Shown here: one piece after another, positions 1-64,000 of the stretch
Numbering within the stretch: the stretch's first letter is position 1
Layout: every line of letters starts with the position of its first letter
Source of the DNA: Geosiphon pyriformis
Taxonomy: Eukaryota; Glomeromycota; Glomeromycetes; Archaeosporales; Geosiphonaceae
Assembly: GCA_016748015.1 (NCBI GenBank)
Contig: JAAOMT010000109.1
Location: forward strand, 208,769-272,768
Reading direction: 5' to 3'
DNA length: 64,000 bases
Position numbers and translations under genes: made by a program
Notes under the pieces: model-generated
What the model was told of the DNA's origin: nothing
Database searches by the model: none
What the model saw: the letters and a program-made list of their open reading frames with translations, nothing else

Positions 1-148
1 CAATGTTTGTCATTTTGTTCACAATATTTATTAAATAATTAATTAGGCTTAATAAGAAGCAGATTCAAGTATAAAAATTTTGTGAAATTCTTTTATTTGA
101 GATATTAATTAGTATTATACTATTTTAGTTTGACATCTTAATTTTTAT

Positions 149-514
149 ATGCTTTTTGGTTTTACCAACAGACTTTCAGCAATTTTTTATATATATCTAA
201 TAAAGACAGTTTATAAAAGACTGTCAATTATAGTTAAGAAAAAACTATTTAATAAGAGATACTTAAATGTGTTATATCTATTTTGTAATAATATTAAACT
301 GTTTAATTATGTTTTTATTTATCCAAAAAAATTTTTAGTGTATTTTAAGATTTTGTTAGATTATGTCAAATTATGGAAGTTTTTAGTAGGATCTTGCTTT
401 TTACCAACTTTTTTAATATTGCATATTTTCTTTTTGAAAATATTTAACATTAGTATTTATAAAATTCTGTACAAAAGTTTGTTTTTAGAAATTAAATTAG
501 TAAAGCAATATTGA
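149..514 (+). pseudogene. Decayed LINE reverse-transcriptase C-terminus (remnant)
   Basis: This is an open frame of about 121 codons, extraordinarily rich in Phe, Tyr, Ile, Leu, Lys and Asn. Its spacing of short motifs (a KTVYKRL-like start, KKLFNKRY, a LYLFC patch, then hydrophobic blocks) reminds me of the conserved tail after the RT domain in LINE-type elements of Glomeromycotina. There, residues such as Pro, Ala, Val, Asp and Gly occupy positions that are Leu/Ser, Ile, Asn and Ser here. That recognition is from memory, not a search. The residue drift is what C-to-T and G-to-A change would give. A small membrane protein is possible but less likely, because the surroundings are retroelement debris. 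Confidence 0.45.
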
Positions 515-959
515 AATTTGAGGATAAAAAAAAGTTATAATGATAATGACTAATTTTATCTGACATTTTGTTAATATATATTATAGTAAACTGTAGAATT
601 TTAAATCAAAATATAAGATTAATATAAAAAAAAATGACTTAATTAAGAACAAAAAAGTGTTGCCTAAGGTATATAGTGATCTGTCTGGCTTTTTTTCAAC
701 AAAAATAATTTGTTTGTTTGGAATTATTGAATCTTTTGTTGTTTGTTTTAAATTGTATAAGACTTGTTTGTTTTTTTAGATTTAGATAATAGGTTAGGAA
801 TCAATATAAATATATAGTGTAATTTTAATTGGCTTAAGTAATTGGTTATATATAGTAAGTATATAAGCCATATTTAGTTTAAATTATTTAGTTTGTTTTT
901 ATATATTAAATAATAGTTAGATTGTATTTATTAATAAATAATAATAATAATAATAAAAT
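515..959. other. AT-rich intergenic stretch, no gene seen
   Basis: Short A and T tracts and T-rich runs lie between two retroelement remnants. There is no frame or conserved motif. It is probably the 3' flank of the first remnant. Confidence 0.5.
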
Positions 960-1612
960 ATTAATAGTAAAAAACTGTTTGATAATTTTTAAAACATTTT
1001 TTTATTTTTAATTAATAGTTTTCTCTAATCAAAATTTTTTCTAATAAATATATTTAAATTAGTCTTAATATTGTTTTTATTTTTTTTAAAAACTTAAAAG
1101 TTTTTAATAATAAGCCAGTTAATAAGTTAATCTTTTTTGTTTTTATTATTAACATTATTACTACTATTTTATAAATAATCAAAAAAACCAAAAACTTTAA
1201 AAAATAACAGCAATTAGTTTTTTTTCTAATATAAACAATAACAATAACAATATATTTTTTAAGATAAATTAAGATTAATTACTAATTGTATTGTTAAATA
1301 TAATGTTTTTTTAAAAATATTTTTGGTGTTATTACTTTAATTAAATTAAAGCTTGTTAACTTATAGTCATATATTATTATTTATTTTAAGAATTTTTTTT
1401 TTGTTGTTATTATCTTTAATAACTAGTTTGTAATAGTTAAAAAAAATAGTATTTTTTATTTAACTAAAAAAAATTATTATTTTAAAAAATGCTTTTAAAA
1501 CCAAGTTAATTAATTTTTTTTTGGTTATATGCTTTTGAAATCAATATTTTAATTTTTTAAATTAATAATCATATTTGTTTTATTTTTTATTTTTTTAATT
1601 CTTATTATTATT
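960..1612 (+). mobile_element. Heavily decayed, internally deleted copy of LINE-type ORF1
   Basis: This block aligns by eye to the better preserved copy at 1673-3889. About 1020-1230 follows about 1855-2060 (shared context around AATAAYARRCCAGTYAAYAAGTT). About 1440-1600 follows about 2840-2965. The sequence between those two parts is missing. Most differences are C to T or G to A, so the copy is almost pure A+T and no frame remains open. It is a tandem neighbour of the next copy in the same orientation. Confidence 0.6.
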
Positions 1613-1672
1613 AATGAATAATTAATTAATTTACTTTTAAAAAATATAAAAACTCTTTCTCTCTTAATTTTC

Positions 1673-3889
1673 ATGATCACGAATAGAGCTAAGAGTAAAA
1701 AAGTTGCAAATATTACTTTTCTTATAGTAACTAATAAAGTTTCAACACGAGAGGGCCTCTCTGTTATTAAAGCAGCTAGACAAAACATTCTGGCAACATT
1801 TTCTTTAAAAAATATTAGTGATAAGCTGCCTTTAGCAGCTTCAGATTCATTTTTTTCTCCAGTTAAAGTTCCTTCAAAAAGGCACATTTGGGTTAGTCCC
1901 AGTATTGTCTCTACTACTTCAAAAAGCCCAAAAATTTTTAATAACAGACCAGTCAACAAGTTGGTTTTTTTTGCTCTTATCACTCCCACTACTATTTCTA
2001 CTACTACTGCTTCACAAATGGCCGTGAAAGCAAAAAATTCCAAAAAACAGCAGCAGGTAGTCACAACTGCTATAGTCACACCGAATCTCTTTGTGGTTTT
2101 AGATGAGATCTTCAGTAAGATTTTTACAGCAGCAGCCAGCCTTCTTACTGATATAGATGGCAACAGCAGCAGCACATCTCTCAAGATGGGCCAAGATTAA
2201 CCACTGGTTGTGTTGTCTGATGTAGTATTTTCCAGCAAATTATTGTCAATCCCAGTAGCAAAACAGTCTATCAATCTAAATAATTTCAAAGATTGGGCTG
2301 ATTAAATAGAAATAGAATCAACTGTCCCTCCCCCAGTTTCTGGTACTGCTAATGGTAGTGCTTGGAAGAATGTAAATGGTTATCAGAGATTTTCTGGTTG
2401 GGTGGTCTCCAATCTGGTACCTGGTGTTACATTTAAAATCAAAATGGCCCTGTTTAGTTCCTTGTTTCAGTTGCTGCCTGGTTGTATTGGGCTTAAGTCA
2501 GTTTCACAAGATGCTGTTAAGTTGTTCTATATAGAATTTGTATCTCAGAAGAGCCTAAATGGTGTTACCAAAGTGGCCATTAGTGATAAGGTTTTTTTGA
2601 CCACTTTTAAGATTGCACAATCTTCTGGTGTGGCCTCTGTTTCTTTCCCTTCCTTGTCAGTTGCACTGCATGACATACCTTTGAGTACCTCTTTTGATGA
2701 CATCAAAACTGCTCTTGGCATTTTTGGTGTTGTTATTTTTGTTAAGTTGAAGTTTGCTGGCTTATGGCAATATGCTGTGGTTAATTTTAAGAACATTTCT
2801 TCTACTGCTGCTGCTCTCTTTAACTGGTCTGTATTGGTCAAAAAAAATAGTATTAGGATTCTTCTTATTGTTAACCAAAAGAAGGTTATCTTCTTAAGAA
2901 ATGCATTCAAAGCTAAGTTGGTCAATCTTTTATTTGGCTGTACTGCTTTTAAGATAAGTAATTTGGTCTCCTAAGTTGGTGGCTGTACATGTTTCATTTT
3001 TTGCTCCTCTAAATCTTATTGATGTCAACATTTTGCTGTAGTTACCTTTGATTCTTTGGAATCTCTGAATGTTGCTGTGTCAAAAACTGGTACCTTGTGT
3101 GATTGTCGCATCTGGTGAGAAACTTCTGGGTGTCACTGCTGCTACAGGTGTTAAAACTTGAATTATTTGGCTGTGGACTGCAAGAAGTTGCCTTTTCTCC
3201 CACCTAAACTCCCTTTCAACACCTTTGGTGGTCCCAAAAATTTCAAATCTTCATTTGTTGGATCTAAATCATATGTCAAGCCTATTGCTTTTGTGGTTTT
3301 TCCTGGTGCTGCTGCTGCTAATATGGACTTGGATCTTGGTGGTCCTTTCAAAACTGTGACATCTATGTTGCCTGCTGTCTCTTCTGTTCCCAATAATGCT
3401 GTTGAATATCCTGCTGTTGGGTCTAAATTGGACTCTTTGGAAAAGCAAATTTCAGATTTGGCTGCTTTGGTAAAGTCTATTGTTGAGCCTATTGGCTCTT
3501 TGGTTGCCTTGGTATCTTGTCTCCTTAATAATAATACTGTTAAAACTGTTTAGGTTGAGAAAGATCTCCTTTCTATCAAATATGCTTCTAACAATTTTGC
3601 CAATCTTTTGGTTGGTGTGTCTAAAAATATTGCTTGTCTTAGATCTGAAGTTGACTTTGATGGCATGGATTATGATAATATGCAGGCTGCCAAACCTTCT
3701 CTCTTGAATAAGAATACTGTTGAACATATTATAGCTTTGTGGCAGATGTCAGGTGCTAAGGTTAGGAGTAGTATTGAATTTACTAGATTATTTTTTAGTG
3801 AGTTTATTTTTGATTCTAAGAATTTAAATGGTGTTATTGAAAAAATTTGTGAGTTGAAATTATTCTCACTTTTTATTGTTTCAGCTTAG
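1673..3889 (+). pseudogene. LINE-type retroelement ORF1 (gag-like, RRM plus zinc knuckle), seven nonsense codons
   Basis: One reading frame of 739 codons runs from ATG 1673 to a stop at 3887-3889 without frameshift. It is broken only by TAA 2198, TAA 2303, TAA 2972, TGA 3020, TGA 3116, TAA 3152 and TAG 3551. The N-terminal part is Ser/Thr/Lys-rich. The middle (about 2650-2900) has an RRM-like pattern (VALHDIPL, FGVVIFVKLK, YAVVNF). Around 3130-3180 lies a degenerate CCHC knuckle (CYRC, then a Tyr in the expected His slot, then VDC). The C-terminal part has a heptad-like LDSLEKQISDLAALV stretch. In such elements ORF1 binds RNA and chaperones retrotransposition. No reverse transcriptase follows: after the stop there are only about 130 bp to a poly(A)-like tail. 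The start could lie further upstream, because decay obscures it. Confidence 0.75.
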
Positions 3890-3975
3890 TTAGTGCTTTG
3901 ACTGACTCAGGTAGTTTGTTACATATAGAAAAATACAAGATTCATGTCTAATTTGTAATCTCTAAGTGGTGCATA

Positions 3976-4019
3976 GTATTAGATAGTGTTTGGATACACT
4001 TTGTTAAAACATAATAAAA
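3976..4019 (+). repeat. Conserved 3' terminus of the ORF1 element (copy 1)
   Basis: A stretch beginning GTATTAGATAGT and ending AAACATAATAAA followed by A's is repeated at 4872-4914, with about 40 of 43 positions identical. It lies the same short distance after the end of the ORF1 frame in both copies. This marks the 3' end of the transposing unit, with an A-rich or TAAA-type tail as LINEs and their non-autonomous derivatives have. Confidence 0.6.
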
Positions 4020-4082
4020 AAAAATTAATGATTTATTGTTATAATATTTAACTTTTGTAAATTTTTGAATTTTTTTTTATAA

Positions 4083-4930
4083 AAACTGGTATTTTATATA
4101 AATATTATATCTGATAAAAAACTTTTAAATATTATTATTGTTATAAGTATTAAAGTCTAAATTATTTATCTGTAAATTATAAGATATTATCATTTTTTTT
4201 CTTTAGTTATTTATTAAGTTTGTTGTTAATTCTAAGTTTTTTGTGTTATTTTTTGTTAGTAAAAAATTTTATGTTGAAATTTTTGTTCTTTTGGCTTTTT
4301 TTTGTTGTCTTTTTGACTATTTTTATTGTTAATTCTATAATTAAATTTAAGTTAAATTCTTTAAAATCTTAGATCTTAAGTTTAGCTGCAGTAATTAAAT
4401 TTATTATTAAATTTATTGGCTTTTTAATTACTTTGATCATCTTTTTTTTAAATAAAAAAAATCTATTTATTATAGTAAATATTTTTAAAAACTTTGCTAG
4501 TTTTTTGGCTAGTATATTTAAGAATTTGTTAATCTTAAAACTAAAATAAGATTTGGTAATATGAATAAAAATGAAATTAATATTGCTAAAACATCTTTTT
4601 TAAGTAAAAATATTTATAAATATTTGGTTGTTTTATAACAAATAACTGGTTCTAATATTAAAAAAAATATTGAAAAACTAAATTGTTTTTTAGTAAATTT
4701 GTTTTAAATTTTCAAAACTTGAATGATATTATTGAGAGACTTAATAAACTGGATTTATTTTCTGTTTTTTTTTGGTTTAGTTTAATTAGTGCTTTAATTT
4801 ATTTAAGTAGTTAATTATATATAAAAAGCATGTAAAACACATTTAATTTAAGTTAATTTTTTTGACATATTGTATTAGATAGTATTTGAACACACTTTGT
4901 TAAAACATAATAAATAAATAAATAAAAAAA
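4083..4930 (+). mobile_element. Second ORF1-element relic, C-terminal part plus 3' tail
   Basis: From about 4340 the sequence follows the C-terminal third of copy 1. A decayed KLNSLKS, stop, then LAAV..FIGF..FLN series matches LDSLEKQ..LAAL..PIGS..LLN, and the end shares the 3' terminus (4872-4914). The frame is littered with TAA, TAG and TGA and is far more AT-rich than copy 1. The tail continues as TAAATAAATAAA. No reverse transcriptase lies between the ORF1 end and the tail here either. Confidence 0.6.
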
Positions 4931-5741
4931 ATTATTTATTTTATTAAAATTAAAAAAATATTTAAATATATAATAAAATTATAAACTTATTAAAAAAATT
5001 TTTATTTAGTTTAAAAATGTATTTTACAACAGAATAAAATAGTTCTAATACTTAAAATAAATATAATATACCAAAACCAATTTCTTTTAACCAAATTATA
5101 ATTTAAAAATGAAAATATATTTAGTTAATAAACATATTTTTAGTAAACATTATTGAAAATAGAATTATCTTTAATAATATTGATTTTATTACTAAAAAAC
5201 ATTTTGGTCATTGTTTTTTTTTGTTTTAAATATAAATATAAAATTTACAAGCCTAAGAACGAGATTTTTTGAAAAATCATAATTTAATATATTTTTAATT
5301 AATTCATTTATTTTAAATAATAATTATAAAAATAATTATATATTTTATAAATTTTTTGTTTTATAATAATAAATTAATAATTAATATATAAAATTAATTA
5401 TAATTATGTATATTTTTAAAACATGAAAAATTATTTATAATTTTAAACCAATAAATAAGCCTAAAATTTGAGCAATTAATATTTTCTGTTTTGGTAAAAT
5501 TATACTCGATAACTTATTGGATATGACAAATAGCTTTTTATAACATTTATTTTGCGTAAGTCTCACATGGTAGATGTTACATGCTCATACCTCACTACAG
5601 ATAAATATGCACTATCCCAAATCCAGCAAAAGGGCAAATCTACAAAGGAACTTATGCAAACGATCCCTCTGATAGATCAAAACTCTTTTAACCCTTTCTC
5701 TCCAATTTGCCTAAACGATTAAAACCTTTCGCTCGTTCAAG
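4931..5741. other. AT-rich flank, then upstream region of the DUF2009 gene
   Basis: Up to about 5500 the DNA is A/T tracts without a frame. From about 5530 base composition becomes more balanced and pyrimidine-rich. This probably holds the promoter and 5' UTR of the gene starting at 5742. I see no clear TATA box. Confidence 0.45.
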
Positions 5742-8700
5742 ATGCTGCCCGACACAACGGAGCAGATTAACGATACTTTTGTCCAAAATGACACACCCAA
5801 CGAAGCTGACAAAAGCATAGACGCGAACACTTCTGCTATGCAGTCTATACACGAAGATTTGTTGGAAGAAAAACCGGAGCAAACTTCATCAACTGTGTTA
5901 GTTAATGGACTGAATCATTCTCACAATGAAACTTCAAAATCAGATTCTCTATCAAAGGTTGATCATAATCAAGGCGAAGATGATTCCGAAACGGAAAGTG
6001 AGACTGAGTTAATGTCTGGCATCGCTCCATCAGCGCCGATAAACGGAAGCCAAACACGAGATTTAGAAGCCGAGCGTAAAAAACATCTAGAAGCCATTTT
6101 ACAAAAAGAAGATGGTGAAAGTGAAAACGATGATGAGCCGATGACCGACATTGATCAGGACCAGGATTCGGAGCATGATTTAACTATTCCCCAAGAAGGA
6201 CTATGTGTTGAATGTCGGGATCAAGTATGAATATTATAGATCACACCAATTTTCTAGTGTTTTATACTCTAGTAAACGCATTCACAATCAATTTTTCTCT
6301 CACAATTACAGGAATCGTCTTTTTACTGTGAGCAATGCACCGAGGATTTTTGTGAAATGTGCTTTGCTATGCTTCATCGTACTGGAAATCGACGAAAGCA
6401 TACAAATAAAAATACACGTAGTGACACTCTAAAAGTCCCCTCCAAGAAAGCCACGAAGACATCCAATTCCGCTCATTCATCCACCACAGATCTCAGTGTA
6501 GCTGAGGTGCGTCAATTTGTGAATTCGTCCTTCAATGAAAATTTATCAATAAAAATTAAAATTCCTCTATTAGGAGATGACTGAATCTGAATTGGAAGTA
6601 GAGTTTCCTAAAACTACAATAATTTCAAGTGGAAGTTCAAAAACTTTCGGCGATTGGCTTCAAGCACGGTGTGAATTTATACCAATTCGGCTAAATCTAG
6701 AAGAACGGAAGTCATTACGCTTGTATGTGATTCCTGAATTATAAATTTTTAAAAGAAAAGCATGAAAACAAGAACCAAGAACTAACATATTATGTCTAAT
6801 ATAGATTGGAAGCTGCACTAAGTGTTTCAGGTAAGCTATTCAGCATATATTTTGTGGGCTAAATTACTCGACTAGCAGGTTTTCTGATCCGTTAATTTAA
6901 CAACTTACAGAGTATACGGATAAGATTGATATAATATCGTATACGAGCAAATCCAGGCGTATCTTTCATCAAATAAAAGATCTCTGTGCTATTCTATCTG
7001 GATTATTGGTATGTTAACTTATTATGCTTGATGACTCAAAAACTCATTTGAAGCTAATTACCCTGAATTTTTTTTTAGGTTGCTAGGTACAGAAAACTGC
7101 TTCAATAGCTTTGCTCTTTAATTTGCATGTACGCTTAAGCGTCTTCCTTCGATTTTTCTGTTTAGCGATTACAAGAAGGGCCAAGAGCTTTTTGCGAATA
7201 AAGAATTTAAAGAAAATGAGGAGTTTTTTCAAATAATTTTTGAAGTTGGACGAAGGCACAAAATTATGAATCCCGAAAAGATGCGGGATGTTTACGGAAA
7301 ATTGATGTACATGCTCATGGTAGGTAATTCTTATACTGGCATAAAAATATGAGCGTTTTCCGAATTGTTTATCTCATTTTAATTTCAGGACTCTGTGATC
7401 GAGGATGTACAAGAGATGCTTTCTTTCAGTTTAATTGCTCCCATTAAAACTGTCTACAATTTTTTGAAAGATCATAATGGCTTGGAATTACTTCACCACG
7501 AATTAGTAGTAACAGCAACTAAAGAAATAATTGCGGACGGGAAAACGCGCATTCAAGTTCAACGAGAGATAAAAGAAAAAGAACGAGCAATTGAAATGTT
7601 AAGCCGTAAGTTTAGCCATGATGATCTCTCATCAGATCAAATAAAGCAATGTTTATACAGCATTGGTGACAACCACGCTTACTTGAGGGCAAATCGGTAG
7701 TTATTTCAAAGTCACATCGGAAGATTGTCTCTCAAATTTTTGCTTTGTATTAATCTATAACCTTGCAAATAAATAGTGATTGCTGCGATCGTATGCTTCA
7801 ATATTTGACGTCACACTTTAACCCGCTAAAAGCAGAACAAGATTACTCTTTGGCTATTCGTTCCGGGAATCACGGTGCTCGTCTGTCTCACACTCATGAA
7901 ATTCAATATTTTTACGCGTAAGCTCTCCACTTTAACAGTTTTTATTGGTCTTGTGTGATTCTAGAGTCTTGAAATATCACTGGAAAATCTAACGGGTATC
8001 TGCTTTTTTTTTAAAAAAGAAATCAAACACTTTCGCTTTGGCGTGAAATCCAAAATGAAATGTTTATGTTATGGTCTTTGGCCGACCGTGACTTACTCTC
8101 CGATTTAAATTCCTACCGACTACGTGATACAGGCCAAGGGTTAAACAGAGTTCAGTCATGCCCAAATGTGTCCAAAGTAATGCACACCATTCTGCATCGT
8201 TCTCAGCAAAAAGCAGGATATTGGGTTGGGAGCTCTGTGATTCATTTAGGCGACAAGAATGTCCCAAATGCTCTCATGTTTATTGACAAGGTATAAAAAT
8301 CTAATTATTCCCTTCAATAGAATTTTTGATTGAATTACATTAAAATAGTTCTCATCAATCTTTTTAGTATAACCAAGTTTCTCGTATTCTCAACCCTGTT
8401 TTAATATGCCTGGATGGTATTGAACCCATGGCGCAGAAAAACGAAGGAATACAAGAATACATTGATAGTACTTTTGGTGGAACTGAAAAACTCAAAAAGG
8501 ATATTCTGGTGGACTTTTTCCGACATGCTTTTGATGGAAGTGGTGCTGATAACTTTTTTGATGCGGGCAGTTGTATTGATGGACGTTTGACAAGTGCATG
8601 GAATTGGTGTTCACTGATAGAGAAAAAGTCATATTTTCCCGTTTTCCTGTTAACGGTATGTGTTTTTAACCCTTTAACAATGTGTTTGATAAAAACTATA

Positions 8701-8769
8701 ATTTTGCTAATAAACCTCCAATTGCTCGCACCACAGGGTTTCGTTGGATTTGACGGTGGTGATTTTTAG
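5742..8769 (+). CDS. UPF0652/DUF2009 protein with N-terminal B-box zinc finger, 12 exons
   Basis: The protein is a conserved eukaryotic family member of unknown molecular role. Exons: 5742-6224, 6312-6506, 6574-6722, 6805-6830, 6911-7008, 7079-7086, 7166-7319, 7389-7696, 7777-7917, 8020-8290, 8368-8655, 8737-8769. All introns are GT-AG and phases close exactly to give 717 residues. Residues 1-150 are acidic and Ser/Thr-rich, probably disordered. A B-box follows: C155, C158, C167, C170, C175, C178, H183, H191, split by intron 1. The DUF2009 body begins near residue 225, with hallmark stretches DYKKGQELF, ENEEFFQIIFEVGRRHKIMN, YGKLMYMLMDS, LSLWREIQNEM, and WNWCS plus PVFLLTGFVGFDG at the end. 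Exons 4 and 6 are only 26 and 8 nt. An alternative last exon is possible: splicing from 8752 to about 9014 would replace GGDF with a longer tail. The ATG chosen opens the only long frame and follows a balanced-composition leader. Confidence 0.88.
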
Positions 8770-10022
8770 TGAGTAGAAGGCTTACTGGATTGTGAATCTT
8801 ACATTTATGATTGTGACTCCACAAGAAATTTATTGATAGAAAGGAAGGTATTGGTGTGAAGTCAAATCCAATACCTATCTTAATAGATTAAAAATTGGCA
8901 TTCCGAATTTATACAATTTGAAATTATATCACAAATTAATAATATTCAAAAGCGCTAAATTAAGCGCGAGTGTTGAAACTTATTTCTTCCAACCTATTGA
9001 CTGACTCCATAGGTTCTGATTTTTACAATCAGACGCAACAAAAATATGGGAGTTTGTGGAATAATAGCGCTGCTGAAAAGGACCGATTAGCACGTGACAC
9101 TCATGTGAAAAGTATAAAGTTTGCTTCTTAATATACTTGCAAGTTTCAATTAAAATTAAATTTAAGAAAATTACCATTAATGTTAATTGAAAACATTTAA
9201 ATAAAATTTTAAAATATATAAATAATGTAACTTAAATGAAAAATATTTTCTTGTTATAATTAAAAATTTTACACCTATTAATATAGCAATTAAATTTATT
9301 TATATTAATTATTAATCTGATTTTTAATTAAATTATATAAAAAAGATTTTTTAAGGCTATGAAAATTATTTGAGCTTGTATTTATTTGATCTGATTTAAA
9401 TTTTTAATTAAAGTTAATTTATATTGTTTTTTTATTGTGTTTATTAAAATTAATTTAAAAAGCAAAAAACTTGTTTTTATAATTTATCAAATAAATAACT
9501 GTTAAAAATATTTTTTATTGTTATTAAATTCTAAAAATAATAATTAAAACATAGAATTTATAAAAATTAGATTATTCTTTATTAATAATTACAAACTATT
9601 TTACAACTTTTAAATTTTTTTAAAAAAATAACAAGTATAATTTTAAAACTGATTGTTTTTTGTTTAATTATATTTATATTATTTTTAATTACTTTTTTTT
9701 AGTTATAATAAAATAAAAAAAATTTTTAAATTTTTAAAATTAACTTTGTTATTTATTGAATAAAAAATTACATATAATTAACTTTTTTTAAATATATATT
9801 CTTTAAATATACATTTTTTTTAAGTATATAATTATTATTGTAATTATTTCAATTATATTTTGTAAAACTTAATATTAATATATTAATAATTTAAAAATTT
9901 TTTGGTTAATTTAAGTATATATTCAAATTAAAATATAATAAAAAGTTCAAATGTTTTATTAAAACAAGTCAACATTAAAACTTTTCAAGCTTAATAAATT
10001 TATAAGTAATTTTTAATTTTAC

Positions 10023-10054
<32 letters not shown>

Positions 10055-12498
10055 TAATTAATTGTTATTATAAATTATATGTAATAATCTTATTAATTAT
10101 TTTTTAAATTGATACTTTTTTAAATACACACTAAAAATTGCTACTTATAATGTGTATTTTAAAAAAATTGACTTTATTTTGTTATAAAAAAAACATAAAT
10201 TTATTTTATTGTTGACTTTAAAAACAATTTGAACCAAATTAAATTTTTTTAATTAGTAATAATATAATAAACAAATCCGAAAATTTTGAGCTGCACTCGT
10301 TAATTAATAAAAAAAAATTTGAAAATGATTTTTTATTAAACATTTAATTAAAATTTATAATAAAATCATTTCAAAAGCAATAAAAAAAAATAATTGCAAT
10401 AATTAACTATTTTATTTAATTATATTTTATTTAATTATATTTAATTAAATATATTTGATTTTTAATATTAAAATAGCTGTGTATTAATTTTGTTGAAATT
10501 TTCAATAAATAAAAAGTAAAAATTATTAAATATTTCTTATTTTTAATTTTTTTTTAAACAAGTTTAATATTTTGTTAAAAGTCATAATAATTTACTTTAA
10601 TCAAATAATTTTTTTTTGAAATAAGCTTTAACATAAAATATTTAAATTGGTAATACACTTTTTAAAAATAACAATACAGAACAAAAAAAAGAAAATTTTT
10701 TATTTATGTTAATTTAAATAATCAAATTTAATAAAAAACCAAAACAGCAAACTTTTTAATTATAAAAGATTAAAAAAAGCAAAATTTAGCTTAAATTTTA
10801 AATCCAATAAAAACTTTCAAAATTTTATTAAAGTTAAAACTACGAAAAATTTTATAAAAGTTTAAATCTTATTTATTAGCAAAATAATCCAGCTCGTATT
10901 ATTTTTTAAAACTATTAAGTATTTTTGTTAAATTGGTTTATAAACAATAACAATATTATTTTCTTAATTTGCAAAAGCCAAAATAATTGATTACTTTATT
11001 AAATAATAAACTATTAGTTGATATTACCATACAATACATTTTGAAAATAATTAGCAGAAAAATAAAGTTATATTTGTTAAATTATAAAGTCAATATTAAA
11101 GTCAATATAAAACAACAAATGACTTGAAAAAGTAAAAGTTTTGTTAGATTATAAATATTAAAAACTTATTGGTTAAAATAATTTAATAGTATTAAAAAAA
11201 GATTTTGCAAGAAAAATAAACATTATTTAACATGTAATCAAAACTAAAAATTTGATTATTTATTAAAAAATTTTTTTTAAAAGTTGACAAAAAACTGTTT
11301 TTATTACAAAATTTAAAATATACAATTCATATTTATGATATTTAGATTAATTAATGCTTTTCTTATTTTTTATACCAATTAATTAAAACTTTGTTCTGAT
11401 TTTATTGAAAAGCATTAAAGTATATTTTAAACATTTGGAATAAGTTTTTATTTTTTTAAAAATATTAAACTTTAAATTAATTTTATCAAATTATTATTAA
11501 AGTACTTACTAAAAAAAGCTTTTCAAATCTTAAAAAAACTTATTACTAATTTTAAAGCAACTTAATATTTTGCAATAAATAAACTTGAATATAAATAAAT
11601 AATTTGAATATTCAACTTATACAAATATGATTATAATATTTAATATTGCGAAAAAATTAATTATTAAAACTCCAACATTTTTTAGATTACCTATTTAATA
11701 ATAGTACATTTGTAAAAAAAACCAATTTAATTATTACTAAATTGCTTAAAACTAAACATAATAATAAATTTATATTTTGAGGAGCTTTTTTTCTGTTAAA
11801 ATTAGTTTAAGAAGTAAAAGAATTTTTTTGGTAATTTATTGAATAAACAACTGTTGAAATAATTGATATCTGTTTTATTTTTGAAAAATTAATAATTGTG
11901 ATTTTGAGGCTGATTACATTAATTAAATCGCTTACACATTCAATATTTTCTTTTGCTTAAAATTCTTTTAGTTAGATTTAGTTACTTTTCTATCTGTTAT
12001 TGTGTTACTTTAATTCATAAAAATAAAAATTAGATATTATATTGCTTGTAAAAAATAATTGCAGTTATTGTAATATATGAATTTATTTTAAAAATTATTG
12101 GAATTAAATCACTTAATTCTTTAATTACAGTTAATTGTAAACATTCTTAAAATAATCAAAAATTTTAAATTTAATTTAAAATATTATCTTTAGTATAAAA
12201 AATAACAGGTTTAATGATTTTACTTTAATTAATCATTTTTAAACTTTTTTTAAAGATGATAAAACTAAAATTTTATTGTAAAATTTTTTAATTCAATAAA
12301 TTTTTAAATATTTTTTAATAATAAAAATCAAAAATTATAATTGACAATATATAATTTTTGATTGTTAATTGATTTAAATAAATTATATAAAAAAAGGTGA
12401 TATAGTTTATATTTAGAAATATATAATTATTTTAAACAAATTCCTTATAAAAAAATTAATTAATAAGATAAGTTTATTATAAAAGTAAATGGAAAGGT
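8770..12498. other. 3.7-kb AT-rich desert of unidentifiable relics
   Basis: Only about 8980-9135 has gene-like composition; it holds a short open stretch that could be an alternative terminal exon of the DUF2009 gene. From 9180 onward the DNA is A/T tracts, including a (TAA)n run near 10026-10053. Texture resembles the decayed retroelements at 960-4930, probably in both orientations, but I could not align any part with confidence. No gene is seen. Confidence 0.5.
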
Positions 12499-12950
12499 TT
12501 ACTTGATTAATTGAGTCAAAAAATTCAAATTCAAAGAACTAACCTTTTGAAAGATGATTAAATGAATACTTAGATAAAATGTCCTGGGATGAATTATTAC
12601 TGTTGAAGTTTTTGTTATCTCATTGTCATCGCTTTCTGCACTTTTTTTAATGTACTTTTCTGCTTCTAAAAATTGTAACAACTCATGTGAATAATCTCGA
12701 ATCGAAATTCATACAATTTCTTCGATTTAACGTATTGGGATCTCAGCGTAACAAGAAGGAATATATCAGGGTTTTTTACCATTTACCATTTACGATATCC
12801 ATCACGAGAAGATGATCATGTGAACAGTTATGAAAGGGAGGTCAATTCCCATGCTAATATTTCATAACTATAAATATGACCAACCATCGTGGAACTTTTC
12901 TCTCTTAAAATTATTAGTGTTTGTGGGTTGACATAATCCAATCAGTACGA
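12499..12950 (-). pseudogene. TKL-type protein kinase fragment
   Basis: On the minus strand, pieces of the C-terminal half of a kinase related to the one at 38043-39451 can be read. They are GLCQPTN near 12940, TMVGHIYSYEILAWEL (matching TMAGDIYSFALLLWEL) near 12880-12830, and a tail with FLEAEKYIKK and STVIIHPR (matching LLESDKYVKE and TSIVYTSR). Stops and frame changes interrupt it, the activation segment is deleted, and no N-lobe is present. It is a dead relic of a family that is large in AM fungi. Confidence 0.65.
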
Positions 12951-13766
12951 ATGATTGATTACATTATAAGGTAAATGTCATTCGATCAGATCAACAAATA
13001 TAAAGTATTTTCCGCAATCTCTATTTTCGGCGTGATTCCGTCATCACCAAAGTTATTGATGAAAACAATAATTAAAAAATTATATGGCTCATTTTTATAA
13101 TCTATTTCATTTCTAAGTTTAAAAAGAAAAATTTTCTTCCCAAGTTTACTAATATTTCAAAAATAAATATATCAAGTTTTATTTTTTTCTATTTTTTTTT
13201 GGTGCCAATTATTTTATAAAAGCGAATTTCCCAATTCTCAAATTTTATTGTATTTTTTTATTCACTGTTTTTCTGAAAAAATTCAAAATATATCTTTGCA
13301 GTTTGTAAAAAGTGGAATCCATTAACAATTTTTTGAATAAAAAACAGGTAAATTAATATTGAAAATTTTCTGGAATGCTGGAGAGGAAAATTTATATAGA
13401 GATTGTGACCTGATGGTTTTCTAATATTTTTATAAGGTTGCGTTTACTCCTATCGCTCGCATTATTTTGAATCGGTCTCATATTGGATTCCAACTTTTTT
13501 TTTTTTTAGCTGGATACCAAAAAGGGATTTCACAATCTTAAATAAACCCCCCCCCCCCCCCCCCCAAAATATTTTTCGACTTGCTGACTTTTTGACGTGG
13601 CGACTCGGAATATTGTTTCCCGTCTCTAATTATGGATCAGATGGAGATTTTGAAACCATGTAAATAAGCTAATGTCCCTCCTTGTTTTATCACTGCGAAA
13701 TTTTCTCATATCTATTTAAACTTTTCCCGGAAAATAAAAATTGGATTTTATATTAAATCTTTAAAA
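12951..13766. other. Intergenic, with a 19-base C run at 13547-13565
   Basis: Low-complexity T and A tracts with no frame. A run of 19 C's at 13547-13565 stands out. Homopolymers of this size are often miscounted in assemblies. The last 150 bp are presumably the promoter of the lipase-like gene. Confidence 0.5.
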
Positions 13767-15215
13767 ATGATGACTAAAAGCAAGAGTATTACTTGGTTAA
13801 TAAAAGCTCTATTTGCCATCTTTTTTTTCGAATTCACTATCTTTATCATCTATGGTAAAAATCTTAAATGGCATGACTTTAAAAAAAATTCTTTCACTCA
13901 AAAAACTAATCTTTTAATGAAATTGGTAGAAGACTTTTTATTGAACAAATTACCTCCGTTTGCAAAGAGCTTCCTGGAAGTAGACCCTATCAAACATATC
14001 CACGTTATCAATCCCCCTAATAGTCATAAAGCCAAACAGATTGCAAGGTCAAACCTTAGTCAAGATGGTATCAAATATGAATACCTAATTTCTGATCTAA
14101 AACGTGATTATATAGACGAATATGCATGGTGGGCAATGCGATCATATTGTTTGGATCAAGATGACTTGGTTGCCCCTGGGATTTATGGTAAGTTTTTAAG
14201 ATAAACAATAAAATTTTACCAAGCATATCGTTTAAAAAAAAGATAACCTTAAAGCATTTAAATTATTCATCATATTTTAGCCGCAGTTACCGTACGTGAT
14301 TACAAATTAATTTTAATGGTTAGAGGAGAATCTAGGGTTGATAATCAGGAATATTGGTCAACTCGAAATAATCAACTTATCGACTATCCTACAACAAATC
14401 GAGCAGCCATTGGAGCTAAAGTTGATAGAGTCTTTTATGAAAACTTTCAGAGAACCAACGGACAAATTACCCAATTTATTTTGTTGGCTCTAAACGAACA
14501 CAATATTAACCTAATTGTGGCCGTTGGGCATGGTTCTGGTGGTGGTGAGATAAGTTCTTCCCTTAACTTTGGTTCAATATCATCTTGCAAATTCAACTAA
14601 AAGTAATGGTTATTTTTTTTAGCCTATGCAGTGTTACAAATGTTGGAAATGATTCACTTGGATCTGAATATACCTCTGAAAGTATATACTTTTGGACAGC
14701 CGCATCTAGGCAATAGGGAATTCGGGCAACAATTTGATGCATTAAACAGTGGGGATAAAGTTTCATTAGTAAGAGTGACAAACATGGACGATTACGTACC
14801 AAAACTTCCACTAAGTACGGGGCAAATTTTTTATGTGCAAAGTAATACAGAAATTTGGATTGAATCTGATGATTGTGGATGTCCTACGGGTAAGACTTTT
14901 CTATGTATTGGGCCGATAATTTATCAGCCTAATCAGCCTAAGATTAGTTTGGAAAGCCAGGTTAGTATATTAAGATTACGATTATGATAATTTTTATTTT
15001 TTAGACGTCAAAAATAACTTGAATCAATTTGAATACTGTAGGAATGTAATGCTCAGTTTACAAATCCAGATTTTTTACCAAATAATGGCCCTTATTTTGG
15101 CTATATGATGGGAAACTGTTTCAATGACGCACCCCCTTGGATTTCTCCACCTGTTCAAAAAACTCTGGATGTGCCTTGGTGGAAAGAACTTTGGTTAAGA
15201 TTTTTTAACTTGTAA
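13767..15215 (+). CDS. Class-3 lipase-like protein, probably catalytically inactive
   Basis: Class-3 lipases are alpha/beta hydrolases acting on acyl glycerols with a Ser-Asp-His triad. Exons 13767-14187, 14281-14544, 14623-14960 and 15042-15215 join in frame to 398 residues. Residues about 8-30 are a hydrophobic signal anchor (WLIKALFAIFFFEF), so the protein is secretory or membrane-attached. The fold is recognisable: an early strand VRDYKLILMVRGE, an elbow VAVGHGSGGAYAV (residues 223-228), FGQPHLGN, then TNMDDYVPKLP with the acid Asp near 285, and NGPYFGYMMGNC at the end. Where family members read GHSLGG, this one reads GHGSGG, putting Gly where the nucleophilic Ser sits. The segment before PYFG, where the catalytic His is expected, has Asn-Asn and no His. 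A neighbouring Ser226 might substitute, but this is unproven. Intron 2 falls exactly at the elbow, so the splice choice matters; the one used keeps the GG-A-A pattern. Confidence 0.8.
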
Positions 15216-17757
15216 AAAATAACAATGCAGAGAACTCTTTTTAAATGCATCTTTTACAAGTGCACATTATTTTTAATAAAAATAGCACCTTAATAAGTTG
15301 CAATTAACGTGATCTTTATAAATATATTAACATATAATACATATAATCTGCAAAAATATTCACATAATATCTGAATACATTATATATAACACTGTATGCA
15401 ACTTTAAATTTTTATGATTTAAGACAGTTTTTTAAAATTAAAAACCTTTGTGCTAATGATTAATTAAAATTGCCAAAATTAATTGTGGAAGAGTAAATTT
15501 TATTTATGCTTTTATAATTAAATTTTTATTTTCTAATGTATTTTTTTAATATCAAGCTTAGAATCATAATATTAAATACATATTCTTTATATTTTACACA
15601 CATAATAAATATGTTATCAAAAAATATAAAATGTAAAAACATAAATTTTGTTTTTATTCTTATGAAAATAAAATATTTAAAACAAATATATGATAAATGA
15701 AAAAATAACAAATATATAGTATATTTATTAAAGTTTAATTAACTATTAGCAACGCAATATTTTTTTATTGTAGTGAATTTACATATTTCAAAAATTAACC
15801 TTTCATATAATTAAAAAATTAAAAATTTTTTAAGACAAAATGAGTTAGTTAATTGGAACAGTTTTATATAAGAAAATTACTTTAATTAATAAAATTACTT
15901 ATTAATTATATCACATCCCTAATCCTTTTTGGTATTGAATCTATTAACCTTTCACAAAAATCAATTTTATTAGAAAGTGAACGAGGGAGATTTCCAATTG
16001 ATTAATGCAATTTTATCCTTATTCAGCATTATCTCCAAAAGCAAATCTAATAGATTTTTATTCAACTCAATCAATATGTAAAAGGGATTCAGTACAATAT
16101 CCCAAATGCCACAATCCAGACACTTGAAATTTTCGGCATAATTTAAATAGTGACATTTGCCATTTTAATACGCTATACATTTTATATTTTTGGTAAAAAA
16201 TCAATGTACCGGTGAGTTATTAAAAAATTGACATATTGGTGAACTCCGAAAAATTTGACGGCAGATAATTAAGTTGCTATTTTAATAAAATCATTTTTTT
16301 TTAATTGCACACACCCATTCTAAATGCATTCTCATCAGTGGTCCCTGAGGGGGAAGGGTGCACTTAGAGAGAGTTCTCTGTATATTTTTTTCACAACGAA
16401 GTATAGAAGAACTGACTTATACAATTTAAATATGATCATTCAAAATTTACCAATTTAAGAATTTCTCTTTGCAAGACGAATGCGTATTGCTAAAAGGGTG
16501 ATTATTTGTAATGGAATTAAAAATTTATACGTATTGACCATAAACTGTGTTCTACACTTATTTGAATACGGAATGACTTTAAAAGGTAGAATTTTTCATA
16601 TGTAATATGATTTTTAAAAAAATTAATGAATAATCCATATTCTTTTTTTTTCATTTTGAACACTATATATTATACTTAATTAGGTAAAAAAAAATATGGC
16701 TATAAAAATACTTTTGGATGTAATTAATAAAACTGTAATGAAAATTATAATTAAGATTTTCTAAATTTCAATATTAAGTTTATATCTTTTGTAATATTAT
16801 TTAATTGTTTTATTGAACACTACTTTACTAAAATTATTTGGAAATATATCTTTTAGACTGTATTTTTGTTTTGATTAAACTATTCCCATTTAATTATTTT
16901 GTCATTTTTGAGAATTAGTTGGAAAAAATATATGTATTAAAAAAATTCTGTTAATAACAAAAAAAATTTGATTTTTTTGTTTAAAGACAAATATTTTTAA
17001 TCTTGAAATAATTTTGGATATTTATTATAAAATTCAATCAAATAATTAATCGATCGGTTAAAATACTTATTTTTTACATTTGTGAAAACTAACATTAATT
17101 AATATATAAAAAATTATGATTTAAATAAATTATATTCAAAAAAATGCATTCAAATAAATTAAATAAATTTGATTATGTTTTTAGAAATTGAATTGTTAGC
17201 TTATTTTTTTATAAATTTAAATGATAATTAAGTTTCAATCTCTAAATTTTAAAGCAAAAAACTAAATTCGAATAATTTTTTTATTGAAAAATTTTCTAAA
17301 TTTATCCCTTTGAATTTTCGATAGTTAAAAGGTAAGTTTTTCTGCGACCAAGAAATATTTTATCCTGGAAAAAGACATTTATCGACTAAGATAAATGTTT
17401 AACGCTTAGGGTGAAACTAGCAGAGGTTTCGGAAGTTTGAATGTAAATTTCTCAATTTTCGATTTTAAAAGAAAGTCCAAGATCCATAATAATGACTGGT
17501 GCCTAAAATTGCTACTCCATAGAGGACAACCCAGGAAAAACAAACAAAAAAGATTGTAACCAAAACAGGAGTCACACTCCTAGGCTTAATTCATAAATGA
17601 TTGATTCAGGTGAATGGGGAGATAGCCATGAAAACATTATACATTCCGAACTGGCTTAAAAAGGATAAAATTAAATAATTTTAGATATAATAAACCAGGT
17701 TATAATTTATAACCCCATAAAATGGCTTTAATTCCAGAATTAAACCGGGAATGATCT
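15216..17757. other. AT-rich intergenic region, no gene seen
   Basis: Mostly A/T tracts. Stretches around 15950-16500 and 17330-17700 are more balanced in composition, but their short frames show no family resemblance. They may be gene relics or flanks of the following minus-strand gene. Confidence 0.45.
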
Positions 17758-18507
17758 TTAAAGAAACTGATTATTATTTTCAAGAGTCGATTCAAGTACA
17801 GTTTTTTTAGGGACTGAGAATGAATCCTGCGGCTCAATATTGAAAACAACCCCGGAATCTTGTCTTGGCGATGGTATTCTAGGAAAAGCTGATTTGGTTT
17901 GATTTGCTTGGTAACCCAGGTGAGATGTGATAACCTTTGGAGTTTTTGAGCTCGTTACTTCCGTCTTGTCATTGGAAATAGGCACGATTTCTTTTGGGGT
18001 GTTTTTGAAAATTGTTTTGTTGAAAGAAGGTTGTAAATTTGAAAGGGATACGGCTTGATTAGTGGCAATGGCTGCGAGTTTCTGAAGTTCATGAAAACTC
18101 AATTCTGATAATGTTATATTTGGGGATCTGCGTTTTGCTGCCATGATTCGACGATTGCGTTGCTTAAATTGACATGAATACAAAATAATTAGTCTCTTGA
18201 TTAAAAATATTTATGGATAAAAACTTACTGAAAACCTGCTTACCTCAGTACGGTTTAAGGAAATACCCGTTGACTTTTCCAGTTTCTCAACTAGTTCGTA
18301 GAGTGTATCCAATTTTCCGGTTAATAATTTAACCGTTTGATTAGATTCTTGACATTTCACGCAATTATTTTGCGAGGTAGGTTGCTCATAAGGTTGGCTG
18401 GTTCTACTACGACTCCCTGGATGCAAGATACTGAACCTTTGAACTCTGGGTTGAGCACCTCGAGTTTTCTGGCAACAATTATTTTTTATAATATTTCCTT
18501 CAGACAT
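17758..18507 (-). CDS. Unrecognised two-exon protein with coiled coil
   Basis: I do not recognise this protein. Exon 1 is 18507-18244 and exon 2 is 18162-17758 (minus strand), joined in phase 0 across a GTAAGC...TTTAAG intron to give 222 residues. The first part is basic and polar, with a CVKC pair, followed by a short coiled coil (LLTGKLDTLYELVEKLEKS, about residues 57-77). Exon 2 begins RNRRIMAAKRR, which is strongly basic and could be a nuclear localisation signal, then LSELSFHELQKLAAIATNQA, an amphipathic helix. The remainder is Ser/Pro/Thr-rich and probably disordered. The ATG at 18507 is the first in frame. It lies 870 bp downstream of the GRF-finger gene on the same strand; no functional link can be claimed. 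Confidence 0.6.
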
Positions 18508-19379
18508 ATCACCGACTGTCAAAAAGGTATAATTTATTCTGTTGAATGGTTCGTAAGTAAGTTGATAAGTTCCAACTTGAAAAATTCTTTAAAATTACCT
18601 TTTGTTTTGTTGAAATTTACTTGTTTAGTTTCTAGTATGTAAAAATTAAAGAGCGTATTTCTTTTTCAGACGGTTGGTTGATTCGTTGGTGATAAAGGTT
18701 GTGGGAAAAGAATAGAGATAAATTTTTGGGCGACAGTAGAAATTCGGTGCGTTTTAGAAATCCCTTTTGGGGGAACAGTGGCAATAGATTGTTCAACCGA
18801 TTTTAGGAGAGAGAGAGAGCAATGAATAATCAGGATACCTTAACTGAGTGTATCGTATTACATCACAGATAATTTAGAGGAGTTTAAACTCCGTCAAATC
18901 AACACAAATAAATGCTTTTTTTAATTAACAGACCATCTGCCAATGATCAAGTGTGACGGAAGCATGGAAGATCAGATGCGTGTTCGGCGGCTAGTTACAT
19001 AAAGGCCTTAAGCCATATAAATATATGGTAAGGTTCTTTAATAGTATGAGAACTTTTCAAACTTATTTTTTCTAGGTAGTACACTGTGGATATTATTGTG
19101 TGTGATTTACATCGCGTAAAAGATTTTAACAATGATGTGAAGAAGAATATCTTTATCTGGAAAAAACTATATATCAAAAAATAATTAGGTTTGATAAAAA
19201 AAATAAATTTCATTCAAAAATAGTTTCACATGTTTCATATACTGGTGAATGAATTTCAACTTTAGAGTGTGTTGTATAAAAAAGTATATATAAAGTTTCA
19301 CTATAAATTATTTAGGATGCTCTAATCATTTTCGAATATGTAATATATATGGAAACGCTCTTACTTTTTAATGGTCATA
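18508..19379. other. Intergenic, upstream of the coiled-coil gene
   Basis: About 18600-18990 is balanced in composition, including a GAGAGAGAGA run near 18811-18820. It presumably carries the promoter and 5' UTR of the minus-strand gene starting at 18507. The rest is AT-rich 3' flank of the GRF gene. Confidence 0.4.
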
Positions 19380-20198
19380 TCAACCATCATCTGTCCTTTT
19401 CCTCTTGAGCTCTTGAATATCTGCCTCAGCTAGCTTTAGCTGCTTTTCTAAAAGGTTCTTTTCTTGTTTCAAGACATCATTCTCTCGTTTTAGTAAAGAT
19501 ATCTCCCTCGACATTTCTTCTCTTTCTTTTTTCAACTTATTTATCGCTTCGATATCTGCTTGGGTACCAGCTTTAGCGACAGCTTCTAGTTCCCGATAAC
19601 GAATTTCCAGGATTTGTAGCAATTCATTGGTTGAGTAGTTAGCTAGGAGGGGATTATATACCTCTGTGGTATCGTCTGTCACCACAAACCTTGGGCGTTT
19701 GGCTTCTTTAGGTTTACCAGGACTTGATTTTGGAGTAAGGTAGCCAAGATTGCTCAGAGAATTATTGGGATTAGTATGGCTTGAAAGTGGTGTAGGGAGG
19801 GTTTGACATTGATTTCCTCCCTTTACCAATCCAAAATCGGCGTAGTCGCGAATTACAGAAGAATTCATTAAGTCTTGCTTAACTTGGGAATTTTTAACGG
19901 CTGGATTTTTCGGTTTGCGAAGAAAATAAAAGGATAATTCGTTTACTTCAGGTCTTTCGTTATCCTGTACCTGTTTTGGAATGTTGTCAGTCTCATCAGA
20001 TGTTGATTCTTTGTTTTTCCAAGTACCATCATCCCAAAGAAAAAAGCCACATTGCTCTTGCTGATCTTTCCAAAAGTTTGGGCACCGAAAGAAATACTTT
20101 CCTAAATTTTCAGAACTTTGTTTTCGCACTTGAAGTCGAATTGAACTTAAACCACATTTACACTTGGGAAATGTTTCAGTTTCAGTTTTGCCAGACAT
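19380..20198 (-). CDS. GRF-type zinc-finger protein with C-terminal coiled coil
   Basis: This is a single-exon, 272-residue protein. Residues 13-57 form a GRF zinc finger: C13 and C15 (CKC), C39 (YFFRCPN), C50 (QCGFFLWDD), with GKY at 33-35 in the GRF position. GRF fingers bind single-stranded nucleic acid and occur on APE2, NEIL3 and topoisomerase III-alpha; here there is no such catalytic domain. The middle (about 60-180) is polar and probably disordered, with a basic KEAKRPR patch near residue 165. Residues about 190-270 form a long coiled coil (NELLQILEIRYRELEAVAK, then repeated KK/EE heptads), suggesting oligomerisation or a partner. The start is the only ATG before the finger. A nuclear DNA- or RNA-handling accessory role is an inference from the domain. 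Confidence 0.8.
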   Translation of the reverse strand: MSGKTETETFPKCKCGLSSIRLQVRKQSSENLGKYFFRCPNFWKDQQEQCGFFLWDDGTWKNKESTSDETDNIPKQVQDNERPEVNELSFYFLRKPKNPAVKNSQVKQDLMNSSVIRDYADFGLVKGGNQCQTLPTPLSSHTNPNNSLSNLGYLTPKSSPGKPKEAKRPRFVVTDDTTEVYNPLLANYSTNELLQILEIRYRELEAVAKAGTQADIEAINKLKKEREEMSREISLLKRENDVLKQEKNLLEKQLKLAEADIQELKRKRTDDG

Positions 20199-21817
20199 TT
20201 GGCAATAGCTGAATAACGAATAAATAATTGGACAAGAATTCTCTATCTAATAGTTATGGAGTCTTGATATATCATGATTTTACAATTGCTAATGATTTTA
20301 TCGTGATGCATGTTAGTAAAAAGCAATTTTTATGATATGGTGACTATGTATATATTCGGAATTATATAGTGAACATTCTTATGATGAGATTAAGCTGTTT
20401 AATATTAAGTTATTTATTTTTTAACACCTGGAAAGATGGAAAATTTTAATTGGATCGATGAAAGAAAAAGGAGATTCTATAAATTTTAGTATTTAATCAT
20501 AAATGTTATTTTGTAATATTGAAAAAAAAACCATAGGTTTAAATTGAAGGTATAATCTGAAGGGGCAAATTCTTTATCATTGAAAATTTAAAGTTCTCTA
20601 TTTTGCTTAAATTTTATAGATATCTTAAAAAATAAGATACTTAAAGTAATTAGAGAATTATTTAAAATTTAAACAAAAGATGATTGGTTTCATTAAATTA
20701 TGAATGACAATCAACTGAAAAATCAAAATCTTATTCTCTTTGAAAAATAGCTTTCATTTTTCTGACAGTTTAACACAATATCAATATTTAAATAATACCA
20801 GGAAAAAAAGTTCTACTTTTTTTTTAAAACAAGAATTTAATAAAGCATTATTAAATTTTTATTTCAGATTTTATATATACATATTTTTTACTTTGCACAA
20901 TCAAAATTTGTATATGAGCTTTTGTTTTTGGAGGGAAAATCTTAATATTAAAAAAAGGTGAAAAAAGAAATTAAAATAATGTGTCTTTTTTATACTTTTT
21001 TAAAGAAAATTCTTATTTTATTTGAATAGTTATTTATTGAATAAAAATAAAAACAGTGAATTTTTTTTAAATATTCAATAAATGAAAAACATTTTTAAGT
21101 CTTTTGGTTTTTATATTCATATCCAAAGGTAAAATACAACCTAATTTCACAAGTCAAAACCTATTAATTCAAAAAGTTTATCTGTTTAAATAATAATAAT
21201 AATAATAATAATAATATATTCTTTATTTTTATAAATTAAAAAATAAAACTTGCATGCAAATTACCTCTTCAAAAAAAGGTTTACAAATGAAAAATTAATG
21301 AATTCGCTCAAGTAATTTTAAACTACACATTGAGTTTATTCATCTATTTAACGTTCAAATTTGAGAAAATGTTGCTCTTTGTTCTACTAAATAACTTTTA
21401 ATCTAATTGTTTTTAACAAAATTAATCTGTTTTCTAAAAATGTTGATTGTTACAAGAAGATCCAATTGTTCTCATTTCAGAACCGTCAAACTTGGATTTG
21501 GAAATACAAGAAATTTTTCTGAATTCTAAAAAATTTTATATTCCAAAAATTATGCCCACCAATCGTCATTTCACAATGCACTTTCATTATAATTACTTTC
21601 TATGATACCCTTACTTCAAGCTTTAAAATTAAGAAAAGATCGTACTTATTATAAATACTTTAGATAGCGTAAATATGATAGTTGAAGATCAATATCAACC
21701 AAAATATCACCATTATTCTAGCACCATCAGAATCACTATTGCATCATTCAATGATTTGATAGAGAAGACATAAAAAGCATTGGTCTTTACTCTTTCTTGC
21801 AAGTTAAAAATTACGAA
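20199..21817. other. AT-rich intergenic region, no gene seen
   Basis: A/T tracts with a TAA microsatellite at about 21188-21216. Composition improves from about 21430 toward the BTB gene, where its promoter must lie. A short open stretch at 20740-20961 is Phe/Tyr/Asn/Lys-rich and looks like chance in AT-rich DNA. Confidence 0.45.
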
Positions 21818-23117
21818 ATGTCAGGAACACATGGAACTAGTATACATGAATTCACACTCAATAATATTTTGAATGTGTCAACAGAGTTATACAGTCCGCC
21901 ATTTAGCACGTCTGCTGACTTGTATTGGCAGTTGCGCTTTGTTTCAGTTCGTATTATTTGAGTTTATTGAAAGTGTTTGGAACCTCCAAGATTTCTTTTT
22001 GCTTGCTGAAATAAAATTACTCTTCAGGGATATAATGTTTGTTTGAAGGAATCCACGCAGCAACCACAATTTTGTGAATTGTTCTTGTTGGCAATACCAA
22101 ATGAACATGAAAAGAAAGGAAATTTGGTGTGGGAACAACGAAATTTTTGTGCTGCTTATATTTATATCAAACATCCCTGTCAGGGGATTATTGCAAAGAA
22201 AGCGATTGATAAGCTTTTTTCGATTGGGGAGCAGAGCTGGGGTTTGTTTTAATTCATCATCAGTTTTGAATTATGAATTGATTCAGATTTCAAACTAGAA
22301 ATGTTCTAATTATCTATTACCGTTTTTGCAAAAAAGGTTCTCGAAAATTTTGCAAAAGATCATTACTATCACCAAACATAATAATTGGTGTAGAATTTGA
22401 TAAGCATCAACCATCACCTAGCAAACAGCGATCTCCATTCCCACCTGAACCAACTTCTAAGAACCTTGTAAAGGCATGGCAACAACAATTAAATAACAAA
22501 AATATGGCTGACTTAAAATTGATTGTTCAAGATCAACCAATTTATGCTAATAGTTCTATACTTTCAGCACGGTCAGAATATTTTTGTCAAATGTTCAAAG
22601 GAAATTGGTTAGAGTCACGAGTGGATGGTTTTATTACTGTAGAGATCACTGATTATCCATCAAATGTCGTCTTACAAATGTTAGAATTCTTGTACACTAA
22701 TAAAATATCTTTGGGAAATTTGCCGACGCCATTGAAAACCTGGGTCTCTATTTTCAGGTAATTTGAATAATTCTCGAATTAAATGTGTTCATTCGAATAA
22801 AATATTTTAATCCTAAATTCCACTGTTTATGTATTTCTTGCAGCATCGCGGATAAGTACCTGATAAAAGATTTAAGGCAGATATCGTACCTAAAAATAAT
22901 GGATGAGCTAACGGTTGAAGATGTGGCAGAAATTCTATTTTCCTCTGGTTGGAAATGGGATGATTTAAAGACATATCTGATGAAATTTTTGGTCAAAAAC
23001 TTCACCAAAGTTAGGGAAACTCAGGGGTTTGAATTGATTATGCGGAACCCATCAGCTTATCTCAATTTCGCAGAAGTTTTGAGCGAGATTCACATGTCTC
23101 TTATACCATCAACTTGA
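21818..23117 (+). CDS. MATH-BTB protein A
   Basis: MATH-BTB proteins typically recruit substrates to Cullin-3 ubiquitin ligases through BTB, with MATH binding the substrate; this role is inferred. Exons 21818-21940, 22028-22241, 22337-22757 and 22844-23117 join to 343 residues. The N-terminal MATH-like region runs from FTLNNILN through YSPPFSTSADLYWQLRF to FSIGEQSWG and PNIIIGVEF. BTB follows at about residues 160-240 (MADLKLIVQDQPIYANSSILSARSEYF, broken here by length: ADLKLIV, IYANSSILSARSEYF, MLEFLYT). A BACK-like helical part follows (IADKYLIKDLR, DVAEILFSSGWKWDDLK). Introns fall at phase 0 after the first strand, phase 1 after SWG, and phase 2 before ADKY. It is shorter than paralogues C and D because it lacks their Ser-rich insert in the BTB domain. 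Confidence 0.82.
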
Positions 23118-24702
23118 ATTTTAAATTGAGCACTTGCAGTTTTGAATTGAATACCTTCCAATTTTAATCAATTCATTTAAGAATTAATGAAACTCCTTGC
23201 TGCTGAATTTGCTAGCTCAATTTTATGGACCCTGTTAAGGATGTTTCGATTCCAATATTCAATAAACACACGATATAACATCCCTTTTTTTTGGATATAT
23301 TGTGTCCTTTCCGAGTCAAATATAATTGTGAAGTTTTTGTGGGGCTTTTGTTCTGAAAATTAGATAATTATTTTCGTAACATAATTAACAATATTATTTT
23401 ATTAAATTTTCGACACTAAATTTTTTGGTTATCAATTGAACATTTCTATTGCATATTAGATAACTAAAAAAAAAGGCTAAACACAATTACATTGTGTTGG
23501 ACAAAGAACTACAAAATTGCAGACAGAAAATATTTCAATTTTGTATTTCATTTGACTTGTGAAAAAGTTGTTATATCAATTTTTATAATTAAAAAATATT
23601 TAAAATAAAACGTTGTTTTATAAATAATGTATTTCCTTCTAAATAATTCCAAACATTCCGCTTTTTTGAAAAGATCAAAAACTTGCAAAAATGGTAATTA
23701 TGCACAAAAAAAATTGTTTTTACTTTACAAATTGTAAGTCGTTCAATTCTCTTGGCGAAAAAATAAATATTACCTTTTTGAATTAAGATTGTTCTAGTTT
23801 TTTAAGTTTCCACTTTTAACACACCATTTGGGATCATCCCTACTAGCCTAAAGTATAATTCTCTTTGTTGTTTCTGTGTTCCCAAACCTTAACATAACAT
23901 TGTGCTATTTTTCCCAGCAATAATTATTCAAGACTAACCAAATAATTCATGTTTGTTTTCATCAATAATTGAAAGCAAAAAATTAAAATTAATGAATCAA
24001 AATGGAGAGTCACGTTTTAAATCGATTAACCGAGAAAGATTTATCTACAAGTTCTTTTAAATCTCAAAGAAGACTTAAATATTTCAAATCTTATTACTTT
24101 TATATGATTCATATCTCAAAATTAGTTTTTTATAGTCTATAAAGCTTTTTAAAACAATTCTCATTGAGTATTTTTTTTAATTTTTATTAAATTGGATTCC
24201 TCAAACAGTTAAAAAACTAAACCAAAAAATTATGAATTTTTCAATTTTTAACATTAAAATATTGATAATACCAAAAACTATTGGATACTCGATTTTAACG
24301 AACGTTTAAGTTTCGTACGCTTTTCATCAGTACATAAACTATTTTTAAAATTTAAGTAACTGAAACCCAAATATTTTGTTATCAAAAAATCTTTGAAAAA
24401 AATAAGAGTCTAGTTTCTTCGCTCAATCAACTTAAAATAATTTCTAGTTTTTAAAAGCATTTTTCAGTGCTTTCAAATATCTTGATCGTTGAAAATATAA
24501 AAATATATTTTATTTTGAAAAATTAATTAAAAGGTTTAAATTTCATGATTATTTTAATCTAAATATATATTTAGAAGATTTAATATAAATTATTTTTCTT
24601 TCACAACCAAATTAATGTGAAATTAAGGTATTTCTTTTATAAGAATCATAGTTTCAAACTTATTACAATCTATAGAAATTTTTTGCTACTCTATGAGCTA
24701 TG
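23118..24702. other. Intergenic, no gene seen
   Basis: AT-rich, moderately complex between 23150 and 24400 with no coherent frame. It serves as the 3' flank of two convergent genes (MATH-BTB A and the membrane protein). Confidence 0.45.
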
Positions 24703-27052
24703 TTATTCAATTCGAATCAATACGTCTTGAGCTACATCAACAATCTCATCAACTTGTTGAGGTTCATCCAATTTTTTAACTTCTTGATCTTTTAATAGAT
24801 TTTTCTCTTCAACATGTACAAATTCCTGATCTATCTTTTTAATTGCTTCTAGTTGAGCCTGTTGATTAGCTCGATTAATTTCTGCGAAAAAATTCTCAAT
24901 AACATCTTCCTCTTCATCTGAACTAGGTGATTTTATAACAACGGGCAACGATTTTGTTTGATGAGCAGGAACTCTTTCATTCAGTTTATCGGCATTCAAA
25001 ATCGACAGAGGAGCCGATAATGACTGTCTTTTTCCATCATCAGAAAAGTCGATCTGCTGAGAAATAAACTGCCAATCTCGTGTTTCATCTTTTTTGTCGC
25101 TTCTTGGTGCCACACGACTAGATCTAATAGATGATTGATCAAGGATTTTGAGATTTTTGAAGTATGCGCTATCAACCACGTATTCTCGTAAAACGAATTG
25201 GAGAGCAGTGTTTTGTTGTTCAAGTTCATGAACACGTATTGAAAGGTTCGAAATTAATGGGTCTTTGTGTGATCGCATGGATGATGCTCGACTTAATGGT
25301 TGATGATTTTTTGGGTCAATGAGCGGAAGTACTTCCAAGGAATCACGGAGATGACGTTTAATTGATTTTGAAAGACAACAGCAGTATTTTTGAGCGCAAC
25401 CCCATGGTCGTACCATATCGGTTCCTATTATAAAGAAATTTAATTTTGTATATTTCATTCCATTGAAACATTAGATAAAACGTAGTGTAAATTAAATACC
25501 AAATATCCATGCATAAATAAAAGCTCCAACTACCCAAGCTCCTCCCAGCAATGGGATACAACTCAAAATCTAAAAATTGAAATAACAAGATTAAAAATAA
25601 CTTCTTCGTTTTCTTTGGAACAGTTAATAAATACTCACTGATATCAATCTAGATTTAAAGAAGTATTCAAAAAAAAGGAATGATTAAAATTTGAGGCTCA
25701 AAGAATTTTTAACTGAAATCAGAGCTAATACCTGTGCTCGGTTTCCGTGGTTTCAATAAAATGCTTTGGTTTCACAGTTATCTTACCCAGCAATTGTAAA
25801 GAATCTAGAACTTTATCAGAACTTGAGATCCCAGTGGTTACTTGTAAGATAATAGATATCTACTGTTAGCATATATTCTCAATTTTAAACTGAATAAAAA
25901 CAAAAGTGAGACTAACCAACGGTTGATGTTAAATAAGGTTCTCTTAGCAACGGTGTTTGTAAACCAAGTGATTCGAAAAACCCAGGTTGAATGAATTCTC
26001 TGATAGTTCTTGTGAAGGAAAACATAGTAATCTAAAAATTGGAAGATTATAGAAATTAGCGGAATAACAAAAGCTATTCTGCGTTATAATAAAGTAAAAC
26101 TCAGAGTTAACCTGGCCATTCTACAGATAGCCAGTTATAGGGTTGAAAATCTTATTAGAATGAGTAATATTAGTGGGAGAAAACGACAAAAAATTCGTAA
26201 ATATCTACAGTTATTGGAAAAGAATTCATTCCAATGATAGCATTTATCCAATTTGAAACATGGTTCGCTTGGAAATCATCTAAATTATACAATGGCTCCC
26301 GGTACGGATCAAGTTCTAAAATGGATAAAACATTAAAGTCAATTATTATTATTTTTACATTGTTTTGACGGTTGATATCATTTGTTTAACACACCAGGAT
26401 CAAAAGCCGATACAGTCATTATCAAAGCTGAATCATTCTTTAGGTTCTTGGGATCGATCAATGTAGAGAATTCTACGGCGTGAAATACCTGTGGATCTGT
26501 CACATTTTGTTTGAAAGAAATGTTGTGCATGGAATTGAAGTAACCGACGTATGAATTCATTGATTGAATATATCGAGGTTGATAAATATATTTGTTGCAT
26601 TCTTCTGCTGATTCTGTTTTCGCTCTATTGTCTTGTTCCCAAATTGAAGATAATTTGGCAAAATTTATTATGGCGATAGCATTTTATGGAATTGGCCTTG
26701 AAGAATCATTTAAACGTACCATCGTACACGAATTGACAAGTAATATTAAAATTTACATCTGTTTTAAAATATACATCTGTTTTTCCAAAAATTCCAAAAA
26801 GAAAGATTATTAAGCTATCAAAAATGAAGAAGTGGGACAAAGCAAAATGCCAGAAATACCAGGAATAGGGAGCGAATCCACTGAATTCAAGTGAGACTTT
26901 AGAATCGGGTAATCATCGGAGAAATCTAAAATCAGGACTGCGGTATATATTACAAACATGAGCAATATAACCAGCATTGCAAAAACGCGTAAGATGATCA
27001 ATGCGATCGGTTCGCTTCGCCTGTATGGCACAAAAATTAGGTTTGGATGCAT
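24703..27052 (-). CDS. Two-TM membrane protein with long cytosolic tail, nine exons
   Basis: The type of protein resembles Glomeromycotina membrane proteins I have seen, but I know no function. Minus-strand exons: 27052-26860, 26758-26720, 26631-26395, 26315-26209, 26031-25917, 25840-25732, 25648-25639, 25569-25500, 25424-24703; phases close to give 533 residues. Residues about 15-45 hold TM1 (IALIILRVFAMLVILLMFVI). A probable extracellular part of about 210 residues has Cys pairs (ITCQF, AEECNKY) and ends at TVKPKHFIETTE. TM2 is LGGAWVVGAFIYAWIF, followed by a Cys-rich juxtamembrane stretch (CAQKYCCCLSK) that could be palmitoylated. The remaining tail is acidic and coiled (PSSDEEEDVIENFFAEI). 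Exon 7 is only 10 nt. The start matches MHPNLIFVPYRRSEP directly before TM1. Exon 2 (39 nt) is the least certain. Confidence 0.75.
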
Positions 27053-29599
27053 TATTGGTCAAGGATCAGGAATTCTGGGTTGTCTTTTTTGGATTATTAA
27101 TTATCTTTGATGATTGTGTTTTTTTTAATAATTTACTCTTAATCTTTAATACCACTGCTGCTATACTTTTAAGACTTGATAGGTCATTTCAAAATTCCGT
27201 TTATTCAATGGATACTTCGTTGTCTAGGACTTTTAAAGACAGGTCATGGTAAAAGCAGCAGTAAAAGAGCTTCGAATTTGCGCATTATTGGCCCCTTTTA
27301 TCTTTTCAGAAGCAAAGTTTAAATTTTCAATTCATGCAACTTTCATGCTCCCATGTGCTTCTTTAATAAAAATGGTATCACCTCAATGTGCGAATGCTAG
27401 AAAAGATATATTATCATATAAATTTAAATGACCAGTCATGTCTGATACCCTCGACTGGGTTAGTACATGTAATTAATTGAATCAAAAACAGAAATATAAA
27501 TGCGATAAAACTTATTCGTACATTTGTTGGCTATGTTAACCAACAGTTACCTAAAAAGAAATTATTTTGCTAGCTTACCATGTAACATTGAGGGCTGTGA
27601 GTGTAACTATTTCAAATTATGAAATTGTTGTACAGTAAAATTTTTGGGAACTCGTATTTCACCTGGTCCCTTGCATAAGTAATTTCTGTGTTTTCTTAAC
27701 GCTTATTTAATCAATAATCGGAAAATCTTAACCATTTTAAGTAGAGAAAAATTTTGTCTTATTAAAGAGAGAATTGGTAAAAGTCCACTAGAAATACAAA
27801 TTGGGGGTCTTTTCTTAGAAATATCAATAAAAGTGTATTCAATCACTGGTATGAGGCAATAAACATCTAATTAATACATGCGGATTTAAAGCTGCAAGGC
27901 TTAAATATTTTTTCAAATAACTATTCTGAGTGTAAACCGATTTTTAATACATTTGGCCAAATGGATCATCTTATTTGGCGGTATCATTGACTTGAAACAA
28001 GATAATACTGTTTTCTGCCTCACAAAAATAGTTTTTGAAGTTCAGTAGTGTAAAATCACAATGAAAGGTTGGAAAAAATGAAAATTCACTGTTCCTGGTT
28101 TTTTATATATATATATTAATATTTAATAAATATTTTTTTGTGGATTTTGCATAGCATATTTAAAACAATTATAAAAAATTCTCAAATTGAATATCACTGA
28201 ATTTTTGCTATTTACATAAAAATTAATTTTTACTTGATTTAATATTCATATTAATAATTATTATTAATATAAAATTAACTTTATTTTTATTATAAAAATA
28301 CAATTGACCAAACAATCTCAAAAATTATAATGAATAAAAATTAATATTAAATATTAAAGTACAAAATTTTTTTAATTTTAAGTCAAAGCATAAAAAATAA
28401 TTTAACAAAGAAAACTTTTTAATAAAAATATATCGCTTATAAATTTATAAATTTTTTAAATAAACCAATTTACTTAAATTCATATAAAAAATCAAAATAG
28501 TTTACCAAAACAATATTTAAAATTAAATCTTAACAAAATAATTTGCATAAATTATAAAAACTAAAATTTGATAACAAAACAAATATTTTAAAAAGGTCTA
28601 TTAATTCATTAACAAAATAACAAATTTTGAAATGAAAAAAACTGTATTCTATTTATATTGATATTTATTATGATAATAAATATATAAATTTAAAAAGCCA
28701 TGTAAAAAAACAATTTTTTAAAAAAAAGAAATATCATCAATTATTGTGCCAATTGTATTTTAAGATTTATCAAATATACAATGAACGAATAGATTGCCAA
28801 AGATATTATTTATCATAAATATTGCAATAGCAAAATTATAATAAAGGTCTTTAATGATAGTATAAAACGCATTAATATTAATATTATCTCTTTATCCCTA
28901 AATTGAAATAAGCTTATAAAGCTGTACTGCTGTTTTAATAAATTATCTTGTTTGTTTCATCTATAACTGAGATTAATCACTCTATTTCAGCATCCTCATT
29001 AGATTCACATCCAAGAATACAAAAACGTTGCATTTCTTCTTCAAACTGACTCTCTTCCTATCGCATCAATGTTTCATAATGATTGGCAACTGAGTTATTG
29101 ATTCCTCAAACTGAGTGATATAAAAATGGTTACACGTATTTAAGAATTCCGAATCACTTTTCCCAAATACTTCCTGAAAGCTTAGAATATTTGATATTGA
29201 GAAAATATTCAAACTCATCTCCAAACAAAAGTGGAAACTGAATCCAGTGGAGTTTATTTGTCGCAAAAAATGATTCAAGTCACGAGATTTGACAGTCAGG
29301 ATATCATTTGGGATAAATTTCTACTATCGAGATATGAGAAACTTACTAATCATTCAAAATTTTCATTTTTTGAAAAATAAGCTAACATAATAATACGATA
29401 TTTCGCGATTTCTCCAAGTTAATGTGAGGGGTATCTTAATCCAAACAAACGCAGAGAAATCATACTCGGGTTTAAGTAATTGAGAAAAAATAAATGTAGT
29501 CATATTGCTTCTCCTGCACTCATTTCGAATGTGAGAGAATGTTTTACCTGCACCAAATGCGTTTCCCAAATGTCGCATCTCTTAATCACGAAGAGCTCT
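27053..29599. other. Intergenic: promoter side, AT-rich block, possible relic near 28960-29290
   Basis: 27053-27430 has balanced composition and is probably the 5' region of the membrane-protein gene. About 28090-28900 is a near-pure A/T block. Around 28980-29280 the minus strand has a short stretch readable as HYETLMR, stop (TAG), EESQFEEEMQRF, which looks like a decayed acidic coiled-coil exon. No intact gene is supported. Confidence 0.4.
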
Positions 29600-31295
29600 T
29601 TATACAATATCAGTGAGACCTGGAAATCCTTTGATGGCTTCTTCTTTCCAAAAAAGCAAGTCAGTAAGGAACCTTTGAGAAAGATAATTTGCAAAAAATC
29701 AGGTTTTGATTGGAAAAAAAGTTCAGGGAAAAGTATGCAAATTAAATGGCATACCAAATGTTACCTGCCAGCCCTTCGTAAAGAGACCTGTTTGGGAAGA
29801 AGGTTAAGACTGAAAATGTTTAAAATTATCATAGAGAAATTAATGAGACTTTGAAATGGCAAACTACTAACATAGGTCTATCTGGAAGTCTAAACTGTCC
29901 TTGTTCAGTTCTTTCATCCCATTGTGTGCAAACTACCGCAAACTCCACAGCCCATTGAAGATATTTTTCTTCATGAGTTATTTGATAAAGTGCGAGGAAT
30001 GGATAAGCGTTTCCAGCAACGCCATGGCAAAGACCAACTCCTTTAAAAATAATGCCGTTTAAATGAATAAATTCTGCCGATTTCTTAGCCACTTCCAAAT
30101 ATCTGGGAATTTAATAAAACTTAAATTGGTATACTAACTGGAAAACAGTCAAATATACATACTAACTTTTCATATTTGTACACCTCATAGGCCTTGCATG
30201 CTAAAAGAGCAATACCAGGTGCTCCATGACACCACTGTACTAATTCTTTTGCACTGCTGTCTCCCAATGAGGTGGGCCAATTGCCATTTTTTGTTTGACA
30301 ATTGAATAAGACAAAATTGATAGCTCCTTGAATTTTTTGTGAATATTCCTCAAGTTTTCGTGGAAACTGGAGAAGTATTATTAAAATCCCCGCGGCACCA
30401 TGGGCTGCACCTATGTAAGCTTTTTGATGCCATGCCCAAAAGAGTGGGGTTTGGTTCTTCAAGTTCAGCTGTGCTGCCGTTTGTTCACCATCACTAATAA
30501 TTGCATCATAGACACCATCGATAATGGATTGCCAAATTTGGGTTTTGGTTGGATCGACAGAGACAGCGATGAATTTCTGGGCGTAGAGAAATCCAGCCCG
30601 ACCATAAAGTAATTCACTGGGGGTGTGCTTTGAAAAGCAGGCATGACTCAAGTTTGCTTCGATTAGATTGAGATATCGGTCACAACTTTCTTGATCGCCT
30701 ACGTGATGCTTGACTATTCCAGAAATTGAGTAGATTAGAATTGAACAAGTAGTTTGTTGATTAAATTGATCGCTAACCTCTCGCGGCAACAGCATACAAT
30801 CCAACGGCAGTACATAAAAAGCCACATTTGTGAAGTTCAATATGAGATGGAACGCTAGAATCTACAGGGGCGTGGGGATGTTTGGCCAAATATGTAGCTA
30901 TGGCACTGTCGATATATTCATGCGCGATTGTCAAAGCAGACTTTGGCCCCAGCATGAAGCCTAAAATAAGAAAATCAACTTGAAATTAAATTAATTTTTT
31001 TTATTAGGTACATATATCATTTCAAATTACCTGGGTCACATTCATGTATTTTCATAAACATGAGAGAAATCCCAGCTTTCCCTAATTTAAATGAAAATGG
31101 GTGAATTCTGCATATAGTAAAAATCAAAATTTCGTTCTTACCGAGGTAAACATCCCAGTACTGATAGTGGCTGTTAGGTGGTGCATACTTGTACACCGTT
31201 TGACATTGAAGCAATATCGCCTTTTGAAAGGATTGTCGATGCTCAGCAAGGATAGCTGGAATATCCTTCCCTTGAAATGCTCTTTGTTGGGCCAT
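29600..31295 (-). CDS. LanC-like protein (LANCL family), last exon out of frame
   Basis: Eukaryotic LanC-like proteins are zinc enzymes that add glutathione to dehydroamino acids in damaged or phospho-eliminated proteins. Minus-strand exons: 31295-31142, 31081-31031, 30960-30778, 30713-30167, 30102-29872, 29787-29765, then a last exon from 29672. Zinc ligands are visible: WCHGAPG (Cys about 291) and GLCHGVAG (Cys about 337, His about 338). Other barrel GxxG turns are YGRAGFLYA and GAAHGAAG. DRPMSLYEGLAG gives the usual near-C-terminal motif. The expected ending FLTDLLFWKEEA..GFPG and a TAA at 29600-29602 are present, but the only AG acceptor (before 29672) joins them one base out of frame. 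Either the gene has a recent frameshift, the assembly has an indel there, or the product carries a different tail. It is divergently arranged with the RUS gene. Confidence 0.82.
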
Positions 31296-31530
31296 GGAAT
31301 GTTAAGAAATTTTTTAGAGTTCATTTCTGAGAGAAATTTTGATGTTATATTATGTCTGCATATTGATTGATGTAAGGTTTTCATCATAATTCCGTCAACT
31401 GTCCATTATCCGCTTTTTAATACACGTCATTTCAATGATCAATTTCGATTTTGCAATTTTGGTCAAGATTATCAAATTTGATACAAATTTTAAAAATACA
31501 ATCGGTTTTGATTTTCTAACCACAAACCTG
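31296..31530. promoter_or_regulatory. Shared intergenic region between LanC-like and RUS genes
   Basis: The two start codons face away from each other only 235 bp apart (139 bp if the RUS gene starts at 31435). The stretch must hold both promoters and 5' UTRs. I see no canonical TATA box; AT-rich stretches are general in this genome. A bidirectional promoter is inferred from the geometry only. Confidence 0.45.
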
Positions 31531-33675
31531 ATGTTCTCAAAATTTAATTTCGCCATATTTTGTCGTTTTTCCAATGGCTCATCAAGAAGTTTGCATTTTG
31601 ACATCAACATTTGTTCCTCATGGCCATACTCACCCAAGCGGAACCACAATGAAATTCAACTTGCAGCTTGTCATTATTCAAGTCTGAGACGACCCCATCG
31701 TGTTCGTCAGCTTATTCGTAAACCATGGAGATCACAAATAGATATTTTTAGTTTTCCTCATTCAGGAAAAATTTTAGCAGAAAATGGAAAAACATCTTCA
31801 GAAAATTTTGAAAAAGTGGAAGCATCAACGGGGATGCTTTATGATACAGTTCCTATTAGAGAACCTGAAGGACTGAATGCTTTTCAACGATTAATGTTCA
31901 CAGTGAAGCGCCAAGCAATTTCCACCTTTATGCCTAAGGGTTATCCAGATTCCGTGACCAAAGATTATTGGGATTTCACTAAATGGCAAATTTTAAATAA
32001 AGTTGCTGGCTCGGTTACCGGTGGTGAGTCTTGGGTAGCCTTTTGATCTACACTTACTTCAATTAATTCAATTTTTTCAGTGTTGTCGATGCAATCATTA
32101 CTTTTTGCAATGGGTCTTGGAGCGAAATCTGTTCCTGTGAGTTTCGGAATTTTGCATCACTTTAAAATTAATTAACCCATTTTTTAAAATTTTTTCTAAT
32201 TTCCTCTTAGCTAGCTGCAGCCTTCAATTGGATCATTAAAGATGGTTTAGGTCAATTTGGTGGTGTACTCTACGCTGCATTCATTAGCTCTCGGTTCGAT
32301 TCTGAGCCGAAGCGTTATAGATTCCAAGCATCCCTCTCGATGCAATTAGCCTGCCTGGTCGAACTTATAACTCCTTTATATCCGCATTTATTTATCTTAC
32401 TTGCCTCAATTTCTAATATAGGTAGATTCAGTACTTATTGAAAAAACTTTATTGCTTTATTGGTTAGAAATGAATTATTGTAAACTAAAACTCAATTAAT
32501 TACAGGAAAAAATATATGTTGGTTGGCAGGTGCTGCTAGCAGGTACAAAACATTTGATTCTTTCACTTAATTAAAACATGTTCACATATTTATTTTATTC
32601 TGAAATAGAGCACAAATGACCAAAACTTTTGCATTGCGTGACAAGTAAGTTCGTGATTATATAACACTGGTATAAATCTTTGTTTTTATTGTGCTTTACC
32701 TTTCTATTTTATTAATCGGCAGTTTAGGGGACATTACCGGGAAATCAAGGTCACAGGGTACAGCTGCCGGTTTGTTAGGTAACGATCAAATTTGAAATTT
32801 TTCACAACAAAACTCATTTAAATGTATTAAATTCTTCAGGCACAGGCATTGGAATTGCCATAAGTGCCACAATTACCGCGATTTCAACGCCTATTTCTAT
32901 AATTTCAGCAGCACAGCCAGTAACTTATATATCTCTTGCCTTTGCTCCCTTTTCGGTTCTGAATGTATACGCTTCCTATAGATCAAACTTATATGTAACA
33001 AGTAGCACCCTGAACATTCAGCGCACTGAACTAATACTTGACTATCTTCTCAGGAAACGATATCTCGAAACAGGTCTTGACGGCTTAATATCCAATTCAA
33101 AAGGCACCTCTATATCACAATTAGTTCCAAGTCCGAGAGAAATATCAAGAAGTGAAACTTTTGTGAAAAGATATCATTCTTTATTCCAAATTCCATTGGT
33201 TATGGAACCGACGCTCCATTACTATGTTTCAAAGGAATATTTAGAAGATTTGCGTTCAGGTCTGCTGCAGGAAGGATTTTTACATCCTGAACAATATTTT
33301 ATCTTGTATATACCGGAGCATCACCTTTTTGAGAAAATACAGTCTTCTCAACCGTCTTTTTCCAAATTACTCAAAGAAATCGAAAATCCCGGTCATAAGC
33401 GACATGTAGCCTTGTTGTTTTCCAATAAGGCTACAACAAAAGACATTATTAAGGGATTCTTGCATGCCTGCATAATACGTTATATCTTAGAACACGATAA
33501 ATCAATACCTTATGATGATCGAAAAAAAGTTATAGAGGCGATTCAAAAGACTCATCAGAATGTTAATCATTCATTTGATAACTTATTGGAAGGTCTCGTG
33601 GCTAAAGGGTGGGATATTGAACATTTGTATTTGACAGAAAAAGATGATGAGCGTAGATTAATCATTGAAGAATGA
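31531..33675 (+). CDS. RUS family protein (DUF647)
   Basis: RUS (root UV-B sensitive, DUF647) proteins are found across eukaryotes; plant RUS1/RUS2 act in vitamin B6 homeostasis and early growth, and the animal member is RUSF1. The molecular function is not settled. Exons 31531-32023, 32081-32136, 32211-32421, 32506-32542, 32609-32644, 32723-32778 and 32840-33675 join to 574 residues. Family hallmarks are FMPKGYPDSVTKDYWDFTKW, WIIKDGLGQFGGVLYAAF, DSEPKRYRF, GKNICWLAGAASRAQMTKTF and NLGDITGKSRSQGTAAGLLG. A hydrophobic stretch (about 297-340) suggests membrane association. The C-terminal part carries the usual less conserved domain. An in-frame ATG at 31435 would add 32 residues. The start at 31531 gives a basic, Ser/Phe-rich N-terminus with few acidic residues that resembles a mitochondrial targeting sequence. 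Confidence 0.88.
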
Positions 33676-34162
33676 ACTTAAGAAGGATAAGCAAGGAGAA
33701 TTAAATATCTTTCGCGAAAATTTCAACTACTAATTTTTGAAGAAATTAATTTATATATGAGGAATAAGGAATTCGGTATCCAAGCTTTTCACCCATTAAA
33801 TGGATTTAATTTTAAGGGGTTTTGAGTCTACATAAAACTTTGGAATACTTTTATGAATTTTCTTGTAAGAAGAAAATTTTTGTACACAAATAATTTTACA
33901 CTGATAGAATCAGTTGTTGGAAATATTTTTATTATTTAAGCTGCTGGATTCTGTCGGCAGCTACATGTAGAAGCACCTCGTCAGTAATTGTATGCATGTG
34001 TCCATGCATTATCAGTTATTGGATTGCTTGCCGGAGTTGAGAAGCGAGTTGAAGATCAGACGGACGCTTACTACAAATCAATATTTGGCCGAATTTTTTC
34101 CTGAGGTTGAATATTTGCATTTGGAATTCTCCTTTGATTTGTTGCTCTCTCATCCAAAAACT
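33676..34162. other. Intergenic between RUS gene and MATH-BTB B
   Basis: 3' flank of the RUS gene, then the promoter of MATH-BTB B. The frame of MATH-BTB B stays open upstream to an ATG at 33992, so the protein could start 57 codons earlier. Confidence 0.4.
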
Positions 34163-35507
34163 ATGAACAGTTTAATCTTCGAATTCTCAATCTCAAACGT
34201 TCATATTACCCCAATCGAAGTGTGGAGCCCGATTTTCTCGACATCAAATGACCATTTTTGGCAGTTGAAATTCACATCAGTAAATTGAAGAATTCTGTGA
34301 AATAAAAATTTTATATTCTTTAATTACCATATTAATAAATGATTTCGAAATTTGCAAATTGTCCTAGAACATAGAAGATGTTCCTCAAACTTGCAGCCTT
34401 TCATTGCACAAATCCGCGAAATTCTGGAAGGATACTACTGCATCACCTTCGATTCTACGAGAAACTCCTGTGACAATTTTCATAAAGAACCCATTCACTG
34501 GAAGCTATATATGGAGGAGTATTTTATCTGCCAAAGGCCTGGCTGGATGTGAAATTGGAAATGGGTGGGGTAAGTAATTATCGTCGTGTTTCTCAAAAAA
34601 TATCATGCTAAAGACTTTATATTCATACCAGGACACCAAAAAATTGCGGAATACAAATATTTCCCAAATTTAATTTCATACGGTGTTATTTTTGGCCCCA
34701 TTAGATGTCAACATCCTGGTCGTGAATTCCCACAGTCACTTTTGGATATTTGGAAAATGGAATTCGAAAAAGAACTTGCTGATGTAGAATTGAACGTTAG
34801 CGGAAAAAAATATTTTGCGAGCAGTAGGATATTGATTGACAGATCAGAATATTTTAAAAGGATGTTGACTTCGTCTTGGTCAGAATCTAAAAGTGAGCCT
34901 TTAGATGACAAACCTCTTGATATTTCATCGCCACAAACTGGATCCAGCATCGTAACTCCGGATGAAACTTTATGTAATAGCCGCAAGAAATTTACGATTG
35001 ATGTGACCGATTTTCATCATGAAACTTTTGTCCAGATGTTAGGTTTTTTTTATACAAACCAAGTTGTGTTTTCAAAGGAGACGGATTCACCACGAAATTC
35101 TTTTGAGGTACTAGCTCAGGCATTTATTTATTTATTTTTATAAATGATACAACCTAATACTTCAAATTTCACCCGAAAATTCTTAGACATTTTGCGTAGC
35201 TGACAAATATCTTGCAATGGGACTTCGAGAAATCGCCAAGCTTGAAATTCTTCAAAATATTACTTGCGAGAATGCAAGCTCTATCTTATTCAAAATTGGT
35301 AACAAATGGCCAGATCTAAAAGAGCCAGTCTTGAAATTCTTTGTTACGAATATTTCGAAGATACGCAAGACTGCCGAGTTCAAAGAAATTATGGCCAATC
35401 CTGATAAATATCCTGGTTCAACATCACTACTAGCCGAATTATTTGTCAAACTAATCCAAGAGCCAGATGATTCGGATGTGGCAGAAATAGAATTGAGTTC
35501 CTTATAA
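34163..35507 (+). CDS. MATH-BTB protein B
   Basis: A paralogue of gene A with the same order of domains: MATH-like (FEFSISNVHI, WSPIFSTSNDHFWQLKF, GNGWG, ISYGVIFG), then BTB (ELADVELNVSGKKYF, SSRILIDRSEYFKRML, QMLGFFYTNQVVF), then a BACK-like tail (VADKYLAMGLREIAK, SILFKIGNKWPDLK). Exons 34163-34279, 34368-34569, 34632-35107 and 35187-35507 give 371 residues. Introns are phase 0, phase 1 and phase 0. The first two match paralogues A and D in position, which supports the model. The BTB domain carries a Ser/Pro-rich insert (SKSEPLDDKPLDISSPQTG region). The start at 34163 was chosen because the family usually begins a few residues before the first MATH strand. Confidence 0.8.
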
Positions 35508-38042
35508 TTCGAAACAAGGGATTTATATTGAAAAGAGTCTTCCAATTCCAATATTTTATATTTTCGAAATTCAAATAAGGAACATCCACAATACCATTCG
35601 TGAAACTTCGTTTACAACACATCAGGACTTTAAGCTTGCTCGATCTTTCAAATTTCTTAATATTTTATAGAACGCTGAATTGAAAATAGATGGAGAAAAT
35701 TTTATTTTCATGTTAAAACACTTCCATTCAGGAGAAACATAAATTTGAATGTTACGTTTTCAATCTAGAGATCTATTACAATGGGACAATTTTATGCTTT
35801 CTCCTTACACTTTTTTCCATGATAAAAAGATTCGTTTTCGGACATTAAAATTTATTAAGCGAAGCCAAAGCATTAAACGTCATTTCATCATTCCTCGTTT
35901 AAAATTACTTTGACAAAGCATAAGACACAAAATTTGTGAGTCATCAGTTAAAACTTGAAGAAAATGATGGAGCTATGCGGAATGATTCTGCTTCCATGAC
36001 TTATCGTAAATCCTCGAAGGATTTACGTATTACTTGAAGACCTTGGAGTTTATCTTATTCTAATTTGATCGCTGGACTAATTGACAAAATCCACCTAATC
36101 AGTATTCTGCCAAAAAAGTCGAGCAGAAACTTGTAAACTCCCAATTCCTTAAAGTAAGATCTTTATTTTATTTTTATGGGGGAAAATAAGTTTAAAAATA
36201 AAAAGCCAGTAATTAATTGTACGCTTTCGAGGAATTCTCTTAAAGTATAATATCTATTGAGCTCTAAATTTTGTTGAAGACTAGGGCCTAAAGTTCCAAA
36301 TTTTCTAATAAAATTTATATATCTCTCAATTAGCAACATTTTTGATTCAAATAAGTTGTTTTCGGAATTGCAATTTTTTCATTTTTATTTACAGAATTAT
36401 AATTAACCAAGTTCTTTTTCGGATCTACTTGTGCATATAAAGTCTTTGAATAAAAGTGTTTATGTAAACCCTTTTTTTGAAAACTGCATTTGATCCATTG
36501 TTTCATAAAGATGTCAAAATATGAGTAAAAGAAAAAGATACTTCCTTTTAATTAAATTAATATGTTATAAATTGACACTATACTTTTAGTCAATTATTTG
36601 ACAAACCTGTTTTGAATGTATACCAATGAATACTGAATTTAATTATTAGATTCAAAAAAAATCTTGCTGAAAAAAAATTTCATAGTGAAAGAATAAAAAA
36701 AAAGAATTCAGCAATACCTCAGAGGATTTTTTGGTTTAATGAAAGAAATGTTAAAGAAAGACTCTATAACAACGACAACGACAAATCGCATTCATTCAGG
36801 AGTAGTTTATAAAAGTCGTGTTTTAACTTTGCAAATGATCAATTTTTCTAAAAGTTTATCTTATTTATAATAATTAACATTAAAAAAATCAAATCTGTAA
36901 TTTATAAATATAATTTTTAAATGAATATATATATATATATATATATATCAATTAATAGTTACTTTTAATTAAATTATAGAGTTTAACACATTTAAAATGT
37001 ATTTTAAGCATATGATATTTTAAATTATTTATAAATTTATTAAATCCATTTTTTTCAAATCAAGATCAATTAGCAAATCTTATTTTTATTTGAATTAGAC
37101 TTTTAAATTAGATATTTGATTAAAAATGTAAATTCAGAAATTAAATTTAAAAGATTAGCTTAATTGATTGATTGATTGCTTTTTTTTTTAAAAAAAAAAT
37201 TCATTAAAATCTCAAATAATAAAATTGTTTAAAATATAATTATTGTTTATATTATTTCTTTTAAAATTTTTACAATTTATGTTTTTCAATGAAATATTTA
37301 CTAACATCTTTCATATTTGTTTTTGAATTAAATTGGTAAAAAAAAATGTTTAAAGCAATAAATCAAAATTTAAAATGAAATAAAATAAAAATTAATTAAG
37401 AATTGAAAATTGATTCATGTATTTATTAGTTAGTCGTTTTATAAGAAACTAAATATATATATATATATGATATTTAATTTCTTATAAAATAAAGCTTTGT
37501 GTTAATTAATATAGAGATTATATTTCTCGAGTTTTTGTTTCTTTTAAAAATTAATTATTAAACTTGATTCAAATTTAATACCAAAAAATTTTAATGAGAT
37601 CAAGACTTCCACCACAATTTTTAACTTTCAATTTGAATCGCTTGTTAAAATAAACTTTTTTTATTATAATTCCTTCTGAGCTATAGACCATTATTATTTG
37701 ATGTGAGGGAATACCATTTATAATACATTAATAAAAATATAGCTTAGTATATTGAAATGAATGTAATAAATATTGTAACTAATATAATTTAAATTTTGAA
37801 TTACAATAAAAGCTATCTAGAATATATCCCTTATGAAAATATTAACAAAGTAATAAAATTAATCTCATTATAGAGTTAACTTACTTATTAATGGAATGGA
37901 AAATAAAGATGCCCGATCTATTAAGAGTCGTCTATTATTATAATAATAAATAGTAAAATAGCAAAAATATTATAATGTAAAGTACACAATTATATTCAAC
38001 CTTTTTTTAACTTCTTAACTTTAAATATTAAAGTAAATTAAT
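35508..38042. other. AT-rich intergenic region with (AT)n
   Basis: Balanced but non-coding to about 36100, then A/T tracts. An (AT)n run lies at about 36924-36948 and a shorter one near 37450-37470. No frame or family motif is seen. Confidence 0.45.
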
Positions 38043-39451
38043 TTAAAATAAATAAATTAAATCAATCAATGAATTAATCAATACAAAATTACTTTTAGAC
38101 AAATCGATCATTTGCAAAGTTAAAAGACGACTTGTATAAACAATGCTCGTTGGCGTTGTTGTTTCCAAGTCTTTCTTCAACATTTCTTTTACGTATTTAT
38201 CTGATTCTAAAAGCTCGAAATCTAATGTCCCAAGTCTCCCCAACTTCTTTTTAACTTCTTCTGCAATAGGACGCTTTAATGGCTTAACATCCTAACAATT
38301 TTCAATGAGTTCAGCAATTGAAGGTGGAATAAGTGGGGAGATAATATTATGTCTTTTACCATTTAAAATATCCATTATAAGGAAGTGATCATGTTCACGA
38401 TCATGAAATGGAGGCATTCCTGTTGCTAATTCCCATAATAACAAGGCAAAACTATAAATATCACCAGCCATTGTAAACTTTTCTCCTCTTAAAACTTCTG
38501 GTGGAATGTATGGAATCACTTCATATATCTTTTTTTCCGATATTGCTTTTCTTATTGTTGGGTCTGTTGTTGTTTTTGTTGTTTCATGGTTTATTGGTTG
38601 ACATAATCCGAGGTCTCCAATTCTTGTGCTGAATACACTAGATTCATATTATAAGCTGTTTCTTGAATGTAGGTCGCGATGAACCATACCAGAAGAATGA
38701 ATTTGTGAAAGCCCAGCAGCTATTCTCCACGCGATCCATAATTTATCTTTCAAACTCGTAGAATGAAAATTCGTTGATAAATATTTTCGCATGTCTCCAT
38801 GTTCAGCAAACTCCATCACAATTCCATACTCGAGTGTTTCAGCGTTTTGCGTAATCCCTAATATTGAAGAGACATTATATAAGGAACTCTCAATTGCCAT
38901 AGCTCTATGAACATTTAACTATCAACACAGTGTAAAAAATAATTAAGTAAATAGATAATAAATAGTAAATAAATAATAATTAAATATCAGTTAAATATAA
39001 ATATAAATAATAATACTTTTTTTACCTCTTTAAACACTTCTGTGCTGGTCATTTTTATAATTTTTATTGCTACTTTCTGCTCTCCCCATCTTTCATATTC
39101 CGTTGAAGCATGATATTTTAAATTACCTGTACGAATATTTCCATCAACCCATGTTGCTTTATAAATTATACCAAACCCTCCTCTAGCAATTTCTTTTATA
39201 TTCGACGAATCCTCCCATGGAATCCATTCATAGTAATTCAATCTACCATTATATTCTATACTAACTTCATCTTGATCATTAGGTGGAATATAGATTGGAT
39301 TCTTAATTATTTCATCAACTTCTTTATTGCCGCTTGAAAAGTCACGGTAAAGTTTTACAAAAAATATAAACTGGCATGCCACGCACTCATTTCTCTTATT
39401 GTTTTGAATGCTATCTTGACAGGATTCACACTTGTTGCAATCATGAGCCAC
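38043..39451 (-). pseudogene. TKL-type kinase with two nonsense codons
   Basis: Minus-strand exon 1 (39451-39026) and exon 2 (38918-38043) join in phase 0. The N-terminus has two Cys pairs (CNKCESC, CVAC), as in many AM-fungal kinases. The N-lobe has ARGGFGIIYKATW and VAIKII. The C-lobe has VHRDLHSRN, then GDLGLCQP (DFG-equivalent), PYIPPEVLRGEKFTMAGDIYSFALLLWELATGMPPF and the conserved ..LIENC. TAA at 38649-38651 follows HSRNSL, where relatives have Gln. TAG at 38292-38294 follows ENC, where kinases have the invariant Trp of the CWD motif. Both are single-transition changes (CAA to TAA, TGG to TAG). No frameshift is present. No in-frame ATG was found; the frame opens at GTG 39451, so the start is also lost or lies in an unseen exon. 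Recently inactivated kinase is the simplest reading. Confidence 0.8.
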
Positions 39452-40913
39452 TGGATGAGTTTTTTAAAGATAGGATTTTGAGCGGGTTTTTTTTAGTTTG
39501 AAGATTCCCCATAGTGAATAAAACGTGAATAGGCTATTATTCGAAGAGAGTTTTTTTAAAGCTTTATTTTGATAGTATGTTTAGAAAGTAATTTTAAATG
39601 GGGGAGTTCATATTTATGTTTTTTCTCTATATTCACATAGTTTAACAAATAAATTAATACCTTATCACTAGCATGAAAGTAAAATACTTATTTAAAGTTT
39701 CAACTGATGCATCAATTATTATTTTATCGAGTAGTTTAATGCCTAAGAAATGATCAAGTTTTCGATTTAATTAATAAATAGATATCACATTGCTTAATCA
39801 ATTTTAAATTCTTATTGATAGACTCTAATTAAAAACTTACTGTAGATGATGTGAGAGAAATTATATTATAAAAATATATATAATTAAAGCATACCGTCAA
39901 AATTATTTTCAAACTCGTATATCGTTGTTGATATGTCATAATGTTCAGAATTTTTCAAGAAAAAATAATTTATTAATGATTTTAAATACTTTATAATGTA
40001 ATAATCATCTTTTTAGGTTTTATTAAGTTTTTTTTTTATCCATTTTTAAATAATAATATTTTGCTAAAAGTTTCAATTAATTTTGTTAAACTTTATCATA
40101 TTTTATTTTCGAAACATTTAAATTTTTAACAAATTTCAATTACTATATAAATCTTGGGAGTGTATCTATAATATTATATCTAATTATATTTAGTTTAAAA
40201 ATTATGACAATAATAATAACAATTATAATAATAATAATATTATTATTATTAAAATTTTAATTGAAATAAAACAGAAAAGTTTGTAATTGTATATTTTTTT
40301 GTTAAAATAGTATTTAAATCAATTTTCAATTTAGTTTCTCTATAAATTCAGGATTAAATTATTTAGAGAGAATTACAATATTGAAAATTTTCATCATTCG
40401 ATTTCTATCCTAATTTCCTCCAAACCACGATAATATGGAAAGACACAGCTTACCATGCCAAAATAATAATTTTTTTTAAAACAATTGTATTTATGATGTC
40501 CAAAATTTTCATGTCAACTCTATCCGTCATGAATGGCAGAAATTTTTAGCACAATTTTTTGATACACTTTTAGCGATTCAATAAAATCTAACTTTAATTT
40601 ACTTCACCTTCAAAACTTTGTTAGTTTAGGTGAATGAACAAGTTAAATTCAAATCTACGGTGCAAAATCAAATTAGAGCCGAATTCAATATACAAAAATA
40701 AAGCTTTTGCATTTTGATTTGCGTATAGCATTCTCAATTATTTAACAAACTATTTGACACTAAATTTGATCTCAATTTATTTTAATTTTGTGGGTTTGGC
40801 ATTTGTAAATTTCAACTGGTTACTGCTTATTACTTAAAATTTTCAACATGTCGACCAAAAAAAGAAGACAAATGTCACTCAAGACGAAAATTTGCTTTTG
40901 AGACGATTGCAAT
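39452..40913. other. AT-rich intergenic region
   Basis: A/T tracts including (AAT)-type runs near 40205-40250. About 40370-40910 is more balanced but shows no frame. It is the 3' side of the KCTD-like gene. Confidence 0.45.
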
Positions 40914-41827
40914 CTATAATCCGGCTAGACGAAGAACTTCATCTCTGTTAATTGCAATAGATAACTGCACTTCCAAAGCTATTTCTAATGAATCTTTCAA
41001 GGAAATTTCAGTTTGGTATATTTTTTTCCATGTGAATCCTTGAATTTTCTTTGCAAGGTGTTCTCCAATCTCTTCAACAAATTCACTAAGCAACTCGCCA
41101 AAACCCAAGAAGTCCGGCCAATAAAGGTTTGAGATGTCGGCCAATGTGACATCCCCTTCAACATCTTGTAGAGCGCCAGATTGAGAAAATAAGAGCTTAA
41201 ACTTGAGTACATTGACGCTAGATGACGATTTAGGAATCTTGTATAGGTGTTTTTTGCAGATTTGTCGAAAAAGATTTTCAAATCGTGATATTAACACTGA
41301 CAAATCCTCTGCTTTCGCTTGGTCACATATTTGAACATGATAAGGAATGAGATAATAGTCATATTCCATAGCTAATTCTTTGCTGTTAATGTGATCTAAA
41401 AATCAACAAATTTTTAATTCTGACTTAAATATTGCAGGTACACAAACAAATAACCATAAAACGAACCTACGGACGCATTTTCCAACCAAAAAGCTTTACC
41501 ATTTCGGTAAAATTGCATTACATAATCAAAGTATTTTCCTGAGCGATCAATGAAATACTCATTTAGATTCTCCGGCCTCAAATGGGAGCCATTTAGAAAC
41601 ATGCGTCCAAGCATTGTATCGGGATAAGCTGTCAATGTTGACAGATTCGTTTCATACTAAGATTTTATATTTCAGTTTAATGATGGATGTTTTGAAGTTG
41701 TTTTCAATTGCTATCCATTAAATTTATAGGCTGTTACCTTAACTCCACCAACGTTTAAAATGACGCGGCCAGGAATGGGTAGAGGTCGCCTAATGCCTAC
41801 CAAACAAGAATTCGAATAAAACGTCAT
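40914..41827 (-). CDS. BTB_2 (potassium-channel tetramerisation, KCTD-like) protein
   Basis: KCTD-type proteins are soluble BTB adaptors, several working with Cullin-3; no channel segment is present here. Minus-strand exons 41827-41738, 41656-41467 and 41395-40914 give 253 residues in frame. The BTB_2 fold is clear: VILNVGGVKYETNLSTLTAYPDTMLGRMF, split by intron 1 after GGVK, then EYFIDRSGKYFDYVMQFYRNGKAFW, then the usual SKELAMEYDYYLIPY helix. Residues about 125-253 form an unrecognised C-terminal domain (LSVLISRFENLFRQICKKH, GFGELLSEFVEEIGEHLAKK) that is helical. The ATG at 41827 gives a short basic leader. The only weak point is a possible further 5' exon. Confidence 0.8.
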
Positions 41828-43016
41828 GATTAATTTGTCCAAAAGTATCTGCTTTATCTAAAGTTAGAAAATAGATACCAGGCATTTTAGAATATCATTT
41901 CGCCAACTATATTATATATCGGCTACTATTGATTTATTACACTATTATGACGAATTGCTTTGGTCATTGGATCAAAAAGTCAGCAGTGAATTAAATCATT
42001 TAGGATTATATCGAAATTTAAGAGGCTCATTAAGCTTTCTGCTCATATAACACTTTTGATTTCAAATTCTGAAGAAATTTTAAGTGTTCTTTAAGGAACA
42101 ATAAAGTATTGATCTTTACGAGAAAAAACACAATGGAGCTCCTGTCTTTAAAGATCAAATAAATCGATAAATTGGGTTCCAACCCTTTGATGATGTATCG
42201 GACAAAATCCGAAACAACCGAACACTAATCAAGGTTATTTATTCAAAAAATCGGACAAAGAAAGCTTTTTAGTATAAACGTTGCTCAAATTTTCTCTTTG
42301 TAGGCATAAAGAAATGATTCAAATATAATTTTTGTTTCATCATTTAAAAAACCATGCTATCTTAATAAAACCTAGAAAAGCTGCTATTTCGAAAGTTGAA
42401 GGAAATGGAAACCTTATTTTCAATAGAGTGAAGCTTTGGGAAAATTTGAATCAAATACTATATGAAAAACAGGCTGCACATGATTATAAATTTGTATTCG
42501 AATAGCAAGAGCTTTTTCAATGTTGTTCGCTCATAATGCTTGTCAATAGATTTTTTAAAAATAAATAAAGCCAAAATTTATTAACCAATTTGCATTGATT
42601 CCTCAGCCAAGAATACGCAAAAATTGAAAGACCCCACTATCAATAAAATAGTTGTTGCCTTAATTCAAGGCACACAGAAGGATCATGTGAGTTTTAGCAA
42701 AATTGTGTGATGGACAACAAAATGAAGATTGGGTTTGCCTGAACCTATACGAAAGGAGTTTGTTTAAAACTAAAAAAAAGGTACTATTACGCAGATCGGG
42801 TTTTTCGCAAAAATAGCACATCTTTTAAGATACGTTCATCTAGAAAAACTTGAATTTTGAGGAACTTGTTGGTATTGACTAGATATGAGATATCTAGGTT
42901 TCCAAGGAGCAATTGGTAGTTGTACATACAAAACGTTTCAACAACCTAACTTTCTTTTGATCACCCATTAATCGAGATGCAAGTAAAATTGAGGAAAAGC
43001 TAATTTTGTTAAGATG
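41828..43016. other. Intergenic, no gene seen
   Basis: Balanced to AT-rich DNA with many short frames, none coherent. Some stretches (about 42380-42700) look like a decayed gene but could not be assigned. Confidence 0.4.
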
Positions 43017-43437
43017 TTAATCCTTCGGCAAGAAATGAACCCATAGAAAGAGCAAAAATATCACTAAATGAGAAACCATTTTATTCGGTAAGATCAACAT
43101 TCCTAGGCTTTTACATACATTTTGAAGTAGAGCGAATCCTTCATTTTCCAAATCAATATCTTCTTCAAGTAGCATCGGTGCTTGCGTGATTCTTTGCCAA
43201 AATCGTTTTCCCACCTGAACATGCCAAATTAGGTGTTAATGGTTAATTTATAATGATTTTCAAATACATGTAACAAGAATTAACCTGTGTGATGTCACAA
43301 ATGAGCCAAATTAGTACCACACCAAGAAGTATTGAATGATAGATTTCAAAAAAGACAATAGGTGCTGGTTGACCAGCAAATGGGTTCTTCAAGCTATATG
43401 CTAGAATTTGGTGGGTAAGATAAAAAGAAAAATACAT
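43017..43437 (-). CDS. Small hypothetical membrane protein, two exons
   Basis: Not recognised. Exon 1 (43437-43285) and exon 2 (43214-43017) on the minus strand join in phase 0 across a GTTAAT...TTCAG intron to 116 residues. Two hydrophobic segments are visible: IYHSILLGVVLIWLICDI (about 33-50) and MVSHLVIFLLFLWVHFL near the C-terminus. Between them is an amphipathic stretch (KRFWQRITQAPMLLEEDIDLENEGF). It could be the 3' part of a larger gene whose upstream exons I cannot place, because the upstream region (to 43510) also has open stretches in another frame. Confidence 0.45.
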
Positions 43438-44717
43438 TTTGAAAAGGAAAAAGCGTTTAACATGGGATTTTTTGGATATCCGGATTCAACCATAAATAGA
43501 CTGATTAGTCGTGAGATAAAAATCAATGAAATATGTAAAGTGGAATTAGCGAACCCAATGTGGCGAAATACGATTGATTAGACTCCTCATTTTTCGATAA
43601 TTTTAGCGTTCAGGATATCTTATGACAGCATTCTATTTATTCCCTTTTTTTCTTATATTTTATTTTTGTTGGATATTTTATACTAATAATTAATCTCATG
43701 CCTATCCCTTTGTCTAACTTATTTTGATAAAGTAGAAGGTTTCTATAAAGTGATTGACAATTTATTAAATCTACAATTTTCAGCATTTAAAATGAAGAAT
43801 AGAGCATTTCAACCTCCAGAAAGAATTTTTAAATTCAAGATATAAACTTAATCGTTCTAAAAAAAATTATAGGATAGAGGTCCATGCAGAAAAAATGAAT
43901 CCAGAATCGCGGCGCAGCAATTTTAAAGTTGAATTTGAAATTTAGAGGGAAAGTGAAGGTTTCTCGGTCGTTCGAGTTTTTTGGCTGGATTCAGAGCTTT
44001 TTCCATATGAAGGTATTTTGTTGTAAACGCAATCAAGTTACTTCTTGAGGCTGCTGAGCCTACAAACATAAAGACCAATCTTTCATGAATTTATAAATTC
44101 AAATTATCATTGGGTCCTACAATTTGATTTTGGTTTCTCACGTATTACTGTTTTTCATTTCTCGTCGATATTTGGAACCCACTATCGGTCATAGAATTCT
44201 ATGAAAGTTTTTTAAAGACTAAAAAATTATAACCAATCCTTCCAAAAATATATATTATAAATAATTTTTAATGTGTTTGAGAAACTGAAAGTGAGGAAAT
44301 TCTTGTAAGAAAAAAATTTTAACAAGGTTACCCCCCGTTGATGGTCGATCTTTTTTAGATTTATTTCCATGATCATCGTTAGTTAAGTCGTTGTTAAAAT
44401 TCCATCTTTCACGCCATTTGCTTCTCTGATATTAACCGAGCCTTGTGAAATCCTGATTTTAAAATTAAATTTGACAGACAGGCCTCAAGATTATAACCAT
44501 AAAGTGGTGTAATCCAAAATTAAAAGGTATACTTAATTTTTCTTGAGACATATAACTTATTCGATCATTAGTATTTCTCATTTCTCTCTAACAAATTCAA
44601 CACATTAATCGGTGTCACTCGAGCCATGAAAATTATTTTATCCAAGTTCCTTTACACTGATCGATATCAATTTTATCCCCTGCTCTCAAAGTTTCAATCC
44701 ACCTTTACAACGTCATC
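43438..44717. other. Intergenic, no gene seen
   Basis: Mixed-composition DNA upstream of both flanking loci. No convincing exon or RNA gene was found. Confidence 0.4.
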
Positions 44718-45054
44718 ATGACACTAACTCGTCAATCTCTCAATTTATCTTCAAATTCATCCTCAACTCGAGCCCTGTCAATCCATGGAAAAAGTAATAT
44801 CTTTAATTATTTTCTCTTGAGATTTTAACAATATTGTCGTTGGATTTTATTAACGCTTGAAGATTTTTTTTTTTGGAAATTCAAGGTAAATCATTGAATA
44901 AGCTGTCACCAATATCTTTTGATTGTTTATAAACTCCTTTGGAGAAAAAAATACAATCGCAAAATTTGTCGGCCCTTCAAGATCTTTATGATGAGCTGGA
45001 AAACTATAAGAAATAACTGGTCAGAAAGTACCAATATACTGAACTGATTTCCAG
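44718..45054 (+). pseudogene. Decayed 5' exons of the Tyr/Ser-rich locus
   Basis: A possible first exon (44718-44793, MTLTRQSLNLSSNSSS...) ends at a GTAATA donor in phase 1. The next acceptor (TTCAAG, exon from 44886) continues in frame through LNKLSPISFDCL, TAA, TPLEKKIQSQNLSALQDLYD, ELENYKK, TAA, LVRKYQYTEL. The peptide between the stops looks like a real coiled coil. Both TAA codons could come from CAA. If so, the gene whose 3' part is open at 45058-46164 has lost its beginning. A different splice pattern that skips this part cannot be excluded. Confidence 0.4.
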
Positions 45055-45057
45055 CTC

Positions 45058-46164
45058 ATGGTTCGATCACATGATTACAACTATTCTACTTCTTGCATAT
45101 ACAATGATAGTCGGAAAATCTTCCAGTCATCAAACATGATACAGATCCTCTCTTATGGTCCATACAAGTTGCCGCTGTTTCGGGCCAACTATTCAACCAG
45201 ATATATTCTAGCTCCAGATCATCCGTCCATAGATCGTCGAACTCCTCAACACTCTTTCTATAAATCGAGGGAATCTACGTATAGATACCCCCCTTTAACT
45301 TATGGGCAATTCTCACATAACCGCATTTCATTCAACAATCAGACTCAAGATTCTACTGCTTCTTACAATCAAATACACCAAACGAAATATAAAAATAATC
45401 AATCTCCCACTTACTACAATTCAATCGCTCAGCTTAAAGACTACCCAGCTCATGAAATTTCACCACGTGAATCTAATAGCTCTGCTCCACAAACTCGAAA
45501 ACAAACTTCTTATGAAGCGTTTCCAGCCCTCAAATTTTCATATATTCAAGCTGGTCGTGATTCAACTCTCCAATCTAATGATCAGTATACTCAATCCCAT
45601 GCCCCTAATATTTCTTTGCATCATTCAAATACTGTGAATGCTCGCTCTCAACTCCTTCGGGATCCACAAAGTGAATCGAGGTTTTCCCGTGATCAATCTC
45701 TAACAGCTGATGATAACTTTTGCTACTCAAAAAATTCACATTCAGAATTTCGGGAACCTTATCGATCATTATCTCGACCAACTTATTTGTTTGCACAGTT
45801 TCAAGCTTATTATAGGCCAAGAACAAATGCAGATTTTCCACAATATCAAGCTTTTCAAGAAGAATCTTATACACCAGATTTCTTAACTCGACCCCAAGCG
45901 TCTGATACTGTAATGCGGCAGTCGAACTTTTCTAAATATCAAAACCCTTATCGTCCTACCAGTATTTCATCTCAAAGAGAAAGTGGGAGCCATCAATTAG
46001 CAAAATTTAACCCCCTGATTTCTGACTCAGCGTCCATAAAGGTTCTGGGAGCCAAAGATACAAACACGCAACCAAAATACGATTCATATAGTGCTTCAAG
46101 TGCTCGATTCACTCCAACTAACGTAAGCTATATCAAAGATATTGCTATTCAAAAGCCTATTTAA
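45058..46164 (+). CDS. Tyr/Ser/Gln-rich low-complexity protein
   Basis: A 368-codon open frame, long for such AT-rich DNA. No domain is recognised. It is rich in Ser, Tyr, Gln, Pro, Arg and Asn, with recurring motifs such as YRP, SYGPY, SESRFSRDQS and YRPTS; it is probably intrinsically disordered throughout, of the type that forms condensates or binds RNA. A strong acceptor (GATTTCCAG) ends at 45054, three bases before the ATG, so the true N-terminus may come from an upstream exon (see 44718-45054). There is no signal peptide or membrane segment. It may be the intact 3' exon of a decaying gene. Confidence 0.5.
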   Translation: MVRSHDYNYSTSCIYNDSRKIFQSSNMIQILSYGPYKLPLFRANYSTRYILAPDHPSIDRRTPQHSFYKSRESTYRYPPLTYGQFSHNRISFNNQTQDSTASYNQIHQTKYKNNQSPTYYNSIAQLKDYPAHEISPRESNSSAPQTRKQTSYEAFPALKFSYIQAGRDSTLQSNDQYTQSHAPNISLHHSNTVNARSQLLRDPQSESRFSRDQSLTADDNFCYSKNSHSEFREPYRSLSRPTYLFAQFQAYYRPRTNADFPQYQAFQEESYTPDFLTRPQASDTVMRQSNFSKYQNPYRPTSISSQRESGSHQLAKFNPLISDSASIKVLGAKDTNTQPKYDSYSASSARFTPTNVSYIKDIAIQKPI

Positions 46165-46999
46165 ATTTCTAAAATTCGATTCTTTTCACATTCTGATAGT
46201 CTTCAACGTGCTCATCATCTGAAGACACGGCGCTGGGAGTAGAGAAAATCAACCCATGTGGAAATCGATATGCCTACCTCGGCAATTCAAAAGCGCTCGG
46301 GGGGTGAGCAGTATTTTTGAGAGGCCCGCTTGGCGGAATGCAGATTTTGACTTGCATTTTTCATATCTTCTCTTTTTTCTCATAATAGGGCCTTTTATTA
46401 TAGAAACAAAAGTGGTAGTTTTTATTCTCAAAATCATGATGGTTCTGTCTTATTTATCGATAAACATGGTACCGCGAAATATACCCCACCGGTAAAAAAT
46501 CCGAGGCTTTTGGCGCGTGGAAAAGATAGGGAAAATTTCTATTGAAAACCATATTCAACAGGCTCTCATTAGTCAAAATCTTTCAGTTCAAATAAGGAAA
46601 CAGTAAAACCAAATTATCAATGACGTTCTTTGAGATTTTTTGATTTGTGGGCGAAATGTCGAAATTTCGATTTTTACATTTATGATTTGATAAAGGTTTT
46701 GAAGATGATATTGTAATTTTTGGGTGGTTCCTTGAAAACTTCTAAAGGTGAGTAGTTTTGCAAAACTAATCTTAATTTCTTAGAATCAATAAAAATTGAG
46801 GTAGAAACGTCCTTCGTTCAAGAAATTATACAAAATGGTACGAAGACCTGGGTATTATTTGAAAGAGTATGCTTCCCAGCCGGGAGAGATGCGTATCTGA
46901 TATTAGTTTTAATCATTAAATCAAAAAATAGCCATGTTTATTTAATCATATAATTGTTTGAAATCGTGGAATATGATGGGCAGCTGGAAAAAGAATTGA
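46165..46999. other. Intergenic, no gene seen
   Basis: 3' flanks of two convergent loci. No frame or motif is supported. Confidence 0.4.
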
Positions 47000-48427
47000 T
47001 CAAACCTTTACTTTCTCCAAAAGCTCAAATAGCAATTCATTAGCCATCATATGATCCTTACATTCCGACCTCATTCTCTTGAATCCGTCAGACCGCCTCA
47101 CGACCTCAAAATTATCAATAATATATTCAAAAACCACCTTTTTCAAATCAGGCCATTTCCAAGCTTCTGAAAAGAACAGTTTCGAAACATTCTCACAGTT
47201 CAACTCACTCGTAATACGATTTTTTGCTCGGTTACGAAGTTCATGTATTAGATATTTGTCACTCACGGCCAAGATTTTGAGAGCGCTGGTCTCCGAATCT
47301 TCTTGACCAAATCTTATTTCGTTGGTATAAAGGAAATGAAGCATCGCAAAAAATGTTTCGTACTCAAAGTCTGGGACTTCGATTGGATATTTGATGTGAA
47401 CATTTGTTGTGGAATCACTCATGGAGTTTGGGTGAACCAAAGCTTTGTGCGGAGAAAGTGGCTTTGGCTTCCTTACAATCGCAGAGAGTGAAAGCGTCGT
47501 TTCACGCCAATTGCCCTCGAACAATCTTCGAAAATATTCTGATCGTTGGGAAAGAATAATACTATTGGAGTAGATATATTGGTCTCGAACTGAGAACCGT
47601 ACATCGCTGCAATGTTCATGGCCCAAAGATTCAGCCCAGGCGGTGATTAGGTCCCGTGGAATTAAGGGTCTTGGAAGTGGTGGTGTTATTTTCCCTCCAT
47701 GCGCCGAAATCTGTCCAAAAATAACTCCAACGCACACTTGTTTTGGGATATTGGCAAGGCTCAATGTAAAACCTGTGGCAGATAAGAACAAGTAAGAAAT
47801 AAAATTGTTGGAATTTGATAAAATTCTAAGTTGCCTACCCCAGCCTGTTTGACCTACTGAATATTCGACATGATCTAGTGTTTCTTCAAGAATCTTGGCA
47901 TTGCTCCTTATTAAAAAGATAATTCAGTCAGTTCAAAAACGTTTATATGAACTTTTTTGGTTTTCAATACTCACGAAATCTCCGTGACGTACAAAACAAT
48001 TTGCAAATTACTTCTTTCACTCCAAACCCCTGCCGAATCCATTTCTTCTTGATTTCTAACTGCATGAAGAAATACACCCCATTCACCCGAATCATCCATA
48101 TTATCCTTGTTTTAAATTTTCAAGGAATATTCAATTATTCGTTCCAATTAAAAAATTGGCTTGAGCACATAAAAAATTTGGAAAAGAAACCTGCGCCCAA
48201 GTAAGTTGCCAAAACATATTGGGTGCACTGGAAAATGTTTGACTAAAATATTCACGACTGCTATTCATCACTTCAAATTCAAATTTGGCTCTGCCATTTA
48301 GAGGAGCTGTAGTAGTAGTTGTATGTTTCGGGATGGCTGGATGATCCAAATCCATGAGCGAAGATTTTATGATAGACACGGGTCTAATATTCTCAACTTT
48401 TTGAAGCGAGTAAATAATTTTAACCAT
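47000..48427 (-). CDS. MATH-BTB protein C
   Basis: A paralogue of genes A, B and D. Minus-strand exons 48427-48191, 48105-47975, 47906-47839 and 47772-47000 give 402 residues. The MATH-like part begins near residue 50 (FEFEVMNSSREYFSQTF, MFWQLTW), continues VFLHAVRNQEE and VLYVTEIS, and ends VGQTGWG. BTB follows (CSDVRFSVRDQYIYSNSIILSQRSEYFRRLFEG in overlapping pieces; MLHFLYTNEIRF) with a Ser/Pro-rich insert, then the BACK-like tail (VSDKYLIHELRNRAKNRI, LFFSEAWKWPDLKK). Unlike its paralogues it has an extra phase-2 intron inside MATH and no intron before SDKY. The 50-residue leader is Thr-rich (PKHTTTTTAPL). The phase-0 and phase-1 introns match the others. Confidence 0.82.
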
Positions 48428-49888
48428 TACCAATTGAGCGGATAATAGCCTGAATAATGCATCTTTGTCATAATCATTTTATGACCAATTCTGTTTCACT
48501 TTGAAATGATTGGCATAGTGATGAAGCGCGTGATGTTTTAATGCCCATCAAAGCAACATTTTATCTTCAAGCCGAGCAGAACCGTATTGGGGGCTGTTTT
48601 ATTAAAAAAATTATTCAGCTTGAAAATTCTTATTCAGGATTTCAACATTAAAGAAGTAAAATTAATTTCCTGGCTTCAAAATCAAGTTGAAGCTGAACGT
48701 CCCAATTTGGCAAAACTGAAACTTTCAATTTTTTAGGAAATTTACTCATTTTGCTACTTGGACTATCGAATTGGCCAGAAAGCTTTAGAATGACGTTTTG
48801 TGCTACGGACACTTGCCATTCTTTAATGTATCCAAGTATTTTAGTGCGAAATTATTTAAATGGAGGATAAAGAATTTTTTGTGGAAATATTTGAATTCCT
48901 ATAATAAACTTATCATTTCCTTTGTCACCCTAATTACCAAAGAAATGCAATTTCAAAATATGGAGTGTCTCTGAAATGAAAGGAGGAATTAATTGAATAT
49001 TAATTCTCAGAAATACAACAAAAATTTATAATTTTCGCAGGAAACCTAGTTGATCCTTAATTTATCATCGTTTCACTTTCACAAATTACTTCCCATACAT
49101 CAATACAATCATTTCGATCTTCTGCTACACCGCCAGACGCAAGAAGAGCCATAAAACCATATGAAGAGCTCCCCAAAATCAAAGAATTCCCCAAACATAG
49201 AGCCTTACCCCGACAACTAAATTAATAATTGGATCAGCTTATGTACTCCTCTAGAGTGTATCCTGGATTTTCCGAAATTTTTAAAGAGATGCAACAAAAT
49301 TCCATAAGTGTAGGAGTAATACCCTTTTGGCCAGCAGCAATGTTTTGAGGGTTCAGCAATGAAATCCTGCTCATTTTGGAATGTAAGCCATTAGATTGAT
49401 TGTCTGAATTTTGATTGGATAGGCTAGAGCATAGTCCCAAAACCAACGCAATTATGTGCCACTGCAGCCAGTACAGGACTTTGCATCTTTTAGGAACATT
49501 CGATATTGAGGGTAAAAGAAATCAAAGTAAAACGGTTCACTAAAATCTACGATCAATGCAAAGCTGAAATCTAAAAATACCAAATTCGAAAACTTTGGTG
49601 AAATGTATCGTATCAATTATTTTGAATTTTGAATGCTTGTTATTTCAGTTTAAGCAACTTAATCATTTTTTGGGGGGGGGGGGATATTGTAATATAGAAT
49701 TTGTTTTAGAGGCATTTCAGTACCTTAGAAGATTTTCATAGGAATAAAATTGGTTATAAAAGCTAAACCTAATTTGAACCTATAACTGGAATGTTAATAT
49801 AAAATAAATCAAAATATATATCCTCAATCTTTGTATTCTGGTTATTTGAAACTAACGATCTCTTATGAAAAAGTCGTTTAGGAATTAT
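48428..49888. other. Intergenic with possible gene fragments
   Basis: A plausible short plus-strand exon lies at 48638-48736 (acceptor TATTCAG, reading DFNIKEVKLISWLQ to a TAG). It has no detectable partner exons. On the minus strand about 49234-49480 has an open stretch with a hydrophobic LVLGLCSSL part but no ATG. A G run lies near 49672-49682. None is strong enough to call a gene. Confidence 0.35.
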
Positions 49889-51437
49889 TCAGTTCATATC
49901 GTGATCTGGCTTCACTATCGTAACCTCCATAGTCCTAGAATTCTTCTCATTATCACAAGGCACCAAGAAGCTCAATAGCTCAACCAAAATTTCACTACTC
50001 ATAGGATACGATCTGGGATTACCTTCAACCTTCTTAAACCCCCCAGTTTTTCGAATTCTTGGAAAATTATCAACCACGTATTTCATTACAAATTCTTTGA
50101 TATCAGGCCATTTCCATGCAGATGAGAACAATATTTCGGCAGCGTTATTAGGGTTCAACTCGTGAAATATTTTGACCTTGGCTCTTTCTCTCAACTCGGT
50201 CACAATATATTTATCAGCAATTGCAAAAAGCTAAACACAAGAACGTAACATTAATTTTTCTCATTTAATAATTTGAAGCAGTTTCTAATTTAATCGCAGG
50301 AAAAACTTACATCGAAGGCAGTCTGATGTGAATCTTTTCGCTTTGAAAAAGTGACCTGGTCGGTATAAAGAAAGCGTAGCATTTCCAAGAAAGTCTGATG
50401 AAAAAAATCTGAAATATCTATCATATACCGAAATTGCCGTTCAGATTGTGCTGCATTGCCACTAGTTAGTTCGCCAGATATACTATTAGCGCGTGATTTA
50501 GTTTTCTCGCTCGAAGAAGTTGAAGTCACAGTTGAATCACTTGAATCACGCGTATGCCTTGTTGGCACCTGACGATTCGGTGGTTTTTTGAACTTTTTTG
50601 TTTCCGCCCATACACCTTCAAACATTTTTCGAAAGTATTCGGAACGACGTGACAGAATTCCACTATTAGCATAAATGATCCGGCCCTTCACGTTAAACTG
50701 AACATCCGCAGTTTCAGGATTGTTTAGTTGTTCACCCCATGCATCTGCAAGATCTTTTGCAGCTGGTCGCCCAGGTAAAGTCACGGAATGTGCAACTGTA
50801 CCGACATCTGCAACCTCAAAGTCTACACCGAATATAAGCTCACCATGAATTGGAAGTTCAGAACTATGACAAAAGTCTTTCCAGCCTTCAGACCCGTAGA
50901 AAAGAAGGTAAGATTTCAAGAGAAAATTTAATCACAATATAAGATTTTTATTATAAAGTTTCCAGCAGCCCAGAATCGTCCGAAAAAAATCCTACCGAAA
51001 CCACGTCGAGTAGCTGAAAACCCATTCAATTCAGCTTTTCCAACATCAATTTTCTTATTCGTTTTAGGATCTTTTAAGAATATAGTGGCGCCGTACATCT
51101 CTCGAGTTTTCCAGATCCCTGTTGTATTCTCTTCTTCCGGATTAGGTATTGCACGAAGACCAAGCGAGCAGAATTGTGGATGGTCTGGTGTTGACTAAGG
51201 AAACCAAATTAAATTAAAATTACTTATGAAGTACTAGACAAAAAATACATCATTAATCTAATGATCAAGAATCTAATCGTCATGTTTAAATTTTAATGTT
51301 CAAATTACCGGATTAAACACCAACTGCCAGAACATTTCGTTAGAAGTCGCAAATGGTGGACTGTACACATCACCAGCTAATTTTAGAACATTGTATATAC
51401 GAAACTCAAAGGCTGCTTTACATTTTAAATCCGTCAT
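49889..51437 (-). CDS. MATH-BTB protein D
   Basis: Minus-strand exons 51437-51309, 51194-50996, 50885-50311 and 50230-49889 give 414 residues. It is the fullest member of the set: MATH (FEFRIYNVLKLAGDVYSPPF, EMFWQLVF, FCSLGLRAIPNPEEE, MYGATIFLKDP, LNGFSATRRGFGW, GELIFGVDF), BTB (ADVQFNVKGRIIYANSG, LSRRSEYFRKMFEGVW, MLRFLYTDQVTF) with a long Ser/Thr-rich insert (about 40 residues), then the BACK-like part (IADKYIVTELRERAKVKIF, ILFSSAWKWPDIKEF). Introns are phase 0, 1 and 0. C and D lie only 1.46 kb apart on the same strand and probably arose by local duplication, although they are already well diverged. Confidence 0.85.
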
Positions 51438-53289
51438 ATTGAGAAATCTTAATTCTAAAGAAACTTGATATTAAAAGAAATTATTCAGCTGTTGGAAAAT
51501 AATTATAAATTTTTTTTCAATCATCCCTGTAAAATCATTAAATCATCAAATAAAGCGCGTGGAATTGGTACTATTTTTGGCTCAATTTTGGATATCCAAA
51601 CCAATCACGGATTAACCGGTCTACCAGCGCAAAGTTGCAAGCACTCCCCAGGGCATTCTACAATGTTACTTAAGTACAAAATTTCTAATACTCAACTTTA
51701 TCCATGTGTTCGGGTTGGGGACATGCAGTGAAGTTGTTGGGGCTTGTTTCACAGTATTTGTCACTTGTGCTGATAATCAGATACGATTATCATCATTGAT
51801 CAGAATAAAAACAAGTTATTATTAATAGAAAATTTGATCTTTATTGTGCGTGACGTTTTCACAGCTTCCCGCCTTGACGCATTTATGAGGACGAAAAATC
51901 CACCACTTGCAATTTCTTCCCAAGGTTCCCCCGCCAAGAGAATGCAAGTGCTCCCAGAACAATTTTTTAAAGAATAATTCTCTTTTTTTACCACACATTC
52001 AGGTTACCCATTATAGCAGCGGAGGATTCCCTAGCTCTTAAAGGGTGATCAGTTTTGAATAGTATAATAAACAGTTAAACCTCAAATAATGATAATTTCT
52101 TCTTTGATTAGCCATTTTCTGCTCTCAAAGATATCTGCTGTGACAATCCTTGTTTTATACAATAATTTTTGTTCTTAAGAATTCTTAAGATAAACCATTT
52201 CTAAGTTTAATTATTTTTAATAGATTATATTGCCCCAATTTTTCAAAATTTTTTGATTGCACCAACTTTTTTTTAAATAGAAGTTAATATCACTTTAATA
52301 TGCATAATAAAATAAAGTCTTTAATACATTTAATATAAAATAATCAGTTTTATTAATTTCAACAAAATAGGTAGTTACTCAATTCTAACATTATTTATTT
52401 TAAATTGAGAGGAATTTAATTTTTTAAACTTTTTTTTGTACAATTTTAAGCAATATGATTTTGCTTTTGATTATTAATTTTGACAATGAAAGTTAAAATA
52501 ATCAAATGCATCAAGAAATTAAATAATAAAAGTGTGCATAATTTTAATTTCAAATTTTAATTAATAACAGAATAAAACCCAAAAATAATTGAAACTGAAT
52601 ACATAAATAAAAAAAAAGATAGTGTTTTTAAAATACATATATTTTTATTAATATTAGTATTTATATATTTGTATTAATAACTAAAATAAGTTTATATTTT
52701 TGTTTTTAAATAAATATAAGAATATATATATAATTATGTTTTAAGAAAAAATATATTAATATAATTATTAAAAAAATTATTCACTCTATTTATATTTTTA
52801 TTTATACACAAATTGCAATTTTATCCTTATATCGTTATTTTTATTATTATTTTGTGTATTTATTTAAACCAACTACAAGTTTTTAATATATATGTTTTTA
52901 ATAGTATATTTTTTAAAAAAAATTATTCATTTAGATTTTCATATTAGTATCTTGAATGAGTAAAAACATAAAATTTTATTAATAAAATCTTTAATGTAAT
53001 AATATATTATATTTGAGCATAATATATAAATTTGTTTTTTATTAATATTGTTAAAGTTTTTTTATGTTATTAAGTGTTGTAATTCTAATTAATTAGATTT
53101 ATATATTAATTAATAATATTTTTTTTTCTAAATTTTATTATTAAAACAAAAGATAAGAAAGAAATAGTTATTATTTTTTTTATAATAGTTAATAGTGTTA
53201 CAATTTAAAAAATTCTTTTAGTTGTAAAAATAGTTAAACAAAATATTATAAAAATTTTTAATTAATAACATAAAAACTAAATCAACTTT
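51438..53289. other. Intergenic, grading into AT-rich desert
   Basis: 51438-52050 is balanced, holds the promoter of MATH-BTB D and short frames without resemblance. From about 52180 the DNA is A/T tracts with no recoverable feature. Confidence 0.45.
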
Positions 53290-54080
53290 TTTTTCTAAAT
53301 AAATTACTAATTTAAATGGTATTTAAAAAACAATATTAAGCTTTTTTATGTGAAATTTATACTTCAAAGTTTTTTAAATATTGTTATTAAATGTGAATTT
53401 GTTGAAATTATTTTTCTTATTATTTTTTGTAATATTTTTTTAATCACATTTTTTGACAATTTTAACATATTTAATAAAGTTTTTATTAGTAGTAATATAC
53501 TTTAAAATTTTTGAATTTGTTTGTATAATATATTTAAAACCAAGTTGATTAATTTTTTTGATTTTATTATTTTTAAATTTAGTAATATAATTGCTTAAAT
53601 ACATGTTTTATTTTTTAATTACTTAATTTTAACTATATTTAAAGATATATTATTGTTATTTTAAGTTTTAATAAGCTTTGAATATTGCTATTGCTAAAAC
53701 TGATATTTTAAAAAGGAATTATATTTGGTAAAAACTTTTAAATATCAGTATTATTATAAGTATTAAGGTTTAAATTATCTGACTTTTGAATATTAAACTG
53801 TTTTTTGGTCTGTCAAAGTTTGTTTTTAAGCTATTTATTATGTTTAAAAAGTTTTTATAAACTAATTTTTTGGCTTTGTTTTTTTTATTAAAGTTATTAT
53901 TTTATCTGTTGTGTTTTATTTTATTATTATATTTAATAAAATATTTAAATTTAGATTAGATTTTTTGAAATCTAAATCGCAAAATTTAATTTCTTTAATG
54001 AAATTTTTAATAGAATTTTTTGGTGACTTAATTCATTTTTTTACTTATTTCTAAAAATAAATCCAATATAAAAATAAATA
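53290..54080 (+). mobile_element. Third ORF1-element relic, extremely AT-rich
   Basis: 53530-53600 follows the copy-1 stretch around 2900-2970 (AAAACCAAGTTGATTAAT against AAAGCTAAGTTGGTCAAT). 53725-53775 follows copy 2 around 4118-4165 (TTTTAAATAT...ATAAGTATTAARG). 53890-54050 resembles 4330-4450. Order and orientation agree with the copies at the left end, so this is a far more decayed member of the same family. No frame survives. Confidence 0.5.
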
Positions 54081-54346
54081 ACTAATTCTTTTTTTTGGAG
54101 ATTTAAGTTAATTTAAAAAAATATGATATATATTAATTAATTAATAAATAAAAAAATAGGTAGTTGTAAACTTGTAAAAAATAATATACTTGATTAATAT
54201 TATTATTTTGTTTTAATTAAGTTGTATTTATTTTAAATACTTAAATTCTTAATTATTTAATAATACATTTTTTTTATGAATTTATCATTTTTTTGTTGAT
54301 TTTTTAAAATATTATCCAAATATTATTCGAAATATTCAAAATTGTG

Positions 54347-54444
<98 letters not shown>
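54347..54444. repeat. (TAA)n microsatellite, about 98 bp
   Basis: About 32 uninterrupted ATA/TAA units. Its place 270 bp after the retroelement relic could make it an expanded 3' tail, but this is only a guess. Confidence 0.9.
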
Positions 54445-56736
54445 CAAAATGTGAAATAAAATAATAGAAATTAAGAATAATTTGTTTATTAGGCCAAATA
54501 TTAGCTTTTTAATATTTTTAATAAAATATATAAATATATTAAAAAATTCTTTTATTTTAAATAATTGTTTGCAATTTTTGTTTTTAAATTTTTTTGTTGT
54601 AAATACAATTGAAAGTTTAATTGATAATTCTGTTTACAATTTTTCACTGTTTTTTTTTTTCAAACTTCAAATTTTTAATTGAAAAAAATCAAATTGAAAT
54701 CAAAGATTTTATTTATAAGTGTGAAAAGTATGAAAATAAAACGGGAGACTAATATTTTAATTCTCTTTGTTTTATCGATATTGTTTCCACATGCAAAAAA
54801 AAACCAATATTAAAGAATTTTAATTTTGTATTTTTTTATGAGTAAATTGTGAAAAACCTTAGTTTTAAAATTTCACATTTCATTATCAATGCACTCAAAT
54901 TTTAGATTTTGAAAATGTTTAAAAATAAGAAAAATAAGAAAAAGTGGTTAAATATTTAAAAATTAATATTTGCCTAGTTCAGCCCAGCCATTGTATCTTT
55001 AATTTTACATTTGGATATATCCAAATCTTTACACTCCTCATTAAACCTTTTACCTTTTTCTTCTTTTTCACAAATGTCAAACTTGCCTGGACTTTCTCTT
55101 CTTGTCCTTGCTGTTGTTGTCAATCTATATATGCTGCTGACAGTTCTTTATTGATCTCTGTTCCTACATCCTGCAGATCAAGACAGTGTTAATTGCAAAA
55201 ATGTCGAATTGCAATAGTATAGATTGATGCGTTATTTTCTGAACCATGATAATTTTGGTGCTATTAAGATAGATGTGCCCGAGGAGGTCATAGACAAGTT
55301 CATAGTAGGCAACTATAGTCTATTAAATTGGAAGAGAGGCATAAGGATAATATTCACACAAATACAAATGTGAAAGTAAAGCTGGCTCGCAAGCCTGATC
55401 AAAGCTGAACTAGTCCCGAATCTGGTCAAACTAAACCGGGCTTCTGAACAATTTGATCCGGCTCGCAAACTACCACTGCGAGTCATGTGATTTATGTGAT
55501 TATTTATTAGATATACACAAACATGACTAATAATTCAAATAAAAAAGAAAGTTTTAAATATTTTGCTATTTGTTATAACTCAATTTTTTATACATTCTAA
55601 AAAGTATTCTCTTTTCTTGTATCTATGTAAAATATCGCTGTATTTTGAATTTTTTTAAAGTGAGTCCCTATATTAATGGGTAAATTACACTCAAGCAAAC
55701 GATATATATAATTTGAAATTTAGTGAAGTTTAGAGACAACATTCCAATTTTTCAAAACAAAAAAAAAGTTGTATCTCCTGTCATTCTTATAGGAAATAAC
55801 GTCATATACTAAGAACTTATATCACAAAGGAAAGTTTTTAATACGTGTATTGGGCAATGCTGTCAAATATTTTTCCCTGAACTAAATGAAGAAACCTATA
55901 AATTAGTTTAAGAAAGATTTCGAGTATTTATTTAGAAGGCGACTTGGAACTTTCAATATATAGTATGGGGATAGTTTTTGCTACTTGCTTGAGAAAAGAA
56001 ATTTTTTATGGTTTAAAATCTATATTTTAACTTTTAATTTTCTATTTAAAACGCTAATTTATCTCTTTTTCCTATATAAAAACGATAATCTTAAAACGGA
56101 GAAATCGGCGATAAATCTTATAATGGTAAAACTTCAAAAAAGATATATTACAATACCAATAATTGGTTATTGGTATTGTACACCATTTGCCTAAGCTTAT
56201 TTTTGCTTTTTTTAACATGTTATAATTAATAATAGTTCCTCTAGACACCTTAATTGTTTAATAGTCTGGTGTCAGAAAGTTCTGAAAATGATTAAATAAA
56301 AAATGAAACATTTATCGATAAAAATAATGCGGAAATACAAAAGTAATATAAAAAAATAAATCAATTGCTAATATATAATCGTGACAAAAAGATCTCGTTG
56401 GACGAAATCTACCTTTTACTCAATAATTATGAGCTAGGAACTAACTGTCGTTCATTCACTTTGAAGATAATGTATTGCATCCACAATTTGATGACTCACA
56501 TATTGCACATTTTTCCTAAGTCACAAAACAATGCTTAATATCGAAATAAATAAGAATTTTTACAAATTGAACTTTTTTTGTATTTTACAGAAATATCAAA
56601 TTGAATCTTGAAATCACGGATAATGCTATCAAAGATTTAAACGCGAAACTTTAAACATGCTTTCCTATATGTCTCTTCGAATTTTATAATTCAAGAATAA
56701 GAACTATAGAAAAACCTTCCTTCCATCATTTGATAG
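54445..56736. other. Intergenic, with a balanced-composition island at about 55030-55510
   Basis: The island contains a stretch readable as RYFLNHDNFGAIKIDVPEEV and VIDKFIVGNYSLLNWKRG (about 55230-55350) before stops; the peptide looks natural but no family was recognised. CT-rich tracts precede it. The rest is AT-rich. A hairpin lies at 56149-56180. Confidence 0.4.
56149..56180. repeat. Perfect inverted repeat, 14-bp arms, 4-nt loop
   Basis: Arms TACAATACCAATAA and TTATTGGTATTGTA flank TTGG. It could form a hairpin in DNA or RNA. No gene abuts it directly. Confidence 0.8.
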
Positions 56737-58066
56737 CTAATTTCTCTTTATTAAGATACGATTCAACAATCGCCTCTTCTTTCTTTCTCGCTTCACATCT
56801 TTACTCAAGATTTCACTCAGTGATCGACTGATGTAAATCGCTTTATCATTTGGAAGAAATTGTCGATATTCAGTACACACCTTATAAGGTATCCAACTCT
56901 CGATCATATCCTCACGAAGCCATTTCATTAGAATTTCCTCAATCTCATATATTGTTGGGCGTTTATTCGGATCTTCGTCCCAGCAATTTTTCATCAATTT
57001 AGCATAACAATCTGGTGTCTCTTGATCAATCGTCGGTCTTAAGCCATTGAGAATTTTCTGAACGAGAATACTGTCGTGCGGAAATTGGGCGAAGGGAGGA
57101 TCAGAGTACCGGGATGCAACTTCCCACATTATTATGCCGAAACTGTAAATATCAGCTTCAGGTGAATATTTTCCATATTGTAAGATTTCTGGGGCTAGGT
57201 ATGGAATGACTCCCCAAACTTCTCTGGGTTCCGTTGATGGGGGCAGATTTATGGGTCTACGCTGACCAATATCAGTAATCTTGAGATCAATTCCATAGGG
57301 ATCAGATAAAATATTTCCACAATGTAAATTTCCATGAACATATCCTTCTGTGTGTATTGATTCAAGACCACTTGCAAGACCTCCTAATAGTAGAATTTTC
57401 ATTCGCCAAGAGAAGTTTGTCCAGTTATATCGTAGTTCATGACTTAAGTTGCCTCCAGCTGCGTACCACATAACCAGAACCAAATCATTTGTTTTAGGGT
57501 CTTTTGAAAGACCGTAAATTCGACAAATATTATTGTTCCAAAGGGATTGTAAAATAAAGCGATTTATAGATTTCAGCTAAAGGATCAACAAAAAATGATT
57601 TTTTGCTGGAATTTAGTGCATCCGATACCCAAAAATGCAAAAAAAAATTAATTTTATTTCAATTCGATACCTCTGACAGAAAGCTTTCACATCCATCAGA
57701 TGAATTCCGAAAAGTTTTCAAAGCAACTTTAAGGCTTCCCCCTCGTTCCAATTTCTTCTTTGTCCTATCAAACCCGATCACCTTACCGCTCTTCCAATCA
57801 CACTTATCCACCCTTCCATATTGACCTTGACCTATCAGTTCAATATTTTTAAATTCAGTGTATGAAATCCATTCAAACCAAGGCCATTCGTCTAGCCATC
57901 CATTTCCAGCATTAATTTGGGCATTTCTGATAACTTCATCAATAAAACTATTTCCGCTTGTCCACGATGGAATATCACATGTTGGACAGATTTTTAATGT
58001 ATGATTCCAAACTTTATGACATTGAGAACAGTTTATAGCTTTAAGTTTTGATTCCTCTGGATGCAT
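56737..58066 (-). CDS. TKL-type protein kinase, probable pseudokinase
   Basis: Minus-strand exons 58066-57671 and 57576-56737 join in phase 0 to 411 residues. N-terminal Cys pairs C14/C17 and C27/C30 form a small zinc ribbon, then WTSGNSFIDEVIRNAQ and EWISYTEFKNIELIGQGQYGRVDKCDW. The ATP-site Lys is present (KVALKTF, K117), as is a candidate helix-C Glu (E132). The catalytic loop reads VHGNLHCGNIL (HGN at 213-215), so the HRD Asp is Asn. The DFG-equivalent is TDIG. The APE region (YLAPEILQYGKYSPEADIYSFGIIMWEVAS) and CWDEDPNKRPT are intact. Retained ATP-binding residues with a lost catalytic Asp argue for a pseudokinase or a very weak enzyme. The C-terminal tail is basic (KRERKKRRLLNR). It is the only uninterrupted kinase of the three here. 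Confidence 0.85.
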
Positions 58067-59549
58067 TTTTCATAAAAACGAAAAGTAACTTTTTAGAGAA
58101 TCAGATAAATGCATGAAAGACTGTATAAATATAAGGTTAATCCAAGATATTTAGATTAAACGAATTTTTTCAAACCAAACACTAATTTATGTACCACATA
58201 ATCAGCATTGGAAAGATGACCAATAAAAATTTCTATGCTATATTGCATGCAGTTAGTAATTTCATTTCCAAGTTTAGAGTTTTAAATTGCAGATTAAAAG
58301 CCACACATTTTTGAATTCGTTTTTTCAAAGGAACATATGATTTTGAATGATCATCGAAAATGTCTTTGCTAATCGAAATATTTATATTAGAGTTGCATAA
58401 TAAAAATCGCAATGAACCAGTTACAAGATCTTCAATTAATGAATTAATTAAAATACATAATAGAGCTCTTCTAGGAGTATAAATTTAGTTTGGTTCAAAA
58501 TTTCATCAAATTATTAAAATGTATCTTTATTTGTGAGGATATAAATATTTTCACATGCTGTGTGTTATTAATTACGAATATTTTTTAACAAAACGTACCA
58601 GTGAATGAAGACTTTGAACGCAAGATTTTATTTTTCAGGTAGTTTTTAGATTAAAAATTACGACCAATTAAAGGAAAAAGAATAAATTATAAAAAAATAA
58701 AGTGAATTATTCCTTTCTTTGAAAACTCTTTATATTCAGAAAATTGGTTTAATAGGAATTCAAGAGTGTAACTTTACACAATTTTCTTTTGGGTTGGGAC
58801 AAAAAAATTCAAGATATATATGATTTGGGAAAATTAAAAATGCATTTTATATAATAATAATCTTCTTTGTTAGTTTTTTCTGTAATTAAATTAATCGAAT
58901 GAAATAAATGGTATTGAAAGTACGTACCACTCAAAGTTGTAATATTTAGATGAACTGTGTATTATAAACAATAATTTAATGAATTTAAAAATTCATAACA
59001 ATAGATGTTAATAGAGTTTTGAAAAAGAAAAAAGTAAAAAGACAATAAAAATTTATTATAGAATACAAGATAAATTGGAAGGGACGTTTATCTTAAATTT
59101 TTTTTTCTGAAAAAAAAAACCCCCCTTTAAAAATTTAAAAGTTTTTAAAATAATATTTTGTAATTAATTTGTTTTATAAATTGAATTTGTGATTTTAATT
59201 TCAAATTTTATATATATTTCCGAAGATTGACTATTGTAAAAGAAAGTAATTTGTAAATAAATGCTTAAATTGATACCTATTTTTTATATAGATTTATTAA
59301 AAATTTAAAGCTTTAAATTTTTGGCGCAATCTTAAGTTATTTTGGGTTTAAATTTTTAACTTTGGGTCTTTGATTGGTGAACTTTTTGTGTGTACCAAAA
59401 GTTAAAAATTATTCTCCTGAAAAAATGTGTGTTCCAGATGCGAAAATTCTCGTAACTTTCCAAAATCATCTGGAACCAGTTTATAAGCAAAATGTTTAAA
59501 AATAAAGCGAGGGTTCTAAATAAAATGATTTACCAAATTGGAATTCAAA
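58067..59549. other. Intergenic, no gene seen
   Basis: Upstream region of the kinase, then AT-rich DNA with A and C homopolymers near 59108-59126. No frame is supported. Confidence 0.45.
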
Positions 59550-59833
59550 TTAAGTATGTCCTTTGATCGTCCATCGTGGGTCTTTTACGGGCTTACAAGG
59601 AGTAAAATAAAAACATTAAAATTTTACTTCCCGAGCCTAAAGATTAAGATTTGAAGATTTGATTGAAAACATCTTACCCAATGGCCTTTTGTACGTCTAT
59701 GCTGGTAAAGAGATTTATTGGTCTTGAACGTTTTTTTACACCAATTACAACAAAATTTCTTGCGAATTTTTTTGTTTCTTCGTTTTTTTAAATTTTCTTC
59801 ATCTTCATTATAAATCAAAAATTTGCGTGCCAT
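59550..59833 (-). CDS. Single C2H2 zinc-finger mini-protein
   Basis: Exons 59833-59678 and 59591-59550 (minus strand) join in phase 0 across a GTAAGATG...TTGTAAG intron to 65 residues. One C2H2 finger is seen: CCNWC, then KKTFKTNKSLYQH and HRRTKGH, preceded by a very basic stretch (KKRRNKKIRKKF) that could be a nuclear signal. The short second exon ends TIKGHT. One finger alone is unusual for specific DNA binding, so it may act as an RNA or protein binder or be a gene fragment. Without splicing, the frame would end 17 codons later. Confidence 0.55.
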
Positions 59834-60596
59834 TTGGTGTAACTTTTATGTATTTGCTGAGAAGAAATTTTGAAGTTATAATATATAGTTGTAGAGTCTT
59901 TGTTTTTTGTTTTGTTACAAGAGTCATCATTTACAGTATGTCATATGAAATATATTGATGGCACTATTGTTTTCTATATTAAGGATCATTCTTGTGGTTT
60001 AATCAAATTTATCAATGACGATATGAATGAAATTGTCCAAATATTTTATTCTCACACTTGAAAGCAAGATTAATTTCAAAGACAGCACATAAAAAAAGTT
60101 TAAAATTTTTATTATGTTGAGGTTGTAAAAGAATACCAAAATATTTAATAAAATTTCTGGATCAAAGTTCATTATCTAAATATAGTTATATTACTAGTCA
60201 TTAAGTCCAAACTTTTGCTAAAATGAAAATGCATAATCAAATTAATAAATGATTGAATTCTTAATAAAAGCTTTTCAACAGTAAATTTAAATATATCAGG
60301 TTTTATTTTTCATGTCTTTAATTCCATAATAACAATTATTCAAATATATTAAAATAAATTTATTTGTAAAATTAGAATCAAAAATAAAAATAATTCTTAA
60401 ATTAATTCTTGGACCCATTTTTTAAATGTTAAGGTTTTTAATTGTTTGAAGTTTAATATACGTTAAAATTTTTGAGATATCAAACAAAATCTTTGAAAAA
60501 TTTTTATGTTTATTGTAAAAATTAAGAAAACTTCTTAAAATATCCTCATATCACTTATTTTGAAACAATTTTTACACATAACTTAATTTTAAATAT
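59834..60596. other. AT-rich intergenic region
   Basis: No gene or repeat recognised. It is the left flank of the solo LTR. Confidence 0.45.
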
Positions 60597-61218
60597 TGTT
60601 ACGGTTGAAACTTTTACTTTTTACTTTTCATTTATTTACTTAATCATAGTTAGTTACATGTATTAGCCATTGATGTCATTAGTTAGCCACCCTATTTTTA
60701 GAAGTAGTCGTTGACTCGATCATTGACTTAGTCGTTGACTTGGTCATTGACTCTATCATTGACCTGATCATTGATCCCTTTTTAAGAGTATATAACTGAG
60801 ACTTCCCAAAGCTGTAGAAATACATCCACACTCAGATCAAATTCATTCAAAGCAAAGATCAATACAATCATATCAAACTCCTTTATTTCCTTTTCTTGAT
60901 TTGTATAATTGTTAGTTTTTGTGAAGTATATTGAATAAACATTTACTGAAAAGTACAACTGATACCTGATATTGAGGCATAGAATTATACCAGTGTATTA
61001 TCTTTTGTTGACAGTACAAACTAACCCTCTACCTTCAGATTTCTTTGTTACCTTTTTGGAAAGAATAGTGACAGAGATATTTATGAGACTGATCTCGCAT
61101 ATTGAATCCTTACTAATTTAATTTACTCATTAAAGTTGAATTACCCTTTTATTATTTTATTGTAATACAATACTGTTTTCCCTTGCTATCTATTAGCATG
61201 TTACCTTTGACTGTAACA
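60597..61218 (+). mobile_element. Solo LTR, about 622 bp
   Basis: The element begins TGTTACGG and ends CTGTAACA, giving short TG...CA inverted ends (TGTTAC/GTAACA). ATAT flanks both sides as a possible 4-bp target duplication. Inside, in order, are a 12-bp repeat array (60708-60778), a TATA box (GTATATAAC near 60788-60796) and an AATAAA signal near 60931. That is the U3-R-U5 order of a plus-strand LTR. No internal domain or second LTR is in the window, so it is either a solo LTR or one end of an element cut off by the assembly. Confidence 0.75.
60708..60778 (+). repeat. 12-bp tandem array in LTR U3 (TTGACT core)
   Basis: Six successive 12-bp units of the form TCRTTGACTYRR, such as TCGTTGACTCGA and TCATTGACTTAG. 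They lie about 10-80 bp upstream of the TATA box, which is the place for an enhancer array. Confidence 0.75.
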
Positions 61219-61923
61219 ATATAAATCTTACTAATCAAATTGTAAAAAAAGGGGTAAAGTTCAACAAAATTTACAAATTTCACTTTTTAAAATCAAAAGT
61301 CATGTAAAGTAAGATAGAATGGTCTCAACCAAATTTTCTTAAAAATTATCTATTGTGCTGTTTAATTAAAGAATTTGAGCCAATAATTTTAAATTTTTGT
61401 AAAGTTACTTTTGAAATTTTTTGATTTAATCTGCAAAATAATAATTTTTGGATAAAATTTTTTCAGCAAAAAATAATAATAAATGTTTAAAACTGCGGCC
61501 AGGCTTCCCTTTTTTATATAGTTAAGTTCAATACATAATAATGATGAAAGTTTTTCGCCCTAAAACTCAAATGCCTAACCGGAGGGGGGGGGGGGAGCCA
61601 ACATAAATAACTGTGTTTAAGGGCGCGTAAAAATTTTTGGATCATAAAATTTCAAATATTAGGCCCCTGAAAAAATCAAAAAAAGGGTCCAAAACACGTC
61701 CAAGTTTATATTTCAAAAAAAAGAAAAACAAATCATTCGATATAAAATCTGCTGACATCATCAATTTTTCTCATATTATATATACTCTTGCCGTAATTTA
61801 CAAATTTCAAAAGTCAGATTTCAAAAGTCAAATTTCAAACTCATAAAACTTAAACACGTACTATAAGCTTCATGTATCGTAGGGTTTACTACAAAAAATA
61901 CCTAAGGTTCTATAGTGATGAAG
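61219..61923. other. Intergenic up to a probable chimeric join
   Basis: AT-rich DNA with a G run at about 61584-61596. A short open stretch at 61637-61846 has no resemblance to a family. The segment ends at the adapter-like sequence at 61924. Confidence 0.45.
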
Positions 61924-61942
61924 CTGTCTCTTATACACATCT
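61924..61942. other. Tn5/Nextera mosaic-end sequence (assembly artefact)
   Basis: The 19 bases CTGTCTCTTATACACATCT are an exact match to the Tn5 mosaic end used in Nextera libraries. Translated frames across it give the known artefact peptides LSLIHI (plus) and MCIRDS (minus). It is almost certainly an untrimmed adapter joining two unlinked sequences. Confidence 0.95.
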
Positions 61943-63060
61943 TGGTTACTTCTAAAAATCTAGATGGCGAAAGATCTGCAGAGAGTGAACGAGAAAAAAA
62001 GACATTGAGAGCCGAAAAACCAAATGACCCAAACAATTTGGTGGATACCTGGCAAAGCATAGCATGGGATAACGGGGCCAAAAAAACAAAGGTGATATCG
62101 ACTCCTTTCTGTGAAAAGGAGACCGATAGTGATAAAATCCTCCTAATGGAGGAGAAAACTGATGAGACGAGGCAAGCTATTGAAGAAAATCTAGAAGACG
62201 CAGAAAATCTAGAAGACGAAGAAAACCTAGCAGACGAAGGAAATCTAGAAGGCGAAGGAAATCTGGAGCGCAAAGAAAATCTAGCAGACGAAGAAAATCT
62301 AGAACGCAAAGAAAATCTAGAAGACGAAGGAAATCTGGAGCGCAAAAAAAATCTAGCAGACGAAGAAAATCTAGCAGACGAAGAAGATCTAGAAGACGAA
62401 GAAGATCTAGAAGACGAAGAAAACCTAGCAGACGAAGAAAATCTAGAACGCAAAGAAAATCTAGAACGCAAAGAAAATCTGGCAGACGAAGAAAATTTAG
62501 AACGCAAAGAAAATCTAGAAGACGAAGAAAATTTAGAACGCAAAGGAAATGAAAGTGAAGTAATTATGGAAAATAATAAAAATAAGATTACTCAACTGAG
62601 AGTGATTGAAGAAAAAACATTAAAAGTTCATCAAGAAATGGGAATATCGAGCGTTAATAATAAGGAAAATAATAATATTGAAGAGTCATCAGGAAGTATT
62701 GAAGGAGAAACAATAATGGAAAAGGGTTCTGAAAATAGAGATTTGGATAGTAAAGTAAATGAACTGAAAATGGCCAGAAAGGAATCACTGATACAAAATC
62801 ACAATGAGGAGATTNNNNNNNNNNNNNNNNNNNNNNNNNNNNNNNNNNNNNNNNNNNNNNNNNNNNNNNNNNNNNNNNNNNNNNNNNNNNNNNNNNNNNN
62901 NNNNNNNNNNNNNNNNNNNNNNNNNNNNNNNNNNNNNNNNNNNAAATTAAATATTGATGACTTTAGGAAAAGAAAATCGGATATTGAAGTGGATAGGTGG
63001 GTAGGAAGCAGGAAGAAGCAACACCTTGATTCAAAAGACAGAAAATTCAATACCAAATAG
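61943..63060 (+). CDS. Glu/Lys-rich repeat protein, partial and gapped
   Basis: An open frame runs from the adapter junction through 62814, across a 129-bp N gap (exactly 43 codons) to TAG 63058-63060. Its 5' end is lost at the junction; the first Met after it is at 62146. The part after the junction is polar and charged (SAESEREKKTLRAEK). Then comes a 6-residue repeat (62182-62550), alternating acidic units (DEENLE, DEENLA) with basic ones (RKENLE). A polar coil with NNKENNNIEESSGS follows. The last codons (RWVGSRKKQHLDSK) lie in the first unit of the downstream satellite. It is likely a highly charged helical or disordered protein. Whether frame continuity across the gap is real is unknown. 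Confidence 0.45.
62182..62550 (+). repeat. Coding minisatellite, 18-bp unit, 20 copies plus a partial
   Basis: Twenty 18-bp units run from 62182 to 62541, with a partial unit to 62550. All are in frame, each encoding six residues around an N-L or D-L core. Units switch between GAC-GAA (Asp-Glu) and CGC-AAA (Arg-Lys) at their boundary. The second-strand Ser/Arg-rich frame is a shadow of this repeat. Confidence 0.9.
62815..62943. other. Assembly gap, 129 N
   Basis: Run of N between two repeats. Size may be an estimate. Confidence 1.
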
Positions 63061-64000
63061 AAAAAAAAATAAATCTAAATCATCCCTGGAAGCAAATAAA
63101 AAGAAAAAATAGAAAAAAATCATCTTCCAAGTCGACGACCAGGGTAAAAAAGCGTATCAACCAAGGTGTCAAACAGCATTCTTGAACACCAGAGGTGGGT
63201 AGGAAGCAGCAAGAAGCAACACCTTGATTCAAAAGACAGAAAATTCAATACCAAATAGAAAAAAAAATAAATCTAAATCATCCCTGGAAGCAAATAAAAA
63301 GAAAAAATAGAAAAAAATCATCTTCCAAGTCGACGACCAGGGTAAAAAAGCGTATCAACCAAGGTGTCAAACAGCATTCTTGAACACCAGAGGTGGGTAG
63401 GAAGCAGCAAGAAGCAACACCTTGATTCAAAGTCAGAAAATTCAATACCAAAGAGAAAAAAAAATAAATCTAAATCATCCCTGGAAGCAAATAAAAAGAA
63501 AAAATAGAAAAAAAATCATCTTCCAAGTCGACGACCAGGGCAAAAAAGCGTATCAAACAAGGTGTCAAACAGCATTCTTGAACACCAGAGCAACACCTTG
63601 ATTCAAAGACAGAAAATTCAATACCAAAAAGAAAAATAAATAAATCTAAATCACCCTTGGAAGCAAATAAAAAGAAAAAATAGAAAAAAAAATCATCTTC
63701 CATGTCGGCGACCAGGGCAAAAAAGCGTATCAACCAAGGTGTCAAACAGCATTCTTGAACACCAGAGGTGGGTAGGAAGCAGCAAGAAGCAACACCTTGA
63801 TTCAAAGACCGAGAATTCAATACCAAAGAGAAAAAAAATAAATCTAAATGATCCCTGGAAGCAAATAATAATCTTCCAAGTCGACGACCAGGGCAAAAAA
63901 GCGTATCAACCAAGGTGTCAAACAGCATTCTTGAACACCAGAGGTGGGTAGGAGGCAGCAAGAAGCAACACCTTGATTCAAAGACCGAGAATTCAATACC
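62996..64000. repeat. Tandem satellite, unit about 175-198 bp
   Basis: Units begin GGTGGGTAGGAAGCAG at 62996, 63194, 63392, 63767 and 63942; a unit starting near 63590 lacks the first 18 or so bases. Spacing is 198, 198, 198, 177 and 175 bp, and the last unit runs off the window. Shared landmarks in each are CAACACCTTGATTCAAA, TCTTCCAAGTCGACGACC and GTGTCAAACAGCATTCTTG. Length differences come from the lost start and from shortened A tracts. The array extends beyond 64000. Confidence 0.92.

Follow-up and report, generated by a model that had tools for sequence, protein, structure and literature searches.

The window, as we call the whole stretch of 64,000 nucleotides analysed here, carries a retrotransposon copy of ~2.4 kb (1640..4024, +), whose homology with its relatives starts at 1635-1654 and whose end is marked by a poly-A run near 4015-4024. 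Its LINE-type ORF1 (1673..3889, +) is a single frame of 739 codons, free of frameshifts, interrupted by seven internal stops (TAA at 2198, 2303, 2972 and 3152; TGA at 3020 and 3116; TAG at 3551) and closed by a terminal TAG at 3887 that is common to 12/12 of the other copies with a 3' part. An earlier reading made from the letters of this DNA (hereafter the sequence-only reading) had described this frame with its seven stops and called it a LINE ORF1, and both points were confirmed. With stops read as residues, Pfam RRM_1 matched the middle part in 14/14 copies (best E = 1.3e-10) and zf-CCHC in 7/14, and the LINE-type label stands on these matches among the copies; a Pfam search with the open pieces of the window copy alone returned neither an RRM nor a zf-CCHC match. 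The RRM-like domain lies at 2672..2818 (+). The zinc knuckle CX2CX4HX4C (3140..3181, +) is broken in the window copy by the stop at 3152 and a His-to-Tyr replacement, and the motif was seen, in some frame, in 17/31 other copies. Structure prediction for the middle part of ORF1 reached a mean pLDDT of 38, and in this low-scoring model a strand-helix-strand-strand-helix order is placed at Pfam's RRM position.

A run of at least six A followed the part shared by the copies at a distance of 350-900 bp in 26/32 copies, 25 of them at 581-744 bp; it was absent from four copies, and two loci were too short to tell. This suggests that the element ends at the A-run 581-744 bp after the shared part. Reverse transcriptase (RT) matches were found in 8/21 sequences searched, mostly upstream or on the opposite strand; two loci (L017 and L027) had them in the same orientation, 2-4 kb downstream and past the A-run. 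Given where the A-runs lie, and that the RT matches fall elsewhere or beyond them, the element looks ORF1-only and would be mobilised by the machinery of another element.

Relatives of the window copy, found by searching the assembly (124.7 Mb, 406 contigs; probably of an arbuscular mycorrhizal fungus, AMF), indicate what the stops replaced, all on the forward strand. Most other copies have CAA where the window copy has TAA at 2198..2200 (27/31; TpC context), 2972..2974 (27/31; CpC) and 3152..3154 (25/31; TpC), and CAG at 2303..2305 (23/31; TpC), from which TAA needs two changes. The TGA at 3116..3118 stands against TGG in 21/31 copies, in a CpC context on the opposite strand, and the TAG at 3551..3553 (TpC) against CAG in five, TAG in four and CAA in three of 12 copies. 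At 3020..3022, a former CpG, the window copy has TGA and the 31 others have CAA (12), TGA (11), TAA (5) or CGA (3), and only CGA yields TGA by a C-to-T change. For each of the seven stops some relatives hold a codon convertible to it by C-to-T or G-to-A change. One stop lies at a former CpG and six lie in TpC or CpC contexts, which is consistent with the two-layer decay described below, seven stops being too few for proof.

The statement of the sequence-only reading that all seven stops lie one C-to-T or G-to-A change from a sense codon is borne out against the relatives, with two such changes needed at 2303, but it would hold for any stop codon, since every stop is a single transition away from sense (TAA from CAA, TAG from CAG or TGG, TGA from CGA or TGG). 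Stop codons alone were thus rejected as proof of a directed process. That inference was invalid and its conclusion survived by way of the alignment: the directed process noticed in the sequence-only reading is real, although the argument given for it did not demonstrate it.

Across 1673-3407 the sole indel of the window copy relative to the majority is an in-frame gap of 21 bp, and across 3408-3889 the copy is free of indels compared with 12 copies; past the end of the ORF it has one additional base. A frameshift-free state is not rare in the family: 11/31 other copies share it in the aligned stretch and the remaining 20 carry one or two frameshifts, while the number of stops ranges from two to ten across the 31.

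The window copy is itself inserted into an earlier member of its family that has decayed much further, whose left half occupies 905..1640 (+; right end uncertain, 1622-1640) and whose right half occupies 4032..4965 (+). Joined without the insert, the two halves align through the junction to positions 2301-4051 of the window copy, with a score of 1141 as compared with a maximum of 295 in 20 shuffles. The insertion is flanked by a candidate target-site duplication, ATTAATGA, at 1610..1617 and 4024..4031 (both +), a short AT-rich match that could have arisen by chance. Relative to the window copy, the older copy has 372/547 C/G sites converted (68%), 51/997 A/T sites changed in the opposite direction, 106 transversions and 84 gap openings. 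The sequence-only reading had expected neutral decay to bring indels; these do accumulate, as the 84 gaps of the older copy against the single 21-bp gap of the younger indicate, but they arrive far more slowly than C-to-T changes, which answers the puzzle of stops without frameshifts.

For the direction of change we used an alignment of 32 copies over 1673-3407, from which copies matching less than ~1400 bases of the query were omitted; the copies are the best-scoring matches of one search and no random sample. In columns with at least 70% agreement, which omit most former CpGs, the window copy differs from the majority at 102/1586 columns, 96 of them C-to-T or G-to-A (60 and 36, respectively), three reverse transitions and three transversions. 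Relaxing agreement to 60% (1670 sites) gave 116 C-to-T/G-to-A changes, 10 reverse transitions and five transversions in the window copy, and 40-149, 8-42 and 5-34, respectively, in the 31 other copies; the 3' part of the window copy has 32, 0 and 3. Among columns with two alleles, each present in at least two of the 32 copies, 392 were C/T, 282 A/G, 36 A/T, 11 G/T and five A/C. A non-reversible substitution model, fitted to 1628 columns after removal of CpG columns and without use of the majority base, agreed: the rates were 5.73 for C-to-T and 3.48 for G-to-A, as compared with 0.98 for T-to-C, 0.69 for A-to-G and 0.13 for C-to-A, with all printed transversion rates at or below 0.30, and the log-likelihood rose from -14823.0 under GTR to -14299.7 (a gain of 523). 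Conversion was nearly equal at the three codon positions (0.147/0.140/0.146 in the pooled copies; 0.199/0.175/0.158 in the window copy), as expected of selection-free decay after insertion. Decay by a directed C-to-T process, as the sequence-only reading had proposed, is thus upheld.

The strongest component of this decay is at CpG. At 45 former CpGs the copies showed CG 137 times, TG 564, CA 545 and TA 150 times, so that ~90% had been lost, symmetrically between the strands; doubly converted TA was far below the 355 expected under independence. Because a site entered this set of 45 only if both TG and CA occurred there, decayed sites are favoured; an alternative set, the 51 sites at which at least one copy has CG, gave TA 130 times as compared with ~337 expected. 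Double conversion at other dinucleotides was 41 vs ~31 expected for GpC (AT), 80 vs ~107 for CpC (TT) and 27 vs ~41 for GpG (AA). Strand exclusion is therefore most pronounced at CpG, with a smaller shortfall of double conversion at CpC and GpG as well. Such exclusion is the signature of CpG-dependent decay, because conversion of one strand leaves a site that is no longer a CpG and changes at a slower rate, and the decay in question is probably that of methylated CpG. The sequence-only reading had named methylcytosine deamination as one of two candidate processes, and the loss of former CpGs to TG or CA, seldom to both, speaks for this part of it. Copies are mostly, but not entirely, independent of one another in the states of their CpG sites (pairwise identity 0.438, as compared with ~0.336 expected from pooled frequencies). 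In line with this depletion, the observed/expected (o/e) CpG ratio is 0.08 in the ORF1 copy and 0.04-0.11 in six listed TE loci, whereas nine stretches of the window that bear genes have ratios of 0.74-1.09.

Cytosines outside CpG also decay, several-fold more slowly. At 703 non-CpG sites at which C or G remains the most frequent base, mean conversion was 0.128 and depended on the preceding base (T 0.193, C 0.139, A 0.089, G 0.084) and on the following one (CpC 0.173, CpT 0.115, CpA 0.110). The trinucleotides ranked TCC 0.244, TCA 0.205, CCC 0.192, CCT 0.172, TCT 0.158 and GCC 0.138, followed by ACC 0.127, CCA 0.102, GCA 0.076, ACT 0.073, ACA 0.065 and GCT 0.055. TpC exceeded the remaining contexts in 31/32 copies and CpA did so in 5/32; at the 703 sites no preference for CpA was found (effect -0.029, reached by 4999/5000 permutations). 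The family alignment proposed in the sequence-only reading, scored for transitions, transversions and context, thus yielded a strong C-to-T excess, a CpG layer and no CpA preference. Over the 32 copies, CpG retention and non-CpG conversion were anticorrelated (rho = -0.50, p = 0.004). The non-CpG layer favouring cytosines after a pyrimidine (YpC) is the new part of this decay, the CpG layer being decay of the methyl-CpG type. Non-CpG C-to-T conversion was also higher on the sense strand in 32/32 copies (0.152 vs 0.102); group B, a repeat described below, had no such bias, and we rejected it as a general feature.

Further repeats came from loci fetched for the ORF1 family, and the samples are limited to these: group B, with RT, has 11 copies, and seeds C (18 copies), D (18) and F (6) overlap and form one group, D and F coinciding at 6/6 places and C and D at 15/19. 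What had been taken for four further families therefore reduces to two groups (B and C/D/F); seed E, with three copies, was too small and was dropped. Strand exclusion at CpG recurred, with TA observed 6, 31, 23 and 2 times in B, C, D and F as compared with 21, 66, 50 and 7 expected, and in all four a 5' T or C ranked above A and G, with C slightly above T in D.

Genes behaved differently. The window holds a tyrosine/Ser-Thr kinase gene (56740-57483, -) with a 91%-identical paralogue on contig C112, and it served as a control. In 172 alignments of 22 kinase loci, which are not mutually independent and are mostly coding, there were 11356 transitions and 12726 transversions (a ratio of 0.9), and the CpG o/e was 0.63-0.94; four of the alignments, of 90-92% identity over ~1 kb, gave ratios of 0.69-1.35, and a 1.9-kb pair with flanks gave 135 transitions, 76 transversions and 24 gap openings. 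In the 19/20 kinase loci that could be oriented, the non-reversible model gained 6 log-likelihood units, as compared with 523 in the ORF1 family, and the GTR C-T rate (G-T = 1) was 2.9 vs 30.6. C-to-T exceeded C-to-A 2.2-fold in the kinase genes vs ~44-fold in the ORF1 family outside CpG (5.73/0.131). A single RT element of another family, with a 900-codon open frame in a fetched stretch, keeps a CpG o/e of 0.78, as compared with 0.03 in the decayed RT group B. Since the kinases and this RT element are spared, repetition is not enough to explain the decay, nor is a genome-wide bias, and as far as tested the process follows the transposon compartment.

A profile search located PF00145 at ten places in the genome. 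The methyltransferase on C96 is DNMT1-like. That on C355 has a BAH domain and matches DIM2 best among PDB entries (9baq, 5e-13), followed by DNMT1 (1e-11); that on C327, with a sub-threshold BAH domain, is nearly tied (DNMT1 5.7e-15, DIM2 7e-15) and is 66% identical to the C355 protein over 62 aa. By these scores both would be BAH-methylase genes of the DNMT1/DIM-2 group. A methyltransferase motif on C307 and C346 is presumably DNMT2-like. Contig C318 bears a further cytosine methylase type at two places (L029 and L033), 32 kb apart; AMF are reported to have RID and DNMT5 types, and this methylase could be either. For uracil repair, C271 has three adjacent UNG-like pieces, below the family cut-off and two of them with an internal stop, and we did not retain loss of uracil glycosylase as an explanation with these pieces present. 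The UDG-superfamily search matched one place, on C282 (Pfam UDG), which from its motif we take to be TDG/MUG-like. PF00383 occurs at five places in the genome; a search for DddA-like deaminases was silent in its controls too, hence uninformative. According to the available text of the respective papers, 9BAQ is a structure of DIM2, an enzyme that methylates both CG and non-CG DNA (PMC11315935), and the AMF clade holds a RID-type methyltransferase and DIM-2 (PMC8298701).

The pattern to be explained consists almost entirely of C:G to T:A changes, which affect either strand and every codon position, with CpG going first (to TG or CA) and other cytosines, preferentially those after T or C, following at a several-fold lower rate. 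We consider it likely that this reflects methylation-linked deamination aimed at transposons, at CpG first and with a non-CpG YpC layer. ORF1-only LINE-derived copies would decay after insertion by C-to-T change directed at the transposon compartment, with deamination of 5-methylcytosine as the presumed chemical step and a DNMT1-type enzyme maintaining CpG methylation. For cytosines outside CpG, the two BAH-methylase genes of the DNMT1/DIM-2 group would perhaps provide the enzymes that methylate or directly mutate them, in a mode like the Dim2-dependent mitotic C-to-T mutator of Zymoseptoria with a YpC instead of a CpA preference. This enzymatic part, a mitotic RIP-like mutator acting outside CpG with TpC above CpC, we put forward tentatively, as a possible and rather doubtful extension. 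Counted against the mechanism are the differing contexts published for Dim2, the exclusion at CpC and GpG, the family-specific strand bias, the partial non-independence of the copies and their selection by score, the close DIM2 and DNMT1 matches of C355 and C327, and controls made up of mostly coding kinases and one spared transposon of another family.

The alternative with an appreciable, if lesser, chance of being right is that CpG methylation alone is at work, non-CpG changes arising by ordinary spontaneous deamination or from deficient repair in heterochromatin, so that the YpC preference would not be due to an enzyme. CpG is indeed the strongest layer, TCC and TCA rank highest in a dipyrimidine-like pattern, the DIM-2 identity of the C355 and C327 candidates is unsettled by the close DNMT1 scores, and the R. 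irregularis methylome, in the portion of PMC8647823 available, shows mCG at TEs. Against it stand the ~44-fold excess of C-to-T over C-to-A outside CpG, as compared with 2.2-fold in kinases, and the presence of uracil glycosylase-like pieces, sub-threshold and partly interrupted as they are. Repeat-induced point mutation (RIP), the other process named by the sequence-only reading, fares worse: in its classic form, RID-dependent and triggered by homology with C-to-T change at CpA, it would account for the extreme C:G to T:A bias in repeats and for nonsense by transition, and a RID-type methyltransferase, which the C318 gene could be, is stated for the AMF clade in the accessible text of PMC8298701. 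We nevertheless judge it quite unlikely, as CpA (0.110) falls below CpC (0.173) and CpT (0.115), conversion of a CpG on one strand tends to preclude conversion on the other, and repeated kinase genes of 90-92% identity over ~1 kb are spared. Overall, then, the LINE ORF1, the directed C-to-T change and CpG deamination of that reading stand and classic RIP does not; the YpC layer was unforeseen.

A genome-wide AT-biased mutation with nothing specific to transposons could draw on the AT-rich stretches of the window, which reach ~14% GC, yet the kinase paralogues combine a transition:transversion ratio of 0.9 with retained CpG and gain next to nothing from the non-reversible model (6 vs 523), and the AT-rich DNA at 9-12 kb keeps a CpG o/e of 0.67, so that we regard such a bias as highly improbable. 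Least credible of all is dipyrimidine damage of the UV type or a deaminase acting processively on single strands, which would suit the TpC and CpC preference, the sense-strand excess in the ORF1 family and the five PF00383 places: CC-to-TT is not in excess (80 vs ~107 expected), conversions in the window copy are neither clustered (lag-1 autocorrelation 0.097) nor arranged in strand runs (50 switches vs 53.9 expected), and the kinase genes are spared.

Among known systems, the Dim2 mutator of Zymoseptoria tritici is the closest in mechanism, by analogy, with a different context. In the available passages of PMC8016269, more than 95% of new mutations in strains with working dim2 are C-to-T, at CpA and in methylated regions; as here, C-to-T is nearly exclusive and falls in repeats, and two related BAH-methylase genes occur in the present genome. 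There, however, >98% of C-to-T changes are at CpA and CpG is hardly affected, whereas here CpG is affected most, followed by TpC and CpC; the published methylation preference of Dim2 is CG, then CA, then CC, with mutations at CA (PMC8016269). Methyl-CpG deamination in TEs of Microbotryum, Melampsora and Puccinia, with a Masc2-like DNMT1, resembles the present case in its CpG-to-TpG/CpA changes and in the DNMT1-type enzyme encoded; unlike in those TEs, as far as the accessible part of PMC4352252 describes them, ~90% of examined CpGs are lost per copy here and a second, YpC layer is added. The RIP-like TpCpG hypermutation of Microbotryum shares the 5' T before the mutated C, although the preference reported here was measured at cytosines outside CpG (PMC5381629, in the excerpt available). 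Classic RIP of Ascomycota (RID) has the same C:G to T:A bias in repeats, but here CpA is not preferred and repeated kinase genes are spared.

For Rhizophagus irregularis, probably of the same fungal group, TE methylation and DNMTs have been reported (PMC8647823, PMC8298701); the available passages of these papers do not mention a mutation footprint, and the Nanopore methylation was called at CpG (PMC8647823). Among the matches listed for RIP and cytosine methylation in AMF, consisting of titles and abstract openings with few subscription papers, we found no decay of the YpC type. According to the same passages, mass spectrometry gave 32.5-49.5% of cytosines methylated (PMC8298701), and mCG sites by Nanopore correspond to 13.8% of cytosines (PMC8647823). 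In the window, 12% of cytosines lie in CpG; in its 20 TE loci, CpG accounts for 1.3% and YpC for 51%. If the R. irregularis totals apply here, a cross-species step, most methylation must lie outside CpG; and if the mechanism proposed here held across AM fungi, a YpC mutator could account for the 32.5-49.5% methylated cytosine of R. irregularis. Transposon-aimed C-to-T decay with a defined non-CpG context would be the sequence record of an unmapped layer. Such decay also inflates transposon ages estimated from overall divergence and helps to explain very AT-rich relics.

Other stretches of the window are AT-rich too. Positions 9000-12000 and 52200-55000 have ~14% GC and a CpG o/e of 0.67 and 0.38, respectively; they are less stripped of CpG than the transposons and have perhaps become AT-rich by another route. 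An ORF at 33163-33675 (+) matches Pfam UVB_sens_C, the C-terminal domain of the root UVB sensitive protein (E = 1.1e-9). At 61924-61942 (-) there is an exact 19-base match to a transposase sequencing-adapter end, presumably of the Nextera type, with 0 such matches expected by chance, which is probably a contaminant of the assembly and falls within two overlapping ORFs, 61902-62543 and 61915-63060.
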